A stretch of 64,000 nt of DNA from Cupriavidus gilardii (GTDB taxonomy: Bacteria; Pseudomonadota; Gammaproteobacteria; Burkholderiales; Burkholderiaceae): positions 1 through 64,000 of the forward strand of contig NZ_VZOV01000021.1 in NCBI RefSeq assembly GCF_008801915.1, read 5' to 3'. Shown here piece by piece: positions 1 to 64,000 of the stretch (position 1 is the stretch's first letter; each line of letters opens with the position of its first letter). Made by a program: the position numbers and the translations under genes. The notes beneath the pieces were generated by a model. The model ran no database searches and was not told the origin of the DNA. It was given only the letters and a program-made list of their open reading frames with translations.

Positions 1-189
1 GGCCGCAACGCGCAGTAAAATGCGCGTTTGCGTGCGACGCCCACGGCCTCGCGCACGCTCCGAACCCGGCCGCTGCCCGTCTGCAGCGGCCCGCCGAGAG
101 GATTGCATGTCCGAAGACCTGCCAACTACCGCGGTCGCCAGCGCATCGGCTGGTGCCACGGAAAAACACACGCCAATGATGCAGCAGTA
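1..189. repeat. Left copy of 189-bp direct repeat (mutS leader and first codons)
   Basis: This stretch repeats at 4316-4504 with four mismatches (135, 154, 155 and 158 against 4450, 4469, 4470 and 4473). Identity ends abruptly after the shared GCAGCAGTA at 181-189. The last 31 bases (159-189) are identical and are the best candidate for an attachment core. The repeat includes the mutS -10 element (TAAAAT, 16-21), ribosome binding site and first codons. It begins at base 1, so it may extend left of the window. Confidence 0.92.
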
Positions 190-208
190 CCTGGCCATTG
201 ATTTGTAG
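107..208 (+). pseudogene. Orphaned 5' fragment of mutS
   Basis: The frame opens with the same start codon and GAGAGGATTGC ribosome binding site as the intact mutS at 4422. It reads 29 MutS-like residues up to the shared MMQQYL, then four unrelated residues (AIDL) and a TAG stop. The stub ends before the mismatch-recognition Phe-x-Glu motif, so it cannot work as MutS. The change from MutS to unrelated sequence marks the left junction of the inserted element. Whether this or the right copy is the original host sequence cannot be decided from the window. Confidence 0.85.
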
Positions 209-244
209 CGCTAGACGTTTGGCAGCTACGCCAATACCCACGCC

Positions 245-272
245 AAAGCCCGTCTCCACGGGCTTTTCTTTT
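245..272 (+). terminator. Rho-independent terminator after the mutS stub
   Basis: AAAGCCCGT (245-253) and ACGGGCTTT (258-266) form a 9-bp stem with a CTCC loop, followed by TCTTTT. It would stop transcription entering from the orphaned mutS promoter before it reaches the repressor gene. Confidence 0.75.
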
Positions 273-424
273 GACCGCAATCGGAGGGTGGGTGTCGGCG
301 GCACGGAACAGGGTTTAGGTTTTTCACCGATTCGGTTGAATTTTGTTGCGCATGCGGTTTCGGCAGTGTAAAGTCCACATCACAAGAAAAAAATTACATG
401 CAGCAATCACGCAGCGGGGCACAG

Positions 425-820
425 ATGGCACTTACCGAATTCGGCAAGGTAGTAAGGAAGGCTCGAATCGACACGGGCCAAACGTTAATGTCGATGGCTG
501 AAGAACTTGGCGTCACCGCTTCGTTCCTTAGCGCGATGGAGACCGGCCGGAAGAAGATCAGTGAGCAATGGGTAGTGAAGATTGGCGAGTTCTTCGCAGC
601 AAAGGGAGCGAAGCTCGAGGAGTTGGACACCTTGGCAGCAGCCTCCAACGAGGTGGTCCCGGTTGACGGACTTCCGTTGCAGCAGCAGCTATTAGTGGCT
701 GGCTTTGCGAAGTCGCCCTTCACTGCGGCCGAACTGAAGGAAATCGCAGAGTTCCTTCACCACATCACTGCCCGGAAAAACAAAAAGGGGAAACATGGGG
801 CACATGTTGAAGGGGAATAG
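425..820 (+). CDS. XRE-family phage-type repressor
   Basis: This 131-residue protein has an N-terminal helix-turn-helix of the Cro/C1 type, with the recognition part in LGVTASFLSAMETGRKKIS. It is probably the repressor that keeps the element silent. I prefer the ATG at 425, because it gives the usual short lead-in (MALTEFGKVVRKARID) and follows GGGG; an in-frame ATG at 398 would add nine residues. Its 3' end overlaps the ImmA start by 26 bases, the normal arrangement of repressor and ImmA pairs, in which the peptidase cleaves or de-activates the repressor. Base composition is less GC-rich than in the flanking chromosome. Confidence 0.85.
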   Translation: MALTEFGKVVRKARIDTGQTLMSMAEELGVTASFLSAMETGRKKISEQWVVKIGEFFAAKGAKLEELDTLAAASNEVVPVDGLPLQQQLLVAGFAKSPFTAAELKEIAEFLHHITARKNKKGKHGAHVEGE

Positions 821-1295
821 GGTTCAGTTCATGAGCGGAGCTGACATCAAGGAGGTCGCGCGGAATTTCTGCCGGCTGCTTAAAGTTGACCGGTCGACGG
901 TTGGCAATTTTGCGGCCTTCCTGGAGCGTCTTAGCGTCTTCAACATCTGCCTTGACCCGGTTGATGATGAAGAGTGGCTGTGCTTCACCGAGGCTGCATG
1001 CGACCCTACGACGTTCAGGATCATGCTGCCCAATAGCACGTACGAGAAAGCATGCAAAGGCGATCACGCGGCCATCTCCACGATTTTTCATGAGATCGGC
1101 CACTTGGTCTTGGGACATCGTCCCGTGCTTCACAAGAGCAGCGGAAATCCGGTGAGGGAGGAGGACGCGGAGTGGCAAGCAGACGAATTCGCAACCTACG
1201 TCTGCAACCATATGGGACTTGTCCCATGGCAGCTGTGCTTCGATTTCAGCGCCACGCGTAAAAGGAAAAGGTCACGAACGTTGGCGCGTTCGTGA
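795..1295 (+). CDS. ImmA/IrrE-family zinc metallopeptidase
   Basis: This 166-residue protein carries HEIGHLVLGH (the HExxH zinc site) followed by EEDAEWQADEFA, which holds the third ligand region typical of the ImmA/IrrE (COG2856) family. Family members such as ImmA of ICEBs1 cleave a partner XRE repressor to induce a mobile element. The start at 795 has a GGGGA ribosome binding site and overlaps the repressor gene, which suggests translational coupling. The stop codon lies within the right arm of a perfect inverted repeat. The target is inferred from gene order. Confidence 0.88.
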   Translation: MGHMLKGNRVQFMSGADIKEVARNFCRLLKVDRSTVGNFAAFLERLSVFNICLDPVDDEEWLCFTEAACDPTTFRIMLPNSTYEKACKGDHAAISTIFHEIGHLVLGHRPVLHKSSGNPVREEDAEWQADEFATYVCNHMGLVPWQLCFDFSATRKRKRSRTLARS

Positions 1296-1298
1296 CCT
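1269..1298. repeat. 12-bp perfect inverted repeat over the immA-like stop codon
   Basis: AGGTCACGAACG and CGTTCGTGACCT flank a six-base loop (TTGGCG). The right arm contains the TGA stop of the peptidase gene. No T-run follows, so it may be a Rho-dependent or RNA-processing hairpin, or a protein-binding site. Which of these applies is unknown. Confidence 0.7.
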
Positions 1299-1376
1299 CT
1301 CGGGAAAATGCTCGGCTCAAGGGACCTCATGAGCCTCGCATCTTGGCAATACATTGGTGTAAGCAACCGAATGTTA

Positions 1377-1401
1377 GTTGACACCGTAGAACGGTGTCAA
1401 C
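1377..1401. promoter_or_regulatory. Perfect 11-bp palindrome, candidate operator
   Basis: GTTGACACCGT and ACGGTGTCAAC are separated by AGA. The palindrome lies 45 bases upstream of the 40-codon gene and within reach of the XRE/ImmA pair. Its left arm contains TTGACA, a consensus -35, but no good -10 lies 16-18 bases away. A repressor-binding site is the simplest reading. Confidence 0.5.
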
Positions 1402-1446
1402 GAGAAATGTCAAGTTTCATGTTGAGGTCGCCTTTTGGAGACTTTC

Positions 1447-1569
1447 ATGGAGAAAGGCCAAGGCGAACGCGTCATCTATCGGATGACCATCACCGTCAAG
1501 GGGCGTGTTATTCGCCGCCCTGACGGTCGGCCTTTCCGCATCGTCCTGCGAGACAAGCAGCCGAAGTGA
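1447..1569 (+). CDS. 40-residue basic hypothetical protein
   Basis: This short frame runs from an ATG with a good GGAG ribosome binding site six bases upstream to a TGA, and a terminator-like hairpin follows at once. The product (MEKGQGERVIYRMTITVKGR at its start) is strongly basic and looks like a small beta-rich protein with alternating hydrophobic residues (RMTITVKGRVI, FRIVLRDK). I do not recognise a family. Ribosome binding site, length and terminator together support a real gene. Confidence 0.5.
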   Translation: MEKGQGERVIYRMTITVKGRVIRRPDGRPFRIVLRDKQPK

Positions 1570-1579
1570 TGTGGAAAGA

Positions 1580-1604
1580 AACCGCCCCGGTCTCCGGGGC
1601 GGTT
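1580..1604 (+). terminator. GC-rich hairpin after the 40-residue gene
   Basis: AACCGCCCCGG (1580-1590) pairs with CCGGGGCGGTT (1594-1604) around a three-base loop. The following TCTGAAT is a poor T-tract, so termination may be partial and the next gene could be reached by read-through. Confidence 0.6.
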
Positions 1605-1644
1605 CTGAATGAATGCTGATCCCTATAAGGGAAAGGACCTCAAC

Positions 1645-1995
1645 ATGTTGATCGCGAGAATCGAACTCCGGGATGCGACCCGGGAGCAATACGAAGCGCT
1701 TCATGATGCAATGGCAGCATATGGATATGAGCGCACAGTTAAGGCAGACAACGGCCTTCGTTACGACCTGCCGGATGCGACCTATGTGCACCATACCTCA
1801 AATGATGCCGAAGCCGGCCACGCCGCTGCGGTGAACGCCGCATTCGGCGTCGTCGGTCCGAATCGGTACGGCGTCTTCGTCGGGCAGTACGTGCGTTCGG
1901 TCTTTACTCTTCCACCTTGGCAACCTTGGGCGGAGTGGCCCAGAACCGATGTTGCCGGCCTCGCCGGGCTTCTTGGTCTAGGCGCCCGACCGTAA
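1645..1995 (+). CDS. DUF2622 (GhoS-like) family protein
   Basis: The first half (MLIARIELRDATREQYEALH, then MAAYGYERTVKADNGLRYDLPDATY) has the layout of the DUF2622 family. That family includes GhoS, the RNase antitoxin of the type V GhoT/GhoS system, and many short phage and plasmid proteins of unknown role. The ATG at 1645 is chosen over the one at 1609 because AAGGA lies seven bases before it and it begins at the family's usual first strand. The Pro/Trp-rich tail (FTLPPWQPWAEWP) is not part of the domain. No small membrane toxin like GhoT is adjacent, so an antitoxin role is only a possibility. Confidence 0.5.
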   Translation: MLIARIELRDATREQYEALHDAMAAYGYERTVKADNGLRYDLPDATYVHHTSNDAEAGHAAAVNAAFGVVGPNRYGVFVGQYVRSVFTLPPWQPWAEWPRTDVAGLAGLLGLGARP

Positions 1996-2005
1996 TCGTG
2001 CAGAG

Positions 2006-2029
2006 ATGCCGCGCCTCAGAGCGCGGCAT
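2006..2029 (+). terminator. Hairpin terminator after the DUF2622 gene
   Basis: ATGCCGCGC (2006-2014) and GCGCGGCAT (2021-2029) form a 9-bp stem with a CTCAGA loop, 11 bases after the stop codon. The T-tract is short. Confidence 0.65.
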
Positions 2030-2047
2030 TTCACATGAGCGCACATG

Positions 2048-2067
2048 TAGTGTATATCCATACAGTA
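2048..2067. promoter_or_regulatory. LexA-type SOS box
   Basis: TAGTGTATATCCATACAGTA matches the beta/gammaproteobacterial LexA consensus TACTGTATATATATACAGTA at 17 of 20 positions, with one half-site perfect (ACAG) and the other GTGT instead of CTGT. It sits between the DUF2622 terminator and the next recognisable gene. A site of this quality in a prophage suggests that some transcript of the element responds to DNA damage. Confidence 0.6.
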
Positions 2068-2491
2068 TCCACCGAGTGCATCATAGGCAACAGCAAACTA
2101 GCCAACGACTGGTCACTCCCGTCCGCCGGCCCTCCCCGCGCGTCTCGCCGGGGGCCGGCATCCTCGCTTACGTCGGTGGCCGCAAGGTGGTCGAGGCAAT
2201 GCGGACTCTCCCCGAGCCGACGCGCACGGGGCCAGAACATACCGAAGCCGAGGTCAACCCTAATACCACGGCCGGGCCCGGATCTTCTTCGAGCGCAGGA
2301 CGGCGCCCCACCCCAAGCCTTACCACGTGTTATGGGCAGCCTACCGAGCCGAGCCTGTGCACAGCGCCTGGGCTTCCGATGATTGATGGCACGCAATGCC
2401 GCCGCCATTCGAGGGGGGGTGTGTTGCACCTGAAAGCTGCCATGATTAAGCGCTCTAGATCAGATTCCTTCAGCTAATCAATGAGGCCCTA
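2068..2491. other. No convincing gene; possible decayed phage sequence
   Basis: Open frames exist on both strands, but none has a clear ribosome binding site, a recognisable domain or plausible composition. The stretch 2120-2430 is more GC-rich than the rest of the element. One short frame near 2275-2384 encodes a protein-like segment (IFFERRTAPHPKPYHVLWAA) between two stops, which may be the remains of a gene once controlled by the SOS box at 2048. Confidence 0.4.
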
Positions 2492-2854
2492 ATGCACTAC
2501 CTATTGGAGCAGCTCAAGCGCGGCGATTCGACGGTAATTCAACAGTTTGCGCGAGCACATGATGAGTGGAACGAGATCCTTCGTGATGTCGACGCGATTT
2601 CGGTCGAAGAGCTGGCCAGTCGGCTAACGAGCGCTCAGTACACGTTTGAGGAAATTTTCGGGGACCGAGCCCCCGGGAAGGACAACATGCCTTGGAGCGG
2701 CTTTTCGCACCTATACTCCACCGCCCATGGCTTCGACGCCAATTTGGAGGCTGCCAAGAAGTTGGCCGCTGCCTTCAATGCCAGCATGTGCTCAGGCGAA
2801 GTCAAGGCCGCGGCTCTTCGTGCAGCGGCGGCATATTGGCTAGACGATGAGTAA
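2492..2854 (+). CDS. Hypothetical protein, 120 residues
   Basis: This acidic, mainly helical, soluble protein has no motif I recognise. The start has GAGG five bases upstream. Its last codons overlap an in-frame ATG of the SieB-like gene, and that gene's preferred start is 116 bases downstream, so the two are probably co-transcribed. It has a normal amino-acid composition, with a central segment containing DRAPGKDNMPWSGFSHLY. Its place in front of a superinfection-exclusion gene makes a role in phage competition possible, but that is only association. Confidence 0.65.
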   Translation: MHYLLEQLKRGDSTVIQQFARAHDEWNEILRDVDAISVEELASRLTSAQYTFEEIFGDRAPGKDNMPWSGFSHLYSTAHGFDANLEAAKKLAAAFNASMCSGEVKAAALRAAAAYWLDDE

Positions 2855-2969
2855 CATCCAACGCGGGGATAGCATCGTCTCTTTCACCATGCTGACCTCC
2901 ACGCAGCGCAGCACGCCAAACCCGCTGCTGCGGCTCGTCAATAAGCGATCACAAGGACATGAGGAAGGA

Positions 2970-3512
2970 ATGGGTATTCTGGCAGACGCAAAGGATGCGT
3001 TGAATTCTTTTGCGACCCTAGCGGCAAAGCCAATCTTTGCCATAGCGGTTGGGACAGGGCTCGCAGTCTTCCTGCCAAGCGGCGTGGTGACCCAACTCGG
3101 CATTGACAGCTTTATGGCGCAATACCGCCACTGGGTGGGCGCAGTATTCCTCATTTCTATGGCATATCTGGCAGCACACTTCCTCTGGTGGCTGGCAGGA
3201 CGCGTGTCGAAATGGTGGGAGATTGCCGAGTACGTGCGGAAGCGCAATGGATACCTCGCAACTCTGACATCTGAGGAAAAGGGGTACCTTGCTCTGTTTA
3301 TCAAGGATGGCAAGACCGCGGTGAATTTCCACTACGAAGACGGCATCGCCGGTGGACTTCGTCAAAAGAAGATGCTGTACGTGCCAACCAGGATAGGCAA
3401 TGTCCTGGACGGGCACGCACACAGCCTTCGTGACTGGGTCAGAAAGGCTGTGGCGAAGGACCCGTCAATCCTTGATGGGGCGACCCCCTATCGTCTTAAG
3501 CGCCGCTGGTAG
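2970..3512 (+). CDS. SieB-family superinfection exclusion protein
   Basis: The 180-residue product matches the SieB family (PF14163). It has a hydrophobic segment (KPIFAIAVGTGLAVFLP), then LGIDSFMAQYRHWVGAVFLISMAYLAAHF with a second membrane helix, then a cytoplasmic domain with LTSEEKGYLALFI and a final NVLDGHAHSLRDWV region. SieB of lambdoid phages is an inner-membrane protein that aborts development of some superinfecting phages. I use the ATG at 2970, preceded by GAGGAAGGA, because the membrane-proximal domain begins there. The ATG at 2847 would add 41 polar residues not expected in the family. The end overlaps the remains of a convergent spanin gene. Confidence 0.72.
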   Translation: MGILADAKDALNSFATLAAKPIFAIAVGTGLAVFLPSGVVTQLGIDSFMAQYRHWVGAVFLISMAYLAAHFLWWLAGRVSKWWEIAEYVRKRNGYLATLTSEEKGYLALFIKDGKTAVNFHYEDGIAGGLRQKKMLYVPTRIGNVLDGHAHSLRDWVRKAVAKDPSILDGATPYRLKRRW

Positions 3513-4048
3513 GTACTTGGGTCAATCATGGAATCGTACGCCCGCTCGCACGCTCGCCCAGCGAAGCGGGATCGGGCGGCATATTCAGCAAGTTCTCCCG
3601 CTCGCTGATCAAGCCGCTGAACATGACGGTAAGCACATCGAGGGGATAGCCGGCTGCTTGGCCTCCGCTGGTAGGGGAGAGATCGCCGCCGGCTCGAGTG
3701 GCGGCGACCAGGTCGGCAACTCGCTGGCGCAGCTGGCCAGCAACAGAATCAGCGGCGCGAGCATCAGCGCGCGCCTGGTCGGCTTCCTGTTTCCAGTATT
3801 GGCTAACTCCGCTTGTTCGAATAGGCGGCGCTGTTCCTCTCGACGGGCATCACCCAGCGCGCCCACCTTGGCCGCCTTTTGGAAGAGCCGTTCCTCTGCG
3901 TAGCCGCGGCGCAGTCGGTCTAGCTCCCGTCCTTGCGCCAGCCGTTCACCGTCCAGCCGGCACCGAATGCCGCGACGTGCAGCGCCACTACAGCGACCTC
4001 GCGCCCCGGCACAGTGGCCGCGGCTCGAATGGCAGTGGCCTGGATCAT
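3488..4048 (-). pseudogene. Frameshifted Rz-type i-spanin
   Basis: A start with ATGA overlap opens MIQATAIRAA, then a hydrophobic segment (VAVVALHVAAFGAGWTV) and NGWRKDG, the layout of a phage i-spanin. That frame stops at 3920. The coiled-coil part continues in a second frame (ELDRLRRGYAEERLFQ, ARREEQRRLFEQAEL) and then a third (QEADQARADARAADSVAGQL). Near 3600 it changes frame again to AGELAEYAARSRFAG. At least two frameshifts therefore break the gene. Spanins fuse inner and outer membranes at the end of phage lysis, so this is the relic of a phage lysis cassette. Confidence 0.65.
3609..3764 (-). CDS. Nested Rz1-type o-spanin lipoprotein
   Basis: This 51-residue frame lies inside the Rz relic. 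It starts MLAPLILLLASCAS, a lipoprotein signal with the lipobox cysteine at residue 12. A proline-rich mature part follows (SPPLEPAAISPLPAEAKQP), then two cysteines near the end. Length, lipobox, Pro content and embedding within Rz are typical of Rz1, the outer-membrane partner of Rz. The frame is intact although its partner is broken, so it is probably not functional. Confidence 0.62.
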   Translation of the reverse strand: MLAPLILLLASCASELPTWSPPLEPAAISPLPAEAKQPAIPSMCLPSCSAA

Positions 4049-4290
4049 CGTTCCCTCGTCGCGCAATCGGCGTACATCGTTGCAGTCTTGTCGATGTGAG
4101 CCGGTAGCGCGTCCCGGCCGGCGCCGCGCTTGAGTTCAGCGCATCGTCAATCTCGATCACACGACCAAGATCGACACGATCGAGGCTGACTTTCGGGCGC
4201 TCCGCAGGCGGATGGAACTGCGAATTACCTGAAGAGCCGAACACCGTCGGTCGCATCCCGTCGCAGCCACCATCTCGCCGAGTCACAGTT
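4045..4290 (-). pseudogene. Fragment of a phage gene upstream of the spanin
   Basis: The last codons (ALPAHIDKTATMYADCATRE) end in a TGA that overlaps the spanin ATG, as in a working phage operon. Going upstream, the frame changes near 4130 to KVSLDRVDLGRVIEIDDALN. The 5' part is lost at the right junction of the element. I cannot name the protein. Confidence 0.4.
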
Positions 4291-4315
4291 TTTCACCGAA
4301 CTCCTCTCCGTACCG

Positions 4316-4504
4316 GGCCGCAACGCGCAGTAAAATGCGCGTTTGCGTGCGACGCCCACGGCCTCGCGCACGCTCCGAACCCGGCCGCTGCCCGTCTGCA
4401 GCGGCCCGCCGAGAGGATTGCATGTCCGAAGACCTGCCAACTACCGCGGCCGCCAGCGCATCGGCTGGCACCGCGGAAAAACACACGCCAATGATGCAGC
4501 AGTA
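4316..4504. repeat. Right copy of the 189-bp direct repeat
   Basis: This copy matches bases 1-189 with four mismatches and runs without a break into the intact mutS reading frame. Position 4316 lies 15 bases before the -10 element, so the -35 region of the current mutS promoter is drawn from element sequence. This is how an element that inserts in the 5' end of a gene can restore expression of its target. Confidence 0.92.
4331..4336 (+). promoter_or_regulatory. Probable -10 element of mutS
   Basis: TAAAAT followed by GCGC is a common Burkholderiales -10. It would start transcription near 4343, with a leader of about 79 bases to the mutS ATG. No good -35 is visible at 4308-4313 (CCGTAC), in the sequence outside the repeat. 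Confidence 0.45.
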
Positions 4505-7091
4505 TTTACGCATCAAGGCCGACCATCCGGACACCCTGCTCTTCTACCGGATGGGCGATTTCTACGAGCTGTTCCACGACGACGCCGAGAAGGCCGCGCG
4601 GCTGCTCGACATCACGCTGACCGCGCGCGGCAGCTCCAACGGCGTGCCGATCCGCATGGCCGGCATCCCCTTCCATTCGGTCGACCAATATCTGGCCAAG
4701 CTCGTCAAGCTGGGCGAGTCGGTGGCGATCTGCGAGCAGATCGGCGATCCGGCCACCAGCAAGGGACCGGTCGAGCGCAAGGTGGTCCGGATCGTCACGC
4801 CCGGCACGCTGACCGATGCGGCGCTGCTGCCGGACAAGGCCGATACCTTCCTGATGGCGGTGCACCAGCAGACCCTGCGGCGCGGCGTCAGCAAGACCGG
4901 GCTGGCCTGGCTCAATCTGGCCAGCGGCGAGCTGCGGCTGATGGAATGCGAGGCGGCACAACTGGCGCGCGAACTGGAACGGATCCGCCCCGCCGAGCTG
5001 CTGCACACCGATGGCATCGAGCTGCCGGCGCATCCGTGCGCGCGCACGCGCTTGCCCGAATGGCATTTCGACCAGGATGCCGGCGCGCGCCGGCTGCGCG
5101 AGCAGCTGGGCGTCGCCAGCCTGGATCCGTTCGGCTGCCGTCCGCTGGGCGCGGCGCTGGGCGCGGCCGGCGCGCTGCTGAACTATGCGGCGAGCACGCA
5201 GGGCCAGTCGCTGCGTCATGTGCAGGGCGTCACGGTCGAACACGAAACCGAATTCGTCGGCCTTGACACCGCCACGCGCCGCAATCTCGAGCTGACCGAG
5301 ACGCTGCGCGGCGGCGAATCGCCGACGCTGTTCTCGCTGCTCGATACCTGCGCCACCGCGATGGGAAGCCGGCTGCTGCGCCATTGGCTGCACCATCCGT
5401 TGCGCGAGCGCGCGATTCCGCAGGCAAGGCAGCAGGCCATCGGCGCGCTGCTGGCGCAGGACCTCGACACGCTGCGCGCGCGGCTGCGCCGGCTCGCCGA
5501 CGTCGAGCGCATCACCGCCCGGCTGGCGCTGCTGAGCGCGCGTCCGCGCGACCTGTCGTCGCTGCGCGATACGCTGGCGGCGCTGCCCGACGTGCAGGCC
5601 TGCGTGACCCCGGACGACACCGCCCCGCTGCTGGCGCAGACACTGACCGAACTGGCGGTGCCGCGGGACTGCCTGGACCTGCTGTCGCGCGCGATCGCAC
5701 CGGAGCCGTCGACGGCCGTGCGCGATGGCGGCGTGATCGCCCGCGGCTACGACGCCGAGCTCGACGAGCTGCGCGATATCTCCGAGAACTGCGGGCAGTT
5801 CCTGATCGATCTGGAAGCGCGCGAGCGCACGCGCACCGGCATCGCCAATCTGCGCGTCGAATACAACCGCGTGCACGGCTTCTATATCGAGGTCACCAAC
5901 GGCCAGGCCGACAAGGTGCCCGACGACTATCGCCGGCGCCAGACACTGAAGAACGCCGAGCGCTATATCACGCCGGAACTGAAGGCCTTCGAGGACAAGG
6001 CGCTGTCGGCGCAGGACCGTGCGCTGGCGCGCGAGAAGCAGCTGTACGAAGCGCTGCTGCAACTGCTGCTGCCGCATATCGGCGAGCTGCGCCGGGTCGC
6101 GGCGGCGCTGTCGCGGCTGGACGTTCTGGCCGCGCTGGGCGAACGGGCGCGCACGCTCGACTGGTCGTGCCCGGAGCGTGTCGACGAGAATGTGATCGAC
6201 ATCGTGCAGGGCCGGCATCCGGTGGTAGAGGGCCAGCTGGCCGCGGAGTCGACGCCGTTCATCGCCAACGATTGCCAGCTGACCGAGGCGCGCAAGCTGC
6301 TGCTGATCACCGGCCCGAACATGGGCGGTAAATCGACCTTCATGCGGCAGACCGCGCTGATCGTGCTGCTGGCCTGTGTCGGTGCCTACGTGCCGGCCCG
6401 GCGCGCGACGGTCGGGCCGATCGACCGGATCTTCACGCGCATCGGCGCCGCCGACGACCTGGCCGGCGGCCGCTCGACCTTCATGGTCGAGATGACCGAA
6501 GCGGCCGCGATCCTGCACAACGCGACGCCGCACAGCCTGGTGCTGATGGACGAGATCGGCCGCGGCACGTCGACCTTCGATGGACTTGCGCTGGCCTGGG
6601 CGATCGCCCGCCATCTGCTGGCGCACAACCGCAGCCACACGCTGTTCGCCACGCACTATTTCGAGCTGACGCAACTGCCGCAGGAGTTTCCGCAGGCGGC
6701 CAACGTGCATCTGTCCGCGGTCGAGCATGGCGACGGCATCGTCTTCCTGCACGCGGTGCAGGACGGCCCCGCCAGCCAGAGCTACGGCCTGCAGGTCGCG
6801 CAGCTCGCGGGCGTGCCGCAGCCGGTCATCCGCGCGGCGCGCAAGCATCTGGCCTGGCTCGAGCAGCAATCGACCGACGCCACGCCGACACCGCAGCTGG
6901 ATCTGTTCGCGGCGCCGGCGGTGCCCGCGGCGGACGATGACGGCGACGATGGCTTCGCCGTTGCGCCCGCCAACGATGCGCTGAACGAGGCGATGCGCGA
7001 CATCGATCCCGACAGCATGACGCCGCGGCAGGCGCTCGACGCCTTGTACCGACTGAAGGCGCTGGCCGAGGAATCCGGTCAGCCGGCATGA
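4422..7091 (+). CDS. mutS: DNA mismatch repair protein MutS
   Basis: This 889-residue MutS recognises mispaired bases and recruits MutL. The mismatch-binding Phe-x-Glu motif is at residues 47-49 (MGDFYELF). The ATPase carries Walker [10 protein letters not shown] near residue 631, followed by the [12 protein letters not shown] signature and THYFELT. The start at 4422 has GAGAGGA six bases upstream and matches the orphan fragment at 107; an upstream in-frame ATG at 4335 is rejected as leader. The first 28 codons lie in the repeat that flanks the inserted element, so the present N-terminus may be element-derived. The stop overlaps the next start (ATGA). Confidence 0.98.
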
Positions 7092-8167
7092 CGATGGCAA
7101 GCGCGCGCCGCCGGGCCCTGTCGTGCCGACCGCTGCCGGCCTTCGCGATGGCGGCGGCGCTGCTGGGCGCGTGGTGCGCGCACAGTGCCGCCGCCGTGCA
7201 GCCGGTCGCCGCCAAGTCGCAGGCAGCCGGCGGCAAGGCCGCCGACTCGCGCCCGGTCCGCATCGCGCTGATCGCCGACCTGCCCCAATGGCCGGATGCC
7301 GAGGCGCCGACGCAGCAGTTGCTGGACAACCTCGCGCAACGCAAGCTCGCCTTCGTGATCCATGCCGGCGGCATCAAGGGCGATACCGAGTCGTGCGCCG
7401 ATGCGATGCTGGCTGGCCGGCTGGCATTGCTCGATCAGTCGCCGCTGCCGCTGGTCTACATTCCCGGCGAGACCGACTGGGCCGAATGCGAGCAGGCGGT
7501 CAATGGCAGCTTCGATCCCGACGAGCGGCTGGCGCGGCTGCGCGAGCTGGCCTTCCCGGACGACGATTCGCTGGGCCACCGCAAGCTTCGGTTGATCCGG
7601 CAATCGGATCAGGCCAAGTTCCGCAGCTATCGCGAGAACGTTCGGTGGAACGCGGGCAAGGTACTGCTGGTCGGCATGAACGTGCCCGACGACAACAACC
7701 ACTATCGCACCGAGGCCGGCCGCAACGGCGAATTCGAGGATCGCCGCGAAGCCAACCGGCAATGGCTGGCGCGCGCGTTCTCGGTGGCCGAGCAGGAGTC
7801 GCTCGACGGCATCGTGCTGGTGATCCACGGCGACCCGCTGTTCGGCAACGGCTGGGAGAAGCGCGGCAAGCCGACGCTGCTCGACGGATTCCTGCGCCAT
7901 CGCCAGCGCGACGGCTATCTCGAGTTCAAACGGCAGCTGCGCGAGCTGGTCAGCGACTATCGTGGGCAGGTGCTGCTGATCCACAGCAGCATCGGCGGCT
8001 TCGGCATCGATACGCCGCTGCGCGATGCCAAGGGCAGGACGATCCGCAGCTTCACGCGCGTCGCGTTGCCGGTGGGCTCGCCGAAGCAATGGACCGAACT
8101 GACGATCTCGCCCGATTCGCGTTCGCTGTTCTCGGTCGCGCTGCAGGACGGCGCGGGCAAGAACTGA
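7088..8167 (+). CDS. Secreted calcineurin-like phosphoesterase-related protein
   Basis: The protein (359 residues) begins with a basic stretch and a hydrophobic signal segment ([21 protein letters not shown]) that predicts export. The mature part has the order of a metallophosphoesterase: [42 protein letters not shown] and [12 protein letters not shown]. Several metal ligands are altered (GETDW where GNHD is usual), so activity is uncertain. The start overlaps the mutS stop by four bases, so the two are translated together, but nothing else links it to repair. Confidence 0.7.
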
Positions 8168-8189
8168 CGCGCCCGGCCCCAGAAAGCGA

Positions 8190-8212
8190 AAAAGCCGGCA
8201 ATGCCGGCTTTT
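8190..8212. terminator. Bidirectional terminator between convergent genes
   Basis: AAAAGCCGGC (8190-8199) and GCCGGCTTTT (8203-8212) pair around AAT, with A- and T-runs on both sides. It serves the phosphoesterase gene on the plus strand and slyD on the minus strand. Confidence 0.9.
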
Positions 8213-8236
8213 CCGTTCGATGGATCCATGCGTCGA

Positions 8237-8764
8237 TCAGTGCAGCGTGCGCGGGCTGTCGTCGTCCTCGTCCTCGTCGACCACTTCGATGCCCGACGCG
8301 CCATGCGCGTGACCATGCTCGACTTCCTCGGCGGTCGCCTCGCGGACCTCGGAGACCTTCAGCCAGAAACGCAGCGCCATGCCGGCCAGCGGATGATTGC
8401 CGTCGAGCACCACCTTGTCCTCGGCGACATCGGTGACGGTATAGATCACCGAATCCTCTTCATCGCCGTCTTCGGGCACGCCTTCGAACTGCATGCCGAC
8501 TTCGAGGGGCTCGGGAAAACGATCGCGCGGCTCGACCTTGACCAGTTCGGCGTCGTAGTCGCCGAAGGCATCCTCGGGCTCGAGCTGCAACTGCGTCTCG
8601 AAGCCTGCGGCATGACCGTCGAGTGCTTCCTCGATCTTGGGGAACGTGCCATCATAGCCGCCGTGCAAGTAGACCATCGGCTCATCCGATTCTTCGATCA
8701 GATTGCCCTGCGCATCCGACAGCTTGTACACCACGGACACAACCGTGTTCTTCGCGATTTTCAA
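8237..8764 (-). CDS. slyD: FKBP-type peptidyl-prolyl isomerase SlyD
   Basis: This 175-residue protein is a folding helper that catalyses proline isomerisation. The FKBP part includes KNTVVSVVYKLSD, PMVYLHGGYDGTFPKIEEAL and the inserted IF chaperone flap between the FKBP halves (EPEDAFGDYDAELVKVEP). The C-terminus has a His/Asp/Glu-rich tail (EHGHAHG, DEDEDDD) that could bind metal, though it is shorter than in E. coli SlyD. The start is a TTG at 8764 preceded by GGAG, exactly where family members begin with MKIAKN. The start codon of the divergent roxA gene is only 11 bases away. Confidence 0.93.
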   Translation of the reverse strand: MKIAKNTVVSVVYKLSDAQGNLIEESDEPMVYLHGGYDGTFPKIEEALDGHAAGFETQLQLEPEDAFGDYDAELVKVEPRDRFPEPLEVGMQFEGVPEDGDEEDSVIYTVTDVAEDKVVLDGNHPLAGMALRFWLKVSEVREATAEEVEHGHAHGASGIEVVDEDEDDDSPRTLH

Positions 8765-8775
8765 TTCTTCACTCC

Positions 8776-9984
8776 ATGAACGATTCCGCATTATACGCGC
8801 AGGCCCTGCCCCGCGGCCCGGTGGATCCGGATGCGCCACTTCAGCTGCTCGGGGGCATGACGCCCGCCGCATTCATGCGTGATATCTGGCACCGCAAACC
8901 CCTGCTGGTTCGACAAGCCATCCCTGATATCGTGCCCCCAGTCTCGCGGGAAGCGCTTTTCGAGCTGGCCGACCGCGACGACGTCGAGTCGCGGCTGGTC
9001 ACCCACTTCCGCAACCGCTGGAAACTGGCGCACGGCCCCTTTGCCGCCGACAATCTGCCATCGACCAAGGCGCGCCAATGGACGCTGCTGGTCCAGGGCG
9101 TGAACCTCCACAATAGCGCGGCGGCCGCGCTGATGGGGCAATTCCGCTTCATTCCCGATGCGCGCCTGGACGACGTGATGGTCAGCTATGCGACCGACGG
9201 CGGCGGTGTCGGCCCGCACTTCGACTCCTATGATGTGTTCCTGCTGCAAGTTTCGGGCCGGCGCCGCTGGCGGATCTCGTCGCAGGACCGGCTCGACCTG
9301 GTGCCGGACCTTCCTTTAAAGATACTGGCCGAATTCGAAGCGGAACAGGAGTTCGTGCTCGAGCCCGGCGACATGCTGTACCTGCCGCCGCAATACGCCC
9401 ACGACGGCATCGCCGAGGGCGAGTGCATGACCTGCTCGATCGGTTTCCGCGCGCCGGCCTATCGCGAGCTGGCCGGGCATTTTCTGGCGTGGCTGTCGGA
9501 AACCGTGGAGGACAACGAGGCGTTGTCCGGGCGTTATGCCGATCCCGGTCAGGCAGCCACGTCGCGCCCCGCTCAACTGCCGGCGGATCTCGCGCGCGCC
9601 GTCGCGCAACGGCTGCAGGCGTTGCGCTGGTCCAATGACATGGTGTCCGAGTTTATCGGCACCCATCTGTCGGAACCGAAGCCCGGCGTGGAGTTCGCCG
9701 AGGTTCCGCAAATCGCCGCGGGAAAATACGCGAAACTGGCCAGAACGCACGGCATTGTGTTGGCGCCGGCTTCGATCGCGCTATACGACCGCAGCCATTT
9801 CTTCCTCAATGGCGAGGCATACGAGGTGCCGGGCGAGCTGGCCGGCTGGCTGCGCCGGCTGGCCGATCGGCGCCATTTGACCGCGGCCGAGGTCAACCAA
9901 TGCGCCGACCTGCCGGAGCTGATGGAGACCTTTCACCATTGGACGCTGGAGGGCTGGCTGCAGCTGGCGCCGGCTGCAATGTAA
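8776..9984 (+). CDS. roxA: Cupin-like 50S ribosomal protein L16 arginine hydroxylase (RoxA/YcfD)
   Basis: The product (402 residues) is a JmjC-type 2-oxoglutarate and Fe(II) oxygenase. Iron ligands are His and Asp in VGPHFDSYDVF and the distal His in PPQYAHDGI; GFRAPAY follows, as in E. coli YcfD. A long C-terminal winged-helix-like domain ends in FHHWTLEGWL. Family members hydroxylate an arginine of L16. I place the start at 8776 to include the conserved LQLLGGMTPAAFMRDIW lead-in. Its ribosome binding site is poor, and an ATG at 8857, preceded by GGGG, is an alternative start. Confidence 0.88.
   Translation: MNDSALYAQALPRGPVDPDAPLQLLGGMTPAAFMRDIWHRKPLLVRQAIPDIVPPVSREALFELADRDDVESRLVTHFRNRWKLAHGPFAADNLPSTKARQWTLLVQGVNLHNSAAAALMGQFRFIPDARLDDVMVSYATDGGGVGPHFDSYDVFLLQVSGRRRWRISSQDRLDLVPDLPLKILAEFEAEQEFVLEPGDMLYLPPQYAHDGIAEGECMTCSIGFRAPAYRELAGHFLAWLSETVEDNEALSGRYADPGQAATSRPAQLPADLARAVAQRLQALRWSNDMVSEFIGTHLSEPKPGVEFAEVPQIAAGKYAKLARTHGIVLAPASIALYDRSHFFLNGEAYEVPGELAGWLRRLADRRHLTAAEVNQCADLPELMETFHHWTLEGWLQLAPAAM
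8790..8795 (-). promoter_or_regulatory. Consensus -10 of slyD, inside roxA
   Basis: Read on the minus strand this is TATAAT, 25 bases upstream of the slyD TTG start. It lies in codons 5-7 of roxA as annotated, so the slyD promoter and the roxA coding region overlap. No clear -35 is present. Confidence 0.5.
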
Positions 9985-10019
9985 TAATGCGTAACAGTGT
10001 GGTCAGCAAATGACGCCGC

Positions 10020-10048
10020 TACACAAGCCGGGAAAACGTGGATATAAT
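10020..10048 (+). promoter_or_regulatory. Promoter of the Ala-rich lipoprotein gene
   Basis: TACACA (10020-10025), a 17-base spacer and a perfect TATAAT (10043-10048) predict a start near 10055. That gives a leader of about 130 bases before the lipoprotein ATG at 10184. Confidence 0.65.
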
Positions 10049-10122
10049 CGCCAGCTGGCTCGTACTGTGGACCAATGCAATTACGGCACCGGGGAGAGCC
10101 ATTAAATTGAAGTTCACGAGCG

Positions 10123-10140
10123 ATAATTACCGGTAATTAT
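10123..10140. promoter_or_regulatory. 18-bp perfect palindrome in the lipoprotein leader
   Basis: ATAATTACC is followed directly by GGTAATTAT. Ten bases later comes a T-rich run (TTTTTCTTT, 10151-10159). It could be an operator, or the hairpin of a short leader RNA ending about 105 bases after the predicted start. The sequence alone does not decide. Confidence 0.5.
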
Positions 10141-10183
10141 TCATCGCCTGTTTTTCTTTCTATTACAAGTTAAAGGACGAACA

Positions 10184-10420
10184 ATGAAGAAGTCTCTCCT
10201 GATCGCTTCCCTGCTGGCTGCTGTTGCCGTGGCCGCTTGCGGCAAGAAGGAAGAAGCCGCTCCCGCAGCTGACACCGCTGCTCCGGCTGCTACCGCTCCG
10301 GCTACCGAAGCTTCGGCTCCGGCTGCTGACACCGCTGCTGCTCCGGCTGCCGACGCTTCGGCCCCGGCTGCTGACGCTTCGGCTCCGGCCGCTGACGCTT
10401 CGGCTGCAGAAGCCAAGTAA
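10184..10420 (+). CDS. Small Ala/Pro-rich lipoprotein
   Basis: This 78-residue protein has a lipoprotein signal (MKKSLLIASLLAAVAVAACG, cysteine at residue 19) followed by KKEEAAPAAD and tandem copies of a PAADASA-like unit. The mature part is low-complexity, unstructured and rich in Ala, Pro, Asp and Ser, like many short abundant betaproteobacterial lipoproteins. A consensus promoter, a good AAAGGA ribosome binding site and a strong terminator suggest high expression. Function is unknown. The underlying DNA repeats (GCTCCGGCTGCTGAC-like) could change copy number by slippage without shifting the frame. Confidence 0.85.
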   Translation: MKKSLLIASLLAAVAVAACGKKEEAAPAADTAAPAATAPATEASAPAADTAAAPAADASAPAADASAPAADASAAEAK

Positions 10421-10435
10421 GCGTTCGCCCGAACG

Positions 10436-10464
10436 AAAAAACCGGCCTTCGGGCCGGTTTTTTT
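10436..10464. terminator. Strong terminator after the lipoprotein gene
   Basis: AACCGGCC and GGCCGGTT pair around a UUCG-type loop, with a run of A before and eight T after. It also faces the end of the convergent MBL-fold gene. Confidence 0.93.
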
Positions 10465-10523
10465 ATGGGCGCTCGCCACGCCGGGATTCCACATCCAGCG
10501 CCTTGCGCTTTATCGCTTCCGAT

Positions 10524-11312
10524 TCATCCCTTCACCGTCTGCCAGCCCAGCCCTTCGTACTGATCCGCAACCAGGATATCGTCGGCCACCGTGCCGAGCG
10601 CCGCGGCAAGCGCGCCAGTCGCCAGGGCCGGCGTATTGTTCTGCTGGCTCAGATGGGCCGCAACCACGCGGCCGAGGCCGCTGTGCGCGACGCGCGCGAG
10701 GATCGCCGCGGCCACCTCGTTGGCCAGATGGCCGAAGTCGCCACCAATGCGCCGTTTCAGCGAAGGCGGATACACCGAGTTGCGCAGCATCTCGCGGTCG
10801 TGATTGCACTCGAGCACCAGCGCATCGACGCCGGCCAGACGGGCCACCAGGTAAGGGGTCTCCACGCCCGCGTCGGTCAGCACGCCAAGCCGTGCATCGC
10901 CATCGGACAGCACGAACTGCACCGGCTCGCGCGCATCGTGGGGCACTGTGTAGGGCAATACCTGCAGATTGCCGATCTCGAACGCGTAGTCGGCGCCGAT
11001 CACGCGCACATCGGCCTTGTCGGCGCCGCGCAGATGCGAGGTCGCCAGCCAGGTGCCGTGCGTGGTGAAGACCGGCAGCCGATGCCGCGCGGCGAAGGCG
11101 TAGGCCGAGCCGATATGGTCGCCGTGCTCGTGCGTGACCAGCACCGCATCGAGCCCGTCCGGGGTGACGCCAAGCCGCTCGAGCCGCCGCGCGGTCTCGC
11201 GCAGGCCGAAGCCGCAGTCGAGCAGCACGCGGGTCACGCTGGCGCCATCGCGGGATTCGATCAGCAGCGAATTGCCTTCGCTGCCGCTGCCGAGAAAGCC
11301 GAACCGCATCAT
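10524..11312 (-). CDS. MBL-fold metallo-hydrolase (YycJ/WalJ-like)
   Basis: This 262-residue protein is a metallo-beta-lactamase-fold hydrolase. It has the start typical of the YycJ/WalJ group (FGFLGSGSEGNSLLIES), the zinc motif THEHGDH near residue 60, a second ligand region (LTDAGV), and ECNHD and AAHLSQQNN later. Relatives are proposed nucleases or act on cell-wall signalling; the substrate is unknown. It is the last gene of a minus-strand run starting at 17820, 76 bases after bamC. Two adjacent ATG codons could serve as start. Confidence 0.85.
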   Translation of the reverse strand: MMRFGFLGSGSEGNSLLIESRDGASVTRVLLDCGFGLRETARRLERLGVTPDGLDAVLVTHEHGDHIGSAYAFAARHRLPVFTTHGTWLATSHLRGADKADVRVIGADYAFEIGNLQVLPYTVPHDAREPVQFVLSDGDARLGVLTDAGVETPYLVARLAGVDALVLECNHDREMLRNSVYPPSLKRRIGGDFGHLANEVAAAILARVAHSGLGRVVAAHLSQQNNTPALATGALAAALGTVADDILVADQYEGLGWQTVKG

Positions 11313-11388
11313 CGCCGCGCCCGCCCCATGCCGGGGCGGACCGCGGCGGCGCGACGATCCGGCATCGCAGGTCCGCTCAACGCAGCGC

Positions 11389-12624
11389 TCAATGCAGCTG
11401 CTCGTCGAGCAGCGTCAGGATGCGCTTGGCGATCTCGGTCGACTCCGGCTGCCCGGCGTCGTTCAGCACGGTGACGGTGGTGCCCGAACCGCTGCCCTTC
11501 AGTGCCACGCGATACTTCTTGGCCTGGCGCGCGGCATCACCGCCGCTGCGCGTGAACAGCTTGGAGAAGAAGCCGCGGTTGTCGTTGACCGTGTCGCGGG
11601 TATCGACATAGCGGACGTAGTACAGGCCCTGGCCGCGGTCGCGGTCTTCGACCGTGAAGTTGACGCGGTCCAGCGCGAGGCCGACCGAGCGCCAGGCGCG
11701 GTCGAACGGCTCGGGCAGCTGCAGCGCCTGGGCGCCGTTGATCTGCGTCAGATAGGTTGCGGAAGCGGCGGCCGCCGCGGTCTTGCCGGCGCCGGCATCG
11801 GCCGGTGCGGCCGGCCTGGCGGCGCCCGCCGGCGCGGGCAGCGTGCCGTTCTTGGCCATGCGGTCGGCCTGTTCCTTCTGCACGCCCAGGCGCTGCGCCA
11901 GGCGCGACAGGAATTCGGCTTCCAGTTCCGGATCGGCGGCGCGCGGGGTCCACACCGTCTGCGACTTGTCCAGGCCGGTCAGCTCTTCCTTGGCGCCGCG
12001 ATGGCTGATGAAGACTTCCAGGTTGCCGTTCTGGCCCTTCTCGAGGCGGGTGCGGAACTTGTCGCGCTCCGACGTCGAATACAGGCTGTCGAAGACCTTG
12101 CCGATGGTGTTGCGGATGAAGTCCTGCGGAATCTTGGCGCGGTTCTCGGCCCAGTCGGTCTCCATGATGCCGGTCTCGGGCGAGTCCTGCACCAGCAGGA
12201 AGCCGTTCTCCTGCCAGAACTCGCGCATGGTCTGCCACAGCTGGTCCGGCGCCATGCCGTTGCTGATGACGAGCCAGCGCTGGTTGCCGTCGCGTTCGAC
12301 GCGGATGCCTTCCGCCGACGGCAGCACGTTGGTGCCGGCGACCTTGGGCTGGGCGCTGGTGGCCTGCTGGTAGCCGGACAACGTCGCACCGGCCTGCTCG
12401 GGGACCGAATAGCGGCGATCGCCGTCGAGCTTGGTCAGGTCCGGCGGCACCTCGAGCGTCGAGGTCCGCTTGGCCGCGGCGGCCGATTTGTAGTCGATCT
12501 TGTCGGCCTGCATCATGTCGTTGACGGTGCTGCAGCCAGCGATCATGCCGGCGGCGAGCAGCGGCAAGACCAGGGCGGCACGGCGGCCTTGCGGCACGCC
12601 CTGGCGGTTAAGCTTGAGTTTCAT
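11389..12624 (-). CDS. bamC: Outer membrane assembly lipoprotein BamC
   Basis: This is the lipoprotein subunit of the BAM complex that inserts beta-barrel proteins. The signal ends in a lipobox (LPLLAAGMIAGC), and the mature part contains the conserved DYKSAAAAKRTSTLEVPPDLT followed by two helix-grip domains (RWLVISNGMAPDQLWQ and RAWRSVGLALDRVNFTVEDRD). A Gly/Ala/Pro linker separates them. ATG at 12624 gives 411 residues; a GTG two codons upstream is also possible because AGGA is closer to it. The gene follows dapA, an old pairing (nlpB/dapX next to dapA in E. coli). Confidence 0.93.
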   Translation of the reverse strand: MKLKLNRQGVPQGRRAALVLPLLAAGMIAGCSTVNDMMQADKIDYKSAAAAKRTSTLEVPPDLTKLDGDRRYSVPEQAGATLSGYQQATSAQPKVAGTNVLPSAEGIRVERDGNQRWLVISNGMAPDQLWQTMREFWQENGFLLVQDSPETGIMETDWAENRAKIPQDFIRNTIGKVFDSLYSTSERDKFRTRLEKGQNGNLEVFISHRGAKEELTGLDKSQTVWTPRAADPELEAEFLSRLAQRLGVQKEQADRMAKNGTLPAPAGAARPAAPADAGAGKTAAAAASATYLTQINGAQALQLPEPFDRAWRSVGLALDRVNFTVEDRDRGQGLYYVRYVDTRDTVNDNRGFFSKLFTRSGGDAARQAKKYRVALKGSGSGTTVTVLNDAGQPESTEIAKRILTLLDEQLH

Positions 12625-12682
12625 TGACACGCAATCCTAGTGAAGGGAATGACCGCTTGGCGCGAAAGAAAAATCGGATCGA

Positions 12683-13567
<885 letters not shown>

Positions 13568-13716
13568 AGCTCGTATGGTTTTCGAGATTTCGAATAGCGG
13601 GATTGTACCGGATACGAATTGGCCGCCGAAGCACACCGGCAAGCCCGGCCTACCCGGGCCAACACCAAGTGGATCAACGCATCGTCCCGCTGTTGCGCCG
13701 ACATCGCGCCGCGCGG

Positions 13717-14319
13717 TCAGCCGTCCAGGCGATAGCGTGGCGGGGCCGCCGCTTCGGCGCCGTCCAGTGCCTCGCGCACGGCGCACATCCGCTGTACGAA
13801 CGCCGTCCGGGGCACTTCGATCACGCCGTCTTCGTAGGCGATCACCCGCAGGCGGCCGCGCACTGCATCGAGCAGCTCGCCGGGCCGCAACAGGAAATCG
13901 GGGTTGGACGGCTTGCCGACCGTCTCGTTCCCCGCTGCGAACGTCTCGTAGACCAGCACGCCGCCGGGCGCCAGCGCATCGAGCAGATGCGGCCACAGCG
14001 GGCGATGCAGATAGTTGGTGACGATCACCGCGTCGAACGGGGCCTCGTCGCCGAGCGGCCAGGCGCCCTGCTCCAGGTCGGCCTGGCGGGTGCGGACGGC
14101 CGGCGGCAGGCCGGCCAGCGCGGCGCCATCGCGATCGACGCCGAGCACCGCGAAGCCGCGCTCGGCCAGCCAGCGCGCATGGCGCCCGCTGCCGCAGGCC
14201 AGATCCAGCACGCGGCCGCCGGCACGCAGCAACGGCGTCCAGCGCACCACCCACGGCGACGGCTCGCCGATCGCGGCATGCGGCGCACCGGCAGCGGGGG
14301 ACGGCGGCAACGAGCCCAT
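13717..14319 (-). CDS. Class I SAM-dependent methyltransferase
   Basis: This 200-residue Rossmann-fold methyltransferase has motif [20 protein letters not shown], an acidic end of strand 2 (VLGVDRD) and motif IV ([16 protein letters not shown]). The TehB/COG2227-like layout does not reveal the substrate. Its ATG overlaps the trpS stop (TGATG), so it is translated directly after tryptophanyl-tRNA synthetase. A role linked to tRNA or translation is possible but not shown. Confidence 0.85.
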
Positions 14320-15521
14320 CAGCGGTATCCCAGCCCCATGGCCTCGCGCACCTCGCGCATGGTTTCCTGCGCGACCTCGCTGGCCCTGGCGCAGCCATGG
14401 TCGACGATGTCACGCAGCAGGGCCGGATTGTCCATGTACGGCTGCGCGCGCTCGAGCATCGGCTGCTGCTCGCGCAGGATGCCCTCGATCACCGGCTGCT
14501 TGCATTCGATGCAGCCGATGCCGGCGCTGCGGCAGCCCTTGAGCACCCACTCCTTGGTCGGTTCGTCGGAATACACCTGGTGCAGCTGCCATACCGGGCA
14601 GCGCGCCGGCTCGCCCGGATCGGTGCGGCGCACGCGCGCCGGGTCGGTCGGCATCGTGCGGACCTTCTTCTCGACCGAGTCCTTGTCCTCGCGCATGCGG
14701 ATCGTGTTGCCGTAGGACTTCGACATCTTCTGGCCGTCGAGCCCGGGCATCCGCGAGGCCGCCGTCAGCAGCGCCTGCGGCTCGACCAGGATGGTCTTGC
14801 GCGATCCGGCCAGATAGCCCAGCAGCAGTTCGCGATCGTCATTGGACAGGCTCTGCGATTGCGCGACCAGCGCGCGGCCCTCTTCCAGCGCGCTGTCGGT
14901 GCCCTGCTCCTGGAAGGTCTTGCGCAGGTCGAGGAACACGCGGGTACGCTTGCCGCCGAGCTTCTTCGCGGCCTCCTGCGCCTTCTCCTCGAAGCCCGGC
15001 TGGCGGCCATACAGGAAGTTGAAGCGGCGCGCGATCTCGCGCGTGATCTCGACGTGCGGCACCTGGTCCTCGCCCACCGGCACCTTGTCGGCGCGATAGA
15101 TCAGGATGTCGGCCGCCTGCAGCAGCGGATAGCCGAGGAAGCCGTAGGTCGCCAGGTCCTTGTCCTTGAGCTTCTCGATCTGGTCCTTGTAGGTCGGCAC
15201 GCGTTCGAGCCAGCCCAGCGGCGTGCCCATCGACAGCAGCGTGAACAGCTCGGCGTGCTCGGGCACGCGGCTCTGGATGAACAGCGTCGCCTGCTCCGGA
15301 TCGACGCCGGCGGCCAGCCAGTCGGTCAGCATCTCCCAGACCGATTGGCCGATCACCTCGGGCGACTCGTAGTGCGTCGTCAGCGCGTGCCAGTCGGCCA
15401 CGAAGAAGAAGCACGGGTGCTCCGACTGCAGCTTGACCCAGTTTTTCAGCACGCCATGGTAGTGGCCAAGATGCAGCGCGCCGGTAGGCCGCATGCCGGA
15501 GAGAACGCGATCGGGGAACAT
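14319..15521 (-). CDS. trpS: Tryptophan--tRNA ligase
   Basis: TrpRS (400 residues) charges tRNA-Trp. Class I signatures are [10 protein letters not shown] (HIGH) and [10 protein letters not shown] (KMSKS). It is about 65 residues longer than E. coli TrpRS, with an insertion before KMSKS. The C-terminal part holds a cysteine set Cys-x21-Cys-x6-Cys-x2-Cys (ARCPVW, KGCRSAG, GCIECK), almost the Cys-x22-Cys-x6-Cys-x2-Cys that binds a [4Fe-4S] cluster in Thermotoga TrpRS. A cluster is therefore likely, but this is inferred from the pattern. It sits 26 bases after the M50 protease gene. Confidence 0.96.
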
Positions 15522-15547
15522 GTCGTTGTAATCAGTCTTTCAGGAAA

Positions 15548-16213
15548 TCATTGCACCAGTGCCAGGATCGGCGCGAGCAGCAGCTGAACCAGCGAGCCGA
15601 GCAGGCTCATCACCGGCTGCATCCAGACCCGCGTGATCACGCCGGCGGCGACCAGCGCCAGCACGACGAAGATGCCGTACGGCTCGATCTTCGACAGCGC
15701 GTACGCCATCCGTTGCGGCAGCAAGGCGCTGAGCACGCGCCCGCCATCGAGCGGGGGTATCGGAAACAGGTTGAACGCCGCCACCACCAGGTTGACCAGC
15801 ACGCCGGCGCGCGCCATCTGCGCGAAGAACGGCTCGTCGACCTGCGCCAGCACCAGGCCCAGCGCGATCAGCGCCCAGGCGAAGGCCTGCACCAGGTTCG
15901 CGCCCGGGCCGGCCAGCGCCACCCACATGCTGTGCCAGCGCGGATTGCGCAGCCGGCCGAAGGCGACCGGCACCGGCTTGGCGTAGCCGAACACGAACTG
16001 GCCGCTGGTGACCAGATACAGCAGCAGCGGCACGGCGATCGTGCCGATCGGATCGATATGGCGGACCGGGTTCAGGCTGACCCGGCCGAGGATATAGGCG
16101 GTGTTGTCGCCGAAATGCTTGGCCACATAGCCATGCGCGGCCTCGTGCAGCGTGATGGCAAACAGCACGGGCAGCGCGTAGACCGCGAAGGTCTGAATCA
16201 GAGAGGCGTCCAT
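15548..16213 (-). CDS. Site-2 protease family (M50) membrane metalloprotease
   Basis: This 221-residue membrane protein has the zinc motif HEAAHG in the first helix region (residues 23-28) and the second motif NLFPIPPLDGGR near residue 150. About six hydrophobic segments are visible. It belongs to the compact M50 group, like YdiL/SpoIVFB-type proteases, with no PDZ or CBS domain. Such proteases cut transmembrane segments; the substrate here is unknown. It is in the middle of the PHP, YciO-like, M50, trpS operon. Confidence 0.9.
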   Translation of the reverse strand: MDASLIQTFAVYALPVLFAITLHEAAHGYVAKHFGDNTAYILGRVSLNPVRHIDPIGTIAVPLLLYLVTSGQFVFGYAKPVPVAFGRLRNPRWHSMWVALAGPGANLVQAFAWALIALGLVLAQVDEPFFAQMARAGVLVNLVVAAFNLFPIPPLDGGRVLSALLPQRMAYALSKIEPYGIFVVLALVAAGVITRVWMQPVMSLLGSLVQLLLAPILALVQ

Positions 16214-16322
16214 GGGGCGCTATTGTAACGGCGGGCACCGGATGCCACGCCGTTTCGTGAGACGCGCGAGACGCGTGGGGCGCGTGGGGTGGCTCGGGCC
16301 GGCCAGCGGCAGGACGCCGCGC

Positions 16323-16946
16323 TCACAGACCGAAGCGCGCGACATCGCCGCGCCCGGCGCGCACCAGCACCGGTTCGCCGCTGGTCAGGTCGATCACCGT
16401 ACAGGCATGCGCGGGCGCGGTGCCGCCGCAGATCACCAGGTCCAGCTGCTTCTGCAGGCGCTCGCGGATCTCCAGCGGTTCGTCCAGCGGCGCGGCATCG
16501 CCGGGCAGCTGCAAGGTCGAGCTGATCATCGGCTGGCCCAGTTCGTTGAGCAGCGCCTGCGGAATGGCATGGTCGGGCACGCGCACGCCGATGGTCTTGC
16601 GGGCCGGATGCGAAAGCCGCCGCGGCACCTCCTTGGTGGCCTCGAGGATGAACACATAGGGCCCCGGCGTGGCGCCCTTGATCCAGCGGTACTGGCGATT
16701 GTCGACCCGGGCAAAGTTGCCGAGCTCGGACAGGTCGCGGCACATCAGCGTCAGATGGTGCTTGTCGTCGATGCCGCGCAGCCGGCGCAGGCGCTCGACC
16801 GCCGCCTTGTCGTCGAGCCGGCAGGCCAGCGCATAGCTCGAATCGGTCGGCAGCGCGATCAGCCCGCCCTTGCCGACGATCTGCGCGGCCTGCTTGATCA
16901 GCCGCGATTGCGGATCGAGCGGATGGATATCGAAGTACTGCGACAT
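16323..16946 (-). CDS. Sua5/YciO/YrdC-family L-threonylcarbamoyladenylate synthase-like protein
   Basis: The product (207 residues) has the YrdC fold. Landmarks are GGLIALPTDSSYALACRL, a Lys-rich nucleotide site (RGIDDKHHLTLMC), GPYVFIL and TIGVRVPDH, with SSTLQLPG in place of the usual SANxSG. This pattern and the start MSQYFDIHP fit the YciO subfamily. TsaC/Sua5 make threonylcarbamoyl-AMP for the t6A37 modification of tRNA; YciO members are weaker or of uncertain role. It lies 16 bases after the PHP gene. Confidence 0.88.
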   Translation of the reverse strand: MSQYFDIHPLDPQSRLIKQAAQIVGKGGLIALPTDSSYALACRLDDKAAVERLRRLRGIDDKHHLTLMCRDLSELGNFARVDNRQYRWIKGATPGPYVFILEATKEVPRRLSHPARKTIGVRVPDHAIPQALLNELGQPMISSTLQLPGDAAPLDEPLEIRERLQKQLDLVICGGTAPAHACTVIDLTSGEPVLVRAGRGDVARFGL

Positions 16947-16962
16947 GGCGCGCTCCGGCGGC

Positions 16963-17820
16963 TTACCAGTCGTGCCAGACCGGCGTCAGCGACGACGGCA
17001 GCGGCGGCAGCGTGCCGATCTCGACGCGTCCCTCGCCCGGCCCGTGGAAGTCGGAGCCGCGCGAGGCGAGCAGCCCGTAGTGCCGCGCGACGTCGGCATA
17101 GCGGCGGTACTGGTCCGGCGTGTGGCTGCCGGTCACGACCTCGACGGCCCCGCCGCCAAGCGCGGTGAACTCGTCGAACAGCGCGTCGTGCTGCGTATCG
17201 GTGTAGTCGTAGCGGCCGGGATGCGCCATCACGGCAATGCCGCCGGCGGCGCGGATCCATTTGACCGCCTCGCCGAGCGTGGCCCAGCGATGGCCGACAT
17301 AGCCGGGCCGCCCTTCGGTCAGATAGCGGTCGAACACCTCGGAGATACTGCCGCAGATGCCCTCGTCGACCATCCAGCGGGCAAAGTGCGTGCGCGAGAT
17401 CAGGTCCGGGTTGCCGACATAGCGCAGCGCCCCTTCGTAGGCGCCCTCGATGCCGACCGCGCGCAGTGCCTCGCCGATGTCCTGCGCGCGGCGGGCCCGG
17501 CCCGAGCGCGTCGCGGTCAGGCCGTCGATCAGTTCGGGGCACAGCGGATCGATCTGCAGGCCGACGATGTGCACCGTCTGGCCGGCCCAGGTCACCGAGA
17601 TCTCGACGCCGGGCACATAGCGCATGCCCAGCGCCTCGGCGGTCTCGCGCGCGATCAGCTGGCCGCCCAGTTCGTCATGGTCGGTCAACGACCAGATTTC
17701 GACGCCGTTGGCATGCGCCCGCTCGGCGACGACCGCGGGCGGCAGCGTGCCGTCCGAGATGGTCGAGTGGCAATGCAGGTCGGCGTTGATGGCGTGGGAG
17801 GCGGCGTGGGAAGCGTGCAT
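16963..17820 (-). CDS. PHP-domain nucleotidase (RNase AM / YciV-like)
   Basis: The protein (285 residues) has all four PHP metal motifs: DLHCHSTISDG near the start, TDHDELGG, GVEISV, and later MAHPGRY and GSDFHGPGEGR. Members such as E. coli YciV (RNase AM) remove 3'-phosphate from 3',5'-bisphosphonucleosides and trim 5' ends of RNA. The yciV-yciO neighbourhood is the same as in enterobacteria. It is the first gene of the long minus-strand run reaching to 10524. Confidence 0.9.
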   Translation of the reverse strand: MHASHAASHAINADLHCHSTISDGTLPPAVVAERAHANGVEIWSLTDHDELGGQLIARETAEALGMRYVPGVEISVTWAGQTVHIVGLQIDPLCPELIDGLTATRSGRARRAQDIGEALRAVGIEGAYEGALRYVGNPDLISRTHFARWMVDEGICGSISEVFDRYLTEGRPGYVGHRWATLGEAVKWIRAAGGIAVMAHPGRYDYTDTQHDALFDEFTALGGGAVEVVTGSHTPDQYRRYADVARHYGLLASRGSDFHGPGEGRVEIGTLPPLPSSLTPVWHDW

Positions 17821-17949
17821 TCCGTCATTCTACTCCCGCGCCTTCGCGGTCAGCAGGGCCGGGGCGCGGTGGCCCGCGCAGGGCGGTGCCGCGCCGCGCA
17901 AAGCCATGCCGGCAACGCTGGCGTAGCCGGAAGCGCGGCGGGGCCGGGG

Positions 17950-17955
17950 TATAGT
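17950..17955 (+). promoter_or_regulatory. -10 element of the ferredoxin reductase gene
   Basis: TATAGT in GGGGTATAGTGGACG lies 65 bases before the ATG at 18021. No convincing -35 is present. The rest of the 200-base gap is GC-rich and shows nothing else. Confidence 0.4.
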
Positions 17956-18020
17956 GGACGCCTCCCCAGTCTCTTCGCGGGCGTGCCGCCCTGGCGCACG
18001 CCGACCGCAACGATCCGATC

Positions 18021-19115
18021 ATGCAGAACTCCCATCCGGCCTCCCCCGCCCACGACGCTTCCTCCCTCGCTGCAACGAACGCCGAGCCGGTCCGCACCGA
18101 CGTGCTGATCGTCGGCGCCGGCCCGGTCGGCCTGTTCGCCGCCTTCCAGGCCAGGGTGCTGGGCCTGCAATGCGAGATCGTCGATGTGCTGGACCGCGCC
18201 GGCGGCCAGTGCACCGAGCTCTATCCCGAGAAGCCGATCTACGACATCCCGGCCGTGCCGGGCTGCCTGGCCCAGGAACTGGTCGACCGGCTGCTGGAAC
18301 AGTGCGCGCCGTTCGCCGTGCCGATGCACTTCGGCCAGCGTGCCGAGAGCGTGCAGGAGCTGCCGGGCGAGCCGCAGCGGCTGCGGGTCGCGACCGATGC
18401 CGGCAAGCGTTTCGACGTGGCCGCGGTGCTGATCTGCGCCGGCGCCGGCGCCTTCGCCCCGCAGCGGGTGTCGCTGCCCGAAGCCGCGGCGCTGGAAGGC
18501 CGCCACCTGCACTATGCGGTGCGCGACGTGTCGCGCTTTGCCGGCAAGCGCGTGATTGTCGCCGGCGGCGGCGATTCGGCGCTGGACTGGGCGCTGGCGC
18601 TGCGCAAGGTCGCCGCGCGGGTCACGCTGCTGCATCGGCGCGAAGGCTTCCGCGCGGCCGACCATACCGTGGCCGAGATGCGCGCCGCGGTGGCGGCCGG
18701 CGAGATGGAGTTCGTTGTCGGCATGCTGGGCGCGCTGCAGACCGAGGGCGACACGCTGGTCGCGGCGCAGGTACGCACGCGCGAGGACACGCTGACGCTG
18801 CCGGCCGACGAACTGGTCGCGCTGTACGGCCTGGTGTCCGAACCGGGTCCGATCGCGCATTGGGACCTCGACATGCGCGCCGGCCGCATCCTGGTCGATA
18901 CGACCACCTACGAAAGCTCGCGCCGCGGCATCTTCGCCGCCGGCGACATCGCGTTCTATCCGAACAAGCAGAAGCTGATCCTGTCGGGCTTCCACGAGGC
19001 CGCGCTGGCGTTGCGCCGCGCCTATCACTATGCCTTCCCCGACAAGGCACTGGTCCACGTGCACACCAGCAACAACGCCGCGCTGAAGGAGGCGCTGACG
19101 CACGGCACCGATTGA
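18021..19115 (+). CDS. Ferredoxin--NADP(+) reductase, thioredoxin-reductase-like type
   Basis: This 364-residue flavoprotein has an FAD-binding GAGPVGLFAAFQ near residue 32, an NADPH-binding VIVAGGGDSALDWAL in the middle and the C-terminal FAD motif GIFAAGDIAFYPNKQKL. No CxxC redox pair is present, which separates it from thioredoxin reductase and fits the Bacillus YumC type of ferredoxin-NADP reductase. It probably passes electrons between NADPH and ferredoxin or flavodoxin. It stands alone, facing the alpha/beta hydrolase gene. Confidence 0.9.
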   Translation: MQNSHPASPAHDASSLAATNAEPVRTDVLIVGAGPVGLFAAFQARVLGLQCEIVDVLDRAGGQCTELYPEKPIYDIPAVPGCLAQELVDRLLEQCAPFAVPMHFGQRAESVQELPGEPQRLRVATDAGKRFDVAAVLICAGAGAFAPQRVSLPEAAALEGRHLHYAVRDVSRFAGKRVIVAGGGDSALDWALALRKVAARVTLLHRREGFRAADHTVAEMRAAVAAGEMEFVVGMLGALQTEGDTLVAAQVRTREDTLTLPADELVALYGLVSEPGPIAHWDLDMRAGRILVDTTTYESSRRGIFAAGDIAFYPNKQKLILSGFHEAALALRRAYHYAFPDKALVHVHTSNNAALKEALTHGTD

Positions 19116-19162
19116 GGCAAGCAGGCCCCGGGACCCTCGGACCCTGGGGCCTGGCGCGCAGG

Positions 19163-20056
19163 TCAGCCGCAGAACGACTCGATCAGCGCCGCGACCGCCT
19201 CGGGCTGGTCGTGGTGCAGCATGTGGCCGGCGTCGTCGACGATCACCTCGCGGAAATCGCGGAACGCGGCGAAGCGCTGCTTGAATTCCGCGATGCTCTG
19301 CTTGTGGGCGATATGGCGCAGCGTCTCCGAGTCGCGCGCCTCGACGTGCAGCACCGGCGCCGTCGCGGCTGCCCAGATCGCCATCGCCTCGTCCACGCGA
19401 TACAGCACCGGGTTGATCATCTTGTGCGCGGGGTCGCCGAGGATTTCCCAGCGGCCCGCTTCGTTGCGACGCGACCAGTGTTCGGCCAGAAACGCCGCGC
19501 GATCGTCGCGCAGCCGCGGATTGGTCTTCTTCAGCCGCGCCGCGACCGCCTCGACGCTGTCGTAGGTCTTCAGCGTCGGCGGATCGCGCAATTCGTCGAG
19601 CCAGCGGGCATACCGCCGCGGCGCCTGCTCCGGCCGCGTGGCGGTCATGCCGAAACCTTCCAGGTCCACCACGCGGCGCACCCGCTCCGGACGCACGCCG
19701 GCGTAGAAGCACGCGATATTCGCGCCCATGCTGTGGCCGACCAGGTCGACCGCGCCGTCGGGCTGATAGTGGTCGAGCAGGACTTCCAGATCGGCCAGAT
19801 AGTCGGGAAACCAGTACGAGTCCGTGCCCGGATGGCCGGTCGGCCAGCCGCTGCGGCCGAAGCCGCGCCAGTCCGGCGCGATCGCATGCCAGCGGCCGCG
19901 CAGCGCGTCGACCAGGAACTGGAACGAGGCGGCCACGTCCATCCAGCCATGCAGCAGGAACAGCTTCGGCGCGCCCGGTTCGCCCCAGTGGCGCACGTGG
20001 TAATCGAGGCCACGCACCGTGATACATTCGGAGCGCGATGTGTCGCGGATCGTCAT
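19163..20056 (-). CDS. Alpha/beta hydrolase
   Basis: This 297-residue hydrolase has an oxyanion-hole region LFLLHGWMD, the nucleophile elbow GHSMGAN, an acid region (VLHVEARDSE) and the catalytic His in VDDAGHMLHHDQP. The frame is open far upstream, but the ATG at 20056 gives the expected start of the first strand. It is transcribed away from an acyl-CoA synthetase, with a perfect TetR-type palindrome between them, so it probably acts in the same fatty or organic acid route. The substrate is unknown. Confidence 0.9.
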   Translation of the reverse strand: MTIRDTSRSECITVRGLDYHVRHWGEPGAPKLFLLHGWMDVAASFQFLVDALRGRWHAIAPDWRGFGRSGWPTGHPGTDSYWFPDYLADLEVLLDHYQPDGAVDLVGHSMGANIACFYAGVRPERVRRVVDLEGFGMTATRPEQAPRRYARWLDELRDPPTLKTYDSVEAVAARLKKTNPRLRDDRAAFLAEHWSRRNEAGRWEILGDPAHKMINPVLYRVDEAMAIWAAATAPVLHVEARDSETLRHIAHKQSIAEFKQRFAAFRDFREVIVDDAGHMLHHDQPEAVAALIESFCG

Positions 20057-20175
20057 GGTCTGCCCTGTCTGCCTGTCGGCTGTGTGGTTGCGGCGATGGC
20101 TCGGTCTGTCGCGATGGTTGTCGCGATCGCCGATGCCATCGTCGATGGCGATGGTTGCCATTCCGGAAGTCGAGA

Positions 20176-20197
20176 AAATCGAACGCTCGTTCGATTT
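20176..20197. promoter_or_regulatory. 22-bp TetR-type operator between divergent genes
   Basis: AAATCGAACG and CGTTCGATTT are perfect inverse copies separated by CT. It lies 119 bases upstream of the hydrolase start and 102 bases upstream of the acyl-CoA synthetase start. Palindromes of this form are typical of TetR-family regulators of fatty-acid and acyl-CoA genes. No TetR gene is in the neighbourhood. Confidence 0.65.
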
Positions 20198-20299
20198 ATC
20201 GCGATTGTAGCCACAAGCGTGTCCGCGACGCCAGCCAGCATGCCAACCGGATCCGTGGCGCACGACGCCACGGGCACAAAGAAAAGAACGGAGACCACC

Positions 20300-22072
20300 A
20301 TGGCCGCATCCTCGCTGCCGGACAGCCGGCGCGACGACTATCCCGCGCTCTACCGCGACTTCCGCTGGCACGTTCCCGAGTACTTCAATCTGGCCGAAGC
20401 CTGCTGCGGCCGCTGGGCGCGCGACCCCGCCACGCGCGACCGCATCGCCGTCCATACCGAGCACGAGGACGGGCGGCGCGCCGCGCATCGCTACGGCGAG
20501 ATCCAGCGCGATGCCAACCGGCTGTCGCACGCGCTGCGCCAGCTCGGGGTCCGGCGCGGCGACCGCGTCGCGATCGTGATGCCGCAGCGGATCGAGACCG
20601 TGGTCGCCCACATGGCGGTCTACCAGCTCGGCGCGATCGCGATGCCGCTGTCGATGCTGTTCGGCCCCGAGGCGCTGGGCTATCGGCTGCAGCACAGCGA
20701 GGCCTGCGTGGCGATCGCCGACGAGACCTCGATCGACAACCTGCTGGCCGCGCGCGGCGACTGCCCGGCGCTGCAGGCCGTGATCGCCGTCGGCGACGCG
20801 GCGGGCCGGGGCGACCGCGATTGGGATGCGGCGCTGGCGGACCAGGCCGACGAATTCTCCGCCGAGCGCACCAAGGCCGACGAGGCGGCGGTGCTGATCT
20901 ACACCAGCGGCACCACCGGCCCGCCCAAGGGCGCGCTGCTGCCCCACCGCGCGCTGATCGGCAACCTGACCGGCTTCGTCTGCTCGCAGAACTGGTACCC
21001 GCGCGAGGACGATGTGTTCTGGAGCCCCGCCGACTGGGCCTGGACCGGCGGGCTGTGGGACGCGCTGATGCCGGCGCTGTATTTCGGCAAGCCGATCGTC
21101 GGCTACCAGGGCCGCTTCTCGCCCGAGGTCGCCTTCGGCCTGATGGAGCGCTACCGCGTCACCAACACCTTCCTGTTCCCGACCGCGCTCAAGCAGATGA
21201 TGAAGGCCTGCCCGGCCCCGCGCGAGCGCTACGACCTGCGGCTGCGCGCGCTGATGAGCGCCGGCGAGGCGGTCGGCCAGACGGTGTTCGACTGGTGCCG
21301 CGAAGCCTTCGGCGTGATCGTCAACGAGATGTTCGGCCAGACCGAGATCAACTACATCGTCGGCAACTGCACCGCGCAATACGACGACGACCAGCTCGGC
21401 TGGCCGGCGCGGCCGGGGTCGATGGGCCGGCCCTATCCGGGCCACCGTGTCGCCGTGGTCGACGACGAAGGCCGCCCCTGCCGGCCCGGCGAGGACGGCG
21501 AGGTGGCGGTCTGCACCACCGATCTCCACGGCCATCCCGATCCGGTGTTCTTCCTTGGCTACTGGAAGAACGAGACGGCCACCGAGGGCAAGTTCCTCGA
21601 GCACGATGGCCTGCGCTGGTGCCGCACCGGCGACCTCGCGCGCGTCGATGAGGACGGCTATCTGTGGTACCAGGGGCGTGCCGACGACGTCTTCAAGTCC
21701 TCGGGCTACCGGATCGGACCCAGCGAGATCGAGAACTGCCTGCTCAAGCATCCGGCGGTGTCGAACTGCGCCGTGGTGCCGTCGCCGGACCCCGAGCGCG
21801 GCGCCATCGTCAAGGCCTTCATCGTGCTGACCCCGGGCATGCCGCGCTCGGCCGAGGCCGAGGCCGCGCTGGTCGCCGAATTGCAGCAGCATGTGCGCGG
21901 GCAGCTGGCGCCGTACGAGTACCCGAAGGCGATCGCCTTCATCGATCAATTGCCGATGACCACCACCGGCAAGATCCAGCGCCGCGTGCTGCGGCTGCAG
22001 GAGGAAGAGGCGGCGCGGCAGCGTGCGAACGGCGGCCAACGCGCCGAGACCGCTGCCGTCGGCAACGGCTAG
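20300..22072 (+). CDS. AMP-forming acyl-CoA synthetase (medium-chain type)
   Basis: This 590-residue ligase activates a carboxylic acid to acyl-AMP and then acyl-CoA. Adenylation motifs are YTSGTTGPPKGALLPH (A3), NEMFGQTEINY (A5), WCRTGDLARVDEDGYLWYQGR (A7-A8) and the catalytic Lys in TTTGKIQRR (A10). WSPADWAWTGGLWD resembles the acetoacetyl/medium-chain (AcsM-like) group. The start at 20300 follows GGAG and is well downstream of the open frame's first ATG. It is divergent from an alpha/beta hydrolase across a TetR-type palindrome. Its stop overlaps the stop of the convergent DUF455 gene within CTAG. Confidence 0.93.
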   Translation: MAASSLPDSRRDDYPALYRDFRWHVPEYFNLAEACCGRWARDPATRDRIAVHTEHEDGRRAAHRYGEIQRDANRLSHALRQLGVRRGDRVAIVMPQRIETVVAHMAVYQLGAIAMPLSMLFGPEALGYRLQHSEACVAIADETSIDNLLAARGDCPALQAVIAVGDAAGRGDRDWDAALADQADEFSAERTKADEAAVLIYTSGTTGPPKGALLPHRALIGNLTGFVCSQNWYPREDDVFWSPADWAWTGGLWDALMPALYFGKPIVGYQGRFSPEVAFGLMERYRVTNTFLFPTALKQMMKACPAPRERYDLRLRALMSAGEAVGQTVFDWCREAFGVIVNEMFGQTEINYIVGNCTAQYDDDQLGWPARPGSMGRPYPGHRVAVVDDEGRPCRPGEDGEVAVCTTDLHGHPDPVFFLGYWKNETATEGKFLEHDGLRWCRTGDLARVDEDGYLWYQGRADDVFKSSGYRIGPSEIENCLLKHPAVSNCAVVPSPDPERGAIVKAFIVLTPGMPRSAEAEAALVAELQQHVRGQLAPYEYPKAIAFIDQLPMTTTGKIQRRVLRLQEEEAARQRANGGQRAETAAVGNG

Positions 22073-22953
22073 CCGGCGCTGCCGGTCAGCCAGGCCAGCT
22101 CGTCCTCGTCGAAGCCGGCCGCGCGGCGCGCCGGCAGATTGAACGGCGGCCGCAGCCGCGGCGCCTGGTGGCGCTCGGCCAGCTCGGCGTAGGTCGCCAC
22201 CGGGTCCAGGCCCCGCTCGGCGCACAGCCAGCGATACCACCGGTTGCCGATCGCGACGTGGCCGACCTCGTCGCGCAGGATGATGTCGATGATGGCCGCC
22301 GCCTCGGCATCGCCGGCGTCGGCCAGCCGGGTGCGGACCACCGGAGAGGCATCGAGCCCGCGCGCCTCCAGCGTGCGCGGCACCAGCGCCATGCGCGCCA
22401 GCACGTCGCCGGCGGTGCGGTCCGCCATTTCCCACAGGCTGTTGTGCGCCGGGAAATCGCCGTAGGCGAAGCCCAGCTGGCGCAGGTGCGCGGCCAGCAG
22501 CGTGAAATGCAGCGCCTCCTCGTCGGCGACCTGCAGCCAGTCCCGGTAATACGCCGCCGGCATGCCGGCGAAGCGCCAGACCGCATCGAGCGCCAGATTG
22601 ATCGCGTTGAATTCGATATGCGCGAGCGCGTGGATCAGCACCGCGCGTCCCGCCGGGCTCTGCAGCGAGCCGCGCCGCTCGACCTTCTGCGGCGGCACCA
22701 GCTCCGGGCGCGCCGGGCGCCCGGGCACCGGGACAGCGGCTTCGAGCATCAGGCCGGCCCCGATGGCGTCATCGCCCGCCTCCAGTGCGGCCGCGCGCAA
22801 CGCGCGGGCCGCGGCCGCCTTGGCGGCGGGATCCGGCTCGGCCAGCACGGCGAGCGCGCGCTGGCGCAGAGAAAGCGGTGAAGAGGTCGCACCTGGGTCG
22901 TTCGGCGCCGCGATATCGCGGTTCGGGGCGGGTTCGGCAGCGTAGGCGGGCAT
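22069..22953 (-). CDS. DUF455 family ferritin-like protein
   Basis: This 294-residue helical protein has repeated Glu and ExxH metal-ligand motifs: HIEFNAINLALDAVWRF, VADEEALHF and LRDEVGHVAIG. They suggest a di-iron ferritin-like four-helix bundle related to MiaE, the tRNA hydroxylase. DUF455 proteins have no proven function. The start at 22953 follows an open but non-conserved stretch. It converges on the acyl-CoA synthetase with a four-base overlap of stops and is divergent from the carbonic anhydrase gene. Confidence 0.88.
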   Translation of the reverse strand: MPAYAAEPAPNRDIAAPNDPGATSSPLSLRQRALAVLAEPDPAAKAAAARALRAAALEAGDDAIGAGLMLEAAVPVPGRPARPELVPPQKVERRGSLQSPAGRAVLIHALAHIEFNAINLALDAVWRFAGMPAAYYRDWLQVADEEALHFTLLAAHLRQLGFAYGDFPAHNSLWEMADRTAGDVLARMALVPRTLEARGLDASPVVRTRLADAGDAEAAAIIDIILRDEVGHVAIGNRWYRWLCAERGLDPVATYAELAERHQAPRLRPPFNLPARRAAGFDEDELAWLTGSAG

Positions 22954-23161
22954 GGGCGTAAAATCCGGTCTGCCGCCATTGTAGAGCCCCGCCGGCAGCG
23001 GCCGGCCGCACGGCCCACGGCCGTCCACGGGCACCGCCGCGGCGCCTGCGCCCTGCCTTGCCGGTCGTGCGGCCCGGCAAGCGCTGCAACGGCACGCTGT
23101 CACGCCCTTTAAGGCACGGCCGCCATCCCCATCTAGAAACGAACCCCGTACAGGAGACCTC

Positions 23162-23686
23162 ATGTCGCTTTACCAGCTCGGCGATACCGCCCCTTCCATC
23201 GATGCCGACGCCTACGTGGCCGCCGAAGCCACCGTGATCGGCAACGTGACGCTCAAGGCGCGAGCCAGCGTCTGGCCGGGCGCGGTGATCCGGGGCGACA
23301 ACGAACCGATCGTCGTCGGCGAAGCGACCAACGTCCAGGAAGGCGCCGTGCTGCATACCGACCGGGGCTGCCCGCTGACGATCGGCGACCGCGTCACCAT
23401 CGGCCACCAGGCCATGCTGCACGGCTGCACGATCGGCGAAGGCGCGCTGATCGGCATTCAGGCGGTGGTGCTGAACCGCGCGGTGATCGGCAAGGAATGC
23501 CTGGTCGGCGCCGGCGCCATCGTCACCGAAGGCAAGGTGTTCCCCGATCGCACGCTGATCCTGGGCGCCCCGGCCAAGGCGGTACGCGAACTGAGCGACG
23601 AGGAAGTGGCGGGCCTGTACCGCAACACCGACACGTATGCGGCACGCCAGGCCGTCTACAGGAAGGAATTGAAACGCATCGGCTGA
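23162..23686 (+). CDS. Gamma carbonic anhydrase family protein
   Basis: This 174-residue left-handed beta-helix protein is built of hexapeptide repeats (VIGNVT, VIRGDN, TIGDRVTIGHQ). The three zinc-ligand histidines are present in VLHTDRG, TIGHQAMLHG. It resembles YrdA/PaaY-type members, which bind zinc and may have weak carbonic anhydrase or thioesterase-related roles. The ribosome binding site is AGGAGA, close to the start. hslO follows 29 bases later. Confidence 0.93.
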   Translation: MSLYQLGDTAPSIDADAYVAAEATVIGNVTLKARASVWPGAVIRGDNEPIVVGEATNVQEGAVLHTDRGCPLTIGDRVTIGHQAMLHGCTIGEGALIGIQAVVLNRAVIGKECLVGAGAIVTEGKVFPDRTLILGAPAKAVRELSDEEVAGLYRNTDTYAARQAVYRKELKRIG

Positions 23687-23715
23687 GCCCAAGCGCCAGC
23701 CGATCCCACCGATGG

Positions 23716-24750
23716 ATGATCGTGACTGAAACCCAAACCCCGGACACCCTGCAGAAATTCCTGTTCGACGCCGCCCCGGTGCGCGGCGAGCTGGTGCGGC
23801 TGCAATCGACCTGGCAGGAAGCGCTGGAGCGCCATCACTATCCGGCGCCGGTGCGCCGCCTGCTCGGCGAGATGATGGCCGCCGCGGCGCTGCTGTCGGC
23901 CAACCTGAAGTTCAACGGCGCGCTGGTGATGCAGCTGCATGGCGACGGACCGGTGCGGATGCTGGTGGTCGAATGCCTGTCCGACCTGTCGCTGCGCGGT
24001 ACCGCCAAGCTGGCCGAAGGCGTCGAGATCGCCGACGATGCCACGCTGGCCGAGCTGGTCAACGTGCATGGCCAGGGACGCTTTGCCATCACGCTGGACC
24101 CGCACGACAAGCTGCCTGGCCAGCAACCCTACCAGGGCATCGTGCCGCTGGCCGACGCCCATGGACCGCTGGGCTCGATCAGCGCCGTGCTCGAGCACTA
24201 TATGCAGGCTTCGGAGCAGCTCGACACGCGGCTGTGGCTGGCCGCCGACGACCGCGTCGCGGCCGGCATGCTGCTGCAGAAGCTGCCGTCCTACGGCGGC
24301 ACGATGGAAGGCAGGCCCGGCCGCCCGCCCGCCCAGGTCGGCGAAACCGGCGCGCCGCTGTCGGCTCACGGCCGCGCCCAGGATCTCGATACCTGGGACC
24401 GGGCCTGCCAGCTCGGCGCCACGCTGAAGACCGAGGAACTGCTGGCCGAGCAGCCCGATACGCTGCTGCGGCGGCTGTTCTGGGAGGATCTGCAGGACGC
24501 CGGGCTGCGCGTGTTCGAACCCGGTACGCCGCATTTCCGCTGCTCGTGCTCGCGCACCAAGGTCGCCAACATGCTGCAGTCGCTGGGCCAGGCCGAGGTC
24601 GACGACATCATCGCCGAGCGCGGCTCGGTCGAGATCCATTGCGACTTCTGCGGCCAGCAGTACCGCTTCGACCCGGTCGACTGCGCGCAGCTGTTCAGCG
24701 GCGCCGCGATGCCGGCGGGTGTCGGCGAGGGCGCGGGGCATCGGCACTGA
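23716..24750 (+). CDS. hslO: Redox-regulated chaperone Hsp33
   Basis: Hsp33 (344 residues) prevents aggregation during oxidative stress. The redox switch is the C-terminal zinc motif CSCSRTK followed about 30 residues later by CDFCGQQ, the CxC...CxxC of the family. The N-terminal domain carries RRLLGEMMAAAALLSANLKF and GDGPVRMLVVEC. It is about 50 residues longer than E. coli Hsp33, partly from a Gly/Pro-rich insertion (GRPGRPPAQVGETGAP). A GTG two codons downstream is an alternative start. Confidence 0.95.
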   Translation: MIVTETQTPDTLQKFLFDAAPVRGELVRLQSTWQEALERHHYPAPVRRLLGEMMAAAALLSANLKFNGALVMQLHGDGPVRMLVVECLSDLSLRGTAKLAEGVEIADDATLAELVNVHGQGRFAITLDPHDKLPGQQPYQGIVPLADAHGPLGSISAVLEHYMQASEQLDTRLWLAADDRVAAGMLLQKLPSYGGTMEGRPGRPPAQVGETGAPLSAHGRAQDLDTWDRACQLGATLKTEELLAEQPDTLLRRLFWEDLQDAGLRVFEPGTPHFRCSCSRTKVANMLQSLGQAEVDDIIAERGSVEIHCDFCGQQYRFDPVDCAQLFSGAAMPAGVGEGAGHRH

Positions 24751-24765
24751 GTGCGAGGACGGTGT

Positions 24766-24867
24766 TCTCCCTCTCCCCTCAGGGAGAGGGGGCCGTTTCA
24801 GGCCCCGGTGCCATATTGACCGCCGTTGCCCTCCCCCCGACCCTCTCCCGCAAGCGGACAGGGGAAA
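24766..24867. repeat. Dispersed intergenic repeat with CCCTCTCCC hairpins
   Basis: CCCTCTCCC (24769-24777) and GGGAGAGGG (24782-24790) form a stem with a CTCA loop. A second, diverged unit (CCCTCTCCCGCAAGCGGACA) lies near 24843-24864. A related hairpin occurs at 55491-55510 in the isc operon. The form is that of REP-like elements common in Burkholderiales intergenic DNA. Confidence 0.6.
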
Positions 24868-24965
24868 ACCCCCGCCAGCGCGCTGCCATCGCAAACTTTG
24901 CGCGCTCACTAAAATCAAAGTCAACAAAGTCTTACCCGCTCTCCCCGCACCGCCTGGAGGTCATC

Positions 24966-25373
24966 ATGCCGGCCATCCCTTCGTCGATCCGTGTTGCATT
25001 GCTGGCCGCGCCGCTGATGCTGGCCGCGGGGTGCGCCGCCAATCTGCCGCGCGACGTCAACGGTTCGCCGCCGACCGCCCGGCTGGCGCCCGATAGCGGC
25101 TCGCGCGCACCGGCCGCACCGCTGAGCCCGGAGGAACGCAAGCGGCTGGACGCGCTGAACAAGCAGGTGCTGCGCGAGCAGGAAGCCGCGATCGCGCGCG
25201 ACCAGCAGGCGCAGGCATGGGCGCGCGCGTCGACCTACGCCTATCCGGCGTATCCACTGTCGAGCTGGAGCCTGTACTACGGAGGATGGGGCCGCGGCCG
25301 CTGGGGCGGCGGCGTCAGCATCGGGGCGCCCGGCTATTGGGGCTGGGGCGGCTATCCGTACTGGTGGTGGTGA
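24966..25373 (+). CDS. Lipoprotein with Gly/Trp/Tyr-rich tail
   Basis: This 135-residue protein has a lipoprotein signal (ALLAAPLMLAAGCAA), an Ala/Pro linker, a short charged helix (EERKRLDALNKQVLREQEAA) and a tail rich in Tyr, Trp and Gly (WSLYYGGWGRGRWGGG, ending in YWWW). The ribosome binding site is GGAGG. I do not recognise a named family; the tail resembles glycine-rich surface proteins of many Burkholderiales. It follows hslO across the intergenic repeat. Confidence 0.78.
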   Translation: MPAIPSSIRVALLAAPLMLAAGCAANLPRDVNGSPPTARLAPDSGSRAPAAPLSPEERKRLDALNKQVLREQEAAIARDQQAQAWARASTYAYPAYPLSSWSLYYGGWGRGRWGGGVSIGAPGYWGWGGYPYWWW

Positions 25374-25517
25374 AGCGCTGGTCGGGAATCGGGCCGTGGT
25401 GAAGCGGCCCTGGTGACGCGGGCGCCGGTGAAACGGCTGGATGCGAAGGCCGAGCCCGCGAGAGCCTGCTGCTCGGTGGCCCGCTCCGGGGCCGCTCGAT
25501 GGCCGCTCTGGGGCCGC

Positions 25518-25859
25518 TCAGTGCCCGCCGGAACCCGGCTTGGTCGCCGGAGGCGGCGGCAGCGGCGGCGTGGCGCTGACCTTGGGGGCCGGCGCGACGA
25601 ACTGGATGAACACTTCGCCGTCCTTGACCATGCCGAGCTCGTAGCGCGCCCGTTCCTCGACCGCGCCGGTGCCGTCCTGCAGGTCCAGCACCTCGCCCTC
25701 GAGCTTGGCGTTGCGGCGCTTGAGCTGTTCGTTGCGGGCGGTCTGTTCGCCGACCTGCTTGTTCAATTCCCACACGCGCAACCAGCCGCCCTTGCCCAGC
25801 CACAGGGGATACTGGATCGCGAGCAGCACCACGAACAACAGCAGCGTAATCAGGCGCAT
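25518..25859 (-). CDS. ftsB: Cell division protein FtsB
   Basis: FtsB (113 residues) joins FtsL and FtsQ in the divisome. A single N-terminal membrane helix ([20 protein letters not shown]) is followed by a coiled coil ([20 protein letters not shown]) and the family's [15 protein letters not shown] segment ([16 protein letters not shown]). The tail is Pro-rich and extra. ATG at 25859 is used; a TTG two codons upstream is possible. It follows eno, as in most proteobacteria. Confidence 0.93.
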
Positions 25860-25950
25860 GGGCAATTAGAAATCGGACGACTTGGCGGTGGCGGCGGGGG
25901 CGCAAGAGGCGCGGCGGCCGGGGCCGCCGCACACCCGCCGACTCCCGGGC

Positions 25951-27661
<1,711 letters not shown>

Positions 27662-27789
27662 GCGTATCTCCAGGATGAATCTTATGGTTGTCAACGTTGC
27701 CGCCGGATGACGGCGGCAACGTGCGGAATCGGTGATCGGCGAGAAAGCCGTTGCAGCTGACGATGGGCGGCTGGCGGTTGCGCAGGCGC

Positions 27790-28659
<870 letters not shown>

Positions 28660-28684
28660 CTTGCTCTCCTGCTATGCGGCCGCT

Positions 28685-30367
<1,683 letters not shown>

Positions 30368-30476
30368 TTATACATGAGCGGGGCCGGATGGACCGGCGGA
30401 ATCGGCGTGCCGGACTGTGCGCTCGCGTGTCGTTTCGGCGGCGGACCGGGCCTTGCACGAGGCGCCGCCATCCCGT

Positions 30477-31298
30477 TCACTGCGGTTCGCGCGGACGATC
30501 GCGCCGGGCCCGCACCGGCTGTCCCCAGCGGTCGCCCTCGCCCTGCCGCGTCAGCGGATGTTCGGCCGGGGCCGCGGCGTCCCACTCCGGATTGTCGATC
30601 TCTCCGAACACCTGACGCAGGCGCTGGCCCCAGGTCTCGCGGATCATGCAGAAATAGGGATTGCGCTCGTCGATGGTGGCAAAGCGCGTGACGTGCAGCG
30701 AATCGGCCTCGTAGACCAGCAGGTCCAGCGGCAGCCCCACCGAGATATTGGACTTGAGCGTCGAGTCCATCGAGATCAGCGCGCACTTGGCCCCTTCGGC
30801 CAGCGGCAGCGACGGATGCACCACGCGGTCGATGATCGGCTTGCCGTACTTGGCCTCGCCGATCTGGAAGTAGCAGTTCTCCGGCGTCGCCTCGACGAAA
30901 TTGCCGGCCGCATAGATATTGAACAGCCGCACCCGCTCGCGGCCGATCTGGCCGCCGAAGATCAGGCTGACGTTGAACTCGATGCCGGCATCGCGCAGCG
31001 CGTCGGCGTCGCGGCGATGCACCTGCCGGACCGCGTCGCCGACGATCGAGGCGGCCTCGAACATATCGCGCGCGGTCCACAGCGAGCGCTTGCCATCGCG
31101 GCTCTCCATCAGGATCTGGCGGATCGACTGGCTGATGGCCAGGTTGCCGGCGGTCATCAGCACCATGACGCGGTCGCCGGCCTCCTCGAACACCGTCATC
31201 TTGCGGGCGGTCGAGATCGCGTCGACACCCGCATTGGTGCGCGAATCGGACAGGAATACCAGGCCGGCATCGAGCCGCATGGCTACACAGTACGTCAT
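30477..31298 (-). CDS. Anbu, proteasome beta-subunit-like peptidase
   Basis: This 273-residue member of the Ntn-hydrolase family begins MTYCVAMRLDAGLVFLSDSRTNAG. The second residue is threonine, which would become the N-terminal nucleophile after Met removal, and Asp and Lys equivalents follow (DSRTNAG, STARKM). Anbu forms ring or helical assemblies, but its substrates are unknown. The last 35 or so residues are a charged extension beyond the usual length. It is the last gene of the set with transglutaminase, alpha-E and ATP-grasp proteins, 99 bases after the transglutaminase gene. Confidence 0.9.
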   Translation of the reverse strand: MTYCVAMRLDAGLVFLSDSRTNAGVDAISTARKMTVFEEAGDRVMVLMTAGNLAISQSIRQILMESRDGKRSLWTARDMFEAASIVGDAVRQVHRRDADALRDAGIEFNVSLIFGGQIGRERVRLFNIYAAGNFVEATPENCYFQIGEAKYGKPIIDRVVHPSLPLAEGAKCALISMDSTLKSNISVGLPLDLLVYEADSLHVTRFATIDERNPYFCMIRETWGQRLRQVFGEIDNPEWDAAAPAEHPLTRQGEGDRWGQPVRARRDRPREPQ

Positions 31299-31397
31299 GG
31301 CTTTGTCTTATTGTGGTGACATGGCGCGCGGCGGAACGCGCGGGAGCATCCCGGCATTCTAGCGCCCTCCTCGCGCGCGCCCTGCACCGCGGCCAGA

Positions 31398-32216
31398 CTA
31401 GACCGGCTCGATCAGGATCTGCACCGACAGCGATTCGGTGCCGCCGCCTTCGCGCACGCCGCGGATCGGCGCCGCCGAGCGGTAGTCGCGCCCCACCGCC
31501 AGGCGGATATGGCGGGTATCGGTGAAGCAGCCGTGCGTCACGTCGATGCTGCACCAGCGCTCGCGCTCGGTGTCGACGCACAGGTCGGCCCACGCGTGGC
31601 TGGCCAGCTCGGTCGCGGCCGGGTCGTGGAAATAGCCGCTGACGTAGCGCGCCGGCACGCCGAAGGCGCGGCAGGCGGCCACCATCACCTGCGCCTGGTC
31701 CTGGCAGACGCCGGCGCCGAGCGCGAAGGCCTCGGCGGCGCTGGTGCCGACATCGGTGGCATTGGGCTGGTAGCGCACGCGTTCGCCGATGGCCTGGGCC
31801 AGCGCCAGCAGCGCGGCCGGCTCATGGCCGGCAGCCAGATACGGCGCGGCGAATGCGCTGAGCTCGGCCGGCGCGCTGGTCAGCGGCGTGCCGCTGCGAA
31901 AGTACAGCGGCGACACGCGCGCCTCGCCCGGCGGCGGCGCGTCGCTGAAGCAGCCGTCGGCATCGGCCGCGGGCGTGATCTCGACCTCGCCGCTGGCGGC
32001 GATCGTGATGGTGTCGGCCGGCCGCGCCAGCGTGAACTGATGGACGATATTGCCGAAGCCGTCGAGCGCCTCGGACAGATTGCCCGGCACCGACAGCTGC
32101 CATTGGTGCACCTGCTGCAGCGGGCCGGAGCGCGGCGCCAGCCGCAGCTCGTGAACGCTGCGGATCACCGGCTCGGTATAGCGATAAACGGTGCGATGGT
32201 GGATCTGGTATTTCAC
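31398..32216 (-). CDS. Transglutaminase-like cysteine protease family protein
   Basis: The protein (272 residues) has an N-terminal beta domain typical of bacterial transglutaminases (KYQIHHRTVYRYTEPV) and a papain-like core. The Cys is in LGAGVCQDQAQVMVAACR, the His in SHAWADLCVD and the Asp in WCSIDVTHG. Such proteins cleave or ligate peptides. It lies 31 bases after the alpha-E gene and before Anbu, so it probably works in the same unknown peptide pathway. Confidence 0.92.
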   Translation of the reverse strand: MKYQIHHRTVYRYTEPVIRSVHELRLAPRSGPLQQVHQWQLSVPGNLSEALDGFGNIVHQFTLARPADTITIAASGEVEITPAADADGCFSDAPPPGEARVSPLYFRSGTPLTSAPAELSAFAAPYLAAGHEPAALLALAQAIGERVRYQPNATDVGTSAAEAFALGAGVCQDQAQVMVAACRAFGVPARYVSGYFHDPAATELASHAWADLCVDTERERWCSIDVTHGCFTDTRHIRLAVGRDYRSAAPIRGVREGGGTESLSVQILIEPV

Positions 32217-32247
32217 GGTCCTGTCGCGCGACGCCGGGTTCAGGCTT

Positions 32248-33201
32248 TCAGGCTGCCAGCGGCGGCACCAGGAAGTCCCGGCTGATGCCGCTGCCCAGAT
32301 CGCCGATGCGTTCGAGGAAGCTGGTCAGGAACGCGTGCAGCCCGACCGCGAAGATGTCGTCGATGCGCGCGTATTTGAGGTCGGCATGCAGTTTACCAGC
32401 CTGCCGCTCGGTCTCGGCCGACTGCTGGTTGCGCACCAGCGCCAGGATCGCCACCACCTCGTCCATGCTCGACACCAGCGAGCGCGGCATGTCGGGCCGC
32501 AGGATCAGCAGTTCGGCGACGCGCACCGGCGTGATCACGGTGCGGTAGATCTTGCGGTAGACCTCGAAGCCCGACACCGAACGCAGCACCGCGGCCCAGT
32601 GGTAGAAGTCCTGCTCGGTCCGCTCGCCGCCGCCGTTCTCGCTGCCGGTCGCCTGGAACTTGACGTCGAGGATCCGCGCGGTGTTGTCGGCGCGCTCCAG
32701 GAAGGTGCCCAGCCGCATGAAGTGGAAGGCATCGTCCTTCAGCATGGTGCCGAACTGCACGCCGCGCGCCAGGTGCGAGCGGAACTTGACCCACTCGAAG
32801 AACTGCGACGGATCGTCGCGCAGCACGCCGTCCGAGATCATCCGCTGCACGTCCAGCCACGTGGTGTTCAGCGTCTCCCACACCTCGGTGGTCAGCGAGC
32901 CGCGCACCGCGCGTGCGTTCTCGCGCGCCGCGCGCAGGCAGCTCATGATCGACGAGGGGTTGGTCATGTCGCGCACCATGAAGTCGATCACGTCCTCGCG
33001 CGACAGCAGCCCGTACTTGTGGTCGAACGCGTGCGTCAGCTCCGAGATATCGAGCATCGCCCACCAGCCCTGCTCGGCCACCTCGATCGATTGCGGCAGC
33101 AGCGAGGTCTGGTAATTGACGTCGAGCATGCGCGCGGTATTCTCGGCGCGCTCGGTGTAGCGCGCCATCCAGAACAGGTGGTCGGCGGTGCGGCTCAGCA
33201 T
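32248..33201 (-). CDS. Alpha-E domain protein
   Basis: This 317-residue all-helical protein begins MLSRTADHLFWMARYTERAEN, the family signature, followed by many conserved Arg, Glu and Trp residues (FLERADNTARILDVK, LTSFLERIGDLG). Alpha-E proteins have no known activity but almost always sit beside the circularly permuted ATP-grasp and the transglutaminase found here. It lies 72 bases after the ATP-grasp gene. Confidence 0.93.
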   Translation of the reverse strand: MLSRTADHLFWMARYTERAENTARMLDVNYQTSLLPQSIEVAEQGWWAMLDISELTHAFDHKYGLLSREDVIDFMVRDMTNPSSIMSCLRAARENARAVRGSLTTEVWETLNTTWLDVQRMISDGVLRDDPSQFFEWVKFRSHLARGVQFGTMLKDDAFHFMRLGTFLERADNTARILDVKFQATGSENGGGERTEQDFYHWAAVLRSVSGFEVYRKIYRTVITPVRVAELLILRPDMPRSLVSSMDEVVAILALVRNQQSAETERQAGKLHADLKYARIDDIFAVGLHAFLTSFLERIGDLGSGISRDFLVPPLAA

Positions 33202-33273
33202 GATGGCTCTCCGTGGTCCGGTCGAAGATCGCGGGGTCGGCAGGGCTGCCGTCGTTGTCGAAGGCTCGGCGGC

Positions 33274-34746
33274 TCAGCGCTCCAGCACCCAGGTGTCCTT
33301 GGTGCCGCCGCCCTGCGAGGAATTGACCACCAGCGATCCCTCGCGCAGCGCCACGCGCGTCAAGCCGCCCGGCACCATGCGCACCTCCTTGCCCGACAGC
33401 ACGAACGGCCGCAGATCGATATGCCGCGGCGCGATGCCGGCCTCGACATAGGTCGGACAGGTCGACAGCGCCAGCGTCGGCTGCGCGATGTACTGATGCG
33501 GCCGCGCCTTGACCACCTCGCGGAACGCGTCGATCTCCGCGCGCGTCGCCGCCGGCCCGACCAGCATGCCGTAGCCGCCGGCGCCATGCGTTTCCTTGAC
33601 CACCAGTTCGTCCATATGGTCGAGCACGTACTGCAGATCGTCCGGGCGCCGGCACATATAGGTCGGCACGTTGGCCAGCAGCGGTTCCTCGCCCAGATAG
33701 AAGCGGATCATCTCGGGGACATAGGGATAGATCGACTTGTCGTCGGCGACGCCGGTGCCGATCGCATTGCAGACCGTGACATTGCCGGCGCGATAGACCG
33801 CCAGCATGCCGGCCGCGCCCAGCGTCGAGTCGGGCCGGAACACCAGCGGATCGAGGAAGTCGTCGTCGACGCGGCGGTAGATCACGTCGACGCGCTGCGG
33901 CCCCTGCGTGGTGCGCATGTACAGATAGTCGTCCTGCACGAACAGGTCGCTGCCCTCGACCAGTTCGATGCCCATCTGCTGCGCGAGGAACGCGTGTTCG
34001 AAGTACGCGGAGTTGTACATGCCCGGCGTCAGCACCACCACGGTGGGATCGGCCATGCCCTGCGGCGACACGCTGCGCAGCATGTCGAGCAGCAGATCCG
34101 GATAGTGGGCCACCGGCGCGACGCGATTGCGGGCGAACAGCTCGGGGAACAGGCGCATCATCATCTTGCGGTTCTCGAGCATGTACGAGACGCCGGACGG
34201 CACGCGCAGATTGTCCTCGAGCACATAGAACTCGCCCTCGCCGGCGCGCACCACATCGATGCCGGCGACATGCGCGTAGATGTCGCGCGGCACGTCGATG
34301 CCCAGCATCTCGGGCCGGTACTGCGCGTTGTCGTAGACCTGCTCGGGCGGAATCACGCCAGCACGGATGATGTCCTGCCCGTGATAGATATCGTGGATGA
34401 AGCGGTTCAGCGCGGCGACGCGCTGGCGCAGCCCCCGTTCCAGCAGCGCCCATTCGCCGGCGGGAAAGATGCGCGGAATCACGTCGAACGGAATGGTGCG
34501 CTCGGTGCCGCTGTTGTCCTCGTCCTTGTCGCCATAGACGGCGAAGGTGATGCCCACGCGCCGGAACACCAGATCGGCCTCCGCGCGCTTGTTGGCCATC
34601 GTCGCGTCCGACTGGCGCGCCAGCCAGTCGGCGAAATGGCGGTAGTGCGGCCGGATCGCGTCGGACGGCAAGGCCTGCCCGGCGGCGATGTTCGGCGGCG
34701 CGTCGCCGCGCCAGTCCAGCATTTCATCGAAAAACCGCGCCGCCAT
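33274..34746 (-). CDS. Circularly permuted ATP-grasp peptide ligase-like protein
   Basis: This 490-residue protein belongs to the circularly permuted ATP-grasp type 2 family. Its landmarks are FVYGDKDEDNSGTERTIPFDVIPR-like sequence near residue 70, VRAGEGEFYVLEDNLRVPSG, VVVLTPGMYNSAYFEH, VADDKSIYPYVP and the C-terminal VVKETHGAGGYGMLVGP and RHIDLRPFVLSG. ATP-grasp enzymes join a carboxylate to an amine, and this one is predicted to make a peptide bond. The ATG at 34746 has GGGGAGA upstream. It is the first gene of the Anbu set. Confidence 0.93.
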   Translation of the reverse strand: MAARFFDEMLDWRGDAPPNIAAGQALPSDAIRPHYRHFADWLARQSDATMANKRAEADLVFRRVGITFAVYGDKDEDNSGTERTIPFDVIPRIFPAGEWALLERGLRQRVAALNRFIHDIYHGQDIIRAGVIPPEQVYDNAQYRPEMLGIDVPRDIYAHVAGIDVVRAGEGEFYVLEDNLRVPSGVSYMLENRKMMMRLFPELFARNRVAPVAHYPDLLLDMLRSVSPQGMADPTVVVLTPGMYNSAYFEHAFLAQQMGIELVEGSDLFVQDDYLYMRTTQGPQRVDVIYRRVDDDFLDPLVFRPDSTLGAAGMLAVYRAGNVTVCNAIGTGVADDKSIYPYVPEMIRFYLGEEPLLANVPTYMCRRPDDLQYVLDHMDELVVKETHGAGGYGMLVGPAATRAEIDAFREVVKARPHQYIAQPTLALSTCPTYVEAGIAPRHIDLRPFVLSGKEVRMVPGGLTRVALREGSLVVNSSQGGGTKDTWVLER

Positions 34747-34839
34747 GATGCTCTCCCCTGTACCGGGCGCCCGACCGGCCGCCGCGCATCGTTGACTCCT
34801 ACAGCATACGTCCGGCCGCCGCCCCCGAGAAGGAAGCCA

Positions 34840-34883
34840 GGTGCCTTGGCAGACATTCAAGCAAGATGTCTGCCAGTGGCACC
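34840..34883. promoter_or_regulatory. Long imperfect inverted repeat upstream of the Anbu gene set
   Basis: TGGCAGACAT (34847-34856) and ATGTCTGCCA (34866-34875) pair perfectly around nine bases. Outer arms GGTGCC (34840-34845) and GGCACC (34878-34883) extend the stem. It lies between the gntK stop and the ATP-grasp start, 94 bases before the latter. It lacks a T-run, so it may be an operator or attenuator for the gene set, or a weak end to gntK. Confidence 0.5.
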
Positions 34884-34977
34884 GTTGCACAAAACGGGGC
34901 GGAAAGCCGCGCCGGGACAGGAAACGGCATGGAATGGCCGGGAGCGGCGCGGGAACACGCCGCTCCGCGACACCAAT

Positions 34978-35487
34978 TCAGTGCACGGGCTGGCTGCCGC
35001 GGACGGGCGGACGCTCCTGCAGGATCTGGCGCACCAGTTCCTCGGGCGGCTTGCGAATATCGAGCACCAGCGCGTCGCGCGGCTCCTCCAGCGTATCGAG
35101 CTGGCTCTGCAGCAGCTTGGGATCGAAGAAGTGTCCGCTGCGGCCGGCCAGGCGGGTACGCAGCACGTCGATGTCGCCCTTCAGGTAGATGAAGCTGACC
35201 CCGCCGTCGGGCGGCGTCAGCCGGTCGCGATAGATCTGGCGCAGCGCGGAGCAGGTAAACACGTGCGGGCGGCCCTCCGCGCGGGCCTGATCGATGGCCG
35301 CGCGCATCGCGTCCAGCCACGGCCAGCGGTCTTCGTCGGTCAGCGGAATGCCCGCGGCCATCTTCGCCTTGTTGGCGGCGCTGTGGAATTCGTCGGCATC
35401 ATGGAAGCCGCAATGCAGCGCCTGCGCCAGCAGCGAGCCGACCGTGGTCTTGCCGCTGCCGGAGACGCCCATCAGGATATAGATCAT
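34978..35487 (-). CDS. gntK: Gluconokinase
   Basis: Gluconokinase (169 residues) makes 6-phosphogluconate. The P-loop is GVSGSGKTT at residues 8-16, followed by DADEFHSAANKAKMAAGIPLTDEDRWPWL and CSALRQIYRDRL, all typical. The ATG at 35487 is chosen because the first strand (MIYILMG) begins there. It follows edd on the same strand, so its product feeds directly into the next enzyme of the Entner-Doudoroff route. Confidence 0.95.
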   Translation of the reverse strand: MIYILMGVSGSGKTTVGSLLAQALHCGFHDADEFHSAANKAKMAAGIPLTDEDRWPWLDAMRAAIDQARAEGRPHVFTCSALRQIYRDRLTPPDGGVSFIYLKGDIDVLRTRLAGRSGHFFDPKLLQSQLDTLEEPRDALVLDIRKPPEELVRQILQERPPVRGSQPVH

Positions 35488-35699
35488 GTCTGCTCCATCG
35501 ATCAGGATCGGACGGTCGGTGCCGTCCTTGTTGGTCTGACCGCGCGCCGGCGAGTTCGCGTGCGGGCGGTCGAGGCCGGACGCCAGGTCCGGCCAACTTC
35601 GGGATTGATTCGGTATCGGAAATCGCCCAGCGGGTAGCGGATAGCGCGTTCCGGATAGCGGCTGCCGCAAGTACGCCCGACAGCACGACTACAGCACGA

Positions 35700-37562
35700 C
35701 TATAGTGCGCGCGGCGCCGCCATCGCATCGGCCTCGCTGAGGTCCAGCGCGCTGCCGCCCAGCTCGGCGCCGCGCGCGTGGCGACGGAACAGCCCGAACA
35801 GGCCGCGGCCAAGGCTGTAGTCGGCGAACCGGTCCTGCGGCGGTGCAGCGGGCACGCGCGCCGCGAACTCTGCCGGATCGCCGAGCCAGGCCAGCGTGCC
35901 GGCGACCGCATCGACCCGCAGCAGGTCGCCGTCGCGCACACGCGCCAGCGGCCCCCCTGCACTCGCTTCCGGTCCGACGTGGATCACCGCCGGCACCTTG
36001 CCGGAAGCGCCCGACATACGGCCGTCGGTGACCAGCGCGACGCGGTGGCCGGCGTCCTGCAGCGCGCCCAGCGGCGGCGTCAGCCGATGCAGCTCGGGCA
36101 TGCCATTGGCGTTCGGCCCCTGGAAGCGCACCACGACGATGACGTCGCGGTCGAGCTCGCCGCGCGCGAACGCGTCCTGCAGCGCCTGCTGGGAATCGAA
36201 CACGCGCGCCGGCGCCTCGACAATCCGGTGCTCGGGCGCCACCGCCGACACCTTGATCACGCCCCGCCCCAGATTGCCGGACATCAGCCGCAGCCCGCCC
36301 TCGGGATCGAAGGGCCGCGCGATCGGCGCGAGCACCTGCGGGTCCCCGCTTTGCGCCGGGGCATCGCGCCACTGCAGCGCACCGTCGTGCAGCACCGGCT
36401 CCCGCGCATAGCGCGATAGTCCCGGGCCGGCCACGGTATCGACGTCCTCGTGCAGCAGCCCGGCATCGAGCAGCTGCCGAATCACGAAGCCAACGCCGCC
36501 GGCCGCATGGAAATGGTTGACGTCGGCGGCGCCGTTCGGATAAACGCGAGCAAGCAGCGGCGTCACGCGCGACAGCCGGTCGAAGTCGTCCCAGTCGATC
36601 ACGATGCCGGCCGCGCGCGCCATCGCCACCAGGTGGATCGTGTGGTTGGTCGAGCCGCCGGTGGCCAGCAGCCCGACGATGCCGTTGACGACCGCGCGTT
36701 CGTCGACGACGCGGCAGATCGGCAGATAGCCATCGCCGCGCGCCGACAGCGCCAGCGCGCGCTGCGCCGCGGCCGCCGTCAGCGCATCGCGCAGGCCGCC
36801 CTCCGGCGGCACGAAGGCCGCGCCCGGCAGATGCAGACCCATGATTTCCATCAGCAGCTGGTTGCTGTTGGCGGTGCCGTAGAAGGTGCAGGTGCCCGCG
36901 CCGTGATAGGCTTGGCACTCGGCCTCGAGCAGCGCATCGCGGCCGACCTGGCCGGTCGCGTACAGCTGGCGCACGCGCGCCTTCTCCTTGTTGGGCAGGC
37001 CGCTGGCCATCGGGCCGGCCGGCACCATCACCACCGGCAGATGGCCGAACTGCAACGCGCCCATCACCAGCCCCGGCACGATCTTGTCGCAGACGCCGAG
37101 CATCACCACCGCATCGAAGGTGTTGTGCGACAGCGCGATCGCGGTGCCCATCGCGATCGCATCGCGCGAGAACAGCGACAGCTCCATGCCAGGATTGCCC
37201 TGCGTGATGCCGTCGCACATCGCCGGCACGCCGCCGGCCACCTGTGCCACCGCCCCCGCCTCGCGCGCGGCCGCGCGAATCAGCGCGGGATAGCGCTCGT
37301 AGGGCTGGTGCGCCGACAGCATGTCGTTGTACGCGGTGACGATGCCCAGGTTCAGCGCGTGTTCGACGCGCAGCTTCAACTTGTCGGCGGCCGGCAGCGC
37401 GGCATAGCCATGGGCCAGGTTGGCGCAGGACAGCCCCTGCGCCGGCCCCTGTTCGCGTTGCGCGCGGGCGCAGCGCTCCAGATAGGCGGCGCGGCTGGCA
37501 CGGCTGCGTTCGACGATGCGCTCGGTGACGTCGCGCACGGCGGGATCGAGAGTCTGTGGCAT
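35700..37562 (-). CDS. edd: Phosphogluconate dehydratase
   Basis: Edd (620 residues) dehydrates 6-phosphogluconate to KDPG. It is an IlvD/Edd-family Fe-S enzyme; candidate cluster cysteines are in [22 protein letters not shown] and [29 protein letters not shown] and the C-terminal [20 protein letters not shown] are characteristic. The KDPG aldolase gene (eda) is not in this window. A perfect HexR box and a -10 element lie in its upstream region, and hexR is divergent. Confidence 0.97.
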
Positions 37563-37637
37563 TCGGTATCGGGAGGCGAACAGGGAATCGGGCGGTTCGT
37601 TGAGCGGGATATCGGCGGATCCCGGCGAGGCAATTTG

Positions 37638-37657
37638 TGTAGAATTTCTACATTCTA
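37638..37657 (-). promoter_or_regulatory. HexR box and -10 element of edd
   Basis: TGTAGAATTTCTACA (37638-37652) is a perfect match to the HexR palindrome TGTARTWWWAYTACA-type half-sites (TGTAG/CTACA). Overlapping it by one base, 37652-37657 reads TAGAAT on the minus strand, a good -10 for edd. Bound HexR would cover the promoter. Confidence 0.8.
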
Positions 37658-37809
37658 CCGGATGACAGCACCATTCCAGAAGCCCCCTTTCCGCACCGGC
37701 TCATCGATACCGACGAAAAACCCCGGCGAAAATGGCCCTCTCCTCTTCTTTCATCAGGGTTATTCCCGACTGCGGCGCACCGCGTTCGGCCCGATCATTC
37801 GGCCGGCAA

Positions 37810-37824
37810 AGTAGAATCTCTACA
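37810..37824 (+). promoter_or_regulatory. HexR box over the hexR promoter
   Basis: AGTAGAATCTCTACA has the same half-sites with one change (AGTAG for TGTAG). It includes TAGAAT (37812-37817), a likely -10, and lies 32 bases before the hexR ATG. This predicts autorepression. Confidence 0.7.
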
Positions 37825-37856
37825 TACTTCGATCCAATCCCACTCTTGCCGCCCTC

Positions 37857-38804
37857 ATGCGCGACCGCATCCTCGCCGTCTACGACTCCCTTCGTCCCTC
37901 CGAACGCCGCCTCGCCGACTATGTCGCGCGCCACGGCGCCAGCGTGATCCGGCTGTCGATGCCGGAGCTCGCTCGCCTTGCCGGCGTGTCGCAGCCGACC
38001 ATCGCACGCTTTTGCGCGGCGCTGGGCTACGACGGCTTTCGCGAGTTCAAGCTGCAGTTCGCGCAGACCGTCGGCGCCGGCACGCCGTTCGTGCACCAGG
38101 ACGTCAACCCGCAGGACCGGCCGGCCGATATTGCCGGCAAGGTCTTCGACCGCACCATCGCGACATTGATGTCGGTGCGCAATGCGCTGTCGGCCGATCA
38201 GATCGAGCACGGCATCGCGCTGCTGGCCGGCGCGCGCCGCATCGAGTTCTACGGCTGCGGCAACTCCGGCATCGTCGCCCTCGACATCCAGCACAAGTTC
38301 TTCCGTCTCGGCATGCCCACCGTCGCGTACTCCGACCCGCATGTGTTCAGCATGTCGGCCGCGCTGCTGGCGCCGGGCGATGTCGCGGTGCTGGTATCGA
38401 ACAGCGGCCGCACCTGGGACATGCTGACCGCCGCCACGCTGGCGCGCGGCGCGGGCGCGAGCGTGCTGGCGCTGACGCACAGCGGCTCGCCGCTGGCCGC
38501 GCTCGCCGACGTCTGCGTGTTCTCCGATGTCGAGGAGGACAGCGAGGTCTATACGCCGATGACCTCGCGCATCAGCCATCTGGTGCTTGGCGATGTGCTG
38601 GCCGCGGGCGTCGCGCTGGCACGGGCCGACACGATGGCGGGCCGCCTGCAACGCGCGAAGGCGCATCTGCGCGAACGCCGCATCGCCAGCGCCGAGCCGA
38701 GCCACGCGATCGAGCCGCTGCCGCGCGCCAGGGCGCGCCGCGACGCCGGTCCGGCGGCAAAGCGCGCGGCAAAGCCGGCGGCTCGCCGCGCCGCCAAGCG
38801 CTAA
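37857..38804 (+). CDS. hexR: RpiR-family transcriptional regulator HexR
   Basis: HexR (315 residues) is a repressor of Entner-Doudoroff and central carbon genes that is released by KDPG. An N-terminal helix-turn-helix (LARLAGVSQPTIARFCAALGY) is followed by a SIS sugar-phosphate domain (IEFYGCGNSGIVALD, VLVSNSGRTWDML). The identity is supported by the divergent edd and two HexR boxes. The last 30 or so residues are an unusual Arg/Lys/Ala-rich tail (RRAAKR at the end) like histone H1 tails, which may add nonspecific DNA contacts. Confidence 0.93.
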   Translation: MRDRILAVYDSLRPSERRLADYVARHGASVIRLSMPELARLAGVSQPTIARFCAALGYDGFREFKLQFAQTVGAGTPFVHQDVNPQDRPADIAGKVFDRTIATLMSVRNALSADQIEHGIALLAGARRIEFYGCGNSGIVALDIQHKFFRLGMPTVAYSDPHVFSMSAALLAPGDVAVLVSNSGRTWDMLTAATLARGAGASVLALTHSGSPLAALADVCVFSDVEEDSEVYTPMTSRISHLVLGDVLAAGVALARADTMAGRLQRAKAHLRERRIASAEPSHAIEPLPRARARRDAGPAAKRAAKPAARRAAKR

Positions 38805-38817
38805 GGGCACGCAGCGT

Positions 38818-41331
38818 TCATTCCGGCGCATCCGGCGCCGGCCGCCAGTAGCGCCGCGCCTGCTGCCGGAACGACGCGATCGCGATGCCGTCCCGATCCG
38901 CGACGACTTCGACCGCGCCGGTGCGATCGCTGCGATAGCGCGCGATCCCGCGGCGGCCATAGCGCGCCCATACCTGCGCATGCGGATGCCGGTAGCGGTT
39001 GCGATAGCCGAGCTGGAACACCGCCGCGGCGGGCCTTACCGCGTCGAGCCATTCGTCGCTGGACGAGGTGCGGCTGCCATGGTGCGGCACCAGCAGCAGG
39101 TCGGCGCGCAGCGCATCGGGCGGCAGGCGCGCCACCATCGCCAGTTCGGCGGCGCGGTCGATATCGCCGGTCAGCAGCATCGCGGCGTAAGGACTCGAGA
39201 CCCGCAGCACGCAGCTGCGCGCATTGCTGCCGATCGCCGCGTCGTCGCCCTGCCCCGGCAACGGATGCAGCAGTTCGAAACGCACGCCGTCCCATTGCCA
39301 CGCGATACCGGCCGCGCACACCTGACCGACATCGGGTCCGCCCCCGGGCGGCAACCGCCATAGCGGATGGCCACGCGGCAGCGAGCCCCACAGGCGCCGG
39401 ACCGGCAGCGCGGCCATCACGTCGCGCGCACCGCCGGCATGATCGGCATCCTCGTGGCTGATCACCAGCGCATCGAGCGAATGGATGCCGACCGCGCGCA
39501 GGAACGGCACCACCACGCGTTCGCCGGCGCTGGGCCGTGGCGCGTCGGCCGGGCCATAGGCTGGCCCGGCGTCGTACAGCAGCCGATGGCCGCGGGTCTC
39601 GATCAGCACCGCCGCGCCCTGTCCGACATCGAGCGCCGTCGCGCGGAAGGCCGCGGCCGGCAGCGGCGCGCGGCCGCTCGACAGCATCGGGATCAGCAGC
39701 ACCAGGCCGTGCACGCGCCAGCCCCAGCCGAAGGCGCGCGGGGCCAGCAGCACCGCCGTGCCGAGCAGCGCGAAGGCGAGCTCGACCGTGTCCGGCCGCG
39801 CCGCCTGCCAGACGGCCCAGTCCGGCGCCGCCAGCCGCACCAGCGCCGCCGCCAGCCATGCCATCGCCTGGTGCGCCAGCGCCAGCAGCGATGCGGCGGC
39901 CATCGCGATGGCGCCGCCTGCCGGCCAGTCCACGGGCCAGGCGGCCAGCAGCGCCGCGCACAACGCCAGCGGCGTCACCAGCAGGCTGACGAGCGGAATC
40001 GCCAGCGCATTGGCCAGCGGCGACACCACCGACACCTGCTGGAACAACAGCAGCGTCGGCGGCAGCAGTCCGATCGTGACGGCCCATTGCGTGCGCACCG
40101 ACTCGGCCAGGTGCCGCCGCACGCCCTGCCAGCGCGCCTGCCAGACCGAACGCTGCGACGGCTCGCCGCCGGTCACGGCCACGGTTCGCTGCGACGCCGC
40201 CACGAAGATCGCGGCGACCGCGCCGAACGACAGCCAGAAGCCCGCCGCCCGCACCGCCCACGGGTCGAGCGCCAGCGCGACCGCGGCGGCCCAGGCCAGC
40301 ACCAGCGAGGCCGGCGGCCGGCGCTGCCACCACAGCGCCAGCGCGGCCACGGACACCATCGCCACCGTGCGTTGCGCCGGCACCTCCATACCCGACAGCA
40401 GCCCATAGCCGAGCGCCATCGCCACGGCGACCAGCGCCGCCGCCCGCTGCGCCGGACAGCGCAACGGCAGCGGCCGCCGCAGCCATCTGCCCACGCCAAA
40501 CGAGCGCCGCCACAGGGCCCGTGCCAGCGCGCCCGCCAGCCCCGAGATCATCGTGATATGCAGGCCCGAGATGCTGACCAGATGGCCGATGCCGGTGCGC
40601 GTGAACCAGCGCCACTGCTCGGCGGCGATGCCGCTCTGGTCGCCGATCGCCAGCGCCACCAGCACGCCCGCCAACGGCGCCTCGGCCGGCATCGCCGCCA
40701 GCATGCGCGACCGGATCTGCGCACGCCAGCGGGCAATGCGCCAGGCCGGCCGCAGGGCCACCGGCGCCGCGGCGCGGGCCGCCAGCACGTAGCCGGTTGC
40801 GCCAATGCCCCGCTGCAGCAGCCAGTATTCGTAGTCGAAGCCATGCGGATTGGCGAGACCATGGGGGCGCTTCAGCCGTGCGGTCACCGCCAGCCGCGTG
40901 CCGGGCAGCAGATCGGGCGGCGCCTGCTGCCAGCCGAGCGACAGCAGCGGCGGCAAGCCGGCCGGCCTGTCGCCGTCGACCGTGAACGCGAAACGCAGGC
41001 CCTCGCCGTTGCCGGTCGGCAGTCCCGACACCACGCCCGTCAGCGACAGCGTGACGCCTTCGAACTGCGCCGCAAGCCGCTCGGCCAGGCGACGCTCGGC
41101 ACGCCAGACGGACCATGCCGCGCCGACGATCAGCGCGGCCAGCACGGTGGCCAGCAAGCGCACATGGAAGCCGATCGAGGAGGGCCCCGGACGCCCGGCA
41201 AGCGGCGGCAGCGCGAGCACCACGACCAATGCGGCCAGACCGGCGGTCACGGCGATCGACGCGGGCGGCAATGCCGGCAATTGCTGCACCAGCCAGCAGC
41301 CCGCGACGAAGGCGCACAGCGTCAGGCGCAT
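38818..41331 (-). CDS. comEC: DNA internalization competence protein ComEC/Rec2
   Basis: This 837-residue membrane protein would carry transforming single-stranded DNA across the inner membrane. It has an N-terminal DUF4131-type domain, a Competence domain (GIGHLVSISGLHITMISG, then many helices), and a C-terminal MBL-fold domain (ATALDVGQGAAVLIET, VISHEDADHAGG, LLVPHHGSRTSS). I use the ATG at 41331 because the frame upstream encodes a Cys/Arg-rich low-complexity stretch. It is last in the lolC-lolD-tatD-comEC direction. Confidence 0.94.
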   Translation of the reverse strand: MRLTLCAFVAGCWLVQQLPALPPASIAVTAGLAALVVVLALPPLAGRPGPSSIGFHVRLLATVLAALIVGAAWSVWRAERRLAERLAAQFEGVTLSLTGVVSGLPTGNGEGLRFAFTVDGDRPAGLPPLLSLGWQQAPPDLLPGTRLAVTARLKRPHGLANPHGFDYEYWLLQRGIGATGYVLAARAAAPVALRPAWRIARWRAQIRSRMLAAMPAEAPLAGVLVALAIGDQSGIAAEQWRWFTRTGIGHLVSISGLHITMISGLAGALARALWRRSFGVGRWLRRPLPLRCPAQRAAALVAVAMALGYGLLSGMEVPAQRTVAMVSVAALALWWQRRPPASLVLAWAAAVALALDPWAVRAAGFWLSFGAVAAIFVAASQRTVAVTGGEPSQRSVWQARWQGVRRHLAESVRTQWAVTIGLLPPTLLLFQQVSVVSPLANALAIPLVSLLVTPLALCAALLAAWPVDWPAGGAIAMAAASLLALAHQAMAWLAAALVRLAAPDWAVWQAARPDTVELAFALLGTAVLLAPRAFGWGWRVHGLVLLIPMLSSGRAPLPAAAFRATALDVGQGAAVLIETRGHRLLYDAGPAYGPADAPRPSAGERVVVPFLRAVGIHSLDALVISHEDADHAGGARDVMAALPVRRLWGSLPRGHPLWRLPPGGGPDVGQVCAAGIAWQWDGVRFELLHPLPGQGDDAAIGSNARSCVLRVSSPYAAMLLTGDIDRAAELAMVARLPPDALRADLLLVPHHGSRTSSSDEWLDAVRPAAAVFQLGYRNRYRHPHAQVWARYGRRGIARYRSDRTGAVEVVADRDGIAIASFRQQARRYWRPAPDAPE

Positions 41332-41460
41332 CGCGGCCCGGCAATAGCGGCGGCGGCAATAGCGGCCGCAGCAATGGCAGGAACAGCAGGCGCCGCAGAG
41401 AACGAAACGACGATAGCGGCCGCAACGACCGCACGCACCGCAGACATGCACGCCCCCGCT
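41332..41460. repeat. Low-complexity GGCAATAGCGGC-like repeats before comEC
   Basis: Short units such as GGCAATAGCGG, GGCAATAGCGGCCGC and ACGATAGCGGCCGC recur between comEC and tatD. They occupy the leader of comEC and are open in several frames, which explains the artificial Cys-rich N-terminal extension. Confidence 0.55.
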
Positions 41461-41511
41461 CAAGGGATCACGATGCCGCGTTTATACCGCCGGGCGGCGG
41501 AACGAACCTTG

Positions 41512-42354
41512 TCAGTCCGTCACGGCGAAGGACGGTGCCATCGTCGCGGCAAAGGCGGCCAGCCGGGGCAGCGCCTCGGCCGCATTGCGCCAGGTCGCCC
41601 GGGCCAACGCGTCGGCATCGATGCCGCGCAGTTCGGCCAGCACGCGCGCGACGCCCGCCACCTCGGCCGGCGTGTTGCGCACCTTGCGCTGTTCGCCGAA
41701 CTGGTCGTCGGTCAGCCAGGCCGGCGCGATATCCGGGGCATCGGTCTCCAGCACCAGCGCGTCCAGCGGCAACTCCACCGCCAGCCGCCGGATCTGCCGC
41801 GCGCGGCTGAACGTCACGTTGCCGCCGAAGCCGAGCTTGAAGCCCTGCTCGACGAAGCGCTGCGCCTGCTGCGCGCTGCCGTTGAAGGCATGGGCGATGC
41901 CGCGCCGCACGCCGACGCGCCGCAGTTGCGCGGCAACCTGATCCTGCGACTTGCGCACATGCAGCAGCACCGGCAGATCGAACTCGCGCGCGATCTTCAG
42001 CTGCTCGACGTAGAGCCAGCTCTGATGCTGCGCGTCGAGGCCCGGCACGAAGAAGTCCAGGCCGATCTCGCCGATGCCGACGAAGCGGGGGTCGGACAAG
42101 GCGACCTCGACCTCGCTGCGCAGCGCGTCCAGATCGGACTGCCCTGCCCCGGGCGTGCACAGCGGATGGATGCCGAGCGCGTAGACGCAGGCCGGATGGC
42201 GATGCGCCAGCGCGCGCACCGCGGCGAAGTTCGACACCGCCACCGCGGGCAGCACGATGCCGCCGACGCCGGCCGCGGCCGCGGCGGCCACCACCGCGTC
42301 GCGGTCGTCATCGAACTCGGCCGCGTCCAGGTGGCAATGGGTGTCGATCCACAT
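41512..42354 (-). CDS. TatD-family metal-dependent hydrolase
   Basis: The 280-residue TIM-barrel protein has DTHCHLD at the start, GEIGLDFF, LLHVRKSQDQ, IAHAFNGS and VLETDAPDIAP, all metal-site motifs of the TatD nuclease group. Relatives are 3'-5' exonucleases active in DNA repair or RNA processing. It lies 27 bases after lolD. Which TatD paralogue (TatD, YcfH or YjjV) it represents is not clear; the neighbouring lol genes recall ycfH of E. coli. Confidence 0.92.
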   Translation of the reverse strand: MWIDTHCHLDAAEFDDDRDAVVAAAAAAGVGGIVLPAVAVSNFAAVRALAHRHPACVYALGIHPLCTPGAGQSDLDALRSEVEVALSDPRFVGIGEIGLDFFVPGLDAQHQSWLYVEQLKIAREFDLPVLLHVRKSQDQVAAQLRRVGVRRGIAHAFNGSAQQAQRFVEQGFKLGFGGNVTFSRARQIRRLAVELPLDALVLETDAPDIAPAWLTDDQFGEQRKVRNTPAEVAGVARVLAELRGIDADALARATWRNAAEALPRLAAFAATMAPSFAVTD

Positions 42355-42381
42355 CGGGGACAGGCTCCGGCGTGCCGCGGG

Positions 42382-43140
42382 TCAGCGTTCGCGATGCAGA
42401 TGGCCGTCGCGCAGCCGCAGCACACGGTCGCAGCGATTGGCCAGATCGAGATCGTGGGTGACGATCACGAAGCTGGTGCCCAGCGTGCGCGACAGCTCCA
42501 GCATCAGGTCGTAGACGCCGCCGGCCGTATGGTCGTCGAGGTTGCCGGTCGGCTCGTCGGCCAGCACGCAGGCGGGCTGCCCCACCAGCGCGCGCGCGAT
42601 CGCCACGCGCTGCCGCTCGCCGCCCGACAGCTCGCCCGGACGGTGCTTCGCGCGCTCGCCCAGGCCGACGCGCGCCAGCATCGCCTGCGCCGCCTCGCGC
42701 GCCTCGCCCTGGCGCAGGCCGCGGATGCGCATCGGCATCGCGACGTTGTCCAGTGCGGTGAACTCCGGCAGCAGATGGTGGAACTGGTAGACGAAGCCGA
42801 GCGAGCGGTTGCGCACGAGGTTGCGCTCGGTCTCGCGCAGATCGGTGAAGGGCTTGCCGAGCAGCGCGACGCTGCCCGAATCGGGATTGTCGAGCCCGCC
42901 CAGCACATGCAGCAGCGTGCTTTTGCCCGAGCCGGAGGCGCCGACGATGGCGACCTTCTCGCCGGCGTCGATGCGCAGGTCGACGCCGCGCAGCACCTCG
43001 ACGTCGAGTCCGCCCTGGCGGAAACGCTTGCACAGCCCCTGCGCGGTCAGGATCGGCCTTGCCGCGGCGGTGGCGCCCGCCGGCACGGCCGCGGGGCAGG
43101 CGTCGGGGGAAGCGGCGCGGTTCAGCATGGTCTCACTCAT
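42382..43140 (-). CDS. lolD: Lipoprotein-releasing ABC transporter ATPase LolD
   Basis: LolD (252 residues) powers release of lipoproteins from the inner membrane to LolA. Walker A is GASGSGKST, the signature [15 protein letters not shown] and Walker [13 protein letters not shown]. An N-terminal extension of about 25 Ala/Pro-rich residues precedes the domain. The first eight bases overlap the lolC end. Confidence 0.96.
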
Positions 43141-44383
43141 AGCGCAGCGCCTCCGCGGGGTTCACGCGCGCGGCGCGCCAGCTGGGATAGAGCGTGGCCA
43201 GGATGGCCAGCACGAAGGAAATGGTGCCGATGGTGGCGATGTCGTTCACGCGCGGGTCCGAGGGCAATTCGCTGATGAAATAGATGTCGCGGGGCAGGAA
43301 CTGGACCTGCAGGATCCGCTCGATGAAGGGCACGATCACGTCGATATTGGTCGCGATCAGCGTGCCGCCGAGCACGCCCAGCACGGTGCCGATGAAGCCG
43401 ATCGCCACCCCCTGCACGATGAAGATGCGCATGATCGAGCCGGGCTGCGCGCCCATCGTGCGCAGGATCGCGATATCGGCCTGCTTGTCGGTGACGGTCA
43501 TCACCAGCGTCGATACCAGGTTGAAGGCCGCCACCGCGATGATCAGCGTCAGGATGATGAACATCATCCGTTTCTCGGTCTGCACCGCCGCGAACCAGTT
43601 GCGGTTCTGCTTGGACCAGTCGCGCAGATAGAGCTCGCCGGACAGCGTGCCGGCCAGCGCATCGGCGACCTGCGGCGCGCGCTGCATGTCGGACAGCTTC
43701 AGCCGCAGGCCGTTGGGGCCATCGAGCCGGAACAGCGTCTGCGCGTCCTGGATGTCGATCAGCGCCAGCGCGCTGTCGAACTCGTAATGGCCCGACGAGA
43801 ACAAGCCGACCACGGTGAACTGCTTGAGCCGCGGCAGCACGCCGGCCGGCGTGATGGTGCCCTGCGGCGCCACCAGCGTGACCTTGTCGCCGACGCGCAC
43901 GCCCATCGCCGCGGCCAGCTCGCCGCCAAGCACGATGCCGAAGCCGCCCGGCTGCAGCTCGTTCAGGCTGCCGGCCTTGAACTGCTTGCCGATGTCCGAG
44001 ACCTTGGGCTCCTCGGCCGGGTCGACGCCGCGCAGCAGCACGCCGCGCACCGTGTCGTCGCGCGTCAGCATCGCCTGCGCGGCGACATAGGGCGCCGCGC
44101 CGACGACCTCCTTGTTGCGCATCGCCTCGGCGGCGGTGCGGCGCCAGTCCGGCAGCGTGGAAGGGCCGATCACCTCGATATGCGCGAGCACCGACAGCAT
44201 GCGGTCCCGCACCTCCTTCTGGAAGCCGTTCATCACCGACAGCACGACGATCAGCGCGGCCACGCCGAGCGCGATGCCGAGCATCGAGATCATCGAGATG
44301 AACGAGATGAAGGTATTGCGGCTGGCGCGTTTGCTGGCGCGGGTATAGCGCCAGCCGATCTGCCACTCGTAGGGAAAGTTCAA
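43133..44383 (-). CDS. lolC: Lipoprotein-releasing ABC transporter permease LolC/E
   Basis: The 416-residue permease has one membrane helix near residues 25-50 ([23 protein letters not shown]), a large periplasmic domain, and three helices in the C-terminal half including [20 protein letters not shown] and [15 protein letters not shown] choose a TTG start at 44383, where the family begins [15 protein letters not shown] and AGGAA stands seven bases upstream; an ATG at 44407 would add eight residues. One permease gene next to lolD suggests a homodimeric LolCD type. Confidence 0.94.
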
Positions 44384-44495
44384 GACGGTTCCTGTGTTCG
44401 TTGCCAATGCGCGATGGGCGCAATTGCCCGCGCAACTGCCCGCGCAAATCCGGCGCCAATTCGGTGAATCGGGACGCGCCGGCCAGCCGCGAGTT

Positions 44496-44501
44496 TACAA
44501 T
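44496..44501 (+). promoter_or_regulatory. -10 element giving a very short leader
   Basis: TACAAT ends 10 bases before the ATG at 44512. Transcription would start near 44508, so the mRNA would have almost no leader. No clear -35 or ribosome binding site is visible. Confidence 0.4.
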
Positions 44502-44511
44502 CTCGCCAACC

Positions 44512-45663
44512 ATGACGACGCACCTGACCCTGATTGTGCCCTTTTCGGTCCCGCCCGGCGCGGATACCGAGGGCCTGGACGAACCGAACGGCACCGGTGG
44601 CGGCATTGCCGGCGCGCTGCTGCGCCAGTTGGAGTTGCCGGCGCTGGGAAAGTTGCTGACCCGCGCTGGCGCCACTGCGCGCGAGCGCCACGGCCAGGGC
44701 TACGACCCGACCGCGCTGCGCTCGCTGCCGCATGAACGCTGGCTGGCGGCGCGCGCGGGCCTGGACACGGCGCGCGTGCCCACCGCCCCCTACATGCGGC
44801 TGGCCGACCATGGCGGCGCCGCGGCGGGCCGCGACGAGCGGTCGTGGGTCTGCCTGCAGCCGGTCCATATCCATGCCGCGCGCGATCATCTGGTGCTGAT
44901 GGACCCGGCGCTGCTGACGCTGGACGCCGCCGAATCGGCCGCGCTGCGCGAGGCCATCGGGCCGCTGCTGGACGATTCCGGCATTGCGCTGGACGCTCCC
45001 CATCCCGGCCGCTGGTATCTGCCCGAGGCCGTGTTCGGCCCGCTGGACGCGACGCCGCCGCTGCGCGCGGCCGGCCGCAATATCGATGTGTGGATGCAGT
45101 CCGGCCCGCGCGAGCGTGACTGGCGTCGGCTGCAGAACGAGATCCAGATGACCTGGTTCGACCATCCGGTCAACCAGGCGCGCGAGGCCAGCGGCGCGCT
45201 GCCCGTCAACTCGGTCTGGCTGCATGGCGGCGGCGCGCTGCGGCCGGTGCCACGGCTGGCCGATACGGTGCTGGCCGACGATCCGCTGCTGCGCGGGCTG
45301 GCGCTGGCCGGCGGCGCCGCATGCCGGCCCTTGCCGTCCTCGCTGGCGGCGCTGGCCTCGGAGACGTCGCAGCACGCCGACGGCAGTGCCATGGCACTGC
45401 TCGATGCCTGCGCCTCGGCCTATATCGCCGAGGACTGGGGCAGCTGGATCGAGCGGCTGCATGCGCTCGAGGCCGACTGGTTCGCGCCGGCGCTGGCCGC
45501 GCTCGAGGCGGGCCGGCTGCAGGCGCTGACGCTGGTGCTCGGCGGCGACGACCATCACGCCGAATTCACCGTGCGCCGGGGCGACCTGCGCAAGTTCTGG
45601 CGCGGCCTGGGCATGCGCGGCGACTGGCGCGCGCTGCTGTCCGATCTGGCGCTGGCCGCATGA
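44512..45663 (+). CDS. COG4255-like conserved protein (phosphoglycerate-mutase-like annotation)
   Basis: This 383-residue soluble protein matches the uncharacterised family that precedes recJ in many betaproteobacteria. Segments include GYDPTALRSLPHERWLAARAG, QPVHIHAARDHLVLMDP, EIQMTWFDHPVNQARE, PVNSVWLHGGG and LTLVLGGDDHHAEF. Some databases call it phosphoglycerate mutase or a regulatory protein, but I see no alkaline-phosphatase-type metal site that would support that. The start has no Shine-Dalgarno and a -10 is only 10 bases away. recJ follows after 91 bases. Confidence 0.85.
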   Translation: MTTHLTLIVPFSVPPGADTEGLDEPNGTGGGIAGALLRQLELPALGKLLTRAGATARERHGQGYDPTALRSLPHERWLAARAGLDTARVPTAPYMRLADHGGAAAGRDERSWVCLQPVHIHAARDHLVLMDPALLTLDAAESAALREAIGPLLDDSGIALDAPHPGRWYLPEAVFGPLDATPPLRAAGRNIDVWMQSGPRERDWRRLQNEIQMTWFDHPVNQAREASGALPVNSVWLHGGGALRPVPRLADTVLADDPLLRGLALAGGAACRPLPSSLAALASETSQHADGSAMALLDACASAYIAEDWGSWIERLHALEADWFAPALAALEAGRLQALTLVLGGDDHHAEFTVRRGDLRKFWRGLGMRGDWRALLSDLALAA

Positions 45664-45754
45664 GCGCGACCATGCCGATGCCACTTCTCCCGTCTTACCC
45701 GCTCAGTATGCGTTGCCGCCGCGCCGGCCCCTGCTCCGCTATCGTTCCGACTCC

Positions 45755-47452
45755 ATGACCCGCATCGCGATCCGCCCCCACCAGCCCGACCACGCCAGCG
45801 CCCTCGCCGCGCTGGGCCTGCATCCGACGCTGGCGCGCATCCTGTCGGCGCGCGGCGTCACCCATGCGCGCGAGCTGGCCACCGACCTGCCCGAGCTGAT
45901 GGCGCCGCAGGCGATGAAGGGCATCGACCGCGCCGCAGTCTATCTGGCCGACGCGATCGCGGCCCGCCGCCGGCTGCTGATCGTCGCCGATTACGACTGC
46001 GACGGCGCCACCGCCTGCGCGGTCGGCGTGCGCGGTTTGCGGATGCTCGGCGCGCAGGTCGACTACATCGTGCCGAACCGCTTCGAATACGGCTACGGCC
46101 TGACGCCGGAGATCGTCGCGCTGGCGGCGCAGCGCAATCCCGACGTGATCGTCACCGTCGACAACGGCATCGCGAGCGTCGATGGCGTGGCCGCGGCCAA
46201 TGCGCGCGGCATCGACGTGGTCGTCACCGACCACCATCTGCCGGGCGACCGGCTGCCCGACGCCGCGGTGATCGTCAATCCGAACCAGCCGGGCTGCGGC
46301 TTCCCCAGCAAGAACCTGGCAGGCGTCGGCGTGATGTTCTACGTGCTGCTGGCGCTGCGCGCCGAACTGCGCCAGCGCGGCGTGTTCACGCCGGCCAGCC
46401 AGCCGCGGCTGGACACGCTGCTCGATCTGGTCGCGCTCGGTACCGTGGCCGACGTGGTCAAGCTCGACACCAACAACCGCATCCTGGTCGCGCAGGGCCT
46501 GAAGCGCATGCGCGCGGGCCGCATGCATGCGGGCGTGGCCGCGCTGTTCCGCGCGGCCGGACGCGAGGCCAGCCGCGCCACCACCTTCGATCTCGGCTTC
46601 GGCCTGGGGCCGCGGCTGAACGCCGCGGGACGGCTGGCGGACATGTCGCTCGGCATCGAATGCCTGCTCAGCGACGATGCGGAGCGCGCCTGGGAGATCG
46701 CCCAGCAGCTCGATGCGATGAACCGGGAGCGGCGCGACATCGAGGCGGGCATGCAGCAGGAAGCGCTGCAGATCCTCGAACGTCCGCTGGACGGGCTCGA
46801 TCCGTCGTCGCGCTTTACCGTCAGCGTGTTCAACGACACCTGGCACCAGGGCGTGATCGGCATCGTCGCGTCGCGCCTGAAGGAGAAATTCCATCGGCCG
46901 ACGATCACCTTCGCGCCGGGCGACGAGGCCACGATCAAGGGCTCGGGCCGCTCGATCCCGGGCTTTCATCTGCGCGATGCGCTCGATCTGGTCTCCAAGC
47001 GTCATCCCGGTCTGCTGGTCAAGTTCGGCGGCCATGCGATGGCGGCCGGCCTGACGCTGCGGGCCGGCGACTTCGAACGCTTCATGGACGCGTTCGAGGG
47101 CATCGGCCGCGAATGGCTGACCGACGATCACCTGGCCCGCGTGATCGAGACCGACGGCGAGATCGAGGACCACTGCTTCGATCCGGCCTTCGTGTCGCTG
47201 CTGGAGCAGCAGGTATGGGGCCAGGGCTTCCCGCCGCCGACCTTCTGCGGGGAGTTCGACGTGCTGCGCCAGACCGTGCTCAAGGGCAAGCATCTGAAGC
47301 TGCAGCTCGGACGCGGCAAGCGCCAGTTCGACGCGATCTGGTTCAACCACGCCGACACGCTGGGCGCCAGCGCGATGGTCGCCTACCGGCTCGACAACAA
47401 CACCTTCAACGGCGTCACGCGCGTGCAGATGGTGATCGAGCACGCGCAATAG
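45755..47452 (+). CDS. recJ: Single-stranded-DNA-specific exonuclease RecJ
   Basis: RecJ (565 residues) is a 5'-3' single-strand exonuclease in RecF recombination and mismatch repair. DHH-family motifs are ADYDCDGATA, VTVDNGIAS, VVTDHHLPG and NPNQPGCGFPSKNLAGVGV. The DHHA1 part has FGGHAMAAGLTL, and an OB-fold domain closes the protein. I use the ATG at 45755, where the family sequence (MTRIAIRP) begins. Confidence 0.96.
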   Translation: MTRIAIRPHQPDHASALAALGLHPTLARILSARGVTHARELATDLPELMAPQAMKGIDRAAVYLADAIAARRRLLIVADYDCDGATACAVGVRGLRMLGAQVDYIVPNRFEYGYGLTPEIVALAAQRNPDVIVTVDNGIASVDGVAAANARGIDVVVTDHHLPGDRLPDAAVIVNPNQPGCGFPSKNLAGVGVMFYVLLALRAELRQRGVFTPASQPRLDTLLDLVALGTVADVVKLDTNNRILVAQGLKRMRAGRMHAGVAALFRAAGREASRATTFDLGFGLGPRLNAAGRLADMSLGIECLLSDDAERAWEIAQQLDAMNRERRDIEAGMQQEALQILERPLDGLDPSSRFTVSVFNDTWHQGVIGIVASRLKEKFHRPTITFAPGDEATIKGSGRSIPGFHLRDALDLVSKRHPGLLVKFGGHAMAAGLTLRAGDFERFMDAFEGIGREWLTDDHLARVIETDGEIEDHCFDPAFVSLLEQQVWGQGFPPPTFCGEFDVLRQTVLKGKHLKLQLGRGKRQFDAIWFNHADTLGASAMVAYRLDNNTFNGVTRVQMVIEHAQ

Positions 47453-47469
47453 CAAGCCGGCGCCTCACG

Positions 47470-47555
47470 CTGTCGCCCCCGCGCAGGCGGGGCGGCAGCG
47501 GCTTGTCCGGCCAGTTTGCAGTCACTGGGTCGCCGCCTGCGTGGGGACGACGAAA
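47470..47555. repeat. Dispersed intergenic repeat of the CCCCCGCGCAGGCGGGG type
   Basis: A GC-rich hairpin (CGCCCCCGCGCAGGCGGGGC, near 47474-47493) is followed by a diverged inverted copy (CGCCTGCGTGGGGACGACG, near 47535-47553). Such paired repeats are common between convergent genes in Burkholderiales and related groups. Here it separates recJ from the convergent LysM gene. Confidence 0.55.
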
Positions 47556-47563
47556 CGGATCGC

Positions 47564-48316
47564 CTATCCCCGTGCGGGCAGCATGCTGGCCGGATCGACC
47601 GGCTTGCCGTTGCCGCGCACCTCGAAATGCAGCTCGCTGGCGGCGGCGCCCATGCGGCCCACCACCTGGCCCGCATCGACGTGGGCGCCTTCCTTGACCA
47701 TCGGCTGATCCAGATTGCCGTAGACGGTCAGCCAGTCGTCGTTGTGCTTGACGATCACCAGCGTGCCATAGCCGCGCAGCGCGCCGACATGGATGGCCCA
47801 GCCGGCCGCGGCCGCGCGCACGGTGCCGTTGGCCGGCACCGCGATGCGAAGGCCCTTGCTCGACGGCGGCGAATAGCCGTGCGTGACCGTGCCGTCCGCC
47901 GGCCATTGCAGCGCGATGCGGCTGGACGGCGGCCGGCTCGACGGCGCCGCGGCGCGCGGCGTGTCCTCGACCGTGGTCGGGCCGCTGGCGTTGCTCGCCG
48001 CCGCCGCCGTGGCGCCGGCGGCAGGCCGGACGCGGATCAGCTGGCCCACTTCGATGCGGTCGGCGCTTGGCAACGCGTTCCAGCGCACCAGATCGCGCAC
48101 CGAGCGGCGATGGCGGCGCGCGATCGAATACAACGTGTCACCGGAGCGGACACGGTAGAAGCCATCCGGCGCGGGGCCGCCCTCGCCCACCGTGCCGCAG
48201 CCGGCCAGCGTGGCCAGCATCGTGGCGGCCAGCGCGGCGATGGCGCGACGCCGGCCGATGGCGGGGGCGTCGGTGGCGGTCGCGGTCGGGAAGGTCGTGG
48301 TGGCTGGCATCGTCAT
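47564..48316 (-). CDS. NlpD-like lipoprotein with LysM and degenerate M23 domain
   Basis: This 250-residue protein has a lipoprotein signal (IAALAATMLATLAGC), a LysM domain (YRVRSGDTLYSIARRHRRSVRDLVRWN), an Ala/Pro/Ser linker and a LytM (M23) domain. The catalytic ligands are lost: KGLRIAV stands where KGIDIA is usual and SELHFEVR where HLHFEIR is usual. As with E. coli NlpD and EnvC, it is probably not a peptidase but an activator of an amidase at the septum. ATG at 48316 is chosen; an ATG two codons later is also possible. Confidence 0.9.
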   Translation of the reverse strand: MTMPATTTFPTATATDAPAIGRRRAIAALAATMLATLAGCGTVGEGGPAPDGFYRVRSGDTLYSIARRHRRSVRDLVRWNALPSADRIEVGQLIRVRPAAGATAAAASNASGPTTVEDTPRAAAPSSRPPSSRIALQWPADGTVTHGYSPPSSKGLRIAVPANGTVRAAAAGWAIHVGALRGYGTLVIVKHNDDWLTVYGNLDQPMVKEGAHVDAGQVVGRMGAAASELHFEVRGNGKPVDPASMLPARG

Positions 48317-48645
48317 GGCGGCATCGGAAATCTGGCGCCCGCCGCAATATCGATGGCCCGGATCTACGGGCCCGGCTGTCGCGGCGGCGGACTGGAACGG
48401 CGGATAAAAACGGAAGCGGCGCCACCGATGTAACGGTTGACGCACCCGCAACTGTAGACCATCGGTCACGGCCACAGTTCGGCGCGGCGTCCGGAATCGC
48501 CCAGCGGTGACCCGGGCAGGACCCGAGCCGCCGCGGCCCCGGCATCGCCAAAGCGTGGCCGTCCGCGCGGCGCATTATCCGTCATTGCCCGGGGAATGCC
48601 TCCCCGTTCCGCTATAATTCACGGTTTTCAAAGCGCAAGAACACC
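48317..48645. other. Intergenic region with the prfB promoter
   Basis: The only clear signal is a perfect TATAAT at 48613-48618, which would start prfB mRNA about 20 bases before the ATG at 48646. No -35 at proper spacing is seen (TTGCCC at 48585 is 22 bases away). The rest holds the leader of the divergent LysM gene and no open frame with gene-like features. Confidence 0.5.
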
Positions 48646-49750
48646 ATGGAAGCAGAACGCCTCAACGCCATCTCCGGCGCCATCTCCGATCTCCGTTCCC
48701 GGACGGAAGATCTACGGGGGTATCTTTGACTACGACGTCAAGGTAGGACGTCTGGCCGAAGTCAACGGCGAACTGGAGGACCCCGAGGTCTGGAACAACC
48801 CGAAGCGGGCCCAGGATCTCGGCAAGGAAAAGAAGATGCTCGAAGGCGTGGTCCAGGTCCTGGGCAAGCTGACCGAGGATCTGGAAAGCGCGCAGGAGCT
48901 GTTCGAGCTCGCGCGTGAAGAGGGCGATGACGACACGCTGGTGTCGATCGAAGAGGACGTCAAGGGCTTCGAGGCGACCGTCGCCGACATGGAGTTCCGC
49001 CGCATGTTCTCCGGCGAACTCGATCAGGCCAATGCCTTCATCGACATCCAGGCCGGCGCCGGCGGTACCGAGGCGTGCGACTGGGCCTCGATGCTGCTGC
49101 GCCAGTACCTGAAGTACTGCGAGCGCAAGGGCTTCAAGGCCGAGGTGCTGGAAGAATCCGAGGGCGACGTCGCCGGCATCAAGAGCGCCACGATCAAGGT
49201 CGAGGGCGAATACGCGTTCGGCTATCTGCGTACCGAGACCGGCGTGCACCGGCTGGTGCGCAAGTCGCCGTTCGATTCCTCGGGCGGCCGGCACACCTCG
49301 TTCTCGTCGGTGTTCGTCTATCCGGAGGTCGACGACTCGTTCGAGGTCGAGATCAATCCGGCGGACCTGCGCGTCGATACCTATCGCGCCTCCGGCGCGG
49401 GCGGCCAGCACATCAACAAGACCGATTCGGCGGTGCGGATCACGCATATTCCGACCGGCATCGTGGTGCAGTGCCAGAACGACCGCTCGCAGCACCGCAA
49501 CCGCGCCGAGGCGATGTCGATGCTGAAGTCGCGCCTGTACGAGCACGAGATGCGCAAGCGCCAGGCCGAGGCCGACAAGCTCGAATCGACCAAGACCGAT
49601 GTGGGCTGGGGCCACCAGATCCGCTCGTACGTGCTGGACCAGAGCCGCATCAAGGACCTGCGCACCAACGTCGAAATGTCCAACACGCAGAAGGTGCTGG
49701 ACGGCGACCTGGACAACTTCATCGAAGCGAGCCTGAAACAGGGCCTGTAA
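48646..49750 (+). CDS. prfB: Peptide chain release factor 2 (programmed +1 frameshift)
   Basis: RF2 ends translation at UGA and UAA. The zero frame runs from 48646 to an in-frame TGA at 48727-48729; a +1 slip at CTT TGA C continues from 48728 to 49750 and gives 367 residues. A Shine-Dalgarno-like CGGGGG just before TATCTTTGAC promotes slippage. The tripeptide anticodon SPF (VRKSPFDSS) and the catalytic GGQ ([12 protein letters not shown]) are both present. The frameshift is the family's autoregulation: when RF2 is scarce, ribosomes slip and make more. Confidence 0.97.
48718..48730 (+). promoter_or_regulatory. Programmed +1 frameshift site of prfB
   Basis: CGGGGGTATCTTTGAC combines an internal Shine-Dalgarno-like GGGGG, the slippery codon CTT (48724-48726) and a UGA followed by C, the weakest stop context. 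This is the canonical prfB site. Confidence 0.95.
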
Positions 49751-49837
49751 GCGCAGCACCGGCGCCGGCCGCGCCACCCATCCCGCGGCGCGGCCGTGCC
49801 GCGGGGTCCGACCTCTCTCTCCGCCAGGGCGACATCC

Positions 49838-50620
49838 ATGACCACAGCCGCATCGACCGACGCTACGACCGACGCATCGCATCTGATCATCGTCACCGGC
49901 GCCTCGCGCGGGCTGGGCGCCGCGCTGGTGCGCGCGCTGATGGTGCCGGGCAACCGGCTGGTATGCGTGGCGCGCAGCCGCAATGCCGAACTGGAGCAGG
50001 CCGCGCAGGCCAGCGGCGTGCCGATCGCCTGGCATCTGCAGGACCTGTCGAAGCCCGCGCAGGCGGCAAGCTGGCTGGCGAGCGTGCTCGACAGCATCGA
50101 CGCCCCCGCCAGCGCGACGCTGGTGCTGAACGCCGGCGTGATCGAGCCGATCGCGCCGATCGCCGAGCTGCAGGAGGCCACGCTGGTGCCGCACCTGATG
50201 ACCAACCTGGTGTCGCCGATGACGATGACCGCGGCCTTTCTGGCGCGCAGCGAGCGCTTTGGCTGCCCGCGCAAGGTGCTGGCGATCTCGTCGGGCGCCG
50301 CGCGCCGGCCGGTCGAGGGCTGGAGTGCCTACTGCGCCGGCAAGGCGGCGCTCGACATGTTCGTGCGCTCGGTCAATGCCGAATACGCGTCGCTGCCGGC
50401 CGAGCGCCGCGTGCGCGCGGTGGCGCTGGCCCCGGGCGTGGTCGATACCGGCATGCAGGCCGCGATCCGCGAGGCCGACTTCGCCCAGGTCGAACGCTTC
50501 CGCTCGCTGAAGGCCAACGCGCAGCTGACCAGCCCCGACGAGGCCGCGGCCCGCATCGCCGCCTATCTGCAGCGCGCCGACTTCGGCAGCACCGAACTGG
50601 ACGATATCCGCAATACCTGA
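49838..50620 (+). CDS. Short-chain dehydrogenase/reductase
   Basis: This 260-residue Rossmann-fold oxidoreductase has the NADP-binding [11 protein letters not shown], the NAG motif (VLNAGV), catalytic Ser ([11 protein letters not shown]) and Tyr/Lys in YCAGKAAL. An Arg after the first glycine-rich loop (ARSRN) suggests NADPH. The pattern resembles sepiapterin reductase or YueD-type benzil reductases, but the substrate is unknown. It lies between prfB and lysS in the same direction. Confidence 0.92.
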
Positions 50621-50661
50621 CTTTCCCGCGCGGCCCTCGTGCCCCGCCCTTTGACGACATC

Positions 50662-52194
50662 ATGACCGAACCCACCCGCGCGCCTGCCGAGCAGGCCCCC
50701 GCCGTCGACGAAAACAAGATCATTGCCGAACGGCGCGAGAAGCTGCAAGCGCTGCGTCAGCAAGGCGTCGCCTTTCCCAACGACTTCCGCCCGACCCACC
50801 AGGCCGCCAGCCTGCACGCGCAGTACGGCGAGGCCGACCAGGCCGCGCTCGAGGCCAGTCCGGTCGAGGTCGCGGTGGCCGGCCGCATGATGCTCAAGCG
50901 CGTGATGGGCAAGGCCAGCTTCGCCACGGTGCAGGACGGCAGCGGCCAGATCCAGTTCTACATCACGCGCGACAAGGTCGGCGAAGAGGTCTACGCGCAG
51001 TTCAAGCACTGGGACCTGGGCGACATCGTCAGCGCGCGCGGGCTGCTGTTCCGCACCAACAAGGGCGAACTGTCGGTGCAGGTGCAGGAGCTGCGCCTGC
51101 TGTCGAAGTCGCTGCGGCCGCTGCCGGACAAGTTCCACGGCCTGGCCGACCAGGAAATGAAGTACCGCCAGCGCTATGTCGACCTGATCGTTTCGCCGGA
51201 GACGCGCGCGACCTTCCGCGCCCGGACCGAGGCGATCTCGTCGCTGCGCCGCCATATGGCCGAGGCCGGCTTCATGGAAGTCGAAACGCCGATGCTGCAT
51301 CCGATTCCCGGCGGCGCCGCGGCCAAGCCCTTCATCACGCACCACAATGCGCTGGACATGCAGATGTTCCTGCGCATCGCGCCCGAGCTCTATCTGAAGC
51401 GCCTGATCGTCGGCGGCTTCGAGCGCGTGTTCGAGATCAACCGCAATTTCCGCAACGAGGGGGTCAGCCCGCGCCACAACCCCGAGTTCACGATGATGGA
51501 GTTCTACGCGGCCTATACCGACTACCGGTGGCTGATGGACTTCACCGAGGACCTGATCCGCAAGGCGGCGATCGACGCGCGCGGCAGTGCGACGCTGACC
51601 TACCAGGGACGCGAGCTGGACCTGGGCAAGCCCTTCCATCGTCTGACGATCACGCAGGCGATCCAGAAGTACGCGCCGCAATACACCGATGCGCAGCTGG
51701 CCGATGCCGAATTCCTGCGTGCCGAGCTGAAGAAGTTCGGCGTCAACACCAGCGCGCCGCAATTCCTGAACGCCGGACTGGGCACGCTGCAACTGGTGCT
51801 GTTCGAGGAGACCGCCGAGAGCCAGCTGTGGGAGCCGACCTTCATCGTCGACTATCCGGTCGAGGTGTCGCCGCTGGCGCGCGCCTCCGATACGGTGCCC
51901 GGCATCACCGAGCGCTTCGAGCTGTTCATCACCGGCCGCGAGATCGCCAACGGCTTCTCGGAGCTCAACGATGCCGAGGACCAGGCCGAGCGCTTCCGCA
52001 AGCAGGTCGAGCAGAAGGACGCCGGCGACGAGGAGGCGATGTATTTCGACGCCGACTACATCCGCGCACTGGAATACGGCATGCCCCCGACGGGCGGCTG
52101 CGGCATCGGCATCGACCGCCTGGTGATGCTGCTGACCGACAGCCCGAACATCCGCGACGTGATCCTGTTCCCGCATCTGCGGCGGGAAGACTGA
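50662..52194 (+). CDS. lysS: Lysine--tRNA ligase (class II)
   Basis: LysRS (510 residues) charges tRNA-Lys. An N-terminal OB-fold anticodon-binding domain ([22 protein letters not shown]) is followed by class II motif 2 ([20 protein letters not shown]) and motif 3 ([15 protein letters not shown]). The prfB-lysS neighbourhood is the same as in E. coli, with a dehydrogenase inserted here. A strong terminator follows. Confidence 0.98.
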
Positions 52195-52213
52195 GGTCGC
52201 CGCGGCGGCCCAA

Positions 52214-52251
52214 CAAAAAAGCGCGCTTCATGGAAGCGCGCTTTTTTTTTT
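52214..52251. terminator. Bidirectional terminator between lysS and iscX
   Basis: GCGCGCTTC and GAAGCGCGC pair around ATG, with a run of A before and ten T after. It serves lysS on the plus strand and the isc operon on the minus strand. Confidence 0.95.
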
Positions 52252-52262
52252 GCGTCCGCAGC

Positions 52263-52457
52263 CTACTCGGCTTCCGCGATCCACGCGGCCTGGATGGCCT
52301 CGAGGATCTTCTCGCCCGAACGCTCGGGCAGGTCGTCGAAGCCGTCCAGCTCCAGCACCCAGCGGCGCAGGTCGGTGAAGCGCACGGTCAGCGGATCGAC
52401 GTCGGGGTACTTGTCGTACAGCGCCGCCGCGATGTCATAGGTGTCGGTCCATTTCAT
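52263..52457 (-). CDS. iscX: Fe-S assembly protein IscX
   Basis: IscX (64 residues) is a small acidic regulator of IscS that may deliver or gate iron. It shows the family's KWTDTYDIAAALYDKYPDVDP, TDLRRWVLEL and C-terminal LEAIQAAWIAE. The ATG at 52457 follows GGAG. It is the last gene of the isc operon. Confidence 0.95.
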   Translation of the reverse strand: MKWTDTYDIAAALYDKYPDVDPLTVRFTDLRRWVLELDGFDDLPERSGEKILEAIQAAWIAEAE

Positions 52458-52524
52458 CAGGGGTTCTCCAAGGTCTTCGTTCGCCGTCGGGGTTGCCATG
52501 CCGCCCGGGCAGGCACTGCAAGGC

Positions 52525-52863
52525 TCAGTGGCCTTCCTTGGCGTGGTTGATCGTGTATTTGGGAATCTCGATGGTCAGGTCTTCGTCGGCGACGATCGCC
52601 TGGCAGGACAGCCGGGAATTCGGCTCGAGGCCCCAGGCCTTGTCGAGCAGGTCTTCCTCTTTCTCTTCGGCTTCGTTCAGCGAATCGAAGCCCTCGCGCA
52701 CCACCACGTGGCAAGTGGTGCAGGCACACGACTTCTCGCAGGCATGCTCGATCTCGATGTCATGCTCGAGCAGCACATCGCAGATGCTGGTGCCCTTCCT
52801 GGCTTCGATGACGGCGCCCTCGGGGCAGTATTCGGCGTGGGGCAGTACGACAATCTGTGGCAT
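52525..52863 (-). CDS. fdx: ISC-type [2Fe-2S] ferredoxin
   Basis: The 112-residue ferredoxin supplies electrons for cluster assembly. The cluster cysteines are in HACEKSCACTTCHVV, with the fourth in RLSCQAIVADED. It lies between hscA and iscX. Confidence 0.96.
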   Translation of the reverse strand: MPQIVVLPHAEYCPEGAVIEARKGTSICDVLLEHDIEIEHACEKSCACTTCHVVVREGFDSLNEAEEKEEDLLDKAWGLEPNSRLSCQAIVADEDLTIEIPKYTINHAKEGH

Positions 52864-52908
52864 ATCGGGTCCTGATTTGGGGATGGCGGGCGGTCGCGGC
52901 GAGCGCGC

Positions 52909-54774
52909 TCAGCCGAGCTCCTGCACCTTGCGGCCGGCCAGCGCCTGCTTGATCGAGCGGTCCATGCGGCGGGCCGCGAACTCGTCGGTGCCGCGCGACA
53001 GCGTTTCGATGGCGGCCTTGATCGCCAGATGGTCGTCGCCGGCGGCGGTCTCGCGTACGCGCGCCATCAGCGCTTCGACCTCGGCGCGCTCGTCGTCCGA
53101 CAGCAGATCGCCGTCGGCCTGCAGCGCGCTGCGCGTGGCCTCCAGCAGGCGCTCGGCCTCGACGCGCTCCTCGGCCAGCGCACGGGTCTTCATGTCGTGC
53201 TCGGCCTCGCGGAAGCTGTCCTGCAGCATCCGCGCGATATCGTCGTCGCCGAGCCCGTACGAGGGCTTGACGGCGATCGAGGCCTCGACGCCCGACTGCG
53301 TCTCGCGCGCCGACACCGACAGCAGGCCATCGGCATCGACCTGGTAGGTCACGCGGATACGCGCGGCGCCGGCCACCATCGGCGGAATCCCGCGCAGCTC
53401 GAAACGCGCCAGCGAACGGCAGTCGCTGGCCAGCTCGCGCTCGCCCTGCAGCACGTGGATCGCCATCGCGGTCTGGCCATCCTTGAAGGTGGTGAATTCC
53501 TGCGCGCGCGCCACCGGGATCGTGCTGTTGCGCGGAATGATCTTCTCGACCAGGCCGCCCATCGTCTCGACGCCCAGCGACAGCGGGATCACGTCGAGCA
53601 GCAGCCAGTCGTCGCCCGGCGCGTTGTTGCCGGCCAGCAGATTGGCCTGCATCGCCGCGCCCAGCGCGACCACCTTGTCCGGATCGAGGTTGGTCAGCGG
53701 CGGCTGGCCGAAGAAATCGGCAACCGCCTTGCGGATCGACGGCATGCGCGTGGCGCCGCCGACCAGCACCACGCCCTTGACCTCGTCGGGCGCCACGCCG
53801 GCATCGCGCAGCGCCTTGCGCACCGGCGCCAGTGTCTTCTGCACCAGATGCGCGGTCATCTCGCGGAACTGCTCGGCGGTCAAGGGCAGGTGGACGATCT
53901 CGCCGGTGCCCAGCACCGCGTCGATGACCGTGCTGTCGGCTTCCGACAGCGCTTCCTTGGCGGCGCGCGCACGCACCATCAGCAGGCGCGTGTCCTCGGC
54001 CGACAGCGGTTGCAGGCCGGCCTGCTCGACGATCCAGCAGACCAGCCGCTGGTCGAAGTCGTCGCCGCCCAGTGCGGAATCGCCGCCGGTCGCCATCACC
54101 TCGAAGACGCCCTTGGTCAGCTTCAGCACCGAGATATCGAAAGTGCCGCCGCCCAGGTCGTAGACCGCGTAGATCCCTTCCGAGGCGTTGTCGAGTCCGT
54201 AGGCGATCGCCGCCGCGGTCGGCTCGTTCAGCAGGCGCAGCACCTCGAGGCCGGCCAGACGCGCCGCGTCCTTGGTCGCCTGGCGCTGCGCATCGTCGAA
54301 ATAGGCGGGCACGGTGATCACCGCGCCGACCAGGTCGTCGCCCAGCGCATCCTCGGCGCGCTGGCGCAGCGTGGCCAGGATCTCGGCCGACACCTCGACC
54401 GGGCTCTTGATGCCGGCGACGGTCTTGATCTGCAGCATGCCCGGCGCGTCGACGAAGTCGTACGGGGTGTGCTCGATATGCGCGACGTCGTGCAGGCCAC
54501 GGCCCATGAAGCGCTTGACCGAGACGATCGTGTTCTTGGGGTCGCGCACCGCCTCTTCCTGCGCGCGGAAGCCGATCTGCGCGCTCTGGTTCGGCAGATA
54601 GCGCACCACCGACGGCAGCAGCGTGCGGCCGCTCTCGTCGGCCAGCACCTCGGGAATGCTGTTGCGGACGGCCGCTACCAGCGAATTGGTGGTGCCAAGG
54701 TCGATACCGACCGCGAGCCGTCGCTGGTGGGGCGCCGGCGACATGCCGGGTTCGGAAATCTGAAGCAGTGCCAT
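52909..54774 (-). CDS. hscA: Fe-S cluster chaperone HscA (Hsp70 type)
   Basis: HscA (621 residues) is a dedicated Hsp70 that uses ATP to move the cluster from IscU to client proteins. The nucleotide-binding domain begins [13 protein letters not shown] and has [32 protein letters not shown] and [12 protein letters not shown]. The substrate domain is followed by a helical lid. HscB is its partner, and the IscU in this operon carries the LPPVK sequence it recognises. Confidence 0.97.
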
Positions 54775-54896
54775 GTCAATCTTCTGTTGTCGGGGCGGGC
54801 GGCGCGATGGCCGGGCGAAGGCCCGGCGCGCTGCCGCATTACCCGCTTTTGCCGGGGCGCCATTGTGTCATGGCCCCCGCGATGGTGCCTGCCGCG

Positions 54897-55415
54897 CTAG
54901 CCTTCGAGGCGGTCGATCGCCTCGCTCGCGTCGTGCTCGATCTTCTCGACGAACATCAGCTGGCGCGCCGCGGCGGCCGCGGCCTCGTTGTCGCCGGCAT
55001 CGAGCAGTCCGCCCAGTGCGCTCTGGCGTTCGCGCTTCTGCTGGCGCAGCGAACGCAGCAGCGCGTCCAGCGCCGCGGCGTCGCGCTGCTGTACCGCGTC
55101 CTGCAGCGCCTCGCGCCATTCCATCTGCTGCATCAGGAAGTCGGGCGCCATGGCCGTATTGTTCTCGGCCTGGATATCGATGCCGCGCAGCGACAGCAGA
55201 TAGATCGCGCGCTTGAGCGGCTGGCGCAGGGTCCGGTAGGCCTCGTTCGCATGCGCGGCCCATTGCATCGCGACGCGCCGTTCGGCGTCGCCCGCGTGGG
55301 CAAAGCGGTCCGGGTGGGCCTGCGATTGCACCGTGCGGTAGGCGGCGTCGAGCGCGGCCTCGTCGACGGTGAAGCGGGCCGGCAGCCCGAACAAGGCAAA
55401 GTAATCGTCTTTCAA
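54897..55415 (-). CDS. hscB: Fe-S co-chaperone HscB (J protein)
   Basis: HscB (172 residues) has an N-terminal J domain starting [12 protein letters not shown] with the HPDRF tripeptide ([10 protein letters not shown]) that stimulates HscA. A C-terminal helical domain that binds IscU follows ([10 protein letters not shown]). It sits between iscA and hscA, with gaps of 117 and 122 bases. The first gap contains a repeat hairpin. Confidence 0.96.
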
Positions 55416-55490
55416 GGTAGTCCTGCTGGAAGGCTGTGGCGGGGGCGGCGGCGCGCGCCGAGGCGCGAGGCGCCGCCACCGTGCCCGGCC

Positions 55491-55510
55491 CTCTCCCGCC
55501 AGCGGGAGAG
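55491..55510. repeat. CTCTCCCGC hairpin between iscA and hscB
   Basis: CTCTCCCGC and GCGGGAGAG pair around CA. The unit is related to the repeats at 24766-24867. Inside an operon it could protect upstream mRNA or lower downstream expression. Confidence 0.55.
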
Positions 55511-55532
55511 GAACACGCTCAGGCCGCCGGCC

Positions 55533-55853
55533 TTACACGCGGAACGATTCCCCGCACCCGCACTCGTCCTTGACGTTCGGGTTGTTGAAGCGGAAGCCCT
55601 CGTTCAACCCTTCGCGGGCGAAGTCGAGCTCGGTGCCGTCGATATAGGGCAGGCTCTTGGGATCGACCACCACCTTGACGCCGTGCGACTCGAACACCTG
55701 GTCCTCCGGCTGCAGCTCGTCGACATACTCGAGCTTGTACGCCAGGCCGGAACAGCCGGTCGTCTTGACGCCGAGCCGCAGGCCGATGCCCTTGCCCCGG
55801 CGGTCCAGATAGCGCGAAACGTGCTTCGCGGCTTTTTCGGTCAATGTGATCAT
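55533..55853 (-). CDS. iscA: Iron-sulfur assembly protein IscA
   Basis: IscA (106 residues) is an A-type carrier of iron or clusters. The three conserved cysteines are in [13 protein letters not shown] and DECGCGESF near the C-terminus. It starts at 55853 with [12 protein letters not shown], 23 bases after the iscU stop. Confidence 0.97.
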
Positions 55854-55876
55854 CGCTACCACTTCCCTTCGATCGC

Positions 55877-56281
55877 TCAGGCGGCCTGTTGCGTCGGGGC
55901 GCCCGCGTGCTTCTTCTTGTAGTCTTCGACCGCGGCCTTGATCGCGTCCTCGGCCAGGATCGAGCAGTGGATCTTGACCGGCGGCAGCGCCAGTTCCTCG
56001 GCGATCTGGGTGTTCTTGATCTCCAGCGCCTGGTCCACGGTCTTGCCCTTGACCCACTCGGTCACCAGCGACGACGAGGCGATCGCCGAGCCGCAACCGT
56101 AGGTCTTGAACTTCGCGTCCTCGATCACGCCCTGCTCGTTGACCTTGATCTGCAGCTTCATCACGTCGCCGCAGGCCGGCGCGCCGACCATGCCGGTGCC
56201 GACGGCGTCGTCGTTCTTGTCGAACGAGCCGACGTTACGGGGGTTTTCGTAGTGGTCGAGTACCTTGTTGGAGTAAGACAT
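55877..56281 (-). CDS. iscU: Fe-S cluster scaffold IscU
   Basis: IscU (134 residues) is the scaffold for new [2Fe-2S] clusters. Cluster cysteines are in [20 protein letters not shown] and [11 protein letters not shown]. The LPPVK recognition motif for HscA is present just before the third cysteine. It follows iscS by 47 bases. Confidence 0.98.
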
Positions 56282-56328
56282 TTGGCTACCTCTGTGACGT
56301 ATCTTTTATGGGGTCGGATGGACAGCGT

Positions 56329-57546
56329 TCAATGCGCCGCCCATTGAATCGAATTCAGGTCCACGCCGTCCTTGTACATCTCCCACAGCGGGGACAGGTC
56401 GCGCAGCTTGCCGATCTTGCTCTTCAACAGTTCGACCGTGTAATCGATCTCCTGTTCGGTGGTGAAGCGGCCGACGGTGAAGCGGATCGAGCTGTGCGCC
56501 AGTTCGTCGTTGCGGCCCAGCGCGCGCAGCACATAGGACGGCTCCAGCGAGGCCGAGGTGCAGGCCGAGCCCGACGACACGGCGACGTCCTTGATCGCCA
56601 TGATCAGCGACTCGCCTTCGACGAAGTTGAAGCTGACGTTCAGGTTGTGCGGCACGCGGCGCTCGAAATCGCCGTTCAGATAAACCTCTTCCATGCCGGA
56701 CAGGCCGTTCCACAGGCGGTCGCGCAGCATGCGGATGCGCTCGTTCTCGGTCGCCATTTCCTCGCGGGCGATGCGGAAGGCCTCACCCATGCCGACGATC
56801 TGGTGCGTCGCCAGCGTGCCCGAGCGCATGCCGCGCTCGTGGCCGCCGCCGTGCATCTGCGCCTCGATGCGCACGCGCGGCTTGCGGCGGACGTACAGCG
56901 CGCCGATGCCCTTCGGGCCATAGGTCTTGTGCGCCGAGAACGACATCAGGTCGACCTTCAGCTTCGACAGGTCGATCTCGACCTTGCCGGTGGCCTGCGC
57001 GGCGTCGCAATGGAAGATGATGCCCTTCTCGCGGCAGATCTCGCCGATCTGCTCGATGTCCTGGATCACGCCGATCTCGTTGTTGACCAGCATCACCGAC
57101 ACCAGGATGGTGTCCGGGCGCAGCGCCTGCTTGAACACCTCGATGTCGATCAGACCGTTTTCCTGCACGTCCAGGTAGGTCACCTCGAAACCCTGGCGCT
57201 CCAGTTCGCGCGTGGTGTCGAGCACGGCCTTGTGTTCGGTCTTGACCGTGATGATGTGCTTGCCCTTGCCCGAGTAGAAATTGGCCGCGCCCTTGATCGC
57301 CAGGTTGTCGGACTCGGTCGCGCCGGAAGTCCAGACGATCTCGCGCGGATCGGCGCCGACCAGCGCGGCGACCTGCTCGCGCGCTTCCTCGACGGCCTTC
57401 TCGGCTTCCCAGCCGTAGGCGTGGCTGCGCGACGCGGGATTGCCGAACTGCTCGCGCAGATACGGAATCATCTTGTCCGCCACGCGCGGGTCCACCGGCG
57501 TGGTGGCCGAATAATCCATGTAGATCGGGAAATGTGGGGTGCTCAT
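56329..57546 (-). CDS. iscS: Cysteine desulfurase IscS
   Basis: IscS (405 residues) takes sulfur from cysteine for Fe-S clusters and tRNA thiolation. The PLP lysine is in [14 protein letters not shown], and the active cysteine is in [14 protein letters not shown]. The start [19 protein letters not shown] at 57546 is chosen over a GTG three codons upstream. It follows iscR by 63 bases. Confidence 0.98.
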
Positions 57547-57609
57547 CGTTGTCACTGCCTTGTTTTGACTGCCGGGTGGGACACTGTGCGTCGCCTGGCC
57601 GCGGTCCGC

Positions 57610-58176
57610 TCAGGACTGCGCCAGGCTGAAAACCGAATTCACCATCTTGGGCCGGGCGGGCTTGTCCGCCTTTTCCGCCGCGCTCGGTTGCGTGCGCGCC
57701 GCCGGTGCCGGCTGGCGGGCGCCGCCGTCCTCGCGCATGTCGCGCAGCACGCCGGGCTGGCGGGCGCGCTGCTGCTCGACCAGATCCTTCAGCGAGACCG
57801 AATCCAGATACTCGACCATCTTCTGATTCAGCGTCGCCCACAGCTCGTGGGTCATGCAGCGGCCGGTATTCTCGTCGCCATTGCAGTTGCCCTTGCCGCC
57901 GCACTGGGTGGCGTCGAGCGGCTCGTCCACCGCGATGATGATGTCGGCCACCGTCACGTCCTCGGACTTGCGCGCCAGGCTGTATCCGCCGCCCGGGCCA
58001 CGCACGCTCTCGACGATCTGGTGCCGGCGCAGCTTGGCGAACAGCTGTTCCAGATAGGACAGCGAGATCTTCTGGCGTTGGCTGATGCCGGCCAGCGTCA
58101 CCGGCCCCTGGTCCTGGCGCATGGCCAGGTCGATCATGGCGGTCACCGCGAAGCGGCCTTTGGTCGTCAATCTCAT
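57610..58176 (-). CDS. iscR: Fe-S cluster regulator IscR
   Basis: IscR (188 residues) is an Rrf2-family repressor that binds a [2Fe-2S] cluster and represses the isc operon when clusters are plentiful. The winged helix includes RLTTKGRFAVTAMIDLA and LSYLEQLFAKLRRHQIVESVRG. Cluster cysteines are in TQCGGKGNCNGDENTGRC, the usual Cys-x5-Cys-x7-Cys. The C-terminal tail is long, Ala/Pro-rich and unconserved. Two type-1 sites lie in its promoter. Confidence 0.97.
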   Translation of the reverse strand: MRLTTKGRFAVTAMIDLAMRQDQGPVTLAGISQRQKISLSYLEQLFAKLRRHQIVESVRGPGGGYSLARKSEDVTVADIIIAVDEPLDATQCGGKGNCNGDENTGRCMTHELWATLNQKMVEYLDSVSLKDLVEQQRARQPGVLRDMREDGGARQPAPAARTQPSAAEKADKPARPKMVNSVFSLAQS

Positions 58177-58189
58177 GATTGCGGGGGTA

Positions 58190-58242
58190 ATACCTGATGA
58201 ATTTCGTCAAGTATAAATTTCCCGACTAAATCGGTCAACTAC
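58190..58242 (-). promoter_or_regulatory. iscR promoter with two type-1 IscR sites
   Basis: On the minus strand the promoter is TTGACC (58233-58238), a 17-base spacer, TATACT (58210-58215). Two 25-bp type-1 sites overlap it. One at 58190-58214 has ends ATACCTGA and GTCAAGTAT; the other at 58218-58242 contains CCCGACTAAATCGGTCAAC. Each differs from the E. coli consensus (ATASYYGACTRWWWYAGTCR..) at only a few positions. This predicts the same feedback control as in E. coli. Confidence 0.85.
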
Positions 58243-58311
58243 CCATGTCACTTGTCCGGCAGATACCGCGGTGAAGGTGGGGTCTTCCCGGCATCTGCAG
58301 AACCGGTTCGG

Positions 58312-60507
58312 CTAGGCCTCGCGGGTTCCGGCCCCTGCCGGCGCCTGGCGCGGCGGCACGATCAGCGACAGCGGATGGCGCAGGATGCGCGCCCGTACCG
58401 CGGCGCTCAACGCCCGCCGGTCGACCCTGCGCAGATTGCGCGAGCGCAGGGCCATGTGGAAGGCCAGCGCGAAGCTGACCGCGACATTCAGCAGCCCCAT
58501 CAGCGCGATGCCGGCCACCGCCAGCCACAGCGACGGCAGCCGCAGCGCCTCGACCCCGAGCACGCCGAGCGCGGTGCCGACCGACCCGGTCGACAGCGTC
58601 ACGTGCCGGACCTCGATATGCGGCCCGAAGAAGCTCAGGATTTCCGGCCCCAGGCCGAGCAGGAAGCCGAGCGAGACATTGGCCGCGATACCGGACACGT
58701 TCCGCTTCCAGAAGTCGGCCACCCGTACCGCGCCCCGCTCGCCGAGCACATAGCGCAAGCGGCGGTGGTAAGCCAGCACGTCGTGCATCCGGTGCAGCGC
58801 GAACCAGTTGTCGGCCCAGCCGGCGATCAGGCTCGATACCCATAGCAGCACGCCGGTGAAGACCGCATACAGCGGCGTGGGCCCGAGGATCGAGAACGAC
58901 TCGATGGTGGCGATCGCCTTGTCCGGCGTGATCAGATTGACCGACAGCAGCTTGCCGGCCAGCCACTGGATCGCCAGCGCCACCGGAAACACCACCGCCA
59001 GGTTGCCGACGATCGCCGCCGCATTCGAGCGGATCATCGCGATGGTGTCGTCGACGAAGGCCTCCCTGCCCTCCGGCCGCCCGACCGCATCGAGCCGGTG
59101 CGCCAGCGCCGGGCCCGTCATCGCCGGCTGCTTGGTCGCCAGCGTGAAATGGGCGAAGTGGATCGCCAGGAAGCTGCCGGCATAGTTCAGCGAGGCCAGC
59201 AGTCCTTCGATGAACTTGTCCAGGTGCAGGCCATAGATCAGGAATTTCAGATAGACCGTGGCCACGGTAATCAGGCCGCCGCCGGCCGCCGCGCGCACCA
59301 GTTCGCCGTACTCCTTGCGATCGCGCGTGATGTAGTGCTCGCCGGTCTCGGCGGAACGTTCGACCACCTTGCGGGCCAGCTGCAAGAAGGACTCCGCGGC
59401 CAGATGCTTGACGCTGCGGCGCGCCTGCGTCGTGCGGATCAGCTCGCCCGCCAGTTGCGCCACCTTGCCGCGGCGCGCGGGATCGACCCAGGCGGCCAGC
59501 AACATGTCGATGCGCGCCAGCCGCACCTTCATCCGCTCGATCTGGAACACGACCTCGACCGAGACGCCGTTCTCTTCCAGGTCCGCGTAGACATGGCGGG
59601 CGGCGTCGTGGCAACCGTCGAGCAGGGCGCGGCAGTAGTTCAAGCGGTGCCGGAAGGCATCGCTGTCGCGCGGCAGCCCCTCCTCGCACAGCGCGGCGAC
59701 GGCAGGGCCGAGGCGGAAGAACGGCGTGTCCTCGACCCGTCCCTGCAGACGCGCGCGGATCGCCTGGCTCAGGCCGGTCGCGCGCACCTGGCTGGCCAGC
59801 ACCTGGATGCTGCTGGCCAGGGTGCGGGCGAAATCGTCGCGGTAGCGTGCGTGCATCGCCTGGCCGGCAGCCGAGGCGGCATGGGTGGCAAGCTCGTTGT
59901 CGGCGGAGGCGCCGCCCACGTCGCCGTCCGCTGGTTCGTCGACGTCGTGCCCGGCTTCGCCTTCCAGCCCGCCGCCCTGCTCCGGCGCGAACATCAGCAG
60001 CGCGCCGAGGCGATCGAGCAGCTCGGCGTCGAGCGCCGCCACCCAGTCGGCGTCGCGCTCGCCGACGAACAGCAGCGCGAACAGGTCGGCCATGTCGCCG
60101 CGATTGGGCGGCGGCGACAGGAAGCGCGCCTGCAGGCGGTCCATCATTTCGCCCCAGAAGCCGGGGTGCGAGGCGACGCCGGTGTCGCAGAACAGGCCCG
60201 TCGGATCGTTGTCGCGCACGATCGATCGGACGGTCCGCGCAAAGCGCGCCGCGAGCTCCGGATTGCGTTCCAGCACCTGCAGCAGATAGCGCAACCGGAC
60301 ATGCTCGCGCCAGGTGGTGTCATGCCGGCCGGCTCCCCCCGCCTCGTCGGCCGGCAGACCGTCGCGCCGCAGCCAGTAGCCCAGCTCGATCAGCCAGCCG
60401 TTGCGCTCGGCCAGCGTGCCGTCGGGATTGGCGGCGGACAGGATGGCGTCCAGTTGCAGGCTGGCATTGCGCGACTCGCGCCATTTGCGAAGCAGGGATC
60501 GAAACAT
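58312..60507 (-). CDS. Gcr-type membrane protein annotated as site-specific recombinase
   Basis: The product (731 residues) belongs to the family called site-specific recombinase Gcr (COG4389). The first 400 residues are helical and charged; the second half has six or so membrane segments (NAAAIVGNLAVVFPVALAIQWLAG, TPLYAVFTGVLLWVSSLIAG, LAVAGIALMGLLNVAVSFALAF). I see no tyrosine or serine recombinase site. The name is probably wrong and the role unknown. An internal acidic insertion (residues near 190) is not conserved-looking. The LMW phosphatase gene lies just upstream. Confidence 0.82.
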   Translation of the reverse strand: MFRSLLRKWRESRNASLQLDAILSAANPDGTLAERNGWLIELGYWLRRDGLPADEAGGAGRHDTTWREHVRLRYLLQVLERNPELAARFARTVRSIVRDNDPTGLFCDTGVASHPGFWGEMMDRLQARFLSPPPNRGDMADLFALLFVGERDADWVAALDAELLDRLGALLMFAPEQGGGLEGEAGHDVDEPADGDVGGASADNELATHAASAAGQAMHARYRDDFARTLASSIQVLASQVRATGLSQAIRARLQGRVEDTPFFRLGPAVAALCEEGLPRDSDAFRHRLNYCRALLDGCHDAARHVYADLEENGVSVEVVFQIERMKVRLARIDMLLAAWVDPARRGKVAQLAGELIRTTQARRSVKHLAAESFLQLARKVVERSAETGEHYITRDRKEYGELVRAAAGGGLITVATVYLKFLIYGLHLDKFIEGLLASLNYAGSFLAIHFAHFTLATKQPAMTGPALAHRLDAVGRPEGREAFVDDTIAMIRSNAAAIVGNLAVVFPVALAIQWLAGKLLSVNLITPDKAIATIESFSILGPTPLYAVFTGVLLWVSSLIAGWADNWFALHRMHDVLAYHRRLRYVLGERGAVRVADFWKRNVSGIAANVSLGFLLGLGPEILSFFGPHIEVRHVTLSTGSVGTALGVLGVEALRLPSLWLAVAGIALMGLLNVAVSFALAFHMALRSRNLRRVDRRALSAAVRARILRHPLSLIVPPRQAPAGAGTREA

Positions 60508-60598
60508 CGGAAAGGGAGGGAGAGACTGGCGCGATTCACGCGGATCAGGGCGGACGCACGCCGGTGGGAGGCAGACGGGCCGCGGCGCGGCCCCTGGG

Positions 60599-61075
60599 TC
60601 ATTGCCGTTGGCGCAACATCGCGACGATACCGTCGCAGGCGTCCTCGACGTAATCGAGCACGCGCTCGAAGCCGTCGCCTTCGCCGTAGTAGGGATCGGG
60701 CACTTCGTCGGCGTCGTGCCGGGTCGCGAAGTGCATCAGCAGCTTGACCTTGTGGCGATGCTCGGGCGGGCACAGCGCCTGCAGCCGCGCCAGGTTGTCG
60801 CGGTCCATCGCCAGCACCAGATCGAAGCGGCCGAAATCTTCGACCGCCGCCAGCCGCGCCCGCTGCCCGGCAAGGTCATAACCGCGCGCCAGCGCATGCT
60901 GCTGCGCGCGCCGGTCCGGCGCGTGACCCAGGTGATAGCTGTGGGTGCCGGCCGAATCGACGTCGACGGCGTCGGCAAGGCCCGCCTGCGCGAGCTTGGC
61001 GCGCAACACGCCCTCCGCGGTCGGCGAGCGGCATATGTTACCCATGCAGCACATCAAGATGGCGAAGCGTTTCAT
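60599..61075 (-). CDS. Low-molecular-weight protein tyrosine phosphatase
   Basis: This 158-residue phosphatase has the P-loop CMGNICRSPTAEG (Cys-x5-Arg) at residues 10-16 and the general acid Asp in VPDPYYGEGDGFE. It could act on tyrosine kinases of exopolysaccharide synthesis, but none is nearby. I place the start at 61075, where the family begins MKRFAILM. The frame is open to an ATG at 61159 through a 9-bp tandem repeat that would add a Thr/Arg/Lys-rich extension. No clear ribosome binding site precedes either start. Confidence 0.9.
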   Translation of the reverse strand: MKRFAILMCCMGNICRSPTAEGVLRAKLAQAGLADAVDVDSAGTHSYHLGHAPDRRAQQHALARGYDLAGQRARLAAVEDFGRFDLVLAMDRDNLARLQALCPPEHRHKVKLLMHFATRHDADEVPDPYYGEGDGFERVLDYVEDACDGIVAMLRQRQ

Positions 61076-61091
61076 CGTTAGGATCGTCTGG

Positions 61092-61145
61092 CTCGTGCGA
61101 GTCTTGCGAGTCTTGCGAGTCTTGCGGGTCGTGCGGGTCGTGCGG
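61092..61145. repeat. Six 9-bp tandem repeats before the phosphatase gene
   Basis: Units are CTCGTGCGA, GTCTTGCGA twice, GTCTTGCGG and GTCGTGCGG twice. They lie 17 bases upstream of the phosphatase start, in its leader or in an in-frame N-terminal extension. Nine-base units change copy number without shifting the frame. Confidence 0.85.
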
Positions 61146-61240
61146 GCCTTTGACGGCATTCGCGACCGCCGTGCCGGGCCGCCACGGAAAGGGAGCCGAT
61201 TTTAACCCCGGGACGCCAGCCAGCGCCCCGGTTTTTGGTC

Positions 61241-63337
<2,097 letters not shown>

Positions 63338-63354
63338 AGACGGGGAGAAAACCT

Positions 63355-63381
63355 TTGGAATACGGGCGGATACGCTAGAAT
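63355..63381 (+). promoter_or_regulatory. Promoter of the aminotransferase gene
   Basis: TTGGAA (63355-63360) and TAGAAT (63376-63381) are separated by 15 bases, or 16 if TTTGGA is used. Transcription would begin near 63388, giving a leader of about 100 bases. Confidence 0.5.
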
Positions 63382-63491
63382 CTCGGGGTTGCGCGGTCCG
63401 TTTCAAGGCGGACCCACCGCACGCCCGCAGCGCAATCCGAGCATTCTACGCCTTCCCGTTTTGTTACATAGCTGACCACGAGAATCCCAAA

Positions 63492-64000
63492 TGAGTTTGT
63501 TTTCTGCCGTCGAGATGGCCCCGCGCGATCCCATCCTGGGCCTGAATGAAGCGTTCAACGCCGACACCCGTGCCAACAAGGTCAATCTGGGCGTGGGCGT
63601 GTACTTCACCGACGAAGGGAAGATTCCGCTGCTGCGCGCGGTGCAGGAAGCCGAGAAGGCGCGCCTGACGACCGCCACGCCGCGCGGCTACCTGCCGATC
63701 GAAGGCATCGCGGCCTACGACCAGGCGGTGCAGACGCTGCTGTTCGGCAAGAACTCGCCGCTGATCACCGAAGGCCGTGTGGTGACGGCTCAGGCACTCG
63801 GCGGCACCGGCGCGCTGAAGATCGGCGCCGACTTCCTGAAGCGCCTGTATCCGGACGCCAAGGTCGCGATCAGCGATCCGAGCTGGGAAAACCACCGCGC
63901 GCTGTTCGAAGCCGCCGGCTTCCCGGTGGTCAACTATGCCTACTACGACGCGCCGAGCCACGGCCTCAATTTCGCCGGCATGGTCGAGTCGCTGAAGTCG
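63492..64000 (+). CDS. Aromatic/aspartate aminotransferase (partial, 3' end outside window)
   Basis: The first 169 codons encode a class I, subgroup I-alpha aminotransferase: MSLFSAVEMAPRDPILGLNEAF, KVNLGVGVYFTDEGKIPLLRAV, GYLPIEGIAAYDQAV, ALGGTGALKIGADFLKR and DPSWENHRALFEAAGF. This pattern is shared by AspC and TyrB; the PLP lysine lies beyond the window. Members move amino groups between aspartate or aromatic amino acids and 2-oxoglutarate. It is divergent from uvrB. Confidence 0.93.

Follow-up and report, generated by a model that had tools for sequence, protein, structure and literature searches.

A probable prophage stump at the 5' end of mutS in Cupriavidus gilardii

Between two copies of the start of mutS in Cupriavidus gilardii lies what is left of a prophage, a decayed member of an already known mutS-seated kind, and mutS itself stands again behind a host-type leader. 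The steps that would have produced this arrangement are set out below, and we consider it very probable that the segment is a prophage stump formed in that way. It takes up the first 4.1 kb of the 64,000-bp stretch of DNA analysed here (the window), and its features are collected in Table 1.

Table 1. Features of the mutS locus, in window coordinates
Feature	Position	Strand	Remarks
Left copy of mutS leader	1..105	+	repeat goes on into contig C25, hicB 3' end from ~64384 of C25
Orphaned mutS start, 33 codons then stop	107..208	+	host codons to about the core, phage DNA after
Attachment core of attL, ACGCCAATGATGCAGCAGTACCTG	170..193	+	stretch common to attL and attR of G476
Arm-type site (predicted), GCTACGCCAATACCCACGC	225..243	+	2 mismatches to site of viral attL loci
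Terminator-like stem-loop just inside phage end	245..266	+	consensus match alone; no excess over shuffles of the region
HTH regulator (PF13560)	398..820	+	76% identical relative in phage contig L066
M78/ImmA-like metallopeptidase	795..1295	+	phrog_87, 5.6e-9; PF06114 just under its cut-off
Phage protein, function not assigned (phrog_8894)	1609..1995	+	6.5e-15
SieB superinfection-exclusion-like membrane protein	2847..3512	+	PF14163, 1.6e-24
Broken Rz with Rz1-like reading frame	3520..4048	-	matched as three pieces in three frames
Last 30 codons of phage ORF preceding Rz, cut by junction	4048..4137	-	73% identical to G476 residues 172-201
Junction of phage DNA and hicB fragment	4130..4137	.	at most a few bases in common
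hicB 3' fragment and spacer	4133..4315	+	~92% identical to C25
Right copy: host-type mutS leader and first codons	4316..4504	+	feeds working gene
Working mutS, 889 aa	4422..7091	+	intact; five MutS Pfam domains

The repeat at the start of mutS

An earlier note on this DNA had described a direct repeat with four mismatches, and alignment of window 1-189 with 4316-4504 agreed (185/189 identical); the mismatches are at 135, 154, 155 and 158 of the left copy, none falls in the last 31 bases (159-189), and the leaders of the two copies are without difference over 134 bp. Base 1 of the window is the end of contig C21, and window 1-127 is identical to the last 127 bp of contig C25, which we read as the assembler's k-mer overlap. 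C25, with an inositol-monophosphatase gene, hicA and hicB, is taken as the left neighbour of the window on the basis of that overlap and of synteny, not of reads. Within it the repeat continues leftward, 310 bp aligning with window 4133-4442 at 95.5%, and the full repeat of ~372 bp comprises the 3' end of hicB, the mutS leader and 28 codons. A duplication running far to the left had been named in the note as evidence against its reading, and this was found in part, as the repeat extends ~185 bp beyond the window's edge into hicB. The DNA between the copies proved foreign in content and composition, as the note had said: it carries phage-type genes, and the GC content of its 500-base windows is 53-65%, against 67-74% in those wholly within mutS.

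The left junction

Judged by its sequence, the left copy marks one junction with a prophage (attL): a core in mutS comes first, and an arm-type site lies beyond it at the expected distance. The mutS-like bases extend to 193 on comparison with relatives, and the core falls within the codons for the HTPMMQQ motif. Site-specific integration in the 5' end of mutS had been proposed, with a core near 159-189, and the core located here (about 170-193) overlaps it. The proposal that the left copy is an orphaned host start also stood, since its reading frame stops after 33 codons; compared with an insert-free relative (G065), bases 135-158 agree at 24/24 positions and the leader at 126/133. The arm-type site, on the phage side, is a probable binding site for the integrase or excisionase. 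It was the sole match in a search of the 64 kb allowing up to three mismatches, with 0.01 expected, and its spacing from the core is that of 13 of the 33 viral loci. Tandem duplication without phage recombination was rejected, as this junction carries the core, the arm site and the phage genes of an integrating family.

Phage genes between the copies

The IMG/VR contig IMGVR_UViG_3300048865_000013 (G476), a mutS-seated prophage of 42.5 kb from a relative, is colinear with both ends of window 95-4134. Its mutS attL has a leader 96% identical to window 95-193, the Rz block is 78% and another block 68% identical, and their order is kept. Unlike the window, it has an integrase and attR within its ~42.5 kb and different accessory genes between the blocks: the HTH, M78-like and SieB genes and the ORFs at 1609 and 2492 had no tblastn match in its two compared ends, so the window's phage differs from it there. 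An arm site and phage genes beside attL, colinear with an intact relative except between the aligned blocks, are what a remnant of such a prophage would retain. Another phage contig, L066, has HTH, M78 and Rz genes in the window's order, and no relatives of SieB were seen among the viral contigs searched. Positions 190-4132 had no match in plasmids, short matches in four phage records, and matches in 19 of 60 genomes of the genus, including its own; outside the window the longest of the latter was ~600 bases, and most involved the Rz end. Scans for terminators and promoters gave nothing above shuffled sequence.

The earlier note had seen a whole element here, which the segment is not. Profile searches found no integrase among the scanned ORFs of 190-4132, a recognisable attR was not found for the segment, and Rz is broken. 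The 12 matches to PF00589 (integrase family) in the genome are all on other contigs, and their likeness to the mutS-type integrase is at most 28% over 107 aa.

The right copy and the origin of the stump

Phage homology ends at ~4134-4137, just upstream of Rz and within the ORF that precedes it, and hicB homology begins there; the two sides of the junction are thus of phage origin on the left and from the 3' end of hicB on the right. In G065, hicAB lies between the monophosphatase gene and the mutS leader, with no insert and one copy of the repeat (an empty site), which ruled out hicAB as phage cargo. In its sequence the right copy, which runs back into hicB, looks like chromosomal hicB'-leader-mutS DNA and not like a start borne by an element. 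It differs from C25 at 14 positions in hicB' and the spacer, and from the left copy at four in the codons.

The anatomy of the locus shows that a mutS-targeting prophage once entered mutS at the HTPMMQQ codons and divided the gene, so that the host leader and ~29 codons became attL. mutS presumably then depended on a start that the phage supplied at attR, as is the case in relatives. Later, an illegitimate crossover probably fused the phage DNA lying just upstream of Rz with the hicB 3' end of a second copy of this chromosomal region, one that lacked the prophage; this copy would have been imported DNA, or a sister chromosome from which the prophage had excised. Such a crossover would remove the rest of the prophage, including integrase and attR (~37 kb if it was of the size of G476), duplicate hicB'-leader-mutS' and set mutS behind a host-type leader again. 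The copies diverge by ~4-12% in hicB' and the spacer, and a recent event within the strain is therefore unlikely, unless these evolve fast. With G065 as reference, 13 of the 18 differences between the copies were assigned to the right copy, two to the left and three were ambiguous (counted by hand, excluding junction columns 1-4 and bases beyond 189); removing positions at which two other relatives, G031 or G033, match the right copy's base left eight against two, and the alignment of those two in the spacer is doubtful as both are without hicAB. This signal was too weak to separate imported DNA from a sister chromosome. There was no need to invoke gene conversion for the 134 bases on which the leaders agree: scaled from hicB' and the spacer, only about 2.3 leader differences are expected, and finding none is not remarkable.

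Three other origins were weighed against the crossover. A phage could have captured hicB'-leader-mutS' by an earlier faulty excision and imported it as its attR, with the integrase and the rest deleted later, which would yield the same repeat and account for the ~5% difference between right and left copies; we think this very unlikely, since it requires two unusual events and a phage side that ends at hicB with no integrase between, and no captured host leader was seen among the viral loci (two contigs were compared at both ends). The self-contained element of the earlier note, whose right end would carry a replacement mutS start and whose integration and excision would swap promoters, is highly improbable. 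Members of the family do supply a new start (G476; Chu et al., PMC5296598), and the working gene does begin in the right copy, yet that copy is host-type back into hicB, itself chromosomal in G065, the segment is without an integrase, and the phage-borne start of G476 is unlike the host's. Least probable is a misjoined phage segment or right copy, the true locus being either unoccupied or filled by the whole prophage: the window does start at a contig end caused by the repeat, in an assembly of 115 contigs, but the two sources of the junction near 4131 have no long sequence in common, and the right copy, with its own differences from C25 and the left copy, is not a second use of one graph path.

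The working mutS

As the note had it, the right copy opens the working gene, an intact MutS. The further idea of a switch in mutation rate found no support: the leaders are the same, and an empty site assembled in silico from the two flanks likewise gives a MutS of 889 aa. Such a switch via the insert is unlikely, as predicted from a mutS whose reading frame is complete and undisturbed whether the insert is there or not; next to the stump, neither its ORF nor its leader is damaged. If the two 372-bp copies recombined homologously, the stump could be lost and mutS would remain intact.

Relation to known systems

Whereas the note knew of no such element in this group, mobile elements at the HTPMMQQ motif of MutS have been described, Burkholderiales included (Chu et al. 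2017, mBio, PMC5296598; Tuanyok et al. 2008, PMC2612704). Like those of Chu et al., the window has an insertion at the HTPMMQQ codons, phage-type content and, at the far end, an orphaned host mutS start matching close relatives. There, the element gives mutS its promoter and start, with an integrase gene alongside; here, host-type DNA lies on the right and neither integrase nor attR accompanies it. The same authors report a 7-kb element in Enterovibrio norvegicus that failed to excise and may be degraded (PMC5296598). GI8c of Burkholderia pseudomallei MSHR305 and Bt-GI4 of B. thailandensis are mutS-specific prophages whose 15-bp site, ACGCCGATGATGCAG, is one base apart from window 170-184, but these are complete islands whose direct repeats are short (PMC2612704), where the window has a stump with a 372-bp repeat. 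The SpyCI of streptococci are likewise phage-like islands seated at the 5' end of a gene for mismatch repair, though in another gene (mutL) and another phylum, and their integration reversibly stops mutL transcription (PMC4129442), of which the sequence of our locus gives no sign.

The stump would represent one outcome of the decay of mutS-seated prophages, in which mutS recovers the host leader; promoter capture by an element therefore need not be permanent. A more speculative reading, which we hold to be unlikely, is that the host retakes mutS from the prophage: a single crossover with a copy of the locus free of the phage would restore the host-type promoter and start, disarm the prophage by taking away integrase and attR, and keep the regulator pair and SieB as a possible exclusion island. 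The core in the working mutS would again be a landing site, and SieB might help to guard it against related phages. Surveys for an integrase beside mutS, as made by Chu et al. (PMC5296598), would overlook stumps of this kind. A search for the arm site, ~32 bp past the core, could detect them without an integrase, making gains and losses at mutS countable.

That relatives without the insertion have one copy of the repeat, a check suggested in the note, was seen in G065 and G031 by pattern and in G031 and G033 by alignment; the core of G033 differs, and the exact pattern finds no match there. The core pattern matched 226 of 399 genomes of the order, and, judged by eye, only three (C. gilardii itself, G331 and G406) had two matches each. 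The four sites of the latter two lie on four contigs, and none of the three inspected was attL-like: that of G331 runs into a contig end, and at both sites of G406 MutS-like codons follow, stopping at one of them after ~25 codons.

The repeat and the chromosomal neighbourhood of mutS

The direct copies of the mutS leader and first 28 codons that an earlier note had described at window 1-189 and 4316-4504 were borne out, with mismatches at 135, 154, 155 and 158. The two best named MutS matches in the genome collection, from which near records may be missing, are from Cupriavidus at 86%, making this the probable genus. The genome (5.79 Mb) is in 115 contigs, base 1 of the window is base 1 of its contig, C21, and the last 127 bp of the left-neighbour contig, C25 (64,693 bp), are identical to window 1-127, which we read as an assembler overlap at the repeat. 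A duplication continuing leftwards, which the earlier note had counted against an inserted element, was found in part: homology of C25 to the right copy extends left into hicB (310 bp against window 4133-4442, 95.5%), giving a direct repeat of 372 bp in total.

Because the gene order in C25 is monophosphatase gene, hicA, hicB and mutS leader, the right copy starts within a second, partial hicB (hicB'), which differs from the C25 hicB by two amino-acid changes over the shared part and has a stop just before it. The compared genome G065 shares 90.5% identity with C25 and 91% with mutS of the window. There the monophosphatase gene is followed by hicAB, the leader and mutS, uninterrupted by any insert, so hicAB is a chromosomal neighbour of mutS in the clade. 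G065, with one core match, also provides the single-copy empty site that a comparison of related genomes had been proposed to reveal. The right copy, beginning in this chromosomal neighbour, is thus unlikely to be the element-carried mutS start that had been proposed. The toxin-antitoxin pair adjoins the mutS leader upstream here and in G065; both hicAB and the insert are missing at the locus from two congeners, G031 and G033.

A 585-base query covering the mutS start matched in 58 of 60 genomes (own included); of these 60, only the genome of the window had the leader in another long copy, and no other extra match exceeded 65 bases. Counted by segment, the two copies disagree at 4 of 100 positions in hicB' (not counting four junction columns), at 10 of 83 in the spacer, at none of 134 in the leader, at 4 of 24 in 135-158 and at none of 31 in 159-189. 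The divergence of hicB' plus spacer, about one third of that separating the left copy from G065, is compatible both with an old duplication and with a closely related strain as donor.

A probable remnant prophage at the start of mutS

The ORFs of window 190-4132 were compared with PHROGs (nine), Pfam (eight) and PADLOC (five, with weak HTH- and protease-type matches only). An integrase was not found in this interval. The window Rz aligns with an intact relative as three pieces in three frames. The gene order HTH, peptidase, Rz recurs in L066, a 40-kb IMG/VR phage contig.

Features of the remnant prophage (window coordinates) and of the neighbouring contig C25
Feature	Position	Remarks
HTH regulator	398-820	
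M78-like peptidase	795-1295	Pfam match just under cut-off
Phage protein, function unassigned	1609-1995	
SieB protein	2847-3512	PF14163, 1.6e-24
Rz/Rz1 lysis region		minus strand
Inositol-monophosphatase gene	C25	PF00459, 5.6e-72
hicA, hicB	C25 63850-64483 (locus L024 7851-8484)	between monophosphatase gene and mutS leader; PF07927, 1.5e-10; PF15919, 8.9e-9

G476 (IMGVR_UViG_3300048865_000013, 42.5 kb) is an intact relative. Its left end has attL, with a host mutS start that shares 96% identity with window 95-193, and its right end has attR; ACGCCGATGATGCAGCAGTACCTG is common to both ends. It aligns colinearly with window 2048-2379 (68%) and 3526-4134 (78%). Against this, tblastn matched none of the window's HTH, M78-like, SieB and two further ORFs to either end of G476, and the accessory genes of the two phages therefore differ. 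The phage match runs out at about 4137, among the final 30 codons of the ORF preceding Rz, and gives way to hicB'. The attR of G476 has its own phage-borne start, MDKAVQEITESKQEVAGRSASRE, and an integrase frame of 469 aa that points away from mutS. The segment 2048-2379 (about 330 bases, no clear ORF match) also recurs at 77% in G031 and at 70% on contig C38 of the window's genome, and contains TGTATATCCATACAGTA, which we take to resemble a LexA-type palindrome.

Scanning IMG/VR with the mutS-motif DNA CCNATGATGCARCARTAYYT gave 99 loci, 66 with a mutS homologue after the motif and 33 without. A GCTACGCCAAGACCTACGC-like site lies 31-32 bp past the motif, with 0-6 mismatches, in 13 of the 33 mutS-less loci (12 contigs) and is absent from the other 20, several of which look like unrelated phage proteins containing PMMQQYL. 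The window carries such a site at offset 32 with 2 mismatches, its only match at up to 3 mismatches (0.01 expected), while the 62 mutS-side sequences serving as controls (of 66; four were too short) have at least 7. Because the consensus was drawn up by visual inspection of the viral loci, their scores are partly circular; the window did not contribute to it. Judged from its sequence, the left end of the window is a prophage junction.

On one viral contig (IMGVR_UViG_2627853789_000002; L095 and L115, at 7307 and 10025), a distance of 2.7 kb separates two att sites of the mutS type. A phage-like start precedes the first of them, and the pair may represent tandem elements or an attP. G406 has a second mutS-like fragment (L199, G406:C61:12492), in which the motif opens a run of about 25 MutS codons that ends at a stop.

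Origin of the right boundary and consequences for mutS

A lysogen probably supplied the left half of the locus (attL to the ORF before Rz), and the right half, hicB' to mutS, probably came from a copy of this locus that carried no prophage. The two would have been joined at 4130-4137, where they share a few bases at most, by a single illegitimate crossover. Such a crossover would account for the prophage loss, for the absence of attR and integrase, and for the direct repeat of 372 bp. As its partner, either imported DNA or a sister chromosome already cured of the prophage may have served.

The window MutS is intact (889 aa, five domains), the empty site obtained by joining the flanks in a script also encodes 889 aa, and both leaders are identical over 134 bp; therefore, presence or loss of the stump should leave the reading frame and promoter of mutS unchanged. 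A mutation-rate switch by excision or promoter exchange, which the earlier note had envisaged, is accordingly unlikely.

The earlier note knew of no described element using mutS in this group, but such elements are on record. According to Chu et al. (2017, PMC5296598), hundreds of Beta- and Gammaproteobacteria have elements inserted in mutS at HTPMMQQ, which hand mutS a new promoter and start; they also describe one Vibrio in which excision led to a mutator, and a 7-kb element that did not excise. Recombination specific to mutS, at a site of 15 bp, was reported by Tuanyok et al. (2008, PMC2612704), and the mutS-cinA region of Pseudomonas fluorescens is known to harbour prophages (PMC2647930). 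The open-access literature searched yielded no account of a mutS with regained host leader beside a prophage stump. The locus is ordinary in kind; its right boundary is unusual.

Integrases beside mutS

Eighteen of the 66 mutS loci (counted by hand) are on contigs ending within MutS codons 30-106, and 17 have a PF00589 integrase in the last few kb beside mutS; the eighteenth, L113, has a 455-aa ORF without a Pfam match at that place. PF00589 was matched by 41 of 48 records, a set hand-picked among the 99 loci because an att-like site or integrase-like ORF lies near mutS. The G476 integrase matches 15 of 20 tested mutS-end contigs at 52-66% identity; in the remaining five (L085, L089, L090, L112, L150) the integrase reads towards mutS, and that of L112 had no BLASTP similarity to it. 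Of the 12 PF00589 matches in the window's own genome, none is closer to the G476 integrase than 28% identity over 107 aa (E 2.4e-6). The comparison of one example per type (G476, L112) suggests that the same motif has been targeted repeatedly.

At least two integrase types adjoin mutS, one read away (L083, L088, L120, L158 and others) and one towards it, the latter ending shortly before the phage-borne start. Four of 80 mutS loci from the genome collection (the best 80 of 591), L204, L220, L263 and L269, carry just upstream of mutS an integrase that shares 31-54% identity with the G476 protein.
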